DNA of 64,000 nucleotides, from contig NC_133896.1 in assembly GCF_964199755.1 (NCBI RefSeq), positions 83,295,815 through 83,359,814 of the forward strand, given 5' to 3'. Below are positions 1 through 64,000 of this stretch, piece after piece. Both the position numbers and the translations under genes were made by a program. The notes below the pieces were generated by a model that was given only the letters and a program-made list of their open reading frames with translations, was not told where the DNA came from and ran no database searches. How positions within the stretch are numbered: position 1 is the stretch's first letter; each line of letters begins with the position of its first letter. Source of the DNA: Larus michahellis (lineage: Eukaryota; Chordata; Aves; Charadriiformes; Laridae).

Positions 1-430
1 CTCAGTACACAAAAGTGCAGGAAAGGAAAGAAGGCAACATGTCAGTGTGCTGGAAGGGATGTTCACTAGCTCCTTCCTGACATGCCATCACCAAACTGTT
101 GCTGAGACTGAGCACGTTCTCCTGCCCACATATTCAGTCCACCACTGCTCAGCATTGAAAAACGCATCCAAGGGAATACATGGCACTCAGAATAAATGAT
201 CTGCAGAGCAATATCTTTGGGAATTAACCTGAAGTTCAGAAAGAGTTGACGTGCCCCAAAACCCCTTCATAGGGAAGAAACCCAACTAACAGGCTTCTGA
301 CCTTGTTTGCATCTCACCTACTCCAAGTCCCACCTTGCTGATCATGAAGCTGCCGGCATGGAAATATTTAGCTTGCAATCTGCAGGCACAGCTAGTGCAC
401 TGAGCAATTTTTTTTGGTTTGGTGTTTTGG

Positions 431-466
431 TTGGTTGGTTGGTTGGTTGGTTGTTTTTTTTTTTTT
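431..466. repeat. (TTGG)n and poly-T simple repeat
   Basis: Five to six TTGG units run directly into a T tract. Confidence 0.8.
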
Positions 467-2009
467 CCTTTTTCTTGGTAAATTCATGGGTTTGCTCTGT
501 TTAGATGACATCTTTTTTGCTGCAGTGTGGGATAACAATGCACAGACTTTCATTTATGGCAGGAAGTGTCTTTGGTTGTAGCCCTAGCTCTGATCACCTC
601 TTCTGGGCACCACTCTTCCACCTCATTGTACATACAGGCTCTGCTGTGACACAGGGTTTAGAATCAAAACCCAAACTGGAGATGTACTCATGGGATTCAC
701 TCAGTTTAGCTCGGAAGTCTCTGTGTTGCAGCTCAGCCTTCAGGAAGTGGAAAAGTCCATTTTGTTTTCAGAGCAGCAGTTCAAGTTCTTCAAAATGTGC
801 ACCACAGGACAGATGGAGCCCTGGGCTGGGCAGCCTGTGGCAGAAGGTGCTGAATTCTGCTTTGCAGCCCACGTCGCTGTTTTCAGTCTACTTTTACCTT
901 CGCACGCAATGAAGCACACACTGTCACACCCACAGAAGGGATGTCGTCTGCAGTTGTTATCACATTTACTCTGTGCATGGCTGGAACTGGTAACTGTGCT
1001 AACACCACAACATTACTAAGCGACGCCACTCAGGCATGACAGTTAGAAGTGGAGAGTCTACCTGCAATCAGGAGCACGTGTCAAGATGGGGAAAAATGTG
1101 AGCTCGCATTCATTTGCCTACCTCAACAGAGCCACTGAAGCTCCAGATTGCCAAACCCTAAATGATGCGCAGAGGAATCCTAGAAAACAACCCCACCATC
1201 TTTCCTCGCAGATGCTGCAAGAAAGTCGGAACTGACAGATATCTCCGTGCTCTGGCAAACAGTATGAAAACTCAAGGCTAAAAAAATCACTCCTGCCCTC
1301 CCTGTTACGTGGCTGACGTACACAGCAAGTCCTGCTGTTTTCCTGGCCTCACCAGCATTCATGTACTCTAAGTTAAACGTATTAATCAGGTGGCTAGGAG
1401 GAAAGAAGAGGGTTGAGGTAAGGCTCTACCTGGTGAATCCAAAAGACATGAGGTGATGGTGGGTTCCGGGAGAAGTTAAACCACATGGATGCTCAACCCA
1501 GATTACAGCTTGTGAAGATGCATTTTGCTATTTGGGTGACTTTTTCCCCCAGGATTATCAAACCAAAAAAGACTGTGACATCTGAGTGTGAAAAGATGAT
1601 AGTAGGGGAATGACTAGGCTGAAGCAGGCTCTGCTTCTGAAGCATTTATTCTGCAAAATACACCAGTGGACAGCAGCACGTTGTCACAAAAGGCACAATG
1701 TTCAGGTTCTGGAGATATTCATGTGATAAAAGTACAGCTGTGACACTGTCTAAACAAACCAGAAGATCTCTGTTTAGCGGAATTTACAAGAAATACCAAC
1801 AATTTATTTTAAGACACATGGCACATAGTGAAAGAGGCTTGCTTTATAAAATTCAACGTTAGCCTGTTGGCTTGCCTGCAGTATTCTGTTAGATAACATA
1901 CAAGAAGAGGGTTACGGAGAAGCCAGAAGACAGGAAGCAACGCAATGGGTACAAGTCATGGGTACAGCCCAGAGACTGTGACCAGGCAGAAGGAAAAAAT
2001 TTCTTCCTT

Positions 2010-2235
2010 CATGAGAGTGGCGCAGCGCTGCAACAGGTGGCCAGGGAGGCCGTGGGACCGCTGTCCATGGAGATTTCTAAAACCTCCCTGGACAAAGCCG
2101 TGAGTGACCTGATTTAGCTGTGGAATCAGCCCTGCTTAGAGCAGGGGTGAGACTAGAGGCCTCCAGAAGTCCTTTCCTCCCCAGATGACTCCATGATCCT
2201 GCGATGTGCAGGCTGGGATTGCTGCTTAGCCCTGG
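2010..2235 (+). repeat. CR1 LINE fragment, old
   Basis: Diverged match to the CR1 3' region: the block for 'ggccagggaggccgtggga' followed by 'gagcaggggtgagactagag' and 'ccagaagtcctt'. Surrounded by AT-rich sequence without genes. Confidence 0.6.
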
Positions 2236-4845
2236 AAACCTGACTCCTTGATCTAAGTGGAACTGCCATCCCCAGACACACCGGCAGGAAAGATGGGGCT
2301 TTCCACTGTCTTCATGAGCCGTGGGACATTTTGCTAACAAATATTTCTTGGTTCTATGATAGCATTTTCCTATAACAGCCTGGATTTTGTCTTCTGAAAG
2401 TGCTGTTGGCACTGATAGATCAGTGGGTCAGACTTGGTGACCCACATCTGGGTATTCATAAATAAAGCCAGAATTTAAAATGAAAACAAAGAAAGTAATG
2501 AAAATACTTACAGAGTTAAAATTGTTAACACTAAAGAAAATATTTATCAAATGCAAATTCTATAACAGTGCAATATCTGTTTTAAAAGTAAGAAAAAGTC
2601 ATGGTTTCCCAGTAGGATAGAAGGAATTCAAGAAAAATGCCTTGCAAAGGCTTCTACTCACCTATTCCTTCTAGAAATTAAAATTCACCTTCCTTTTCAT
2701 TATCTGTCCTAACCGTGAGCACAGCACATAAACTTCAAATCCAAAATGAGAACTGCTTATGGCTATTTTTTAAGTTTGCTCTGGAAAATAACTGTGTGCA
2801 TTTGCCATTTTCTTCAGGCAAGAGAGAATCTGCTAGGTCACAAAGGATGTAATTGCCTGGCCTGCACTGCACACTTACTGAGATTGTTCTTGTGTCTGAA
2901 AATGTGTTTTTCAGAAGAGGGGAGAGACATGTTCCTTTAAAATAGGAACACTGGGTTTTTTTCCACTAGCTCAAAAAGGCCCTTGCTTACACTGACTATA
3001 CATGATTACATCTTGATGGTTTTGAATCATTTAGGAGGGTGTGATGTGAGAAAAGACTGCTTCAGTGTATATGCAGTGATGGAAAAAGAGACTGAGAGTT
3101 CAAGCAACCCTTTTGGCCTTTTTGCTCTCCTTTATGGACTAACGTTTAAAAAAGAAAACCAAATAAGGAAAGTGGGTTTTGGTTTGGGGTTGGTTTTGGG
3201 TGGGTTTTTTTGTTTTTTCTTTTTTGTTTTGTTTTGGTTTTTTATTATTTCCATTTCAGACCTAAATATCCTACTGTAAAGGATGGTTAGAAGTACAGGA
3301 GGAAGCAATGGAAACTGATTCAATCAGAGGACAAAAGTTTTGTCTCACCTTAGCACCAGTCATATGGCTGGTACGTAGGTTTCCATGAAACAAACCTTAT
3401 CAGTATCCAGTTAACAGTATCCACATCTGCATACTGATCACTTTGTGGCTGATGATAGCGCAACAATGATTTAGATATGTTGCATATAGACTGTACCTGA
3501 GCGGCACTTCTGAGTAATCTGTTCCATGACTATCAAGGGTTCATTTTTTTCCCTAAACCTTTTTGTTTCTCCACTTAACACTGTTACCGGTGTTTAAAGT
3601 AGGAAGGGAAAAGATCAGTAATACAAGATCACAAAAACAAACTTGTTTCATTTTAATCTAGAGTGTTGTAAGCCCCACTGAATGTAACAGAAAAGGTGAA
3701 TAAGCTATATCACAGAATAGAAACACTATTTTCAGCTGAGCCGTGTAGGTTTGTAGAGCCTATTTGTGTCAAACTCTAAAGGAATTTTCTAAGTGGGAAT
3801 AAAGCACAAAACCAACAGCCTAGCTCTTAACAGGAAATTTGAGGACTGTGCATGCACAGGACTTTGTATCTGTGTGTTCTGGAATGTATTTTTGGGTTTT
3901 AGAAGGGCTTTAAGTTTCAATTCAACTCTGCAGGGCTTTGGGGGTTTTTTTGGGGGTGGTGGTGGTGTTGCTTTTTTTTGTAATTTTTTTTTTTTCCAAA
4001 ACCACTGTCATCAAAATATCCTGCAGCAAACACATGGGTCATCAACAAGGAGTTAAAGGCAACTCAGGCTTTATGCCTGTGGGGTTGCTGGGTCAAGCAA
4101 CTTAGGAGCAGCAGCTCTGGTCCTCGTAACTACTGTTACAGTAAAGTATTGAAACATTCTTTTAAAAGGAATTGATCATATTACTTTTAATTTTATTTTG
4201 AGTTCAATTTAATGCATCATTTACGTAATCTAAATTCAATTGTTAAACCATTATAGTACTTGTTGGATGCGGTAGGTTATGTTTTTATAGCTCTAACTGT
4301 GGTTGCAGTTACATTAGCCCCAAGACATCTTATACTGATATATATCTTGTTCATCTTCCTTTTAGGTGAATAGGCTGTGTAAGATCATGCACACGAGCAT
4401 AATACATCCACAACACAGATCATGCTGCTTTAGCTATTCTCATGATTCTCACGAGAACCAGCAAAGCTTTTGCATAGGGTACAGGGTACCCTATACAGGA
4501 CTTGTACAGGGCTTAAGTCCGTTTTTGGGTATTCCTTAGAAACTTTGCTCTGCTTTGGCCAATTTTTTTTTTTTTGGTATAAATAAAAAGATTGTTTTTA
4601 AATCTTTATTTTCTCCTGTATTCTGAAGGGCAAGAGATCACACAAGAAGAGACAGAATGATGGCTGAAAATAGGCTTTGAAGCTGTATTGAAAGAAGTAA
4701 CTTCCTTCCTTTAATCTGTTTCTCAGCCTTCCTCAGAGCCATAGCACGGCATATGTATAGTTCTGGAGGCAGGCAAAGCTAATACAGGATGCAACCCACT
4801 GTATTAAACCAGCTCTTTCCATAACTCAGAGGGACTTGCTCATCA

Positions 4846-4927
4846 ATGGCCGGTGATATCACATATGCAGACGTGGCAATGCTACCAAGGGAAAGACCAA
4901 ACGTTCCTTCTCGGACATCAGTTCCAG
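4846..4927 (+). CDS. Exon 1: start codon and first ITIM (ITYADV)
   Basis: ATG at 4846 opens 27 codons and a phase-1 donor (CCAG|GTAAAA). MAGD then ITYADV, matching the ITIM pattern I-x-Y-x-x-V. This start is chosen because the ITIM follows after four residues, as in NKG2A. The 5' untranslated exon end was not found. Confidence 0.85.
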
Positions 4928-7900
4928 GTAAAACATCTAATCATCTCTTGAGTGTACGCTGTTTTCTCTCGTGTGCTCTCTCTCTCTCTCTTTCATTTTT
5001 AAGATTGTCACTGGATTATACTAGGAGAATGCTATAAAATGCTGGATGCAGAAGTCATGGGAAGGGTGAAAAGTTGCAGATGGTGGAAGAGATGCTAATG
5101 AGGTACAAATCAGCAAAGCTACTCCTAAGTCAGTATCACTATGCAGTAGTGTCTCAGTTCTGGCCCCTTGTTTTAAGTAACAGAATGAGAAATAAAAATA
5201 GCTTATTTTTGAACAATAAGCATAATTTTTTTTTTTTTTAATACGAAGAACGTGATCAAAACCCTGTTAGAATATGCTCCACCAAATTACTACCTAGTCC
5301 AAAAATCAGATCAATGCATTTTATGATGTCTTCCTGGAAAAGGAGTAGTAAATTAATGAGTAAATCAGAAAAGCAGTGGCAGTCAAAAGTGCAGTCACTG
5401 TCACTGGAGGAAGTACTGAAGGACTCCTAAAACCCTCCTGCTCTTCCTTTTTAGTTTTCCAGTAGTGATTTTCCCAGAACTACATTATCAACCTGTGATC
5501 ACTTCCTATATTTGTAGCAAAATACAAAGGATTAAGTCAATATTCAGGGTAGGCAGATAATTTAAACCAATTGTTTTTAAGAAATAAAATTTCCACTACT
5601 TGGAAAAAATGTAATTCATTCATGAAAGCATTTTGTCAAAATTCAGGATCACAGCTAATATGAATGACATCTTCTCACTATGAGCAAATAGGAAATGCTT
5701 GTGGTCAGAGTAAGATGATATTTTCATGCTTTCAGGTTCATTAGTAATTAATGCATTTAATTACTTAAGGAAAAAACACTTGTGTAATGAGCATTTTTAG
5801 AAGATGTTCTACTTACAATGTAGATTAATACTGATGATGGTGCTCTGACTGCATCTAGTTAAATAATGGAAAAAAATATTTCTCAATATTTTTACAAGAA
5901 CTGTATCTACAAAATAAAAATGACTTCTCTTTAGTATCTGTCTAACAGAAAATACTACCTTAGACTGTATGTTCATGCATCCCTGGAGGTTGTTTGTACT
6001 ACTGTAACCTGTACAACACAAAGCTCAAAGGGTTTGCCTAGAATTTTAGCCAGTTTCTGAGGTGATATAATTTATTTGCAAAGGGAGACAGACATAAAAT
6101 CGTCATTTGAAGACATCCAAAAATGTGTCTTGATCATGCTGTCTAAAGAAAAACCTTGAATTTGAATAGGCCAGGCTTTAATTTCCAATGAAAGTTCTCA
6201 TTAACATCTAGATGGTTCTTGTGAAACCTTTGTCAAATAGATTTTAGCATTCAATATTTTCTCACATGAAGTTGCTGGCCACAATAATGAAGTAATTTCT
6301 CAGTGTCCTTTTGCCTTTAAATCTCTCACTTATAACTTTCCAAAGAACTCTAAATATTTTTGTGGATGTTTTTCTGTTCATTCCCCAGTGTTTCCATCTC
6401 CTTTAAAAAATATGGGCGCCAGTATTACTACAAGCCTCAGTTACGCTGTCTCAGTTACACAGAGACAAAAATCTCTTAAATAATCTTTCCTTCACTGTTT
6501 TTAACTCCCAGTATCACCCTCCTCCACCCTTGTATCTGGTTATACTCAAACACATTTTGTTTAAGCTTGGACTTACAGGGCTGTCAATATGGCTGTCTTT
6601 ATTTATTGCTTTGCTAACCTTTCTGTTCTTTTCAGATTTTATTATCGATTACTTTTCTACTTACTTTGACACAAACTGAAAAAACACCAAATAGTATTAA
6701 GCAATATTGGACCTCATATCAACATAGAACATGCTAGAAATGTCTCCCTGATGACAATTATTTCTCTGTCTTCATCATTAACATATACTAACATGGGTTT
6801 TATTGCTATTAAAATAGACAAGAACTTGAGCTGTATTGTCATGCTTTACAAATTCATATGAACAATTTCAGTTGCTTGTTCCTTCTTTGAAGTTTTAAGG
6901 TTCTGACCAAAATTCACACACACGCATCCCATTGGTGAGTCGTCTTGCATTACAAAAAAATCTTCAAAAAGGAGAGAGTCACTTTTACCATAGGAAGAAT
7001 GGGAGAAAATGTCATTTTTTCAACGGAATTAGTTCTGTAATTTTTAAAAAACTTGGTAGGAAATTCAGGGAAAAATCCTGAAATGTGACGGACATGTTGA
7101 GCAATGTTCACGAAACAGAGTTAAGCTCAGTGCAAGTATAGCAATGATTAGCATTAAAGTTCTCCGCTGCATAGTGGACCCTTGCTGAGATGCCCTGCAT
7201 TTCTCTACAGATAATGGAGGAGAGTCAGGGATCCTAGCACGGTGAGCTGGGAACTGCCCAAAGTAGTGAAAGGATAGAGCAATGACACGAGGTGCTGCTC
7301 AGTCTGCCGTTTCTGGGAGTTAGATCCATCCCTGCAAGCTAGAAGGAGCTCTCTACTACGTGGACTGGGCCCAAAGCTGCTTTGGACAGGACAGCTTCCA
7401 CATGCCAAACACACTTAACAGCATGTCCCACTCTGCACGAAGAGGTTTCAATGCTTCCTCCCATTTGGAGCAGGAATTCTAAGCTGATTCTCAAAGTGAG
7501 GGTCTCAGCTCCAAGGTGATGGGATGCTCTGTGGCGAGCATCACAAGCTCTGCCTTTGGCACTGTCTGACTCTGTGACACATTGAAATGTCTGCTGAAGG
7601 ATGGCTAATGCCCGCATCCCTCCCTTTGCCAGACTTTATGCTGGTCTTGTTCTCGGCCAGGAATGTCTGAAAAAGAAGTAGTTTCAAGACGGGCATGAGG
7701 GAAAGCACCGCATGGTTAAAACTCTCACCACGGAGGCGAGTGAGCTGGGTTTAATCACCACTGCAAATGTGGCAGATAAATGCTCCAAGTGGCAGACTCT
7801 CACCCTTTAGGCAAGACTTCAAATCACTAGGCTATGGGGAAGTGGAACATGTCCACCTCCTCCTGGCTGCATTTTGTGCAAGCTTCAGACCATTAGATGC

Positions 7901-10900
7901 AATTTACTGGAGTAGATACTTAGAAATGTGAGTGGGGGGCATAGCTAATTTGCCCTGCTAAAGGATAGCTGCCATCAAGACCTGGTGCATGTGAAAGATA
8001 AACATGCAGGGAGCTGAACTTCTGCCAAGGTTCTCTAGTAATTGAGTAGGTGTTTTAAATATGTAAAATTTGGATTTGAGAATGAAAGTCCCTTTACAGA
8101 TCCAGTGCCCACCTCTTTTTTTTTTTTTTTTTTTTAGATTTTTCTTATCTGCGAGAAAGGGATTTGGTTTGGTCAAATTATGTAGAGTTTCTTGGAGTTC
8201 TCTCAAATACTGTTCTTATCTCAAAGTCTACTCAATGTATTTTATGAGGATAAAGAAAAAGATATAAAAATCATGGGTGGCAGAGTTGCAAAAAATGTAT
8301 AAATTTGCAGTCTGATGGTGAGGAAAGCTCACTCATTGAAAACTACCGGGATAAACTTGATAGACTGGACAAACTGAGTTAAATAGTGTTTAACACAACA
8401 TCACAATAAAAAATGTCTGCATCTGTAAGTTTAGGAGGCTGCATCCAGAAAAGTGATTGAAATGGATTTGTTGTGATCCTGTTTCAACGGGAAAGTCAAT
8501 GCCAGGTTGTTACACAATCAGTTAGACTTCAGCTGCCAGTCAGGTGCTCTGGGTTACAAGGAAGAGGTGATTCTTGGATCCTCTAGCAGAGCTTGTTGGG
8601 GAGGGGTTAGTAGGTGGTACTGTCTGTGCACATGCTTTGGTGGGCTACCAGGTGCTATTACGGTGCATGTGCTTCAAAACAGATGTTCAAAAGTAGGAAA
8701 GCGTTCCAAAAAATACAAGCAAGGATAAATATAGCCTGGAAATCCATTTTCTGATGAAAGACTCAGTTTTTGCTTTCTAGTTTAATCAATAATAATTTGA
8801 GAGTCGCCTGATTATGGTTCCTAAATCATTACATACAAGACCTTTCCTCTAGCAGAAAAACAAACCAAGAAGAGTTCAACTCCATTGTCAAAGTAGCCTA
8901 CAAGTAGTTGTAGGCTGCTATTAGTTCTCCCCTTAGCTTCATGTTCCCCTCCTTAGCCTCTTCGGCCCCTCCAGATCCTGACCAGGTCCACCTTCTGCTG
9001 GACCCTCTCCAGCTTCTCCCCATACTCCCTGAACGGGGTTGCCCACATCTGGAGACAGTGTTCCAGGAGTGGCCACAGCAGCAGCAAGTGGAGCAGCACA
9101 GGAACTTCCCCTGCTCTGCAGGCCAGGGGGTCTCCCAACGCAGCCCCACTGGTGGCTTGCATGAGCTGAGACTATGAGGGTCCACCATGGGCTCACACTC
9201 AAACTGACGTCCAGTTGATTCCGAGAGCCCAGTGGCTGCAAAGCCTGACTCTTTGGAGTGAATGACCTGTCAGAAGCACTCCTTATCTGCACATTCACCA
9301 AGTAGAAGCTTCCAGTAAATAGACATGTCTTTCTGCACTTGAAATTTGCATATAGAAATGAAGTGAAATTTCAGTTTTAGTAAGTGAGAGAGATCTCCAC
9401 CTAGTACCAGGGCTTCTTGTGGCTAAACTAGGTAAGGGTGTGTAAGCATCTGGCAAAATAAAGGTTACGTGATATTTTAAAACCACTTGCTCACTTCTGA
9501 GGACTTCACATTTAAATGATCATGCGCCAACGCACACTGTAATAGAAGTAATCCTTTTTTTACATCCTAAATTTGCGCGATAATATTTTTTATTCATACA
9601 GCCTGAGACCTATTCTTTAAAGGAATGGACCTTTATTTGAGATACAAAATATTTAGTAATAATATCTGGTTTTCTAAAGTATGTATTTTAGAAGAAGTGT
9701 CTCCATTTATAAGGGTAGTCCATTTAAAAGTTTAAAAGTCCTGATGGGTCTTTTCTGAAAAATATTTACATTCTAAGAAGAAAAACTTTTATGAGCATTT
9801 CTTTTTGAGAACAGTTACTTATCTATACAGTTAAATATAATTTACAGATTTTTCTGTAGTTCATTGAACTAATAACTTGTAACAAAGCAAACAGCAGGGT
9901 GTGTTAGGTCAGGTTCTCTAAAGCACAGAACATCTTACCTGTATAAATAAATCCTATTTGCCAATCAGGTCCTCGATATCTTTCTTACTGTAAAAGCTCT
10001 CCACACATCAACAATTCTCCTATCAAATGCTACCTCATTTTAGCCTGATGAGACTCTCTTCTTCTGCCAATTTTTCCCTGATTAGTGAAGTTTTATACAG
10101 CACAAATTGCTTACTTCTTTTTAAAAGCCCCAGTGATCACAAACTAAGGCTGTAGCACAGACGCTTATTCTTGATTCGGACTGTTAAAATCTCACAATTT
10201 ATGGAAAGCAGATTAGCCTACCAAAGGTCCAAATTTCTTCCATAAAACTAGCCAGTAGCTCTACGAAAGACCCAGCTAAAACAAAATTGAAAATATGTTC
10301 AGAAAGAATCCATGTGCATCTAGCTCACACTATGCTATTTTAATGTCTTTTTTGGTTTGTTTTGGCAACGTGCATCTGGAAAGGGATGTCTTCAACCACC
10401 AGGTCCGTTCTTCTGCTGTTACAGGCATCATGTAATATCCTGGCATAAACATTCACAAGTCAGGAATGCCCCCGAGAATCACCTTGCTGCAGAAGCATTT
10501 CTCTGAGTGGCAGTTTTCCTTTTGGGGTCTCCCTGCTCCCGTGAAGTGGTCATGGCTCTGGTGCCCCTGAAGCCCCTATGATACCTCCTGAGATGGCTTA
10601 GCAACAAATGGGATGTTTGCTAGGGATAATACCCAGGTCTTACCCATCCTTCGGTCTGTCTGTCTGTCTGCCTCCTGGTCCAGCCACACAGGACCCAAGT
10701 AGCTCAGGCAAAGATTATGGAGGAGGCTTTTAGTTACTTCCTGACAGCAGCAGGAAATGATAAGTCATCATCTTGCCTGTTGTTTCTTCGAGAAAGAAAA
10801 AAAAAAAAAAGCTGAACTAGCAGCTCTGGGAACGCATGCCCCTTTTTATACAGACTTGCTCTTCTATGTAATTCTTTATTGTTTCTCCACTTAATGGCTT

Positions 10901-13043
10901 GCACAACCACAAATGTCAGCATTTCCCTACTCATTACAGGAAACACGATCACATACGCTGAGCTGCGCGTGAAGCCAAAACCTGAAGGGAGCAGCAGATC
11001 AGAGACTTCCGCTTCGGGTAGTGTGCTATTTTGTTTGGTTGTTGGTTACTAATTATAGATTTAGTCGTTCCTGTTACCCAACAGTAAAACCTGTTATCTC
11101 TTAATAAAGAACTGATTTATCATTTCATACGTTTTTTTTCGTTGGGTTCTCAGATCATGCACTTTCCTTGCAAAAATAGTACTGAAAGAGATTTTAAAAA
11201 CAATTTTTTAAAAACGCCTTTGTGCCCTACATTGAAAATTTAGCAAAGGAAGGTAAAACTCCACATTTTTTTAGGAACCCTCCTGTGAGTGTCTCTGCAG
11301 GAGCAGTCACAGGGACACATTTGGCTTCGGAAGTAGCATAATACCCAGGTCTCTATGTGCAGTTAGTGCACTGATGATTGCCACCTTCTCTGTACGGAAG
11401 GACACGTGCCAGACGAAGTCAGGCCCACAGAACTCTGTGAGCTGAAAGGGAACATCACAAAATTCTTCTCAGGCAGCCGGTGAATGTGGCAGTTGCTCAC
11501 CTCACACAGGCAAGGCCAGGGAAACAGCAATTACGAAAGTGCAACTCTGTGGCTTGTGGAAATGGCACCCTGACCCCAAATTTCCTCGGGACCTGCCGCT
11601 TCCTGAGTGTTTCACTCTCACGAGCTGATGAATGCCAAATGGCTGGAGAGATGCTTGGTCAGATATACTTCGCTGTGCTGTGGTGTCAGTAAGGGATTTT
11701 TTTTTTGCCTTTTCTGTGCATTTCAGGTAAGGTAGCTTTTGGCCGCCTGACACGTACGTTAGCGCAGGAGAGTGTGACCAGAGAGGAGGAACACACCACA
11801 CCACACCACAGACTGATACTTTCCCTGAACTGCTCTGCAGGATCTTGCAGGGGGTGGGTGGGAGGAGGCAACACTTTAAAAAATTAACTCAAAGGAGAAA
11901 GAGAGAATTCTTAATGGAATGATTGACCGAAAATCACTTGCACTATCATCTCACAGAATCATCTTTAGATTTCACTTTCATGTATGCAAAATGGATGCAA
12001 ATTTTTAATAAGTAAAGTGTCCCCGCATACTTCAAACAGCAGACTGATTTTAGGCAGGTGATTTCTCTGTTGTTTCCACGGAAGAAACTGGCATACGTAA
12101 AGGCAGTGTTAATTTTAATAGTGCAAAGGCCTTAAGCCGCTCTTCCTCCTGCCTCCCTCCAGGCTGCCGACACGGGCGCTCAGCCTGGTTCTACGTGGTG
12201 CTGGTCCTGGGAGTCCTTGTGTTCGTCCTGCTGGGTGTCATAGCCGCACTAGCCAAGCCATGTGAGTAGATCCTACCATCCTCTTCATCTCTTCGTTGCA
12301 GACGCGGTTGAACCTCACAAGCAGAGTGATGCCAAAAGAAAAATTCCCTTAGTGTTACATCAAAGGTGTCAAGTTATACACAAGTACAGGAAAATAAAGG
12401 TAGCATTCCAAAGGGAACACTTACTACCTGTCATTTAACATACATAGCACACACGAAGGGGAGCTGCTGCAGTCTACCCTGTTGTCAGTGATGCTGAAAG
12501 GCTGTAGAAGCAGATTTCAAACCATTACGACAATCCAAACATTTGACCTTCCTGACTTACAAGTTAAAAGTTGCATCCATGATGCTACTTTGAGACCGTT
12601 TCACTTAATTACTTTGTAGGTTTGAACAAATAAAAATCATACTTCCCATCATTTTATTGAATCAGACTTCCCTGGTACTAGTAATATCATAATCCACAGC
12701 ATGCTCCAGTTATACAAGAACATTTCCAGAGAAGATATTAATTTCCTAAGGGGAAACAATCTTGAAAAACTTCAGAAAAAAACATTTGTCTCCCAACCCC
12801 CCCTAAAAATCTCACAAAAATATTGTGCATTCTTTATATATCTATCAAAAATTACAAACTTATTTTCTTTCCCTGTACTGTCAATATTATTCAGCAGCTA
12901 CACCCTTTGCCAGACAGTTATACTCACTGAGTATGCTCATCACTGAGTGTGCATACCCCTGCAATGTACACACACACACACACACATATCCTCACATTCG
13001 CAGTGTAATACTGAATGCAAAGACCCTGTTTGTTGTTAACCAT

Positions 13044-13080
<37 letters not shown>

Positions 13081-15979
13081 TGTGTATTTGTGTTCAAGTT
13101 TTGAAGGACAGAGCAGGAAAATCAGAAAGTTTGTCTCAGTATGGTCTAAACAGCACCGGCAATCACAGTCCTTCAGAGAAGACTGTCTCAGGAGTGCTCC
13201 TGAAATGGCTCATGGAGGAACTGTGTGAAGATGGACAGGGTAAGGACGGTTAGTCCTTCCAGAGAATAGAGGAGGTGTTGCGTGCATACTTTTGTTGTCT
13301 CTGTTCCCTTTTCTATGACACTCTGCAGTTTATGGGAACTCACTGGCACTACCCGGGGAGCATGGTATTCCCACACAGAAATGATGACAGGATCTAAACT
13401 TACATTTCAATTACAATAGTTTTGCTCATCTTTTGGTATAAATAGTTTCCGGTACTTTCTTTATATTACTTCCTGCCAGGAGCTGCTGTCGTAGATCCTC
13501 CCCTTGTCCTGGAGAACACTTTCCAGACAATAATTTTTTGCTAGGAATGGGAGGAAATTTAGCTTTCCTATCCTTTTGCGAGGATCAGGCAAAGGAACAC
13601 CTTCCTGGTCTTTTTATTGTGGACCTATTATTTGTTGGCAAATACTAATGCTTTTCTAAGGACTGATTTTTAATGATGTTACTTTGAAACATTAGAGGAA
13701 GCCAAGACAGAAAATGTGGGGGACATTCCTCCCAGATGCTCTGCGTGAAATGGGAAGTAGACCTGGGAATAGCAGTGTTCCCCTAACACAGTTCCTTCTC
13801 CAGCTCCATGGACATAGTTTGGACTTCACCTAAATGCCTGTGCTTTCTGATCACATCATGTGTCAAACCCACACAGTCCACATCACGTCACATGGCATAT
13901 GGCACGGTGTCTCCTCACAAGGGCTGCATGGGGGAGGATGAAAAGTGTCTTTGCGGCACTTTGGGTCCTGCCGGCGCTCTCAACCAGGCAGGTGCACAGG
14001 GAGGTGGAGAGCCGATGATGTGCAGTGGGAGTGCATAGCACCATGGCAAAGCAGTGGGAAGCTGAGGAGAGGAGGGGCATTGGAGCCTTCAAACCTCTCC
14101 CCACACGCAGCAAACACATGCTTGGGAGTGGGGACTGGCTTCTTTTCGACCAGTCAGGCAGGCACATAACTGGAACAGGCACATGGCAACTGGAACAAGT
14201 CACGGTACAAGCTAACAGTTCCCTCTCTATACCCACAGGAACAACATGCGAGCTGTGTCCTCCTGGGTGGCAGTTACACAGAGGGAGATGTTACTACTTC
14301 TCTGAGGAGGCTGCGACCTGGGATGACAGCCAGAGAAACTGTCTGGCCAAGAAATCCCAGCTTCTTGAAATTGAAGATGAAATTGAGATGGTAAGTCTTG
14401 CAGCAGCCTTAAAACTGTGCTACAGTGCGCCTTAGTCAAATATTTCACCAAGTGAACACGGCCCAGATGTCAGGCATACATGCAGGCAAGCAAGAGACCC
14501 ATCAGGCGCAGAGCAACTGACTCGCCAGGGACAGGAGCTTGTTTTGAGAGCGTCAACAGAGTAGAGCTGAAGAGGAGAAGCGCACGAGATGCAAGTGTGG
14601 AAGCCAGAGTAGTTTTGACTGGGAGGAGGAAATGCTGGGGACTTCTCACCCTTTTCCACTACTTGACTCTGGGAAGAGAGGTCTGATTCAACTGCAAAAT
14701 GGAAATTCAAACAGCCAACCCCCCCTTCCCATTTTCCTTTGGGAAAATGAATAGCAAGGTACCACCGAATGGCTCTTCTGAGAGGGAGGTCCTCCCTCTG
14801 AGACCTCCCCCTGAGGAAAAGGTCTTTTACCTTAAAGACCAGGCTTTGCCACCTGGCACATTAGGGTGAGGAGAATCAATGACGGTTTTTTTTTGACAGC
14901 TGACAGGAAGCCAGTCAGCCCGAGCACCAGCTTGAAATGAAACTCTGTGCTGGTCGCATGCATATGGGCTGTTGCAATGGGCTCCTTTGCCACGGCTGGA
15001 TCCCTGCCCTTGCTCTCCATGTGAGAGACTACATGAAAAGTGACCTGAGCATAGCAGAAAAGCTCTGCTAGTGGGTAACATGCTTCTACTTGTTCCACAG
15101 GAATTTATAGACAGTAAAGAGAAAGATACCAAATATATCTGGATTGGTTTGAAGACTCAAGACATTAAGAAAGAATGGAGTTCAGCTGAAGATCCTGGAG
15201 TAAAAGAAAACAGGTGATGATTTGTGGGTGGAGGGTGTCTTCGGCAACAGCAATGGTACTCTGCATGGAAATACAACTCTGAATCCAAGATAATTTCCCA
15301 AAGCAGAGATCTAGTCCTGCAGCCTCAGGTACCTATTCAGGGTCTATTTCTCAGCCAGTTCCAGGTTAACTGGCTCTTGCCGGGCACTTTTGGAAACAGA
15401 TTTGTTTTCTGTCTGGAAGACCAACCACAGTCACAGTTCATGTATGTATTAATACACACTTCTCCCACTGAAATCACTGTCAACAAACTCTTTCACTTTA
15501 CAGACCACGTGTTGACCGCCTCCGTTGAATGTGACGCCTGTCACATCGCATGGGTGCTGGGATCTGTGCAGCCTGAGGGTCCTTCCCCTCCCTCTTGCCG
15601 TTACAGCTCAGCATCGTGGCTGCATGCGGTGGTTTTCTCATCCTTCTTACGCTAACATTCCTGAGCACCCGCCCCTCAGCAGCCAGCAGTCTCTGCTGTG
15701 GGTGCCCATCCCACCCAGGCATGGCTGTTGAGGAACTGAGGAACTGGGCATCACCCAAACCCCTCACGCAGGATATTATCAATATTTTTACCCAGTACTG
15801 AATTTAAAGCTGACAACTCATTGTATTCCTTTTGCTCTCTCAGCAGGATAGCTGTAAAAAGAATTGAGACTGACAAGAACTGCGCTGTTTACAGAAGAAA
15901 ACACATGATCCAAGCAGATAACTGCCAGACTTTAAAGAAGTGGATCTGTAAGAAGAATGCAACTTTGTTGGTGCTCTGA
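4846..15979 (+). CDS. CD94/NKG2-like (KLR family) C-type lectin receptor with two ITIMs, whole gene
   Basis: Seven coding exons: 4846-4927, 10940-11017, 12163-12261, 13099-13239, 14239-14390, 15101-15213 and 15847-15979 (or from 15844). All junctions have GT-AG ends and agree in phase, giving about 265 residues. The order is cytoplasmic tail with ITIMs ITYADV and ITYAEL, transmembrane helix, stalk, then a C-type lectin-like domain with CYYFSEE, a TW..S...C block, the WIGL core and a final WICKK. The calcium-binding EPN/QPD and WND motifs are absent, so this is a group V NK-type domain. The membrane helix has no charged residue, so DAP12-type pairing is not expected and an inhibitory role through SHP phosphatases is inferred. 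The two-ITIM layout and the CELCPP/CYY/DEIEMEFI pattern most resemble NKG2A. KLRB1, KLRG1 and CLEC12 relatives are alternatives. Class is sure; orthology is not. Confidence 0.9.
7740..7850. repeat. Possible ancient CR1/L3-like or SINE remnant
   Basis: The stretch around 'caaatcactaggctatgggg' resembles the old amniote repeat block 'aaccactaggctatgggg'. Short and diverged. Confidence 0.25.
8925..9230 (-). repeat. CR1 LINE fragment, antisense, in intron 1 of the NKG2-like gene
   Basis: Contains the antisense CR1 blocks 'ctggaccctctccagcttct', 'gacagtgttccaggagtggc' and neighbours. GC-richer than the intron around it. Diverged, incomplete. Confidence 0.6.
10940..11017 (+). CDS. Exon 2: second ITIM (ITYAEL)
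   Basis: 78 bases, phase 1 in and out, between acceptor CATTACAG and donor TCGG|GTAGTG. It encodes ITYAEL, the same six residues as the distal ITIM of mammalian NKG2A, then a Pro/Lys/Ser-rich spacer. The exon is symmetrical, so skipping it would give a one-ITIM tail without changing frame. Confidence 0.87.
12163..12261 (+). CDS. Exon 3: transmembrane segment
   Basis: 99 bases, phase 1-1, after a strong pyrimidine tract (CCTCCCTCCAG) and ending CCAT|GTGAGT. It encodes CRHGRSAW followed by about 23 hydrophobic residues rich in Val and Leu, with Lys-Pro at the far end. The N-terminal basic cluster fits a type II anchor. Confidence 0.88.
12968..12986. repeat. (CA)n microsatellite
   Basis: Nineteen bases of alternating A and C in intron 3 of the NKG2-like gene, complementary to the GT tract at 13068-13085. 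Confidence 0.95.
13046..13085 (+). repeat. T22-GT9 tract before the stalk exon
   Basis: Twenty-two T followed by nine GT units, ending 13 bases before the exon 4 acceptor, so it forms the polypyrimidine tract of that exon. Both parts are expected to vary in length between individuals. Confidence 0.95.
13099..13239 (+). CDS. Exon 4: extracellular stalk
   Basis: 141 bases, phase 1-1, hydrophilic, with one N-glycosylation site (NST) and one cysteine near its end that could form a dimer bond. The acceptor follows an unusual T22 and GT9 tract. The donor is CAGG|GTAAGG. Confidence 0.82.
14239..14390 (+). CDS. Exon 5: lectin-like domain, first part
   Basis: 152 bases, phase 1 in, phase 0 out (GAGATG|GTAAGT). 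It begins TTCELCPPGW and carries GRCYYFSEE, TWDDS and the first domain cysteine pair, ending LLEIEDEIEM. This is the standard first CTLD exon of KLR genes. Confidence 0.92.
15101..15213 (+). CDS. Exon 6: lectin-like domain, WIGL exon
   Basis: 113 bases, phase 0 in, phase 2 out (AACAG|GTGATG). Encodes EFIDS and the hallmark WIGL, followed by a WSS stretch in place of the usual WxW-DGS. Confidence 0.92.
15847..15979 (+). CDS. Exon 7: lectin-like domain, last part and stop
   Basis: Starts after a tandem CAGCAG acceptor, so splicing at 15844 or 15847 differs by one serine. It contains the last cysteines (KNCAVY, DNCQTL, WICKK), an NAT glycosylation site and TGA at 15977-15979. Confidence 0.9.
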
Positions 15980-16828
15980 GACAAATTGTCAGAAAACTGG
16001 CAGAGCTTTTTGTCAGAAGACCCATTTACTGATAAAACAGCATATGATGTAAATAATTTTATGAGACGCACAGAAATGTGCATTTCGCTGCTCTGTGCTC
16101 CCCTAAGACTTTGTCTGATGCAAACAGTGAACTCAGAAGTTGCCAGGTGCCAGCGTGAAGGTCACGCTGCAGGACTGCAAGTCAGCACGTGTGGATTTGG
16201 GGGCATTGAGCCTTCCCACGGAGAGATGCTGGCAGCAGCTGCCTCTAGGAAAGGGCAGGCAAGAAGAGGTACTCATCTGAGGATGAGCACTGTGCACGTG
16301 AACCGTGTGATATGCAGGAAAGATGCCATCTGTGGGGGCTGAAGGCTGTGTTGGAGCCCATTGCTGCTGTATATACCCCTCAGGCAGCGGCTGCTGAGCT
16401 GAGGCACCTTTTAGTTAGGTTTCAGTATTTTAGTGTTTTCTGAAGGTTGTTGTTTTTGTTTTTTTTTCTTACAGCCTAATTATGACTTACAGAAGCCACT
16501 TGAGGGCTGGGAAAAATGCATTTTTTAGACAGTGTTTTATACTTATTCAGAGCTGACCTGCCCAGCTACTACGTATACAGATACCAGACCAGGCACAAAG
16601 TGATTCTTAACACTTGTGGTTAATAAGATGATGGCTCCCATCTTCTTCTGATGCTGAACCTTGGGATCTGAAAGAAAGCTCTTAAATAGGGAATGGGCTT
16701 GGACTGTAAGACAACATTGCAGTGCAAGAAAATTAAGATGATAGCCTGCCTTTCCGCCTATATTTTGTCCCTTTACATTGCAAATTCTTTAATGTGGAAC
16801 GATAGTTACTGCCTGGAAGGGATGATCA

Positions 16829-17182
16829 TAGAATCATGGAATCATAGAATGGTCTGAGTTGGAAGGGACCTTTACAGGCCATCTAGTCCACCCCTCTCCC
16901 AGTCCCTGCCAAGCAATGAGCAGGGACACCTTCAACTAGGTCAGGTTGCTCAGAGCCCCATCCAGCCTGACCTTGAATGTTTCCTGGAATGGGGCATCTA
17001 TCACCTCTCTGGGCAAACCTGTTCCAGTGTTTCACCACCCTCATTGTAAAAATTTTCTTCCTTCTATTTAGTCTAAATCTACCCTCTTTTACTTGAAAAC
17101 CATTACCCCTTGTCCTATCACAACAGGCCCTGCTAAAAAGTTTGTCCCCATCTTTCTTGTAAGCCCCCTTTAAGTACTGATG
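16829..17182 (-). repeat. CR1 LINE 3' fragment, antisense
   Basis: Starts with the reversed CR1 tail (atcatagaatcatggaatca), then 'gttggaagggacctttacag', 'cacctctctgggcaaacctg' and 'gtaagccccctttaagtact'. It sits in the probable 3' untranslated region of the NKG2-like gene. Confidence 0.9.
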
Positions 17183-17435
17183 ATGATGAGGTACTAAAGC
17201 TAAAGGCTGGTGAAATTAATGCCTGTGGGTGCAGTCAGTAAATACTTCACTTAGGCCGTCAAGTGTCATGGATACATGCCATTTCTGGATCTAGACTACA
17301 AAAATGCTAAGAGCAGTCTGACTTAGTGCCTTTATGAGATTCATATATCTGAAAAAAAGGAACAAATATCATGAACTGATTTTTAAGAAATCAGACACAT
17401 ATCGTTTGTCTCAGCTTTTAAAAACACCTAAGTCT

Positions 17436-17441
17436 AATAAA
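17436..17441 (+). promoter_or_regulatory. Candidate polyadenylation signal for the NKG2-like gene
   Basis: First AATAAA found on the + strand after the stop codon. If used, the 3' untranslated region is about 1.5 kb and contains an antisense CR1 fragment. Inferred; no transcript evidence. Confidence 0.35.
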
Positions 17442-20400
17442 GGTAATAACTCCTTTATATCTGTATCTAACGTGTCTTTCAATTCAGAGTGACCAATTGC
17501 AAGGCAAACGTTTATACCATTGTTGAGATATTTCCAGTGACTTGTGTTGCAACAGTGAGCAAATCAAGTAATGTGTAAACAGGGAAGTTAAAAAAATTAC
17601 ATAGGGAACAATGGAAGTAGAGATGTAATACTAATGTTTTCCTCCTGTTTGCAAATTTCGTACCTCCTCTTGGGTATTGTCAGGGCCCTGCATCCTCTAA
17701 CAGGCCTTAAGGGTCTTCACCAGCCTCTCCTCCTGAGATTCTCTGGGTCTTCAGCCTCTGTTGGAGCTCTGTCAAAGATGTACCTGCCTCCAGTCCTGTC
17801 CCATCTCTTGTATGGGACATCTGAGTCCTACCTACATGACAGGTTGGAGAATTCAACTGGTAACTGAACCAACTTTTTCTTTGAATAAAGTATCAAACAC
17901 TTTGGATGTGGAAGCCAATATTCAGAAAGCTCAAAAGTTATTCCCCTTTCTAAACTGTGAATCTCTAGTCTTTCATTCTCAGATTGCAGGGCAAAGCAGC
18001 TGAGGCACTGTCATACTTACATCCTGCTGTCTTGTAAAGGTGTAAAATCTACTTCTCTGTGCTTACAGGCAGGGTTGCTTAAGTAAACTTCCATGTTACC
18101 CACCATAATTCAGTTTCAGGCAGGGTCTTTTCAATTGTTGCTGAAGTTAACTCTACTGTGTTGTGCTTTCCACAATAAGAAGCTGAATTCTTACCTCATT
18201 TCATAGAACTACGCAATAATTTATAGCAGAAGGGACTTCAAGGCCCTTTCGGGGCCAGTCAGGGGGAGATTCTAAGTTCCCAGAGTTTTACTATAATTTT
18301 ATGTACTGTTATGCTAGCCATGTAGCGTTAGCTGTGTTTGGAGATAGAAAAACCAAACCAAACCCCCACCTAACGTTAAAATCCAATGTGCTACTCTAAC
18401 AAAAAATGCACAGACGGGAATTAAAGTCCTTATTAGCGATGAGAGAGAGAAACATGTCCAACATGGCTTTTGAAATGTAGAGCCTTTAGCTCACCTTTGC
18501 TATGAAACACATAATTAAAGGCAGCCGCAGTTTCCCAGGTACGTCGTCTCATACCTGCAGTAGGTCTAGTCATACCTGGCAGTAGGGCCTGGTGCCCCCG
18601 TGGCTGTGGTTAATGTCTAGCAACTTGTGATGAGCAACCAACAGATATGCTTGCACATGAGTTTTTGGTGTAAAGTATCGCGGCTTTAGCATGCACATGA
18701 CTGCAGCTGTGGAACAAAATGCTCGTGAGCAATATGGTAACACCAACAGACTTACACCCCTCCATCTATGGCCACTGCTGGGAAACACCTCACTTAATTA
18801 TGGACAGGCAGAGACGCCGGGAAGGTAGCAGATGTATCTAAGTGAGAGTTGAAAAGGTGTAGAGATCTTCAGTGGAAAGAGACACCAAGCACGTGCTGCA
18901 GTCTGCTGCGTTCCACAAGCACAGCACAACGGCTCTTCAGAAGGACTTTGGGGCCACAGATTAAAAAGTGAACCGTACCTTCTGTGTGGCTGGCTGACTT
19001 TCAAACAAAAAACCAACACAGATTTACCCTACAGAATGCAACATCAGCAGCTAAAGACTCATTCGAAAAACTGCTGTTATTCTCACGTTCTGTACCATTG
19101 TTATTTCCAGCGACTTGTTTTGCAACAGTGATTAAACAAAAAAAAAAAAATCCCCCAAACTCAGCGCAGCACAGGTGTGGGGACTGGTCTGTTTATTCTA
19201 GACAGAGGAGCAAAGGCAAGGAGAGAGTCTGAAATTAATTAGATATATCTCTCTATCTATAGATATAGATATATTCCCCATTGACAAAATGTTCCTTCAG
19301 GGTACTTAAAAGCATACCCTTCTCCATGCATTGGAGACAACTGATGAATTGCTGCTTTTATGGCAGATGTTTCTTGAGCCGTGCTGACTGAATTTACCAA
19401 GGAAAACTTAAAGTCCTGAGCTGGCTTCTCTCAAATTGGTTGTGGTGTTTAGGTTTTAACAATATTCATGAAACATCTACTATTTGAGTATTCTCGCTCT
19501 TACTAATGTAATTAAACGTGTTTTTGCAGGGCCTTACTGAAGCTCTTACCTACATTTTAAGCAGTCACTAAATCTTGAGTAATTCCACTAATTAAAAAAA
19601 AAAAAAAAAAAAGCCATTGAAGTGAAGTACTTCATCAAACACCACTCCAAGTAAAGTGAGTTTGCAGCTTGACCCTGCATTTCTTAGCATGACAGACTTT
19701 GGATACTAGAGAGGATGCTAACTGCAGCCCTTAAGAGTCAGATTACAAAGAGCTTTCATCGTAACCTACTGTGCTCACAGTTTCTCCAATACCTCTTGAA
19801 AGAACCAAAATTTCCCATTTTTGGACTCTATCCATAGATGACACTGATAGAAAAAAACATATAAGCGTGATGTTATTTTGTAGTTAAAGGAAATATTCAG
19901 GTGAATCAGCTAATTAAGAAAGGCTAAGACACAACATGGCCTATGAATACTCCTTATCCCTTACAATTTCTACCAAATTTGTGAAATGTACCTCTAGCAT
20001 GCCCCTAATGCAAATACTTGGAAAACTTTACAAGAGTGAATTGCAGAAAATTCCACGTTTCCCTCCAAAGTTACTGCACAGAGTGTGTTTCACTATGCAC
20101 ATTTCAGCATTTCCACAGAAGTACTTCAGCATTTCAGCTAAATGCTTTTGTTAAGAGTCTGACATATTTTGAAGCGTGAAAGTGTATTAGAAGTGTTAGA
20201 AAGCGAATTGCGTTCTTTTTTTGGGTCAAATGTCTTGTCTCATGTCAACCCCAATATTTTGATTAAAGATGTTTTTATATTCAAAACCTGAAAATTGTAT
20301 TTTGCTTCAGTCTGGTGATTTTATTTTTCCCAAATGGTACCTGAGCCAAAAAATACTTTTAATGGCACAGTATTAAGACACAAACTACTGTAATTCAGAG

Positions 20401-22224
20401 GCTCTGTAAAGATATTTATTATCGTTCAGGACTATTGCACATACCATATCCTTCAGAGCTAGTTAATTTAAAAACATTGCAGAATGCCCTCCCCCCAACT
20501 AGTTACTTATAAATTAACACATAGATTATTAGGGTATTCATACTGTAGAGTTCTGTTACTGTGCCTATAAAGAATACAAGCAATTAAAAAAGGTGTAGTT
20601 CAGCAACATTAGTGACCGTACATAAATAAACATCTAAAAGTCACAAGTTGTTAACAATATCCATACTGCATGGGCCTGTTACAGTAAAGTCCTATTGTCA
20701 CAGAAAATAATGAAAGCATAACCGAGACGTGAACGAAACTAGACAGCAATAAAATTTGCATAAAAACACGGTGAAGGCAAAAATAATTACAAATGGGACA
20801 AAAAACCCCAACGCACCAACAAGACTTCAAATAATCTGTCAAACCTGGTGCAACTTTACATTCCTAAAAAACGAGAAGGCAGAGTTATCTCCCCTTCCCT
20901 GAAACTACAGCGCGCTCTAGTGGCTACTGCAAAACTGGCTCCACTTGCTCCTCCAAGAAGTCCCGCGGAGTCCATAGCCCTCTCCATAGCACCCAGATCC
21001 CACGAAAACGAATTTTCCAGATTTTATTCTAGGCAGGGAAGTATTTTGCCCTGCTATACACGCGAATTTCCCATTATTCCTCCTCTAGAAACCCGATAGG
21101 AAAATAGTCCTTCCAGGAAAATAAGCCGCTTTGCCTCCTCTGGGTCAAATGGCACTTTTAATCTTCGGGTTACCTGCTAGCCATGAGTGGACAGAGTTCA
21201 GCAGGACTGCATCCCGATTCTATTCAGGCTCATAGCAACTCAACAGCATTGGGTGTTGCTGCTGAAAATGATACGCACATGGAAAAACACAGTCATTGTC
21301 CATCCAGAAATGAACCGCTTGCTTGGAAGCCTCATGATCTGAGAGGCACAGGACACCAGAAAACCACAGAGAAAATCCTTTACTGTTCATTCTCTTATTC
21401 TCTACTCATGATTTTGCCTATTTACACTGAGAACTATTTCTAACTTTACAACATTAACACCTGCAGCTTCACTATTACTTTTTCAGTTCAAGCTCTTTTT
21501 CCCCATTAGTGCAGATGCTCAGGTAAATAAATATTCTATCTATTCTGATGACATTTTTTTTTGTAATGTAAGTGCTGTGGGAAGAACCACCTGAGGCGCA
21601 GTGCAGCTACATAAATGCCAATGATAATACTGTCAAGCTAATTTAACATGATTAATGCAAAATAACATTAGCAAAACATGGAACACAATGCGGAATCACA
21701 AAAGATGCACCCCATCAAATGAGGAGAGCAAAATCTGCAATGGCCCTGTCTAAAACAACAGCGTTCATTTCTGCATCACCCTATATCTGAGAGGCACTGG
21801 TAGACCTTCAGGCAGACCCACTTCACAAACCATCCCTGCACACAGAGCTTGGCTAAGGGAAAAGCAGAACAAATGCCTCCAACTGCACACCAAAAAGGAA
21901 AAGAAAGAGCAGCTGCTTAGGATCCTGCAAGAGAAGAGTTAGTGGAAGAAATACTCATGACACAACAGAAAGAAACTATAGGCTGAGCAGTAGCTAGAAA
22001 AATGGGGCAAGGAAATGACTTATCAAGATGCTGAAGCAAGCCTTTTAAACGGTATCTTTAAAAAACAGAAGCTTCCTACATGGGCAGAGAATTCTGGCTA
22101 CCAGAAAGGTCATTCACCTCCAGGCAGGAGCTGAGATGTGTTCCCAGCACCCAGAGTATAGACATAGCCTGTGCAGGCATCATATCAGAGCAGTTAAGTG
22201 TTAGGGTGGTGGCTTCATCCACCT
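17442..22224. other. Region between the two convergent lectin genes
   Basis: AT-rich. Contains an A tract at 19594-19612 and minus-strand AATAAA candidates, such as 21023-21028, for the CLEC2-like gene, whose 3' untranslated end I cannot place. No coding exon recognised. Confidence 0.5.
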
Positions 22225-22342
22225 TTATCGTGCTAAGCTAATACTCAAGCTACAGACCCACTTCCTGGTTAAATAACATCCAGAGGCCGAGACTCCTTTT
22301 GACTCAAGATAGGCACAGTTTCCAGAGCCTTTTACTTCAATC
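22225..22342 (-). CDS. CLEC2-like exon 5: end of the lectin-like domain and stop
   Basis: 118 bases starting after TTCTCCCTTACAG, ending with TAA at 22225-22227. Encodes GSGNCAYLESKGVSASGC and RKWVCS, with the last cysteines in place. Confidence 0.92.
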
Positions 22343-25300
22343 CTGTAAGGGAGAATGAAAGACACGTTTACTTTGACAACCACAATCAAATAACGCAATA
22401 GAGCAAAGGGACCTACGGGGATCACAGGTTCTCTTTGTACAAAGACCGATTTACCACAGACAAGGCATCGCGGGAGGATGATAACTTGTGCTTTGAAGAG
22501 AACACTACAAAGACTGGATTTTTTTAATGGGACTTGGCCCCAGAATACAAAAACTAGACTTGCAGTACTCCTGCAGCTTGTCTAGTGGTCACTTAATGTG
22601 AAATATGCCCTTAGAGAGAAGACTGGAATTCCAGTTTGCCCTTCTCAAGGACACCGTGCTATTAAGACTGGCTCCACCTTTGACTTCCACATCCTTCTAT
22701 ATAGCTAAAATGTTCCAGCAGAAGCTGTGAAACAAATGGCTCTCTCATTTCCCTCTTCCTCAGAACTGAACACGGCACGATGGTTAAGGGGCGGTGGAAA
22801 ATGGGAAGCGAACCTCTGTTTCCACACCGTAGGTGTCGCTACTTAAGAGGTACGCTCCTTCACCAACCCTGTTTTCAAATCAAGTGTTAGTGTTCTGTGA
22901 ATAGGCCACCCAAACTAGTACAGCCTCCGGAAAAGCCAAGGGACAAATCCCCACCAGTGTTAACACGACTCTAATAGCAACCAAGCTTAGACATCAAGGT
23001 GTTTGCCCTTCTAAAGACAGGAGGGGCAGTCTGAGGCAAGCACAGAGGCAGAAGTCTAAGAATGTCAACTTCATCACTGAAAATGAAAACAGTCGATGTT
23101 TGTATGGCAGGCAGGGGATAAGCAAGAGTGGGAAGGACTGCAATTTTCAACTTGAGATGCCTACATGGTGCTCACAATTCACATTAAATGCATAAGCTCT
23201 TCATCAGATCAAGTCTTGAGGATAAACTGAATACAGTCACGCACCACTAGTAATGTCACAAACTTAAGAGTACTTAAATTTCCCACTTTTTAAGTCCATT
23301 TCAGACTAGTGAAATCTCAGTGCTTAGTACTGTCACTGGTAACTCTATGAAATCCTGCCGGCAGCTGCCCCAGGACAAGAAGCAGCAGTCTCTGAGAAGA
23401 TGGCACAGCCATCAGTGGGAGGAACAAACTGGCCCACACCTGACACTGGTGGGACAGAACACAGGGCCATGACCACAGAGCAACTCACGTAACATGAATT
23501 CACAGCTTCATCTTCCCCCCCCGGCGGCCTTTTTTGTAGGCACATTCTATAACAAGTATGAAAACATCTCTTCGAAGCCTCCGGAATATCTCTGCTATAA
23601 ACCTCATGCAGGTTGCATGCAGGTTAGACTTTTGTAAAATATATTCTATAATGAGGAATTTGTGTTATTGTAATCTTCCATTCCTCCCCCTGTTGCTTTG
23701 GTATCTTGGTTTTAACTTTCGCTTTGCTATACTGTCTGTTACCATGAGCTCCCGTCTCACATTGCTTCTGAACGTGGCATTACAAATTTATCTCCTAACT
23801 TTCATCTGTCACAGTTTTAACAATGCTATGTGAAGTCTTCATTGTAAATAAAGATAGTCATCCCTTCCCATCCATAGTCATCCCTTCAGATATTTCTTTC
23901 AAGTCACTGTCTATATCTCTATTAGTTATCCTTTCTTACTCTCCTATAATCTTGTATCACCAGCAAAACCCCTCAACATCGACTTACAGTTCATTGTCTA
24001 ATGCTTTCCCATTTACCCAAAAGAACTCTTCATTTCTTTTATAGAGTCCAATCCACGGGTCTTCCTTTGTTATCTTCACCATAAAACTCTGTAGGAATAA
24101 ACCCATATGAGAAAAGAAGTTTTGCATGCTCAGTCCAATTATCAAAACATAAAGTCTTTGATCCAGGGCTAGAAAGCAAAACAATGATATTGCCTTTGTC
24201 CCCGAAGAAATAATATTAAAAATTAAATCTATGGAGTACTGCTGCATCTGGATCTTGTGTGATCCACGTAACCGAAAGAGAACTTACAACTCAACCAGAA
24301 ATCAAACAGATTAATTTTGAGACAGAACTCAGATACTGTAGTGACAGAAATGCCAACTATGAGAACACAAGTATACTACTGAATATTATGAACTGCTATG
24401 GAACTGCAAATGCATCATTTTGCTGTCTTTCCACAAGAAAGTCTTCAAAGAATGATGAACACCTTTGCAGCTAACGCATTTCTCCATTACTGATATATCT
24501 TCACCATACTGAGTTTTTATTACCAGATAGCAAGGATTTGTGGAAGACATTTTAGAGATTAGAGCTGACCTAGAGAGAAGCTGTTTTAAATTATCCAGGC
24601 CTGCTATCAAGGTCTGTAACAGATATGGAAGAATGTATTCTCCTAGGTCTTTGTGCTAGGTGGACTCTACTAATACTGTGGTATAATACAGAAAAAGATG
24701 CTCAAACCTGTGGTTAGGATGACTATCTCGTAACTCCAAAGGTCAAGACTATCATATCTACCAGGCTGTCGTTAACCTAGCTTGCTAAGAGAGAACAGTT
24801 GTCTAATAAAAGGTGAATGAGATGCAACAGTGTTTACCTTGATAGTTGCCTTCAATGTGAGTACTTACGGCTGTGAGCAGCACCAAATGAAAGTCAGATA
24901 AGCCTCGGGCATTTTTTAAGATGTCAACTGCTAAAACTGATGTTTGCTGTTAGCAGGGAGAGGCAGGAAGGCAGGCAGCCTTCAGCAAGCTGTGACTCAT
25001 CACTGTCTTTGCATGAGCTTTCAAACCATCCAGCTTAAGCAGCTGGAAGAACACACTGGTTCATTGTGCAGCTCCCCAGAAGTGAGATGGGGTGAAACGA
25101 GGACCCCCTTTTTGTTCCCTTACCAGTTCCTGATGATCTTCGATCACCAGGAGAGAAGCATTGTGCAAAGAGCAGAAGCTCTGACTGGAGTTCCAGTTGG
25201 CTTCACTCTCTGAGAGGTAATAGCATTTCCTCTGGAAATAGAGCCAATCTGATGGACAGAGTTCCAGGGAAGGACAAACAGGAAAACCTTTGTCTGAAGA

Positions 25301-27385
25301 ACGGTTTACTGCGAAAAGACAAAAAACAATCTACCCATTTCTTCCAACTAGAAAAGGTTTCTGGAGCTTTTTAGCTTGCTTTCTGATCTGACTGCATCAT
25401 CTGAAATCATCTAAGTCTAACCATAGCCTTATTACTTCTACCCAGCAGAAATAATTATTGTAAATTAATTATATACTCTGGCTCCTGCACTCTTATTGTT
25501 GCTGATATACCTTTAAAGTGATGATCAGGAGCAGGCTGGTAGAAGTAGCTGAGAAGGTGATAATAACGTATCCTCCAAGAACTCTTCTACAACTTATAGT
25601 TTTTGCAAGTGTTGCTTCCTTACAGCTGGATTAATAGCTTTGTTTATTGTAGTGTCATTTTTTGAAGGACTACAGATTGGTTGCAATTTATTATTTGTCT
25701 TCGTGAACTTGGATTAAAACCAACAGTGAGGTTATAAACTTGAATGCCAGAAGTATGCTAAGACTAAACTGAACACTCCCTAACACCACTGCAACTAGTA
25801 GAGTCATTTCTCCAGCACTTGGTAACAATTTTAAACAGCATGTCATGAGACATTTGCTTAACTTTGAGATAAGGTAAGGTCTGAATAAACTTTTTGAGGC
25901 TTTGAGGGACGTCTGACAACCTGAAACTCTGTTAATTTCTAAGGCTAATTATACTTTCTTTTTAAATGATTTACACACTTACCAAACTGAATACACAAAA
26001 TCAAAATGACAGCAGCAGCAAGGACTCCAGCAACACCTCGCCATAACCAGATATTTGAGAACAGACCTGAAAAAATGAAATGTCAGGATTTAAAAAAAAA
26101 AGAAAAACAAACCAAAAAACAAACCGCAACCAGCTGACAGGAGAGTAGAGCGCAGGACCCATGAAGCTATTCCAAAAAAAGTCACTCTTCGTGGAAAGCA
26201 GGCTGGGAGCAGAGCTGAAGACTAGGAAGGGTGTGACATTTAGCTTGTCATCACAAAGTTACTTAGCTAACAAGAACTGTGAATTACTCCGAATTTTAAT
26301 TACATCACCCAGAACTTAACCTAAGAATAAGGTAGTTCCCGACACTCCAAAGTGATCGAAAAAGAAAGAAATGAGAATGGAATAAATGAGGGTGAAGACA
26401 GTTAAGTCTGAGGTTGACCTGATGCTTAAACATGGCATGGATAAGAGAAATAAGACAAGTCATCAGCTCTGGAGTCCAAAACTTCTTCTGAGGAATATCC
26501 AGCCTTATCCCACAGCCATAGCTTTTCAGAGTCTCTTTTTCTCCCTGTGTCCCTTCCAGGAGCCGAGCGGTGAGCTGGGTTTGGAGGGGGGAAGGACCAA
26601 CCAACTCTCCACGGCCGTGCCTCGCGTCCAACTTTGCAGGCAGTCGCAGGGGACGCGGTGCCCCTGATGGGGGTGGGGGCAGAGGGAGGGTCCCCTCTCA
26701 CTGGTGGCGACTCTGCTGCCAGCACGGGGCTCTGCCCGGGCAGCCTCCTACCTCCGTGAAGAGCCGCAGCACAGCGATGGGGATATCTAGCCGCCACGCA
26801 CAAGGTGCGTCCCTCCCTACGGGATGCTGCCACGGGGCCGATTCCCAGCCGGCCCCACGCACGCCTCCGTCCACACGATGCCCGACGGCACCTCCGGCTG
26901 TTTCTCGGGTGGCTTTTGCAATCCGGAGCCAGGCGCCGTCCGCCTCCCCGCCAGCCCAGGGCCGCCCCGGCCGGCCGTCGTCCCTCGACGCCGGCACCTC
27001 CATCGGATCGGCCGCTCCACGCCGGGCGGCACCCGCAGCCGTGCCGCAGCCAGGGGGTTTTCCAGCCGCCTGGCGGCTCCCGGGACGCCGCGGGACAGCA
27101 GCCGCCGCGCCCAGCCCCGCTGCCGGCCCGGGCGGACCGGAGCGGCCGGCGTCCCTGCCCCGGCGACGGGGGCTGCGCGGCCACCTCCCCCCCCGGGACG
27201 ACACCCCCGCTGTCCGCCCCTCTCACCGGCGGTGTCTCCCGGCTCCCCGCCCCGGCTGCGGCCACTGGCGCCCCCGCGACGTCCCGCCCCGGCCCCTCTC
27301 CCTTTGCCCCTTCACCTTTGGCGGTCCCCGGCCCCCGCTCCGGGGAGCTGCTGCGGTCCCCGCCACCGCCCCCTCGGCGTCCCAT
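22225..27385 (-). CDS. CLEC2/CD69-like C-type lectin-like membrane protein, whole gene
   Basis: Coding exons on the minus strand: 27316-27385 (tentative), 25983-26066, 25124-25293, 23988-24088 and 22225-22342. Phases 1, 1, 0 and 2 agree at every junction and give about 180 residues, the usual CLEC2 length. It is a type II protein: short tail, one membrane helix, short stalk with two cysteines, then a lectin-like domain with RKCYYLSE, WNSSQ, DPWIGLY, FFWVNGK and CAYLESKG...RKWVCS. The last block closely follows the human CLEC2D pattern CAYL.DKG...ERKWICS. No calcium site is present. CLEC2 proteins act as NKR-P1 ligands and CD69 as an activation antigen; which role this one has cannot be read from sequence. 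It is convergent with the NKG2-like gene 6 kb away. Exon 1 is the weak point. Confidence 0.88.
23988..24088 (-). CDS. CLEC2-like exon 4: WIGL exon
   Basis: 101 bases, phase 0 in, phase 2 out (GAACT|GTAAGT), acceptor TTTATTCCTACAG. Encodes SFMVKITKEDPWIGLYKR and FFWVNGKALDNE. Confidence 0.93.
25124..25293 (-). CDS. CLEC2-like exon 3: lectin-like domain, first part
   Basis: 170 bases, phase 1 in, phase 0 out (GAACTG|GTAAGG). Contains CPSDWLYFQRKCYYLSE and WNSSQSFC, two N-glycosylation sites (NSS, NAS) and ends EDHQEL. The CP-x-DW-x-x-FQRKC opening is typical of CD69 and CLEC2D. Confidence 0.93.
25983..26066 (-). CDS. CLEC2-like exon 2: transmembrane segment
   Basis: 84 bases, phase 1-1, acceptor TTTTTTCAG, donor TTTG|GTAAGT. 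Encodes IWLWRGVAG then an Ala/Val/Ile/Leu-rich helix. Confidence 0.85.
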
Positions 27386-27560
27386 GGGTGCGGAGCGGCT
27401 GCTCCGCCGGGTGAGGAGATCACGGGGACGGAACTGCCGGAGCGCCCGGCCCCGGGGGTAGGCGGGGGACCGGAGGACGGTATCCGCTTTCCCCGGCCCT
27501 GACGGGGGGAAGCGGGGAGGGGCCGCCCCCCGCTATGGGCCATCGTCAGGGTGGGTGGGC
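26570..27560. promoter_or_regulatory. CpG island, probable promoter
   Basis: About 1 kb of very GC-rich, CpG-dense sequence in otherwise AT-rich DNA. It lies just upstream of the CLEC2-like membrane exon, so it is probably that gene's promoter. The palindrome CCCATGGG at 27381-27388 puts an ATG on each strand, so the island could also drive a + strand transcript. Many long frames here in all directions reflect GC bias, not coding. Confidence 0.8.
27316..27385 (-). CDS. Tentative exon 1 of the CLEC2-like gene in the CpG island
   Basis: ATG at 27385, 23 codons rich in Gly and Arg, then AAAG|GTGAAG, a phase-1 donor that joins correctly to the membrane exon. A stronger-looking donor further on (CCG|GTGAGA) is in phase 0 and would run into a stop after joining. 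The peptide is low complexity, so it may instead be 5' leader, with the exon at 30196-30261 or an unseen one supplying the start. Confidence 0.4.
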
Positions 27561-27939
27561 TCGCTGCAAGGGGCGCCGCTTTGTGATAGGAAAAGGAAAT
27601 GGGAAATGGTTAAAGAAGAACTTGGCTCCCACCAGATCTCGCAGCGATTCTCCAGCGCCAGCATGTTTCGGGACTTGGGAGGCACCTAATGTAAAGGCAG
27701 AAGGCTCTTGCTGCCTTTGCATTTAAATGCTGACTACTTAACGCTTCCTCTCTTTGGAAAACCTGGGCAGTGATTTGCCCCACCCACAAAAGCGTAAAGC
27801 CTGATGTTTCCGACTTGCCAGCTGTAGGGATGAAGGTGTTGCAGAAGTTGTAGCGTTGCTTGTAAGACAGCACCATACATATCAGGAGGGTTGACACACG
27901 GTACAGGCGTTTCATCTGGTGTGTTAGACACAATAGCAC

Positions 27940-28336
27940 CTCTCCTATGAAGACAGGCTGAGAGAGTTGGGGTTGTTCAGCCTGGGGAAGAGAAGGCTCT
28001 GGGGAGACCTTATAGCAGCCTTCCAGTACCTAAAGGGGGCCTACAGGAGAGATGGGGAGGGACTCTTCATCAGGGAGTGGAGCGATAGGATGAGGGGTAA
28101 TGGTTTTAAACTGAAGGAGGGGAGATTTAGATTAGATATTAGGAAGAGATTATTTACTGTGAGGGCGGTGAGACACTGTTGCCCAGAGAAGGGTGCTCCA
28201 TCCCTGGAAGTGTTCAAGGCCAGGCTGGATGGGGCTTTGAGCAGCCTGGTCTAGTGGGAGGTGTCCCTGCCCATGGCAGTGGGGTTGGAACTAGATGATC
28301 TTTAAGGTCCCTTTCAAGTGTAACCATTCTATGATA
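27940..28336 (+). repeat. CR1 LINE 3' fragment
   Basis: Near-complete CR1 3' end, from 'gaagacaggctgagagagtt' to 'aaccattctatgat'. It lies between the CpG island and the orphan segment at 28350. Confidence 0.92.
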
Positions 28337-28349
28337 ACAGTTTACTTAC

Positions 28350-28475
28350 AACAGATCTCAGCTGTGTTGCATCTTCAAATAGCCAGAGGAACATGTCTCC
28401 CTTCAAGTCAACATGCAGGCTCTGCGCAAGGCTGACAAGGAATTCAGTAACGGTTTGTCCAAGACAGGCATTTAT
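28350..28475 (-). CDS. Orphan exon-like segment, 42 codons
   Basis: Open in one frame, phase 0-0, between acceptor TTAGGTACAG (or six bases earlier, at 28481) and donor GTT|GTAAGT. Encodes INACLGQTVTEFLVSLAQSL and then a DLKGDMFLWLFEDA stretch with a natural protein composition. It lies upstream of the CpG island on the same strand as the CLEC2-like gene, but its phase does not fit that gene. A CR1 copy abuts its donor side. Family not recognised. Confidence 0.35.
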
Positions 28476-30195
28476 CTGTACCTAAGGAGAAAACCTTAAA
28501 TAGAAAACCATGAGAATAGAGGGTTACACTTTATGCTTTCATTGCAGTCTCTGATTACTTTGATTGCCAATGATTTTGGGCAGTAGTCAACTGCTGAAAA
28601 TTATCTTCAGGTGTTTATATTTACAGGTAATAAAGAACTATATAAACTTTATACTTTCATAAATATAAATCGATTTGCAGTTGATTTTAGCCTTTGTCTG
28701 CAGCAGATGCTCATTTAACCAATGGATTGGTAGAGCTGGACAGCCCAGCATGCCTGGGATGACACTTGAGAAGAAACAGAAAGGTGAAAGGGTGAAGAAG
28801 AATCCAAAAGATACGTGCAAACAAGGCTAAAAGCACAGTGGCTTCAGGTAAGTTAGGGAACTTAAGATTCCTAGGAGAGGGAGAAAGGGAGAGGGAAGAG
28901 GTGATGGGTGCAGAGAACACAAGCCGTAGACCCTTCAAGAGGTTTTGCGAGACCTGAGTCCAGAGGGGCAGAGAATGAGAGTGGGGTGTGGAACAAGGGC
29001 AGTGGAGAGGTTCAATACCTGTGTCAGACAGAGCAGATTTTGCACACAAGGATATAGTGGAATATGAATGTTTGCACAGCTGTTAATCTAAAGACAGGTT
29101 ATTCAGTATTTATTCACTCTGAAGCCCTGCCCGTTACTGAGGTCAAAAATCACATGCTGTGGCTTATAACTGCAGAGCATTCACGGTATTCTTTTCACGC
29201 TTCCTCACCCACTAATACAGAAGATACTTTTGACAGTTGCAGGCCATTCTCCAGGCTGACAAAAACACCTGAGAACCTGTAGCATATTCAGTTGTGAATC
29301 ATCTGATGCTCCAAAACTACTATAGTTATTAACCCCAGATGCTTATAACTGAGACACTCGACCTTTGCTTTCCCTGATGATGTTTGGCTAAGACGCCTCC
29401 AGACTGACGAGTAAGCAGCCTGCTGCTGTTATCGAGGACGCATGATTCGGCAGGCTCCTACCGCCGCAGCTTAATGCTTCAGTGAGGGAGGGCTGCTGCT
29501 GAACTACCAATAGACTAGTCGAGCATTTGCACCGAGTGTTCAGGCTGATCTTGGAGGAGGAGAAGTTTTTATTTTTTGCAGGGAAAAAAATGTCTCCCGT
29601 AAGGCACTGCAAGGGCCATATATTTAATTTTTTTACATGCGTATTTGGTTTCGTGGAATGTTCCCACATTTTATAAAATGAAGACTGAAAAAGAAGATAG
29701 GAATTTCTTCAAGGAAAAAGGCAAAAGACAAAAATACCCTGCAAACTGAATCACTGGAAAATTACTTTAAAATATTGTGATGATGTAGGGAGAAAATGCA
29801 AACATTCTAAGTAAAAAGCATGGCACTTTACAAAAGAAATTGTTTAATTTGGAAAAAAATTGGCTCCTGCAATACTAGGAATCTCATGGGACTGACTCAG
29901 AAAGTTATAGTTGGATTCTGTGATGCCACCTCCTGCTTGCTGCTACCACAAGTAATCTTTGATTACCTTTTATCACCCACTAACCTGCTACCTCTAACTT
30001 TTCTGAAGAACTGCACTCAAGTTATGCAAATCACTGCAGGTCAGAAATTTAAAGGCAGGGTATACCCGTAGGAAACATCTGCGCTGTGGTCAGAGCAGCG
30101 ACCTGCAGAGCTGCTCGAGTTTGACTGCCACTAACCAGCTCCCACGCTGGCAGCGATCTCGCTGCGATTGCACAGAGCGGGGTGGACTAACTTAC

Positions 30196-30261
30196 CTTGC
30201 TTTTGGTTCTTGGTTGACTTTGTCAGTTCATTTCTATGTCCCTCCGCAGTCAATGGAACAA
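30196..30261 (-). CDS. Candidate alternative cytoplasmic exon for the CLEC2-like gene
   Basis: 66 bases between acceptor CACTAACAG and donor CAAG|GTAAGT, phase 1-1, one open frame only: VPLTAEGHRNELTKS then a Lys/Asn/Gln-rich end. It is hydrophilic and basic, as expected next to a type II anchor, and joins in phase to the membrane exon at 26066. No start codon, so it would need a further upstream exon. Could be chance. Confidence 0.3.
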
Positions 30262-31729
30262 CTGTTAGTGAGTTAAAAATCTTTAGTCAGACCTTGAGGC
30301 ATTTGTACCCCAAACAAGACACTGACTTCTGATATTTTAGGGTGCTTTGGAAACTCTTGTAAAGTCTACATATATCAGACAAGTGTTAGTTTCTTAAGGT
30401 CGCACTGAACTGGGCCAATCCATCTATTAGAAGAGAAGCTGAATTAATGTGTTTCTTTTTACATTTTTTAATGCTATTAACTCTCCACCTCTCATGCAGC
30501 AAAAAGCACGGCTTATTTGTAATGTTTTGATTGTGCTCCCCCAAAGCCTCCTGATCTCAATATGCCTCTGTACCATAGGAATCCTGCCAGTAAATAAGAA
30601 TTAGGAAGGTGCTGAAAGATTAGCTTTGTGCTTACTATTCCTGAAGTTTATTTTTCAGTAGTCTTGTATTCAGCTGAACAAAAATACATTTATTTCTTAA
30701 TGGTTACACAATTTTTACTATTCTAGTGCCTATCACTTTTTGCAGGTGACATATTTTCAGGATGATATTGAGAGATTCCTGCAATTCCCAGAGTGAAATC
30801 ATACCACTGGAAAGACAAATGCATTTGCTTATCTTAAAGTTGCAAACGTGTCTGCTGTATAACTTGAAACTAGTCAGATGAGTAGAAATAATACGGGAAA
30901 TATCCATGTTTTAGACAACACAATGGAAGAAGGGTGAATGCAGCAGAAATAACGTTAAGCGGCTTATGGGGTATGGTGTGTGCAGTTTTGAACATTAAAA
31001 AAGTTGGTCTCCTTTAGAAAGTATTTTACAGAGGTATTAGCAGATTGCATTTACTGCAGAAGTTAAGTTAGTGTTTGAAAAGTACTAAGCATTTTATGAA
31101 GTGCTGGGTTAAGAATGCTGCATATGTCAGCCAACGAGGTCTTTTACACCAAAAAAGCTCAGTCATTCAGCTGCAGAAGTCTTGCAAAACATTATTTTGT
31201 AATGTTCTAGAATGGGAGGCACAAGAGAAAGCAACCCAGCTACATTATCAGCTGTGTTTGTATTTTTGGTGAGGCTAGTATTCACTGGGATTGTTATTTA
31301 CTTGTTTGTAGCACTTGTGTGTTGCCATTATGTAGTGGAAGACATAGACCCCATTCTCAAGAACTGACAGCCTTAACGAAAAGGAAATGACCTGGGGGAG
31401 AACAGAAATCAGGAGGGAGAGTTGGAGTACAGAAGAGAAAGCATCACAGCATTATAATGACATGAAAACAATTAACACTAGTAAGCTGAATAAAACAGAT
31501 AAAACTATAAAAATAAGCATGACAGAGAGACTAGGGTGAAAACCTCAGATGTTATAAAGAAGCTTATTTGGGTTTATCTACAGAACCTGATGGTCTGGCC
31601 ACCAATAACGATTAGTGGCTGTACTTCCTGTAAATGTTATCTTCCAGGAAAGTGCAGAATTTCTTTACAGATAGTATGTGATTCAGCATAGAGGAAATAT
31701 AACGTTTAACACCTTGAAAAGTCACTCAC

Positions 31730-31876
31730 CATTTGAAGCCTTTGCAGCCACAAACCAAAGAAGGTTCCAAAAAAGTCCAATTGTAGATTTTGCTAGTTGA
31801 GCCTGGTGTCACTGTGTCCCCTGTACGGGTAGCAAGCATCACTAGTTTCTCCCCAGCACGTCTGCAGGCTGTGCAT
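31730..31876 (-). CDS. Orphan exon-like segment with CxxC and CxC
   Basis: 147 bases, phase 2-2, acceptor GCTTCCTGGTGCAG, donor AAATG|GTGAGT. The open frame starts CTACRRAGEKLVML and ends LVCGCKGFK, so a zinc-ribbon-like fold is conceivable. Its phase does not join directly to the segment at 28350-28475. Not recognised. Confidence 0.25.
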
Positions 31877-33089
31877 CTGCACCAGGAAGCTCTTAGAGGC
31901 CAGAAATGAAATGAGCCCATGCAGCTACATCATCAGCCAGAGCCCCGCATTGCTTCTACTGATAGGTCCATTCTCGACCAAAGAGAACGAAGAAGGGCGC
32001 GCAGCGATCACCTGTGACTTTTGAAGTGGTGAGTCATCCTGACACGGGCTTGACAGAGTTGCTCGACTCGAGTTCCCTGTTCGGCAGCCTGTGCAATTGC
32101 CTCATGGCTGCAGCCGGTGGAGCCAAGCACCTTCCATCAGAGAAATGAATAACATTTGGACTGCTCGAAAAGGTTTCTTTTCCTAATCTGTGCCAGATTA
32201 ACAGTTTTTCTTCACAGCATTGCATGCTGTAGTGCTGAAGGTACTGTAGCAAGAAGTGCTGTTCTCCCTGGTGGACCACAGCAAGGGAAGGATGTTGCAT
32301 GAGAAGTGCAGTGAGAGACCTACATGGGCTAATGGGTCTGCAGAGAGATCAGACCATCTCATGGTATGACGAGTATGTGCTAAAAAGGAAACCAATACGC
32401 CATTGACTTATACGAGCATTGTAATATTGTCAGCACTATCCATCACCATATTCTTTGTGTCCTAGCCTGCTTGCTGTTCTGACAGCAGATCTACTTTGGC
32501 AGCACATCATCACCCAACTGTCCGTCTGTCAGCGAAGTCCTTTTCTTGTGTCGATTCATTTATCATTTAGAATGATATACAAAATTTTCCATGTGCAGTA
32601 CTGCATTAACTTCCTTCTTTTTTTTGACATAAAACGTCACTTGTCACTGTAAGGTCAATTCACGTGTCTTGTGTAGGCATCTGCATTTCTTCATTATCTG
32701 TTGAAGTCCTTGATCACTTAAATAATCCAGGGTAGCCTGAAAATTTTGTTGTGTCAGTACTATCTTCTTCCACCCCGGATAATATTAAATTAATATTAAT
32801 ATTAAATACTTTAGCAACAAAACCAAATTAGGTCTGGTGGTGGATTAGGCATATTTATTACATAAATATTAAAAATCAGAATGAGATGGGGAAAAATAAT
32901 CAGTGTGCATGGCATGTATGAGTACTACTTGACCTATTTCTGTTTAAAATACTTGTGTTCAATGAGTGTGGCTGATGAGATACAGAAAAATGCTGCTGGT
33001 GGTTTGGAAACCAGGCATAGCTAATAAAACTAGAATATCTGCTCCTTTCATACTGAGGTCCTAGGCAAGCCTCTGTAAGGTAAATACCT

Positions 33090-33290
33090 AGAGCAACAGG
33101 TATCTTTGCCAGGAAGAGCTTGCAGTCTAAATAGAAAAGGTCTGCATAAGGCCAAAGACAGAAATGATTGTTATCCTCATTCTGCAGGTGAGAATCGATG
33201 TGCAGAGGGCTACAGTCCTCGTGGCTACACAGGAAATCTAGAGGCAGGAGAAATAAAGAAGACCCAGTCTTGTGCGTCATCCTTCCTGTC
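33090..33290 (+). repeat. Ancient L3/MIR-like repeat
   Basis: 'agagcttgcagtctaaatag', 'gttatcctcattctgcaggt' and 'ggctacacaggaaatctaga' follow, in order, the old amniote repeat blocks known from L3/CR1 3' ends and MIR-type SINEs. The exon-like frame across it is therefore not coding. Confidence 0.5.
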
Positions 33291-33634
33291 ACAAGATAAA
33301 TTTCAATAAACAGATGTCTGAATGAAAAGGAAACTGTAGAACAAGTTACTCAAAGTAGATTTGGTATTGAAGGACTGCAATCTCACGGTCTGCAAAGAAT
33401 TTGAATATTTTTTCCTCTCTTAATATAAAAATGCAGTTTAATGATATTCAAAGTTCTTGGCTTGGGACGTTAAACAAACACTTCTCTAATTTTAATTTCC
33501 TGTCCTTAATTAAATACCTTAATCTTTTTGAGTATTCTAAAACAATCCAAGATGCTATGTTAGACAGCAAGTAAAGAAATGTAACTAAATGACAACAAAC
33601 TGTTCTTCCATCTCTTTCTCTCCTACCGACTTAG

Positions 33635-33875
33635 ACCCACAGAGCACGAGGTGGAAAGCAAACTGTACTGGAATATGGATGATTTCTTTAAATGCGTCAC
33701 TCCTCAGATGCGTGGGAACACCAGCGCAGTGCAGTCTGAAGGGACTGTTTTCAGCGAGCCTGGAGTGAACGCCAGCCCTTCCTCTGTCTCCTCTGCAGCC
33801 AGTGTAGCTAACTGCGTCTCCTGCATCTTTATGGTCTGCAGAAATAAAGCTGCTGAGACACATGCTCCCCTGTAA
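33635..33875 (+). CDS. Orphan terminal or internal exon candidate, 79 codons
   Basis: A long pyrimidine tract and TTAG precede an open frame (phase 2 in) that starts PTEHEVESKLYWNMDDFFKC and ends THAPL with TAA at 33873-33875. A donor-like GTAAGG overlaps the stop, so it could also be an internal phase 2-2 exon ending at 33871. Codon third positions look coding. The C-terminal part is Ser/Ala/Cys-rich. I do not recognise the family and found no partner exon. Confidence 0.4.
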
Positions 33876-35799
33876 GGTCTATGACAGCAATGAGAAATGT
33901 TTGCCAGTCAGCCGGGTAGTGCAAGACAGTATCTCTGCATTGTAAGGACAGAGCAATACTTTTTTTGCTTGTTTGTTTGTTTCCTGTTTTCTCAACTAAA
34001 AAAAATATGGAGGGGGAAGGGATCGAGAAAGGCAAGGCACAGGGCAGCGCGGAGCATGTGCTTGGAGGGGACTCCACTTTGTCCTTCCTTCTTTCTGTGT
34101 CGGTGTTTGTGGGGCATCCCATGGGGTATGATGGAAAGGGGCAGCAGCTCCCCACTCTGTAGGTGACACGCTGGCCAAGGTGACAGCACGCAGTTGCGTC
34201 CCATGACTCTCGCTGTGCAGGGCGGCGGGTGATCACCATGAAGGTGCAGATGGGGATGGAGGCACGGGTTGTGGCACTAGTACGGCAGTTCCTGTGGTTT
34301 TAGTGAGGTTGTGGTGGTGATGGTAGCTTTCCTGCTTCTGCTTCCGCACGTGCAGGGAGGATGGTAGGTACCAGGAAACGAGCTCTCTAGGAGGAGGAGT
34401 GCATGCTTCTGCTCCTGTAGCACTCAGCAGAATTGCCACCTACTGAATTGCAGAAAGTGTGGGGGTCCAGTCCCTCTTCATTTCCTGGCCACTATCTCTA
34501 CTCTTTATTTCCATCCATAGGGGTGGTTTTTCCATCCATAACAAAAATATATGCTGCCTCCTGCCTCAAAAGTGGGGTAGGAGCAAGAACAAAAGAGCAC
34601 ATGGAGAGAAAGCAATTGATTGCAGAAGAAAAAGGGTAAAAACAAAGCGAAGGCAAGGACTGGAAGGTTAAAAATAAGAAACTAGAGGAGAACACCAAGC
34701 AGAGCACCCCACACTGCACGTTTTGGTCCTTGAAACCACCCTAAGAGCCAGCAGACATTGTCCATTGATGCTCTCCCAGAGACAGAATATGGTGAGAGAA
34801 CAGAAACAGGCCTTGCTTTTGTCAGGATCCTGCAACAGCCTTCCTCCTGGAAGGCCACCTTGTCCAGGACAGGAGGAGCTTAGATCCATATTTGTTTCTG
34901 CACAGATTTCCAAGTGCCAATGGTAATGAATGATGCCGTTTTCTGCCAGGGACCAGCAGGGACAAGCCAGCTCATAGCACAAGTGTCCCGTGTCTTCATC
35001 ACCTGCAGAGCTGCTCAGCATAATCTCTTCCTAAGTGCTGATGTTCTCAACTACATTTGCTCCAAACAGCACTGGCTTCTTCTTTGAGAGTTTTCCTCTT
35101 GGCTTTGAGAGCTTTCCTCTTTTTTAACACCTCTCCATTTCAGCGCATCACTTTCCACCAAACTAGAAGCTACCAGCTTTGAAAAGCCTCTCTGAAGCAG
35201 CAGAAGGCTCTGCCAGAAGGTGTTAAATTCTGGACAGTGGTCATGGAAAGGTTGATCTGCAATGTAGAGATGTGGGGCTTGCCCCCCTGCCTGCTGCATG
35301 AGGCATTTGAGTGCCAGCAATCCCCAGCATGGAGGGAGCTGCTGACACTTCCCATCCCGAGTGAACGTAACCCAGGTTTAAAACTAGAGCAGGAGCCTCC
35401 AGGTGCAAAGAAACGACTATAACAGTGAGTGAACAGTAAATACCAATACCACATAGTTTATAAAACATTTCGAAATGCCTGTGCCTTTTACCCTGGCAAA
35501 CCCTGAACAATGCTGCTGCAATTTTTGAGGTCATTTTATATCCTATGGCATTCTGACATAGTATTTCTCAATGAGGAATAATATAATATGTTTCCAATAC
35601 CAAACAACTGTGGAATTGCCACCGCAGACATCACTTTCCAATTACATTAGGGCTCATGCATGAGGAAAAATGTTCTTTTCTGACACTGTGAAGACACACC
35701 TCCAAAGAGATTTTGAGGAGCTGATATTGAGAGCTGGGCCGTGAAGAGGGGTACACACACTATTCTAGCAGCGTGCACTGCATCATTCTTGGAGTACAG

Positions 35800-35912
35800 T
35801 TGTTGCTGTTATTGGTTGTTGCTATAATATTGATTGTTGCTATACAATTATTTTATACAATTGATTGTTGCTATACAGTTGATTGATACTATACTATTGA
35901 ATACTGATAGTA
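35800..35912. repeat. Imperfect short tandem repeat of TTGATTGTTGCTATAC
   Basis: Four to five degraded copies in AT-rich DNA. No gene nearby. Confidence 0.6.
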
Positions 35913-36359
35913 ATTTGTAATAGCTTGAGATATATACGTATATTCGCTTTCTTAACCATAGGTATACTTGCTGGAGGTGGGTTTTTTTTGGTTTGTTTTT
36001 TTTTTTTTTTGTGGTCATTTACTTGCTAGTGGCAATTTGTGTGGTATTTGTGATAATCCGTAATAAAGCAGAGAAAATTAGAGGATAAAAGCCTCCATGT
36101 CCATGTGTATTATGGACTCTTGTGTACTCCTGGTCACGATCTCCACACACCGCTGGGTAGCCCTTTGGGTTGGGACAAAGTGTCAGCTCACAGGTATGTC
36201 AGAATTTACTGAAACTATAAAGGTAAGTCTGTGGTATCTCAAAATCCACACAATAAATATGATGTTATAATGACTGTGATCTGACCCGGCTGAGGGTTTC
36301 TGCCTAGAGGTCTGACTCCTTGCAGAGGGACTGTTTTTAATTGTGGAAGCAGCTTGCTT

Positions 36360-36990
36360 CCCTGTTGTGGTTTGGGACGGATTGGCCAATGAGAACGACA
36401 GATGGTCTCCCCCACCCCTCTCTCCAAGGAGAGGAGGAGGAGAGATAGAGAGATTTATGAGTTTAGAAGGAACTAAACTACTTCAATGAAATATTAATAA
36501 AATAATAAAAAGGAAATAATGAAATAGATACTATATACACAAAACCGTATCAAACTCCCAGGGTGACGATCACATCACCGGCAGGCACAGGGAAAGTCCC
36601 AGACTGGACTCAGTGACAGATGGGAACTGGATTCAGGAACTGGATTCAGGAACCGGTTTCCAGAATGCATGGATTGGGTTCAAAGGTAGGCAAACAGACA
36701 GAGTCCTCCTCAGGCACCAGCCATTGAAGAAAGAGCGCTGAACTTTTGATCCCTCAGCTTTTATACTGAGCATGGGGCAGATGGGATGGAATACCCTGTT
36801 GGTCGGTTTTGGGTCACCTGTCCTGTCCGCTCCTCCCCGCAGGTGGGACCCCTCTCCGCTTTTCTGCTTCCGACCCTCCAACGGGGCAAATAACGAAGTT
36901 AACTCTCCTTGATTGCTATAGCAATAAGTATAAGCAAGGGCCTCTCTGCATACCATTCCTTGGTCTTATCTCTCTGAGAGCGAACAGTTT
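36360..36990 (-). mobile_element. Solo LTR, avian ERVL-like
   Basis: On the minus strand a TATA box (TATAAAAG, 36758-36765) follows 'gccccatgctcag', and the far end has the CCAAT-containing 'cattggccaatccgtcccaa' and ends CCACAACA near 36363. Length near 0.6 kb. This layout matches ERVL-type LTRs common in birds. No internal retroviral genes beside it, so probably a solo LTR of moderate age. Ends are approximate. Confidence 0.65.
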
Positions 36991-38289
36991 CTGCACAATA
37001 TGCTGTTAATTTCAAGAGTTTCAGAGAGTTTGAAGAGGCTTAGCTACAAAGTAAAATTACTGAACAGAAAATCGCTTCTGTTTTATCTCAAACCAGGACA
37101 TTCCCCAAGCAAACTGGGGAAGCAAGATTGCTTTACCAGGGACACCACGCTCTGCATTTGCTCTCCCCATCCAAACAGTTGGTGCCCCCGTGCGGACTCG
37201 TGGGGATTGCTCCTGCTTCTAGGAATTCTTCTTTCAGCCTGTTTTATAGGAGGAGGGAGACTCGTCCCCGCCTCCGCTGTTTGCAGCCTCAGATCCCAGA
37301 GCCCCCGTCGTGTGGGACAGGCAGTGTTTGGGAAGCGGGACTCCAGAGAGCCTGGAGCAGCAGGCAACACACGCAAAGGGAGGACCTGCTGCAGTAATTC
37401 TCGGGCCGGGGTGGAGGTGGGCAGTGGAGGGATCAGGGTTGACTTTGGTCTACCTTGGCTCTCCTGTTGGGGAAACAACCGCCAAACCCCATCGAACCAA
37501 AAATGTGTAAAACCACACCGAACAGAGCAAAGTAGTTTATGGGAAGGTGTTGGCAGAGATGCACACTAAGGTTCAGGGCCTTGTTCCTGTATGGCTTTGG
37601 GTGTCTGAAGATTCATACGCTGCAACATGAGTGGAGCTGGTGTGACCTACCGGACCGCTTCTCAGTTCCCGGTAATGATTCCCTGCACAGTACTCAGTTT
37701 GCTGTGTCTGGCTGAGATCAGGGGATGTTAAGGCTGCAGGAACACTTTGTGCTCTACTACGCAGTTGCCGCTGGCTGACATGAAGTGTTTTGGGAGAAAG
37801 TAACCCTGTAATGCATATTGAATAAGTGCATAGTGTGGACAGAGGGTTTTTGATTTACGAAATATTTTTACAGGGTATTTTTAACACTCTTACACTCTGC
37901 ATTTATTGAAGCAACTAATCACGATCTTAGACATGCAAGGATAAGCAGAGATGGGTATTTTAGAGAGCCTGTGGGTAGACGAGGAAACAATAACAGAAGC
38001 TTTCCCAATCTTTTGTGGAAGAAATTAACATTATGGTGTTAACTTAATATCTGATCATGTTTGGTGGCTGTGGTCTGCTTGTCTAACTGTCCTGACTGAA
38101 AATCCCTTCGTCCTCTCTGCTCTTAGCTCCTTTGACAATACACGTTGGATCACTAAGGACTCCAGAGGACTCAACCTGAAACAGACAGGTGTGCATCTGT
38201 GCTGTCGGTGCTGTGGGGACATTGGCTTCTGAGCGACTCAAGACCCCTGAAACCAAGTCACCAGACTGCCCATGAGGCCAACCAGATGC

Positions 38290-38705
38290 TGAGCTTTAGC
38301 AAGACTATAGCCACTCTGGTGAAGGAGGTGGTGGTTCCCCTCTGTTCAACAGTTGTGAGACCACATCGGGAGTACTGTGTCCAGTTTGGGATGCCTCCGA
38401 ACAAGAGAGAAACTGGCATACTAGAGTGAGCCTAGTGGAGGGGTAGGTGGCTGAAGCATGTGATGTGCAGGAGAGGCTTTGGGACCCGGATTTGCTCAAA
38501 CTTGAGAAGGCTATCTAAAATCAGGTAAGAGGAAAGTGTGGAGAAGACAGAGTTGAACTCTTCTCAAAGATGTAGTTAAAGGACAACAGGCAATGTACAG
38601 AAGTTGGAACATGGGAAATTCCTACTTTCTAAAAGGGAAAAAGATGTTTTACCATGAAGATAAGAAGGAACAGATGCCTGAAAAGGCTGTGGAGCGCTGG
38701 CATGC
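38290..38705 (+). repeat. CR1 LINE fragment, older subfamily
   Basis: Sense-strand CR1 landmarks: 'gtactgtgtccagtttggga', 'gagaggctttgggacccgg' and 'acaggcaatgtacagaagtt'. Clearly more diverged than the copies at 27.9 and 54.2 kb. Confidence 0.65.
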
Positions 38706-39149
38706 TTTAACCCCAGCTGGCAACTAGGACCACACAGCTCACTCCTGCGCCCCTGGTAGGATAGGGAAGAAAGGGCTTTGCAGGCTTACCCCTTTATACA
38801 GAGTAGCTCTGTAACTGACCCAAAAGCTTGAAGTGTGTATCATCATAGTCCGTTCCTGTCTGCGTTGCTTGTTCTGTGAGCTTGGGCAAAAAGCTTATGA
38901 CATTTGCTTTATGCTTCTGATCCACTCCTGTGCTTGCTCTGAGTGCCATGGCGGGCCAATGCTAAGGCCTGGTATGCTTGCACACGTACAATATACCTGA
39001 AACCACTTCTGACTTGTCATACGCAGCTCTGCAAGCATTAAGACAGTGTTGGTGGTATCAGATGAAGGAATATGGCCACTGTTCTTAAATTAAAACTCAG
39101 ATGTTTTATTAAACTCAGAAAATCCTAGAGAAAATACAAATTATGGCGT

Positions 39150-39236
39150 CCCTGCCGATGGCAGGGGGGTTGGAACTAGTTGATCTTTAAGATCCCTTCC
39201 CACTCTAACCATTCTATGATTCTATGATTCTATGAT
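39150..39236 (+). repeat. CR1 LINE 3' tail
   Basis: Short 3' end: 'gatggcaggggggttggaac', 'ttccca', then the ATTCTATG tail unit repeated three times at 39211-39236. Confidence 0.85.
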
Positions 39237-40856
39237 CAAGGCTTTTCTCTTAGAAGGACTCAGAGAAGCCACAGGAAGTGAAGCATGAAGCGTGAACATT
39301 CAGAAATGCAAGTACTGTGGTGTCTAAGGGTCGGCCGAGAATTTGACCTCATGTTGGAGAAAAGGTAGCAAAACCTGGCCTTCTGGTTGCTGCCTAAACA
39401 GATCAAATAGGTGAAGGGTGCAAGCAAAGTCAGCAGTCATGTGGTGGCAACTTTGGGGGAACTTTGCCATTTTGGGGAAGGGTGAACTAAGTGAAGTAAA
39501 AGTGCAGAAGGCTCTGGATTGCAGCAAGTCCTTTCCTTGGCTTATTGACTAGCTGTTTGCAAAGCCTGCAGGTGGCCTGGCTGATCTCTGCAGTTCTTCC
39601 GCTGGGCAAAAGAGGGAAGAAGAAACTATCCTGCTGCCTCAAACTGGGGCAATTTCTTCTGTGCAGCACAGGGTCTCAAGGTCCTGAAGGGTGAAATAGG
39701 AGGGGAACTGCTTTGTCCTCCACAGTTTGTACTGGTGTCACCACAAAGTTAATCTGAAGTGAGGCAGAAGAGCAAGTACCTGAAGAAGTGAGAGACCATC
39801 TACTGTTTTCATTTTGCCTAGTTGTAGAAAAGGATTTGTGCCGGGTTCTGAAATCCTTTTCCTGAACTGGCCCATAAAGCAGACTGCTGTATGTTAGTGT
39901 TTTAAAACTAGCACTACTTGTGTTGATTTGTTAGGAGGGTGATTTCAGTGGGGCTGGTCTAGTGATCAGGATGCTTGAAAGTTCATTGTTTGGAGGAACT
40001 TGAAACACTTTTATACTTGTAAGTTGTTTTCAGTACTAGCAAATCAGTACCAGATTTTGGCAGGAGGACTGTTTCTTTGTTTGATGGCATCTTTTATTAA
40101 TGGAATAGTTATGCCTTTATTCAGTTTCATTCCTCTGGAGTTGGAAAACACTCAGTTCATTTTTTCATTAGCAATACTGTGTTTCTTTCAAACATTTAAA
40201 AATGTGTTTCATGACTTACAGGTTGTTGCCATAGATCACTTATGCACTATGTAATAAACCAGTTGTTCAAAACACAACTGAGTTTCTTTCTCACTATATT
40301 TTTCTCACTTGGTTGCCAAGGAGTGAATGAGGCTGTGTGTTATTTCAGGTCCTGCACTGGGAGCTTTAGGGAAAGGTACGGGATGTGGTGTGTCCATCTG
40401 TATTTTGTGATATAGCTTAGAAAAGCATAGAGACTATATTATGGGGTGTGAGAATTTGGACCTGTGCTCTCCAGATGGAATAATCTATTTAATAAATTGT
40501 ACTGTAATTGTGCTAGGCAATGAATAGAGCTCTTAATGGTGAAGAATTAATTTGTGTGGGATGGCATGTTTGTGTGCCTCTGTTTTGCTCAAGGTATACA
40601 CCCTATTATGTTCTGTAAAAAAAAGAGAGGCATGGATAGCCTTAAAATGCTAACAATTTCAGGAATGCTCCTGAAAGTTTTGGTCCATTTTACTGGAAGA
40701 TCTTGCCTCTTTTGTGTTCAGAAATTGTTAAGTCCTTGTTGTTCTATGAGGACCCTATCATTTCTAGATTTTATCATTCTGCCTATATAATCTGCTTTCA
40801 CATCAGTATGAACTCAGACTAATTTCTCAACTAGGCATTTTATTGACTCATTGTGG

Positions 40857-41540
40857 TCATTGTAAATAAGACCTGTCTGAAACCAAATCACAGAAACATG
40901 TGATTTTTATTCCATTTGCTGTAAATTCTTTGCTGAAATTCAGTGGCAATAGTAGGGCACAGCTATAGATAGGGACATGAATGGTGTTTGCCAAACCTTG
41001 AGATTGGCCTGCAGTGACTGATTTGGTCCAAAATATAAAGAAGCTTCTTTCTTTACCATAAAGTACTGATGCATTGTATAAAAGATTGTTTTCTATACCT
41101 CTGACCCACTGTGGTTGGGAGGAACAGGTTGCAGCCCAGCTGTGGAGCTGTAACTCAGCACGAGGAGCTTTGGTGAAACAGCGTTGATCATGCACCACAG
41201 AAGAAAGGTAATTCTTCAAACTTGGGAGAATGGCAGATGTCACAGATTCTGCGCTGGAGTAGACAGCAGCGGTGTGATCTTCTATAGAGACAAGATTCGC
41301 CAGGTAGGATCTTGTAAGAACAGGGTTTTGTGACTTCCTATATCTTCTTAATAATGCAATTCTCTTTGGTGGACAAATGAAGAAAACACATGAGAAACAC
41401 CACTCAAGTGAGTTCGCGTGATTTGCAAAACTGGTAAATGTAGGGTATTGCGTGAACTTCAGTGGGAGCCAGGAGTGAGTGACAACGTGACCTTCAGGAG
41501 GTACCAGATCACAAAAGGTTCTTCCTGGGTGGAAAAACAA
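40857..41540 (-). CDS. Unidentified 227-codon open frame, possibly containing one or two exons
   Basis: The longest open frame outside the TIR gene and the CpG island, in DNA of ordinary base composition. Inside it, 41099-41310 looks like an exon: acceptor TTCTTACAAG, 70 codons starting SYLANLVSIEDHTAAVYSSA, donor CAGAG|GTATAG. Upstream at 41531 a good acceptor (TTTTTCCACCCAG) opens FCDLVPPEGHVVTH. No domain recognised; a chance frame or old pseudogene remains possible. Confidence 0.25.
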   Translation of the reverse strand: MFFHPGRTFCDLVPPEGHVVTHSWLPLKFTQYPTFTSFANHANSLEWCFSCVFFICPPKRIALLRRYRKSQNPVLTRSYLANLVSIEDHTAAVYSSAESVTSAILPSLKNYLSSVVHDQRCFTKAPRAELQLHSWAATCSSQPQWVRGIENNLLYNASVLYGKERSFFIFWTKSVTAGQSQGLANTIHVPIYSCALLLPLNFSKEFTANGIKITCFCDLVSDRSYLQ

Positions 41541-43499
41541 AAAGGTTTTTAAATCCTTTTATGACTTGGTGTCATAAACAGCTGAAGTGATGAGATGGCT
41601 TGCCCTCCCTGTATGCCCGCCAGCTTTCATGCTCTTTGGATCCCTCTGAGACTGAATTTACTGTCAGCCTAGAAAGAAATAATGCATTGTTTTCTTGGGT
41701 TAATTTTCTGCTGAGCTAGTGAGCTGTACGGGCTTCCTACAACTCCTTCTCAGTGGTGGGGAGGTCTTGTTTTGGCTCATGTCATTTCTTGAATGTGTCT
41801 TTGTTTTTCTTATAAAACTAATAGACAAGACACAGTAGGTTCCTGGCAATTACATTCTAAAAAATGTTTTCTTAAATGGTAAAGAGATGAGATAATTACA
41901 GTAGATAGGGCTTAGTATGTCAGAGCTCTTGGCTGTACACCTTCCGTTTATTCAAAGATTTTAATAGTAAGCCCCGAAAGAAAACCACTTTAAAATTTGA
42001 CTAATCACGGTAATGCCTTCAGGATTTTTTTCTCACCTTGTATGGAATATTCAGTTGCTTTGCAAGCCTACTTGGTATGTCTGAACTTCGAGGTGCATGT
42101 GTACCAGCTGGCAGACCTCTCTTTTTCCAAACAAACACATACACGGACAATCATAGGTCCTGAGGGTATGTTTTTATTTCTTTCATGTTATTGACTCAGG
42201 CATCTAATTTGTAAAGAAAAGTTGGTGTCCAGGCACAGCCTTGTGCTTTACAGTTCCCAGTGATTAGTATTTTGCGTCCCATTCTAATGTACCCAGTTCT
42301 TTTCATGTGCTGTGTGGGGAGCTGAACTGCTCTGGATTAAACTGTAAACCAAGGACCTGATGCTTGGATACTTCAGGAACTTGTATTTCTGCAATGTGCA
42401 AAGAAGCACCGTCCAGACCTACACAAGCGAGGGCTGTCCAGACGTGAATATTTGTAGGCTGCACTATGAGGATACATTCCACGCAGTATGAAAGCATGGG
42501 GTTGTATTTGAGTCCATCCTTTCTCACTACTGAGCAGTATAGCTGCAGCTGCAGGCATATGGCTTGTGAAGCCAGCTAAGGCTTTGGTGGTACATTATAC
42601 AGCGAGGTTCTGGATTCAACCTTTAAGCGCAGCTTTGTTGTTTGCATCTTGCTAACGTGATGGATAGATTGCTTGCAGAAGCTTTGAGCAGGCCCTTGCA
42701 TTGTTTTTGTTGTCAGTGAGTCGGCACAGATCCTGGCGTCTCTCTGTCTGTTCTGAAGAATGCCCTACACGTAATGGCTGCAGGGGCAGATACTGTATGT
42801 GGTAGGCTGGACATGACTGTATCAGTCAGCATACACTTCGTGTAAAAAATGCTATGAGTATCTTGACAAGAATCACAACTGAGGGATTTTAATTTTTAGG
42901 AGGAAACAGTGAATGAAGACAAGGTTTTTTTAAAAAAAAAATAAAAAGCCCAGAAGCTGTTGTATAGAAGTAGCCAAGCAACAAGGTGGTAGTCTGCTGA
43001 AAAAAGCAAGTACAGCAGAAATTGGAAGAATAGCAGCCAAACCAGAACTGTATGCAAAACAGGAAGAAAAAATCAAAACTACCCAAAAACAAGATGGGGG
43101 AAAAAAGGGGGGGGGTGTGTGTGTAAACACATACTTCCGTCCCTTTGTGCTGAAAGCTCTCTGAGTACAGGTCTCTTTTCTTACACATCTGAACTGCTCA
43201 TGTGCTCTGGACAAGGTATTTGTCAGTTTTCGTTCAAAAGATCAAGCAAAGCCCAGGACTTTCTGGTTCAAATATACCACGGTATTTTTTTTGTTGCAAG
43301 CAATTGTAGACTCGTGCAAGAGCTGCATTTTGATCATCCAGGCGCACAGTGCAACTTGCTTCTAACCTGAGTTACTGACTTGAACCTCTACCTATCCAGC
43401 CGGTGTGGCTGTCACACAGGAGAGTCAGATGACTCAAAGCATTTGCAGGAAAAGTACACAGGGAAAAACAACTGTGATTTGTGTCTAGTTTAGTGCAAA

Positions 43500-43578
43500 A
43501 TGAAAACCTTTTTTTTCCTTATCTTGGGGTCTTTTGTCTCACTGTTACAGCTTGCATTTAGCTTTACATGCAAAGTAG
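43500..43578 (+). CDS. Possible signal-peptide first exon
   Basis: ATG at 43500 opens MKTFFFLILGSFVSLL and a cleavage-like LAFS-FTCK, ending at phase-1 donor GTAG|GTGAGC. A signal peptide exon ending in phase 1 just after a cysteine is usual for Ly6-type secreted proteins. No following cysteine-rich exon was found on this strand, and the Phe run comes from a T tract, so this is weak. Confidence 0.2.
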
Positions 43579-45338
43579 GTGAGCAGAAATCCAGGAAATT
43601 ACATTTGAGAGACATGAACAACAGCAGCACCTCATTGAATAGCAGAGAATTTGCAGGAAAACACCTATTGTTATTAAACAAGTTCAGGCACGCAGAACCA
43701 AATGCACTTGTTCTACAAGAAAGGAACATCAAGAACGGAGTTCTGGGATTTCCAAGTGTGTAGAGATGCTTGCAGGAGAAGCTGAGAGCGCTCCACCATA
43801 TTTGTCTTCTCGCCAAGTTCCCTCCCTTTCTGTCACTCTCCGAAGCTAAGGCTCCTCCTTCCCATCAGGGAAGTTGGAGACGCTGACACCAGCAGCCGCA
43901 GGGGCTCATCGCTCATCCCTTCCCAGGCAGTGAGTAAATGCTTCCCTCCTTCTTGCCGTGCTGCTCTCCTTCACGCAGCTGTGATGCTGCCCCACTCCTG
44001 AGGCGATGCCCCACTCCCAGCAGCCAAGGGCCATGGTGGGACATGTAGGGAAAACAAAGGTGGCTGTTTGTCGGGCTTCTGGTCTTTCTGCTGGTGCTGG
44101 CAGCTCTGGTTAGTTTTGGTTTCAGATCCTCATGTGAGCTCAGCAGAGGGGAATTCCTTTCTGAGGCGGAGGAGGAGAAGGGCAGGAAGAAGAGGAGGGC
44201 TTCCGTGCAATCAGCTGGCAAAGGGGAAAATGAGGAGGCTGCAGAAGTCAGGGAACAATAAGTGCCACCCATGCAGTTCTCGGCAAGCTAACACATGACT
44301 TGTTCTGGTGTTGCGCTTGCCAGTGCTGGGTGAGGTGACAATATTTGGCTGTAGAAGGACACAGTTTGGCACCCCTTATTTCTTTTTGCTTTCATAAAGC
44401 AGAGATGCTTGAAATTTTGCGTGCTAGATCTTCGCAAAAAGTAATATTTTCTAAGACTAATGAGGCCTTGGATGATAGAGGGAGCAACATAGAGCCTTGC
44501 TACACATTGTTGTCCATGGGGAACAGGCATCTAGCACCCTGGGTTTTGGAAAGATCATTTTATTCTCCCCATAGCCTCTCCAGTGTGGATGGGTGGATTG
44601 CTTCAGAGAGATTTTCGCACCAAGAACAAAAACCTCCACAGCGATTACACCTAGCTCTTATACAGGGCTCCAAGGCAATCTGATCGCTTCCTTCTTGTCT
44701 TGCATAGCTAGGCTAAAGTGAGGGACAGACCATCTGCGGAAGTTCAGGACACTTTCTCCTGGTCTGTGGAACCTGTCTGGAGAGGGCTGCTGCACTTATG
44801 ATACTAGCTCTGCTTCTTGCTTCTCTGTGTTGATATCAGAAGTAGCGAACAATATTCTGTGCATTCCTAATATTAAATCCCAAGTAGATAATATTAATAT
44901 TTATCACTAAGGAGCTTTGCTGTTGCAAATGCTTGAATGGAATATATAGTGACTTACAATTACTATTGTAATTTAATTAAAGTTCTACCTAGATGAAAAA
45001 CATTTGCTCTCAGAAACAATTCCACTGTGTTAAATTAAAAGTATGAATCAGTGCTCACCAATGTGACTAAGTTTCCAGCATGGAGTTGAGTTGAAGCCAG
45101 GGACTAAGCCAGATGCTTGATACCCCAACTCCTGAACTCAGAGTCTGTCAGTGTTATCAGTATGTCTGTGAATGCAAAACCACAAGTTTATAGTGTAGCC
45201 TGAGAAGGATGGAAAGGCAAAATGGTATGCCTTTGGTAAGCAGAACAGTTTGCAAAATTATGCATTTTATTTCTATCTTTGTTTCATGGAGCATGATTTC
45301 ATAATTTGTGCCTTCATGGTTTGCTTTTGCAGCAAAGA

Positions 45339-46682
45339 ATGATGGATTTCAAAGAGGAAATTAAACCCATTTCAGATACTTGTATTAGTGAGACCAGTTC
45401 TGGATTGTCTGTAAGAGCAGGAATGACAGATCTTCAAGGACCACAGATGCTTCCTGAGCTACCTGCACTGGCAACCCAGGAGACTCACCACATCTTTGTC
45501 AGTTATAGTAACATCAATTCAGCCTGGGCGAGGAACCTTATCCAGAGCCTAGAAGCCATGATTCCGAATCTGAAGGCCTGTTATCATGAGAGGGACTTTA
45601 TACCAGGTAAAACAATAATTGAAAACATGGTTGAGGCCATTCAAGGAAGCCAGAAAATTGTCTTAGTCCTCAGCCCTGACTTTGTCCAGAGTCGGTGGTG
45701 CCTTCTGGAAGCCAATCTCTCTGTCTTCCAAGACTGTTTAGAAAGCAAGCCAGTGATCCCCATCATGCTGGTGCCCTGTTTTGTGCCAATGCACCTCACT
45801 CATTTGACTTACATTGATGCCAGTGACACCCACTTTTTGGATAAGGTTATCAAGGTCATTTGCACTCCCAACCATCAGATGAAGAATGCCACCATGGTTC
45901 CTTATAGCCCTCCATCCCTTTACAATGGGAAACCCCTCCTGGCCCTACCTGCAGTGGATGATCAGGTCATTCCAAGATGCAGAGGAGGCACATTCAGTGA
46001 GGCACTGCCTGACCAGCTGAAGATAATCTGTGAAGATACTGAGGTCTACAGAAAGGCCATCCGGATGATTAATGAGGTATCGTCTAGGGTATCACCTTTT
46101 TCATCAGTCAATATTATCTTCTGGATATCAGCTTGCCTGTTAGGAAGCTTGTATTTGTTTAATGCCATCTTCTTATTTGTTTCGTTAGGCCAGGACTCTG
46201 GTGACTCCTATACAACTTTCCTTGGCTGTATTATGGTCTTTGCAACTTTGTCTAGTTTTTCTACTCTTGTTAATTATGTCTACAACTATAAAATCAAATC
46301 AGCTGATGAGAAACTTCTGGAGATGTCCCAAGTTGCTGGTGAGGCCAACTCATTGCTGATAAAGGATTCCCTGTTGGTTGGCTGTGATTCCCGAGTGAAA
46401 CTCCAGTTAGTTTACATCTCCCTTGCAGGGTGCAGAAGGCACTTCTCAGAGACTTTTGGAGAGGGAGAATACTCTGCCGAAGAGATGTTCCAGCGAGCCT
46501 TGCACTATTTCTCCTCTGATTATGCCTGTTGTGTAGCCAAGAAGCACTTCCAGTTCTACTCAGGGACCACATCGGGGCACTGGGATGAAGGGCCCTGTTT
46601 TTGCCAGTTTGTTTCCCACTGCATGGAGAAAGAGTCCTGGCACTGGAATAGTGGTTATCGTCCAGATAAAAGAGAACTGTGA
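45339..46682 (+). CDS. TIR-domain protein with two membrane segments, 447 residues, function unknown
   Basis: A single intact coding exon. The acceptor TTTGCTTTTGCAG ends at 45332, then ATGATGG opens the frame at 45339 (both ATGs have A at -3), so there is a spliced 5' leader. Residues 51-175 form a TIR domain very like TLR2: box 1 IFVSYS, box 2 CYHERDFIPGK with the BB-loop proline, then VLSPDFVQSRWCLLE. A Pro-rich linker follows. Residues 257-283 and 292-316 are hydrophobic, a probable hairpin that leaves both ends in the cytosol. The C-terminal 130 residues hold a charged helix (ADEKLLEM), RALHYFSSDYACC and GHWDEGPCFCQF, and resemble nothing I know. No signal peptide and no leucine-rich repeats, so it is not a truncated Toll-like receptor. 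TIR signalling, as an adaptor or a decoy, is inferred. Confidence 0.93.
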   Translation: MMDFKEEIKPISDTCISETSSGLSVRAGMTDLQGPQMLPELPALATQETHHIFVSYSNINSAWARNLIQSLEAMIPNLKACYHERDFIPGKTIIENMVEAIQGSQKIVLVLSPDFVQSRWCLLEANLSVFQDCLESKPVIPIMLVPCFVPMHLTHLTYIDASDTHFLDKVIKVICTPNHQMKNATMVPYSPPSLYNGKPLLALPAVDDQVIPRCRGGTFSEALPDQLKIICEDTEVYRKAIRMINEVSSRVSPFSSVNIIFWISACLLGSLYLFNAIFLFVSLGQDSGDSYTTFLGCIMVFATLSSFSTLVNYVYNYKIKSADEKLLEMSQVAGEANSLLIKDSLLVGCDSRVKLQLVYISLAGCRRHFSETFGEGEYSAEEMFQRALHYFSSDYACCVAKKHFQFYSGTTSGHWDEGPCFCQFVSHCMEKESWHWNSGYRPDKREL

Positions 46683-46799
46683 AGAGATTTTATGCTCTGA
46701 GAGTATAATAAGATTATAATAAGAGTGTTTATACTCCGAGCAGTTGACAAGTTAGATATGTATCTTTTGCTCTTGATAAAAACAGCTTTGGGTAGCAGG

Positions 46800-46805
46800 A
46801 ATAAA
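46800..46805 (+). promoter_or_regulatory. Polyadenylation signal of the TIR gene
   Basis: AATAAA 118 bases after the stop codon, the first one downstream. There is no A tract after it, which argues against a processed retrocopy. Confidence 0.65.
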
Positions 46806-48384
46806 AAGGGATTGTTTTCTATTTTCACTTGACCCTCAAATAATTTCAAGACTAAAATACCGGCAGCCCAAAAGTTTATGGTGTAAGTATCAAAGGTAAA
46901 AAAATCCTTTCTTCACCTACTGAGGTAGCTACACTTATGCACAGCCCTGAGGAGCCACCCATAAGATAAAGGTTAGGGGAAAAATGTCTAAAATATAAAG
47001 TGCTTGGAAATGCAGACATTCAAGCACAAGGCAGAGGGCTCACTAAAGGCTAATATAGGGGAAAATATCCACTGGAAAACTTTATTTACCCTCAATTTTA
47101 GGCTTATTTGCAGGGGAGCTAAAAAGAAAAGGCTAGGAGATTTACTGTCTGTTGAGCACAGCACATTCTTTACTAAATCCCCTTTAATTAATCTTCACTG
47201 TAGGTTGTACAAAAGAGATGGGACAAGTGCTCACCTCCAAGTCTAGTCTTGTCAGTGTCTATAAGGAGTTGCTGTGCTGTAAATGAGTGTGGGGTAGAGT
47301 GCTAATGAAAAGGGCAGCAGTGGGCAGCGCAGAGCAGCAGTGGAATCACCAGTGACCAGTGTGGATTCTGGAAATTCATCCCTTCTGGACACCAGTGTCT
47401 TTAGATGGATGCCATCAGTGATGCAGCCCTTTATTTCTGGCCTGGAGAGCTCCAGCTGGGGAACAACAGTGGTCTGTCAGAAGGACAAATCCCTGACTTG
47501 TCCTTTTCAGGGATGACATTTTTAGTCCACAAAAAGCATTTTACAAGGCTGATTTCTGCCTACATCAAGATGTTCCTTCTCTCTTCTGCACCTCAGCGAC
47601 CCTCTGGACTTCAGTGGATCATTGGTTATTTTCAGGTGGTAGTTGTTGGGTATATACAGTTACAAGAAAAGGGAAGGGGTGTCATGCAAGGGGCCTGACC
47701 TACTGTGTCAGGGAAAGAAACCCAGGGCAGTTGTACTGATGTACTGCTACCACTGGGCATCACAGATTGTGCGACTTCCCAGACCAAAATTGCTGGGTCC
47801 CAGACATTCAATCACGTTGTTGCCACTCCTGCTGCTGGCCTGCCCAGCCCAGAAATAATAGAGACATCTGTCCAGATGCATCTTACCTGGAGACCTAACT
47901 GAGGCCTCTCAAGTCTTAAGTGCACTTCAGCTGAAAGTTTTATTTATTAAAAAAAAAAAAGGATGATATTTTCCACCCAATGGGCAAATTCAGCTTGGAT
48001 CCTGGAAAGCAAATCTGGGCTCTTAAGCATTCCTGTCCTAAACTAGTGGCTTATCATTTACATGATGAACCAATCCATTTGATTTAAAGATGACAAACAC
48101 GTTGTTGTTTATAGTAACTGGTAACAGCATCAGCTTTATATCCTACAGGTCTGCTGGCTTTGCATATGCAAAAGAGTGAGGAAATCCCTGTGTTAACACT
48201 CTCCAGTTTTGTGGTTTTGGCTGCCAACATATGCCATGATGTAATAGCTAAGCATGATTTGTTTCTTGTTTTTCTACTGCATAAAATATTTGCAGATTGC
48301 TGTATGGGTAAATGGACATAGTTTCTTTTTTCTAATGAAACTGGTAATCGGAAAGATAAACTTTGGTCAAAACCGATCAAAACC
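46806..48384. other. No gene seen downstream of the TIR gene
   Basis: Only short frames, and no splice-bounded coding segment. Confidence 0.5.
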
Positions 48385-48795
48385 CACCATCATGCTGTCT
48401 GAAAGGGTAAGATTGGGTAGAGAAGAGAAGATTCAGGGGGATCTTGTCAATATGTATAAATACCTGATGGGAGGGAATGTGAAAAATGGAGCCAGACTCT
48501 TCTCGGTGATATGCAGTGAAAGGACAAGAGGCAGTGGGCATAAACTTAAATACAGGAAATTCCACTTAAACATGAGAAGAAATCCCCTTTTACAGTGAAG
48601 TTGATTGAACATTGGAACAGGCTGTCCAGGGAGGTTGAGGAGCCTCCATCCATGGAGCTACTCAAAACCCACCTGGACACTGCTCTGAGCAACCTGCTGT
48701 AGCTGACCCTGCTTTGAGCAAGGCATTGGATTGGATGATTTCCAGAGGTGCCTTCCAATCTCAACTACTCTGGACTTCTGTAGTTCTGCAGTTTT
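48385..48795 (+). repeat. CR1 LINE fragment
   Basis: Sense CR1 with 'aacaggctgtccagggaggt', 'cacctggacactgctctgag' and 'gattggatgatttccagagg'. Ends close to 'ctggacttctgtagttctgc'. Confidence 0.85.
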
Positions 48796-49879
48796 GATAT
48801 AGATGATCACCCTCAAAGCAGAAAGAAATGGATGATTCACAGCTGAATTGTTGTATTACTACTAAAGAAAGCCTATTTATTACATTATATATATATATTG
48901 CATCCTATAGTTTCCAGTAAGACCCACTTAGAATTTTACTGAGGATGTTACATTTAGCTTTGTGTTACGGTTTATATATGTCCTAGAAGTAGCCGTGTTC
49001 ATGTGCAAGTGCTATGATAGCAGGGGTGAAGGAATGTTCAGAAAGACCTTCCCATGAAAAACAACAACAGTAGTTTTATGGGTATATATTTCACAACATC
49101 TGAAGAAAGGAAGGAAGGAGAATCCAAGGGCTCACCACTTGTGCCCATCTGCTGGCACCTGAGATGAGGAGAACTGGGTTTGTCAGAAAGAGCATCTTCC
49201 CCATATGTCCATTAACCGTGCCTGCTCTCTCTGCTTTGGCATCATGTTTCCAGCAGTCTGAGTGGCCAAGGAGCAGCTTTCCATCACAGTCACTGATCCA
49301 AGTCTGTTATTCATCCCACCAGTGGCTTATATAATGGCTTGTGTTTGATCTGAAAACGAATACAAACGGACATGAAGAGTACACAGGGAGAAGCCAGTCA
49401 CTCTCATATCTTCCATTTGATTCCCTGTCTTCCTTCCTTTAGTGTGACCACAAGTGTGCACCTTATCTCCTAGTCTACTGATTAAAAAGCAGAACCACCT
49501 CCTTCTGCAGCTTGATAAACTGAACATATTGAGCAAATAATATGTATGTCAAATAAATAAATTACCTGCCATATTTTAATTGGAAGGTTATGGATTTTCA
49601 TTGTTTCAATATCTTGCTTTCACTTTTGCAAAATGTTCATCCTTGTTTGCAATAAAAAACCCAAACCAAACACACTTATTTAGTGTCCTCTATCACAATG
49701 TGTCTATAGTTTTACATATTTACACCATAGTTTGTCTTCAGGCAAGGAACAGAAATCCAATATGACACTTAAATTCTAGCCCAGCTCTCTGTCTCACTTG
49801 TGCTTACATACGTGAGTTTTGTGTCTTTTTTTCAGATGTGTATGTCTGCTGGAAACCCCTCTAGTCACTGTGCTTAACA

Positions 49880-50480
49880 TCTGTGTGTGAGAGCCGGAGT
49901 GCCTCCTCTGGCCTTCCGGGGGTTTGGCTGCCAGGGCTCATGGCTAGCTTGGAAAGACCACACCTGGTGACCTTGAAGTCTGTTGTGAAGAAGGCTAGAG
50001 GCTGCAGCAAGGGCTGAATTGCCCCTCCGCCCCTTCCCCAGGAGCTGTTTTAGGATAGGGGTTTCCTGTTAAGTCCTGCCCAAGCTACAGCTGCAGCTGG
50101 GTCACAGCCGTGTCTGTGCCTGGCCACGTGCCCTGTTGATCCAGACCCTGACCCTTGGAGTGAAGTCTTGGCTTGACCTGGGACCTGCCACGTTGCTGTG
50201 GACCTGCCTGGCAGTCACTGGGCTGAGTCTGACCCTGGCTACTGTCTCCAGACCTGATCCTGGCCCTGACTTCCAGGCTTGACAATTGACTTGGCTTCAC
50301 ATGCACCTGGCAGATCTGGCTATCTCTGGTGGTCCAGACTCTGTACTGAACCTGATGACTACCACCTGTCCTGCCCTGCTTTTGCCACACCTGGGCTGTG
50401 TGGACTGAGCCCTTCCTGGATGATGAGGCCACTGCCTACACTAGCCACGTTATCATGTGTGGCTTCTGGCACCTCTTCGC
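49880..50480. repeat. Degenerate CTGACCTGG-type short repeat, GC-richer than surroundings
   Basis: Variants of 'gacctggcc', 'ccctgac' and 'gacctgcc' recur dozens of times with irregular spacing. No reading frame is credible. It may be a decayed minisatellite or the inner part of an unrecognised mobile element. Confidence 0.5.
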
Positions 50481-52831
50481 TTAGGGAGAAACTGTGCCGT
50501 GACACTATTTGTCAAAAAATGGATCATCAGTTTCCTAGCTCTTCCTTCTGTCCCTCATAATTTTTTCTTCTTCCTGAGTCTTATTCAAACTAGTTTTTGC
50601 CAGAAGTTCCTCTTATCAAGTAGTGAGAAAACTTCTGGTTTCATTGGCTCATCCATCTTTGGGAGGAGACTATCGCTGTATAGTTGTCACTGTACTCTGA
50701 AGGTCTAGTCAGAATTGGCTGCCAAAAACATTTAGACCCTAGATTTTGATAGCCCTCATGACTGAACTAACTCAGGAGATGCAGGTGTCCTCTTGGTTTT
50801 ACATGGTGTCCACTGTGATCTGGATCTAACTTTTAGTTTTTATACACATACGTAGGTAACACACACTGAGCCATATCTATGTATACAGCTCTTTCCCAAG
50901 CATTAAAAATGTGTTCCTTATGCTTTTATTCTCCGTGCCCTTTGGGGCTTCTTCAGAGTAACAAGTTGTGGGTAAGACCTGTCTTTCCAGCCTGCACCAG
51001 TCCGTCCTGGGACACTGCAAGAGCTCTGCTAAATCATTGCACTTCTTTCCCACCAGAGCACAAGACTGTCACACTGTAGTGAAGTCTCTTAGCAGCTCAG
51101 GCAATGGAGCAACACTGAAGACTGAGAAAGAGCTAAAAAAGTAAAATGAAGAAGATCAGCAGTTGAGCGCTCAGCACTTTAGCAACAGCCCCAGTATAAC
51201 TGAATCTAACGTAGTTAAAATATTCCTCCAACCTGACGACACTTTATGGGATCTAAGACAAACTCTAGTTATTGCTCCAATGCAAATTGTTGTAGTTCTG
51301 GTAAATTTATCATAACTTTCATGATCATTGCCATTTCCCTTAAATTTCCATCTCCTGGAAAGACCTGAATGTATAAGAATCTATCTTCGTTTTTTTAAAA
51401 GGAGGCCCATAGCTCCTGTGCTTGGAGAAAAGGGATGAGAAAGCAAACTCCAAATAATTTAGTGTTGAGAATCAGAATAACCGAAGTAGAAATAAATTAG
51501 TATTATTTTAACAAAAAATGTGTCACTCAGCCCCTTGGGAGCTCACGCTCTTTAGTCCCAGCAATATGGCAGGGACCACAAATGCCTCCGACAGCAATAA
51601 GTGCTTGTTAGCAATTTTAATAGAGAAGCTATGGAGGGCATGACAGGCTGGGTAGCATTTTAGTAACTCTGTTCATAGCTGGTTTTGTCTATTTATGCCC
51701 TGGGCAGTGGAAAATTCTGAAGGGAGGAAAGACTGCCTTCTCTGAGAGCATCCAAGTACGGTCAGCTGGGCAGAGGGAAAGGAGAGGCTCCCGGCATGTG
51801 AGGCCGACGTTCTGCAGGATATCCCACACCTAAAAAGTCGGGGCAGAGAAGAGCTGCACAGCTTCATCTTGATAATCTTCTGTTATTTTCTAGCCATTCA
51901 GATGTTGTTGTGGGAACCCAGAAAAGCAGGGCAAGCGTTGCTGGACTGACAACAGACAGGAGGAAAAGAAGGTGCTATGGGTGTGAATGGCTTGTTCATC
52001 ATTCCCTTGTGTTGGTCTTTCGTCTCAATCTGGGGTCATTGTCATACATTTGCACGAGTAAAGCTTAGTTTTAGTGATTCTAAAAGGCCTTTGGAATGCA
52101 TAGAAGAAGGGAAAAGTGCAGTCTGGTCAATTCCAAAGATTTAGAGTTGGATCTTTGCACAATAAAAGTCCCTGCACAGATGGCAGTCTCTCTGCCTTTT
52201 GGAGCTGCCCAGGAGTTTCCATGTTAGGATACATGGTCAGTGACGCTGTGGGATGCTTGCTCTGGTATTGCCTATGCATACTTACTCAGGAACTCTTTAT
52301 GTCCCCTAGTCAGCGATTTTAAACTGTGGAAGAAAATAATGTTTGATTCTCCCTAGACTTTCTGATGAAAAAAGCAAATGGCTTGTGCTGCTACTCTTGT
52401 TTTGATTTTGGGGGAGGAAGGGGCGATTTTTTTGTTTGTTTATTTTTTTGAACTAGAAATGCTACAAGAGTAAAACCTGGTCTAAGGAGATCCCACTGAA
52501 GTTCCCCACGTTGGTCATGGCATTGAAGAGCGGGGGACCTGTTGAGTCCCCAAAAAACAGGGTTGGCAAGGATCAGAACTGAACAGACGACTTCTCCATT
52601 TTTTCTGTTAAATACATGTGAATAAAAGTGGCAAAGATCAAATTATTTAAACAGTCAGGATTAAAATAGCTTTCAACTACAGTTATTGTGGGTTTGTTTC
52701 CATGCATCTTCCGAAATCACATAGACCTCCAAGAAGACTGGGAGGACAATGCATGAATTTCCGATTAAAAAGTAAAACGCCTTTATATATTTGCACAGAC
52801 TGTTTATATATAATGAAAACCTATCCAATTT
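50480..52831. other. No feature recognised
   Basis: Unique AT-rich sequence with short chance frames. Confidence 0.45.
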
Positions 52832-53046
52832 CATAGAAACGCAGAATGGTTTAGGTTAGAACAGACCTTAAAGATCATCTAGTTCCAGCCCCCTGCCATG
52901 GGCAGGGGCACCTCCCACTAGACCAGGCTGTTCAAAGCCTCATCCAGCCTGATCTGCTGCCCAACTTCCTGCCCAACTTCCCTGGGCAACCTGTTCCAGA
53001 GCCTCACCACCCTGACAGTAAAGAATCTCTTCCTAATATCTAATAT
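52832..53046 (-). repeat. CR1 LINE 3' fragment, antisense
   Basis: From the reversed tail (catagaaacgcagaatggtt) through 'ccctgccatgggcagggg' to 'aagaatctcttcctaatatc'. Includes a 12-base direct duplication (ctgcccaacttc). Confidence 0.9.
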
Positions 53047-54163
53047 ATATATAAAAAAAGGGGCAGCCTTTCTTCTCCATTTCCCTCTTCCTTTTTTTTT
53101 TTTAACCTGTGAATCACCCTTCATTGACAACTTCATTATAAAAGCTGCTAAAGAGTCAATTGCTTTTATGTATGAAGATTTCCATAGAGTACCGTGGAAA
53201 GGGCTGGAGTAAATCAGAAAGAAGAAATGAAAAAGGTAGGGAAGAGAGGGTTAGTACCCTTAGCATACTCTGTTGCTCCTGTTTTTATACAGCCAGTTCA
53301 GTATACTTTAAGATAAACTGAAATACACAAGTTACTGTGTAGCCTCTGAGTTATGCAGGGTCTCATGGCATGAAAGCCTTGAGGAAAAGGTACCACATAA
53401 TTGAGCCTGTGAACTGCAAAGGACTCCCATTTCGGTGCAAGCTCTAAGAAAAAGATGAAGAAGGGCACTGCCCAGCCTCAGAAATTTTCTGGTGGAAGAG
53501 GAAAAAATAGAAAACTATGTTGTTGAAGAGAACAAAAGCAGAACGTCCAAAGTAGCTGAAAAAATCACAAAAGCTCTAACAGATCTTGTGGGTAATTTTC
53601 TTAGGCCATAGTACATTCCAGTCACATTCAACCATTTGTGGCCACCTACTTTGTGTACCTTGTATGAAAAGAAATGTGCTACAGTGGCTGATGAGAGATT
53701 TGCTGAAATTCTTGTGCCATTCAGTAGCATGCACATGTACCATGGGAAGAGCTTACTTGTAGATTGCTTATAAGATATTTGAAATATCCTAGATCAGTAG
53801 GCAAAAGCAATTTGCATGGGTATATGGTGTTTCCTTAACTGATTATTATGCTCACAGAGCTCATGGAAGACTCCTTTTTTCTTATCTACTCTACTGACAC
53901 ACGTATATGTTTTTTTCAGTAGTTATTTATTGTTAAGGTCCTGTAATACCTGATACCGTGCATACAAATGTAAAATGGAGTATTCATAGCACCCTGTCAG
54001 TTCTGACTAGGCACAAATAAATATGATGCAGCTGGGTTTAGAAAACATATACAATTCATGGAGGAAAAGGTCTTCCGTATCTATGTCTCTGGTGTATGGC
54101 AGAGAAGAGGAGCTGAGCACTGCCCTAGTACTAACTTCCAGTATATATATATATAAATATAAC

Positions 54164-55822
54164 ATAGAATCATAGAACTGTTTGGGTTGGAAGGGACCTC
54201 TAGTTCCAACCGCCCTGCCATGGGCAGGGACACCTCCCACTAGACCAGGCTGCTCAAAGCCCCATCCAGCCTGGCCTTGAACACTTCCAGGGACGGGGCA
54301 TCCACAACTTCCCTGGGCAACCTGTTCCAGTGCCTCACCACTCTACCTGTAAAGAATTTATTCCTACTATCTAATCTAAATCTCCCCTCCTTCAATTTGA
54401 AACCATTACCCCATGTCCTCTCGTTGCACTCCTTGATAAAGGGTCCCTCCCCATCCTTCCTGTAGGCCCCCTTTAGGTACTAGAAGGCTGCTATAAGGTC
54501 TCCTTGGAGCCTTCTCTTCTCCAGGCTGAACAACCCCAACTCTCTCAGCCTGTCCTCATAGCAGAGGTGCTACAGCCCTCGGATCATCTTTGTGGCCCTT
54601 CACTAGATCTGTTCCAACAAGTCCATGTCCTTCTTCTGCTGAGGACTCCAGAGCTGCATGCAGTGCTCCAGGTGATGTTTTACGAGAGTGGAGTAGAGGG
54701 GTAGAATCACCTCCCTCGACCTGCTGGCCACGCTTCTTTTGATGCAGCCCACGATGCGGTTGGCTTTCTGGGCTGCAAGTGTGCATTGCCTTCTCACGTT
54801 GAGCTTCTCGTCCACCAGAACCCCCGAGTCCTTCTCCTCAGGGCTGCTCTCAGCCCAGTCTCCACGCAACCTGTATTTGTGCCTGGGATTGCCATGACCC
54901 AGGTGCAGGACCTTGCACTTGGCATTGTTGAACTTCATGATGTTGGCATAGGCCCACGTCTCAAACCTGTCCAGGTCCCTCTGGATGGCATCCCTTCCCT
55001 CCAGCGTGTCGACTGCACCACACAGCTTGGTGACGTCGGCAAACTTGCTGAGGGTGCACTCAATCTCACTGTCCATGTCACTGACAAAGGTGTTAAACAG
55101 CACTGGTCCCAGTACTGACCCCTGAGGAATGCCACTTGTCACTGATTTCCATGTGGACATTGAGCCACTGACTGCAACCCTTTGAGTGCAGCCATCTAGC
55201 CAGTTCCTTCCTTATCCACCGAGTGGTCCATCCATCAAATCCATGCTTTTCCAACTTATAGACCAGGATGTCGTGAGGGACAGTGTCAAATGCTTTGCTT
55301 AAGTCCAGGTAGATGACGTCGGTTGCTCTCCCCTTATCCACCAATGCTGTAGCAACATCATAGAAGGTCACCAAATTTGTCAGGCACAGTTTGCCTTTGG
55401 TGAAGCCATGTTGGTTGTCACCAATCACCTCCTTATTTTCCATGTGCCTTAGCAGAGTTTCCAGGAGGATCTGCTCCATGATCTTGCCAGGCACAGAGGT
55501 GAGACTGACCGGTCTGTAGTTCCCTGGGTCTTCCTTTTTTCCCTGTTTGAAAATGGGAGTCTCCTGTCTCCTGCCTGAGAGGGCCCACATCTTCCCTAGT
55601 CTTGCCTTTATCCCTGACGTACTTATAGAAGTTTTTTTTGTTCTCCTTGATGTCCCTAGCTAGATTTAATTCTATCTGGGCTTTAGCTTGCCTAATCTGG
55701 TTCCTGGCCACTCAGATAGTTTCTCTGCATTGCACCCAGTCAACCTGTCCTTGCTTCCACCCTCTGTAGGCCTTCTTTTTGCTTTTGAATTTGTCCAGGA
55801 GCTCCTTGTTAATCCATATACA
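54164..55822 (-). mobile_element. CR1 LINE copy with a reverse transcriptase region, 5'-truncated
   Basis: About 1.66 kb antisense. Minus-strand translation shows reverse transcriptase motifs in order: [49 protein letters not shown] and FADVTKLCG, then the C-terminal domain ([20 protein letters not shown], then [20 protein letters not shown]). The catalytic FADD has become FADV, and the frame changes near 55100, so it cannot move itself. The usual CR1 tail unit is at 54164. Confidence 0.95.
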
Positions 55823-57889
55823 CAGATGTTCTTCTTGTCTGTAAAATTCTACATTACTGAGTCACTATACCATTCATTTAAGGAGTTGTGCGAACGTATG
55901 AAGAAATCAATTTGCTATTATATACTGACATCCATCCTTTTAATAGAAATTATTTCAGGACAGCTCATTTAAAAACCAGAGCAGTGTGATTCCTTACCCT
56001 CCCAATCTTCTTAAGTATCTACAATGTAAACAAATAGATTGAATTAGTTGGCACTTACATTCTGCAATCATGATAATGATCAAAAGTGTAATTTTACACA
56101 CAGTTTCCGTGTTAAAGTTCTGCTGTTCTCCTATTGCAGATCTTATGTGGGCATCATTTTCTTGTTTCTTTGTCACCTTGACATGACAGCCCTTTTTCAA
56201 TGAGGAAGAGTTTCAAAAAGCCAGCCATACTTTCAAGGTACATCCCATTTACTGTGTGACCTTGGCTCTCCGCTGCTGAACTTCACACAGGGCAAGTGTG
56301 GACATTTAGCTGGTAAGGAGGTCTGTTGCCAAAGAAAGGCCACCAGATGAAGGGGCAATGCAATTGCAGAGGGAACTATTTGTTGCAAAGGGATGTTAAT
56401 TTTGGCTGAGGACATTTTCATTCTATCTTGGATGATGTAGTTTCATGGCTGGTGTTTGTTTTCTCTGTTAGATGAGACTGTGTGGAGGCAGAGGGATGTG
56501 GAAGGAAACTGCCTGCATATTTCCGTGGCAGGATGAAAACCAAGAAATGGTTGCAATTTGTATACTAGGCTAGAAAGTGTCTTTTGAAGCAAAGGAATAT
56601 CTGTGATGGCTAAGTCCATTTGCATGGGACTATCCCTCCACAGGAGTTAGGAGGCAATGACTCACACATAGCTGTGAGTAGCACATCAAGGTATCTTCCA
56701 TTCATATGCTAGAAAAGGATCTATTATCAAATTATTATGCCAATACTAGCCATCTGTTAATTTACCTACAACATGCCCATTGCTTTCTTAGCTTTCTTAG
56801 CCAGTGAATCTCTAATGTTGAAAACTCACTGGTCGAAAACTGGTCATATCTGTTATTTCCTGTAATGAAATACATTCACCAGCTTCTCTCTTTTCCAAAG
56901 TAGAAATTTGCACCATCCAAGATTCTCCTTCCCTTGATATAACCAGGCATGTGGTTAGAATGCAAATGATAACACACACAGAGAGAGGGTGGGGGGTACC
57001 ACCATCCATGGTCCAGGTAACAGGTGTGCCATTCTTCCATAGAGAGGCCCTGTTTGACTATGAAAGGATGAACTGCTTGTGTTTTGGAGGAGCTTGGCAC
57101 AGTCTGGTGCACAAGTCCTGGGTATTACTGCCCCATTTCCGATGACAATTATCCATAAAATTCTTCTTGTGCAGTTGTACATTTCAGAGCCAAATCCGGA
57201 GCCCCAGGTCTCAGCTGCTTGGAGACACAGCCGGAAGTCCACTTGATGATAAAATTTAAGATTTCAAGTTAAATTTTCTAAAAAACTAGGTCTGGAAATT
57301 AGGGAACATAGACTTCAGAGAAAATAAAAAAAAATATCTTGTATCCTAAAACTAATACGTGGTTTCTGAGCAGGCTTTATTTTTAACACTTTTTCAATGC
57401 AATCCTCACATATCTTACCCTAAATCAGATTTTCATCTTAAAATTAAGATGGACAGTCTATTCCTTACTTCATGCCAGATTTGTACTTCACCTTAACTTT
57501 TCTCCCTCCATCCTAACCAATTCTGACACGCTTATGGACAATAAATGCATTCCTCCAAATGTGTCATTTCACTAAGCTAGTCCATACAAACACTTAGCAT
57601 TGGCTGAGGTGCACAGGTCTTTTGTCATTTCCAACTGCTAACCTCACAGATTAATTCTTGTTATTAGTCTGTACCACTGCACTTTCTGCTGTTCCGTTTC
57701 ATCTAGTTTCTTTTACTAGAGTCCTCCTCAGGTCATGCAGTTCTTACTGTATTAGGCTTGGGTCTTCACCCATTTTGACGTTGTCTTACAGTCTTGCGTT
57801 ATTCGGACACAACCTTCTGTCACGTTAGACATTACTAGCAGATATCTGCATTTTGCAACAAGACCACTACTGAATGTATAAAATACAAT
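55823..57889. other. No gene; weak local duplication and a decayed open stretch
   Basis: Two related blocks lie on the minus strand at 56421-56250 and 56625-56443. The open minus-strand frame at 56812-57080 has a vaguely Ig-like phrase (WKNGTPVTW, QISTLEKREAGEC) but no splice sites or cysteine spacing to support it. Confidence 0.3.
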
Positions 57890-58060
57890 ATTTTTTTCCA
57901 AAAAGCTTGTTAATAATTCCCTATGTGGAGTCCTAGTCAAATGTTTTACTAAAATCCTAAGTTTGGATGAGTCAGTCATGTCCTCGGCGAAAGCTGACCA
58001 GGATGAGCTACCCTTGTAAACATATTCACGTTGCCTTTTTTTCTCCTATTGGCCTCTGTG
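57890..58060 (-). repeat. Ancient CR1/L3-like reverse transcriptase fragment
   Basis: Antisense match to the LINE segment that encodes the YLDFSKAFD region: 'agtcaaatgttttactaaaa' preceded by 'ctatgtggagtcct'. Much older than the CR1 copies nearby. Confidence 0.4.
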
Positions 58061-61000
58061 ATGTGTATTACCTTTTCCTTCAAAAGTTACTTGAAAACTG
58101 CCTGTGTTATTGAGCTGAGTCTAGCAGTCTGTATTTTGTGTCGACATAGGGAACAGCCAGTATCTCTCAGAGATGGGATTTGGGGAGCGCTGGCTGGTCC
58201 CCTTGCCCATAGCAGTCAGTGATCCTCCAGACACCCTGCGGCAGAATAAATTTCATCGGACAGCAAGTAGAAGGTGCTGTCCCTTCATCAAGGCTGCATC
58301 TGTGTTTTACTGGGCCTTTGAAGAAGGCTGGGTGCTTTACAGTCAACAAAGGAAACAGGGATGATGCCACCGAGTTACGATATTTACCACCAGCTTTAAC
58401 ACCAGCTGGCAGAGGCTCGTGATCCAGAAGGGTCCTCTGGGATCACAAATGCCTACACATTACTTGTGCCTCATATCAAACATCACTAAATGGATACCTA
58501 GATTTCCTGTAATTAATAATTTCAAACTTAAAAAAATAAATTGAATAACAAACAGGCCTGTTCAAGCTCCACACCTGCCTTCCACATCCGAGGGAAATGG
58601 ATTAAATTCTAACACAGAGAAGTAGCATTGAAAACATCTTCTTGGTCTCTCAAGAGCTTTTGTTTAATTAGGTATCACAAGTAGCTTTTTACTGATTTTT
58701 TTCTGTAAGTGTAATGGTGTCATTGACATTTTTCTAAACTAAATTTGCATGATTTAGTCAGAATCTGGCCTTGAACAAACGTCCTCCTGAACTGGCAAAG
58801 GAGCTTCCATAGGAAAGGGTTGGCATAGCTTCATCTCAGCCACGAACACCAAATCCAGCTTTCTCACTCATCCTGTGCCCAAGCTCTACAGACAAGGCAC
58901 AGGCATCTTCAGCTTCCATGAAACAGGCCTCTGTGTTAGACAGAAATCCAGTATTAAGGAGAGAGGAAAAAGTACTAAAGCACAATAAGACAGGAAATGG
59001 ACGAACATGTGCTCGAGAGCGATTGTGCTCAGTCCATGAAAGTGATACCTGCTTTACGGAGGTTCATTGGCATAAATAATGTGCTACTTGCAGGGCACAA
59101 AGTGTAGTTGAATCAAAATTCCTGGAGGAAAATGAAGATTTTTAAATTGATCTGACCTCTAATGCTGCAGCGGTGCGTACCCTATGTTCATTTATATACT
59201 GTGCTTTTTCTCCCGGAGAATAACTTTTGTGTCAATGCTTTTTTCGTTTTCAAGCTACACCCAAGTCCTGTACAGACCCTTCTGTGTTCCCAACTCTACC
59301 ATCCGAAGTGCTCATTACTAATTCTTGTAAAATACTGGTGCAAGTTATTTTCTGGATATTGCGTTATCCTCCTGCTTGTCTGGTAAAATGCTGCATGTTT
59401 TAGACTCATTGCTCTTAGCAATTGTTATAGAACAGTTAAGGAGCAAAAAGGAAATATGGAATTTGCCTCTATGCTCCTTGCCATCTCCAGGTTGCCGTGT
59501 TTCAGCAGGGTTAGTCTGTGGGCTGCTTTTCCTTAATATCCTCCCTGGATCTCTCTGATACACAACTGAATTCAACAAGCATGACTCCTGCAATGGCTAC
59601 CCTCGAGTCTTTGGTATAATTGCAAGTTTTTACAGTAAGTAATTTCTACCACAATCTAAAGCTTTTGTCCTAACTCGGTGTCCGTTTGAACTCATCTCCT
59701 TAAAGCGCCTCTCCCTAAAACTCTACTGCAATTTCCCTCAGAGCAAACCACCTCAGCTAGTTTTAAGCACTTCCACAGTCTCCATCTCTAGTAGATGAAT
59801 CACTAGAAGTGAGACTTAACCTCTCAGTGTTTTAGTTCCGAATTAGCACCTAACTGCACTCCAGACGGATTTCCCTTTGGTGACTTCATTGAGGTATTTT
59901 TATCTTAGGGCTGCTTCTTCTAGCAAACCATGCTGATTTCCCAAAAATCAAAAGTGAAAGCAAAAATGTGTTTCCAAAAAGATGATAAAAATATGGTACC
60001 TTCTCTAGAAAGATAAATACAAGCATAGCAACACCCACAAAGTCTGGAAGCCAAAAAAAGGCCTAGCTTCATCGTTTTTCAGAGATGAACCCACAAGAAA
60101 GAAGGTTCACACATTTTCAGGCCTTCATAATGCTGGAAGTTTTAAAACTTTAGTCACACAGGCATAGCTACTCTACAGGCGCTCTGCTGGTCGGCTCACG
60201 AAGGAAGGAGAACATGCTCTCCAAGTAGGAGCTCCCTTATATCAGAGCTACATTGGGGAGTAATAATTGACCAACCTGCATCAAGAAAATACCACACCGA
60301 GACAAAATAGTTATAGCAATTGCAACATCATGTCCAAGCGCTGGCTTAGTTGTAGGAAGCCTTTGTACCGCTCACTTGCCCTCAGACTCTAGTCTGGGAC
60401 CAGGAGGAGAAAGGGGGTCTGTGTGAAACTCCTACCAGTCAGGTCTCTGCCAAGCATTTCTGTTCATATCGAAGGGTCCCTTTCTTAACAAAGAAAGATG
60501 TAGGTGAGAGAGCAAAACTGGCCTTTGGAAAGCCAGCCAGTATCAGCAGGCACTTTTAGAAATGTTTGTTTTTTTTCCTTTTTTGATACATGGAGCAAAC
60601 ATGGGTGCATATAGCACCTATAGTTGAAGTCTCAGTTCAAGAATTCTGTTATTTCTAATGCTGAAATAAGGAAAAAAGCACATGCTTAGTCATGTTAAAA
60701 GTACATATACGGACAATTCACTGAAACTTTGTAGCACCTCCATCAACGAGGATCAGAAATTTGATAGGGAAATTACCCTTTTCCCTAAATACAGCCTCCC
60801 TATCCCAGTTGTGCTCGTGTCTGCCTGTATGTGCTCACTAGAGACTCAGCAGAGTCTGGTAACTTCCCCTCGAAAGATTTGGCATGTACTCAACATGCTC
60901 AAGCATAAGTTCCCAGGACTAGGAATAACAAACAAACAAACCAACCCAAGGAAAACCCAGCCTTTTGAAAATGGAATGTGGGCAGAGCTTCATCAGCACA

Positions 61001-61813
61001 GAGTTTTGACCAAGGAAGCTTTTCCTGGGGTTGATGTGCATATTTGTGTCTATGTGTGTGCATATACACACAAACACATATTGTCTCTTCAGCATGTGCA
61101 GAGCCACTTACCTCTGTTAATGCTTGCATCAACATCATGTTTCTATGTCAGCAGCATCACAGCTAAAAGTGGAGGGGACAACTCTTACCAACTAGAGAAG
61201 TGAGGCTGGAGGAACATCGTCCCAGTGACTGAGCAGAGTAAGCCAGTTAATCCACTAAAGACCACATTTTGCCTGAAACACAGTGGGCAATGGGTCTACG
61301 ACAATAGGACTTCCTCCCTTGTTAGGGATTTCCTTGTAAGCAGTGTTTGCTCCTTAGTCCTGTGACTTTCTATCTCAGGGTTTAATGAACTTCATGTGGT
61401 TCCACAGTGACCCTGTGGAAGAGCTTTCCCCTTTCTGTCACCTCTGATGCACAGAAGCTCAGATCTGCTGCTGGCTGAAGCCTCCTAAATCCCACTAGGT
61501 CCAGTGGCTCCCAGGGAAGAGATATTTCCTTGGCTCTCCCCTTCAGTAGAGCCCGCCTGATCAAAGGCCAGCAGCTCTAATACGAAAATAAAAGGGCAGC
61601 CCTCCTCCAGGCTGCTCCATAACACATAACACAATGTGGAGTCCTGTCCCCCCACTCTCTGGTAAACTGAGTAGAAAGAAAGAGCCCCTCCAGCACAGCT
61701 TCCTTCTGAAATAATAGTTTAGATTCTGGTTTCTGCCATTGAGGTTATTCTGTCACAGCTATTATTAAATTGTTAAAGGAGAAATCACTGCCTGAGCATT
61801 CACACACCGTTCA
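58061..61813. other. No feature recognised
   Basis: AT-rich. A 173-codon + frame at 60682-61203 has no domain, no splice context and low-complexity His/Cys/Tyr stretches from a GTGT run; taken as chance. Confidence 0.45.
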
Positions 61814-63050
61814 TGGTGTCGCACACACACACATTTACTCTTGGACGTGCTTCGTCTTTCTTCAGGCTCGGCGATAGGTTTCCTGCATCAGAGTCTCAGG
61901 CGTTATATTTTATAAAATAATGAATTTAATTGAAAGGTACAGCAGCAAGGACAGCGTGGGCTGGGTGCCTCCAAAGAGAGGGACCCCGAGCAAAGAAATC
62001 CCAGGCAATGATACTCTTGTGATCTATACACCGTCGCCTCACACGCCCTTCACACGCTGTCCACGCATCTTTTAGTCCAATGGTGCTTCTTGGTCTGGGG
62101 TCTTCTGACATCTAATTGGAGTCCTTTTCTGTGTCCAGGCAGGCAGACTCTTATCTTGTTGATTTGCAGTTTCAGCCAAGGCTTGGAGCCTCTGTACCTT
62201 CTGGTTCACATTCCTTGGGCATCTGCACTCGCTGGCAGAACATGGAGAACTGAAGAGTCCCAAACGTGGGAAAAACACTACCAAAACATCAGTGTGGTAT
62301 CAAAACGCTTCTCATACTAAAAGACTAAACACGGCACTCTACCAGCTGGTGGGAAAACTACTAAGACAAATAACTCTATCACAGCCTAAAGCCTTCACCA
62401 AATTTAGCCACTCCTGTTAAGTAAAGCTAAGCAAACTGCTTAAATCACACCATATTAACACCACACAACCCTAAGTAATTTATCCTAAGTAAAACTTACT
62501 TATTTATGCTAAACAGCTCATATCCCTCAACAGCTCCTCCCTTTGTTTTCTTTAAGCATCCCTGCTAACATGCTAAACAAAGTTCGTGAAGCCTTTCCAG
62601 TTGCCCGATCATTCTCCCCAGTTTTACATATAAGATGATTATCAGCCACAACTACAACAGGGACAGACTTAATAAGATTACTGTCGGGAAGCCAGGTCCC
62701 TCTATTTTATGTAGATTTTTTCTTGTTCTCATTTTACTGCTGTTCCACCACTCTGGATCATCCATTCTCTGTAATGTCATACTTAGCCGTGCTGTAGCAG
62801 CCATCAACATCAACAGTACCGAGAGTAGAAAAACAATCCACTTCCTCCCTGTTGATTTTCAGGAAGCTGCCATCTGTCGGCTGCTTGGGCTATCCACCGC
62901 TTGCTTGCCATGGGAATGGCGTATCCAATTTTCTTTCCCTAACACTTCAGCAGCAAAAGAAGAACACAATAAAACAGTGCATGGTCCCTCCCATTTGGGT
63001 TCCAATTTTGATTTGGGGGAATTTCTTACTTTGTTCTTTGGTGATTACAG
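61814..63050 (-). mobile_element. Gammaretrovirus-like endogenous retrovirus fossil: end of pol, remnant of env, 3' LTR
   Basis: On the minus strand, 62850-63010 encodes the end of an integrase with the GPY/F-type block KLEPKWEGPCTVLL and WIRHSHGKQA. An env leader overlaps it, most of env is missing, then a polypurine stretch and an LTR starting TGTTGAGGG at 62532 and probably ending near 61814 (about 0.7 kb). It is broken: gag, most of pol and most of env are absent. No 5' LTR in the window. Age moderate, judged by decay. Confidence 0.75.
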
Positions 63051-64000
63051 GTCAGTGGGGAACTACAAGTATGTTTCAAAAGAGCCTTGATGAATGAGGG
63101 CAGTGAGAAGCATTGCTCATCTGAGGGACATCGAAATGTGCTTTTAAGTCAGAATGAGGGAGTTTTTCCATTATGATTCCATTATCACTACCCATAGCCA
63201 CAACATTCTGAGAGAAATTCTATGATTAAGCAAAACTTTTTTTTTTCCCAAAGAGAAAGCATGACACCTCTGTCACTTCATCAAGGAGTTCACAGAGCTT
63301 TCTCCATCCAGCAGAGGAAGAAGAGAGCCATGAATGATGCCATTTTCAGTAGGATGAGCAAGTCACGCAGACTCCTAATGTGTGGAAATGCAGGCTCCTC
63401 TAGAGGGGGATTCATGCAGTCTCCGACACCCACCTGGGGAAAGAACATGCTAAGCTTGGCAAGGTGTCTAGAGGGAGCCTGTGAGACCCTTTGACTAGAT
63501 TTTTAGACGGCTAAAGATAAAGGAGAGAAATCCCATCTGCCGTTCCTGCAGGAAGCTGGGGATGACCTGCCTGCCTGGAACTATTGGGTTCAGTTCTCCT
63601 TCTGCTCTTCTAAAAGATTTGCAGCTTTCTCACACATATTTTGTGTTGTCGAGGATCCACCACAAGGTGCAGTTTCTACTTTTTCATGTCCAATGACAGT
63701 ACAGAAATAGTCAGTAAAGTCTCCTTCTATATTAAACCTGAAAAGGGAGAGAAAGGCAGATTTAGTTGCCTTCCTAACTTATCTGGATGCAATGCAGTCA
63801 CTATCACTTCCATGAAAGACACTGTGGCACCTGGCCTTGCTGCTAAATTATATTATTGTCATAATATGCGGGATTAGAAGCTGCCTTGTTGGAGTCTCCC
63901 TCCCATTCTTTAATTTTCTCCCCCTGACCCCAACAGAATTATATGGGCTAGGCTTTCCCTCCAGAGACCTTCCCCTTCTTTGGTAGCCTCCGTTCCGTGG
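63051..64000. other. Right edge, nothing recognised beyond the retroviral fragment
   Basis: I cannot follow the retroviral pol reading further left on its own strand past about 63050. The remainder shows only short frames. Confidence 0.4.

Follow-up and report, generated by a model that had tools for sequence, protein, structure and literature searches.

To our knowledge, the TIR proteins of vertebrates comprise the Toll-like receptors (TLRs), the IL-1 receptors, a few adaptors, and SARM1. The adaptors MyD88, TIRAP, TRIF, and TRAM have no integral membrane helices, and a death domain is present in MyD88; SARM1 carries ARM and SAM domains before its TIR. The Hydra TRRs are described as membrane TIR proteins without LRRs (excerpts of PMC1896004 and PMC7075850). 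According to the excerpted part of the TIR survey PMC7075850, few TIR proteins of the TLR group have another layout, and cnidarian cases are named; sea anemones also have TIR proteins of new layout (PMC5094078, in part).

The other described system that concerns us is TMEM268. The human protein has 342 residues, two helices, and a DUF4481 domain at residues 38-328, and its residues 104-342 bind integrin beta-4 (PMC6748091, in part). In mice, TMEM268 protects phagocyte integrins, and bacterial clearance is poor in Tmem268 knock-out animals (PMC11169502, in part). The excerpted text of that study associates raised cytokines with enhanced TLR signaling, a link for which its authors state that more evidence is required. 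A study in its reference list reportedly found that CD11b promotes degradation of MyD88 and TRIF.

Here, we describe a gene in a 64,000-nucleotide stretch of the Larus michahellis genome (the window; G000:C1:83295815-83359814) whose supported architecture is an N-terminal TIR, a two-helix hairpin, and a distant DUF4481 tail. The genome searched comprises 1.405 Gb in 616 contigs. The gene has the following layout.

45339..46682, forward strand: complete, intronless coding frame of 447 codons and a stop; ATG at 45339, stop ending at 46682
45331..45332, forward strand: candidate splice acceptor AG (tttgcttttgcag), read from the sequence, six bases 5' of the ATG
46800..46805, forward strand: AATAAA polyadenylation signal, read from the sequence, 117 bases 3' of the stop

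A preliminary description had reported one uninterrupted 447-codon frame with these boundaries; we confirm them and count zero internal stops, and the reading frame is open upstream to 45297. Under a simple base-composition model, the probability of 461 open codons is 1e-12, and about 0.0002 such frames are expected in 1.4 Gb. In simulations of neutral decay, 29 of 200 frames were still open after 0.05 changes per site and 0 of 200 after 0.2. A chance origin is thus unlikely, given both this genome-wide expectation and the 0 of 200 simulations. Compared at sites where four TLRs of this genome agree, the gene differs at 15/44 first, 13/70 second, and 9/20 third codon positions, a pattern in small numbers that would be expected under constraint on the protein. 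Both the simulations and the codon positions agree with the earlier suggestion that the intact frame is under selection, and we regard it as probably selected. The candidate tttgcttttgcag acceptor six bases 5' of the ATG points to one or more upstream exons, probably 5' UTR; the gene is likely to consist of a single coding exon and an upstream, probably non-coding one. It may already stand in automatic annotation as uncharacterized. A bacterial promoter scan of the upstream region was discarded as not meaningful for a vertebrate gene.

The N-terminal part of the protein contains three TIR features.

45492..45827, forward strand: TIR domain (Pfam TIR_2 match, residues 52-163), E 2.5e-18
45591..45608, forward strand: BB-loop motif RDFIPG of the TIR, read from the TIR alignment
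45636..45830, forward strand: C-terminal half of the TIR, nearest solved structure Hydra TRR-2 (4w8h, E 1.4e-6; TLR2, E 0.0034)

The TIR assignment exceeds the curated Pfam cut-offs for both PF13676 (67.2 bits versus 28) and PF01582 (E 2.5e-13; 50.6 bits versus 21.3), and RDFIPG is what we take to be the BB loop. The best solved relative is TLR2 (1fyw, E 8.4e-20), matched only over residues 50-145 as numbered from the second Met. With the whole protein as query, the best solved matches were TLR2, TLR1, and TLR6, all ending at or before residue 145 (TLR6 at 126), and the Pfam match runs past these ends to residue 162 in the same numbering. Over the alignable TIR, four TLR TIRs of the same genome are 32-34% identical to it and 44-52% identical to one another. 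Aligned with the genome's own TIRs, the domain lacks the FW with which TLR TIRs end. The TRR-2 match runs through IPI..PC.VP..L.H.TY.D, with 13 of 26 residues identical, and PC.VP occurs in 0 of the 11 own TIR frames that include this part. For a 59-residue Hydra stretch, the score is 110 with the TIR of the window, 59 with the best of 13 own TIR frames (two of which, L017 and L024, are truncated or disrupted in the matched part), and 55 with the best of 1000 shuffles; the stretch was picked for matching the window TIR, which favors the latter in this comparison. The preliminary description had called the domain TLR2-like, which holds for its first half; the second half has no FW ending and is nearest to TRR-2 among solved structures.

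In a tree of this TIR with 12 own-genome TIR rows (12 of the 15 other genome matches, with L021, L022, and L023 left out and the C209 row cut to 75 residues), it occupies a long branch with unsupported placement. The glutamate of WCxxE, presumably equivalent to the SARM1 catalytic glutamate, is kept; it is also present in the TLR2-like, TLR1-like, C28, TLR15, and TLR4-like rows. Similarity to prokaryotic defense TIRs is very weak (PF10137, E 0.027; PF08937, E 0.056), and the best NCBIfam hit is a TIR model at E 9.8e-4, with 18 bits against a cut-off of 600.

Two hydrophobic helices had been noted in the middle of the protein, and hydrophobicity analysis recovered both.

46110..46187, forward strand: predicted transmembrane helix 1 (residues 258-283)
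46215..46283, forward strand: predicted transmembrane helix 2 (residues 293-315)

Their best 19-residue Kyte-Doolittle means are 2.10 and 1.79. Lysine and arginine are absent from the loop, with 5 in the 30 residues before the hairpin and 3 in the 24 residues after it, so that both the TIR and the tail would be cytosolic by the positive-inside rule. Since acidic residues are equal on the two flanks (4 and 4), it is the K/R count that gives this topology its sign.

The preliminary description likened the tail, of about 130 residues, to no domain, a view that we revise: it appears to be a distant DUF4481/TMEM268-type module. On its own, the tail matches Pfam DUF4481, the TMEM268 family, at E 6.6e-4 in two stretches in the order of the profile, with a best score of 19.6 bits under the curated cut-off of 25 bits.

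46350..46502, forward strand: DUF4481/TMEM268-like stretch 1 (profile positions 135-192 of 293), E 6.6e-4 jointly with stretch 2
46473..46613, forward strand: DUF4481/TMEM268-like stretch 2 (profile positions 246-292 of 293) with PCxCQF, E 0.12 alone

The PCxCQF motif is shared with the genome's own TMEM268, and the hairpin lies directly before the tail, as in TMEM268, with its helices in the same place as the TMEM268 helices; the tail match begins at about residue 338. Neither six scrambled controls (0/6) nor the helix pair alone matched DUF4481. In block-wise shuffles of the hairpin-tail part, the score to human TMEM268 was reached end to end in 1/1000 and locally in 0/1000; for the genome's own TMEM268, the counts were 63/1000 and 15/1000. 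Against the latter, the tail has a raw local score of 47, two of the window's 169 other open frames reach 50 and 48, and the first half of the tail is matched weakly (240/5000); a loop was omitted from the tail comparison by a choice made after the match was seen. The region before helix 1 aligns with human TMEM268 no better than 627 of 1000 shuffles do. The human query matches DUF4481 in Pfam with 460 bits at residues 38-328 of 342, in agreement with the length and range given in PMC6748091.

A genome-wide search with the DUF4481 profile listed TMEM268 exons only, the TIR gene not among them. Searched against the PDB, the hairpin and tail gave 0 matches at E 10, and NCBIfam gave nothing better than E 0.005 for the tail. 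DUF3810 had been a candidate for the membrane part (E 0.0077) and was dropped, as its match vanishes when the helices are removed and that of DUF4481 stays. Structures predicted without an alignment for the whole protein and the tail were too poor to use, given mean pLDDT values of 33.4 and 38.8 with no residue at or above 70.

Only one copy of the TIR gene was found in its own genome. The whole protein gives 16 matches at E 10, itself included. Twelve of the 16 have E <0.01 and are TIRs of long-frame TLR-type genes or of one adaptor-like gene (on C21); three have E >0.1, one of them TLR3-like in appearance. A close parent gene is absent from the genome, the best other match being 47% over 78 residues, and the hairpin and tail match only themselves there. 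True TMEM268 is a separate, split gene on C19, where the profile matched seven DUF4481 pieces, six of them scoring above the cut-off and one under it. Searches for relatives in viral contigs and in prokaryotic contigs, which served as a check for host contamination, found none; in the prokaryotic contigs, 14 stretches fit a pattern and 0 were relatives.

The genome's own TLR genes bear labels (TLR2-like, TLR1-like, TLR4-, and TLR7-type) that we assumed from sequence and place. The TLR15 gene lies at C3:12.99 Mb, its TIR matching the solved TLR15 TIR at E 3e-94, and tandem TLR2-like/TLR1-like pairs occur on C9. Separate from both is a long-frame TLR of the TLR2 family at C28:3180505-3180741 (L014), with TIR matches of E 6e-51 to TLR2 and 2.7e-38 to TLR15. 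Two TLR7/8-type genes of equal match score stand about 33 kb apart (C1:140971565-140971789 and 141004458-141004682), which points to a tandem duplication of recent date. On C19, TMEM268 and a TLR4-like gene are 1.3 Mb apart, perhaps by chance.

At least two C-type lectin-like genes occupy the window, at 14019-15976 (forward strand) and 23987-25330 (reverse strand), with Lectin_C matches of E 1e-15 and 1.4e-9 for hand-joined exons. Weak lectin matches lie at G000:C1:83.00-83.03 Mb (E 0.014-0.088), and the left flank has, by eye, a lectin-like frame (L027, 5987-6400) with a run of N at about 6140-6430 beside the lectin-like exon. Given these genes in the window and matches outside it, the TIR gene may sit at the edge of a lectin cluster. 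Fragmented reverse transcriptase-like frames, presumably CR1-like, lie at 54603-55590 on the reverse strand. A near-identical open frame recurs at 60670-61200 and in the right flank (L032, 4844-5503; L035, 5372-5896), which by eye looks like a segmental duplication starting near the right end of the window. Several frames of retroviral appearance (gag/pol-like, by eye) occur about 40 kb past the window (L035, 2-4565).

Could the gene be real and its DUF4481 resemblance accidental, so that a lineage-specific TIR is joined to a hydrophobic hairpin and an unrelated tail? The score below the Pfam cut-off, the part before helix 1 that cannot be aligned, the two control frames that score as high against the own TMEM268, the end-to-end score to that protein reached by block shuffles, and the presence of another weak membrane-region match, DUF3810, would all fit such an account. 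We nevertheless consider it unlikely, because two ordered stretches and a rightly placed helix pair coincide, none of the six scrambled controls matches DUF4481, and removal of the helices abolishes DUF3810 and spares DUF4481. A functionless copy whose frame is open by luck could likewise explain why the coding part is intronless and TMEM268 is split; frame length and divergence, the lack of a close parent, and the smaller change at second than at third codon positions (at sites fixed in four TLRs) make this very improbable.

Two further accounts concern the TIR itself. If it worked by its TIR alone, the protein could be a TLR damper or decoy that binds TLR1/2-class TIRs at the membrane and blocks MyD88 recruitment, with the hairpin a simple anchor and no integrin role. 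The closeness of the first TIR half to TLR2 and TLR1, an RDFIPG loop in a TIR that lacks the FW ending, and the finding that no ectodomain matches the window are compatible with this: a tblastn search of the window with the ectodomains of 11 own TLR-type frames (at most 480 residues preceding the TIR) gave a best match of E 0.30, inside the frame of the TIR gene itself. Such a role leaves the family resemblance of the tail unexplained, however, and the second TIR half does not resemble that of TLRs; we judge it improbable. A membrane-anchored NAD-cleaving enzyme would make use of the WCxxE glutamate and recalls the faint similarity to prokaryotic defense TIRs, yet the same glutamate occurs in the five TLR rows named above and the strongest relatives are TLRs and Hydra TRR-2, so that we give this reading hardly any credence.

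We tentatively favor, with somewhat less than even confidence, a membrane-anchored cytosolic TIR scaffold or sink, in which TIR, hairpin, and TMEM268-like tail stand between integrin-type receptors and TLR adaptors. Its function, and with it all of the mechanism, we infer. The hairpin and tail would anchor the protein at plasma or endosomal membranes beside integrin-type receptors, a placement modeled on TMEM268 with CD11b and integrin beta-4. On the cytosolic face, the BB loop would let the TIR engage MyD88/TRIF or TIRs of the TLR2 class, and MyD88, TIRAP, TRIF, and TRAM are possible signaling partners. The scaffold or sink could in this way link adhesion and phagocytosis receptors to TLR signaling. 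Damping would be more likely than starting a signal, because a ligand-binding part is missing from the frame and the FW ending from the TIR; the former also makes a role as sensor unlikely.

In mammals, the TIR and TMEM268 modules may act on two sides of one circuit. A bolder form of the scaffold reading, which we find doubtful, holds that an ancient LRR-less membrane-anchored TIR lineage, older than the cnidarian split and seen in TRR-2, persists in birds, joined to an integrin-binding module of the TMEM268 type, and that this fusion exposes a direct physical connection of integrins with TLR adaptors that in mammals is spread over separate proteins. A TIR on a TMEM268-like hairpin would be a new layout among known vertebrate TIR proteins and would suggest that TMEM268 shares a circuit with TLR adaptors, making a specific mammalian interaction testable, that of TMEM268 with MyD88, TRIF, or TLR2. 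Among the openly licensed PMC papers listed, none describes the TIR-hairpin-tail layout, and none in that collection mentions both TMEM268 and a TIR domain.

The early impression that the protein fits none of the known TIR classes is borne out by Pfam, as the other domains of TLRs, MyD88, and SARM1 are absent from the frame. TLRs have an LRR ectodomain encoded with the TIR, one helix, and a C-terminal TIR, whereas this frame has no LRR, an N-terminal TIR, and two helices; its TIR resembles those of TLR2 and TLR1 in the first half and the RDFIPG loop and departs from them in the missing FW ending. The IL-1 receptor family has extracellular Ig domains, and Pfam finds no Ig domain in the frame, to which that search was confined. 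Like MyD88, TIRAP, TRIF, and TRAM, the protein has a TIR without an ectodomain, but it adds two membrane helices and a DUF4481-like tail, with no death domain by Pfam; the ARM and SAM domains of SARM1 are likewise absent from the frame by Pfam. The metazoan TIR-STING fusion (6wt6) also joins a TIR to another innate immune module and matches residues 34-181, yet the second half of the TIR fits it far less well (E 0.55) and Pfam finds no STING domain in the frame. Hydra TRR-2 (4w8h) is the closest solved match of that second half, and both proteins are membrane-anchored TIRs without LRRs; the TRRs are transmembrane proteins with relatively short extracellular parts, and the comparison with the window protein covered a 59-residue TIR stretch. 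TMEM268 (C9orf91), as described, has no TIR, and the present gene has no match to it before helix 1, stays under the family cut-off, and has one coding exon compared with the nine exons given for the human gene in the excerpted text of PMC6748091. The two proteins are alike in having a two-helix hairpin and, after it, a tail that carries PCxCQ and two matching stretches in the same order.
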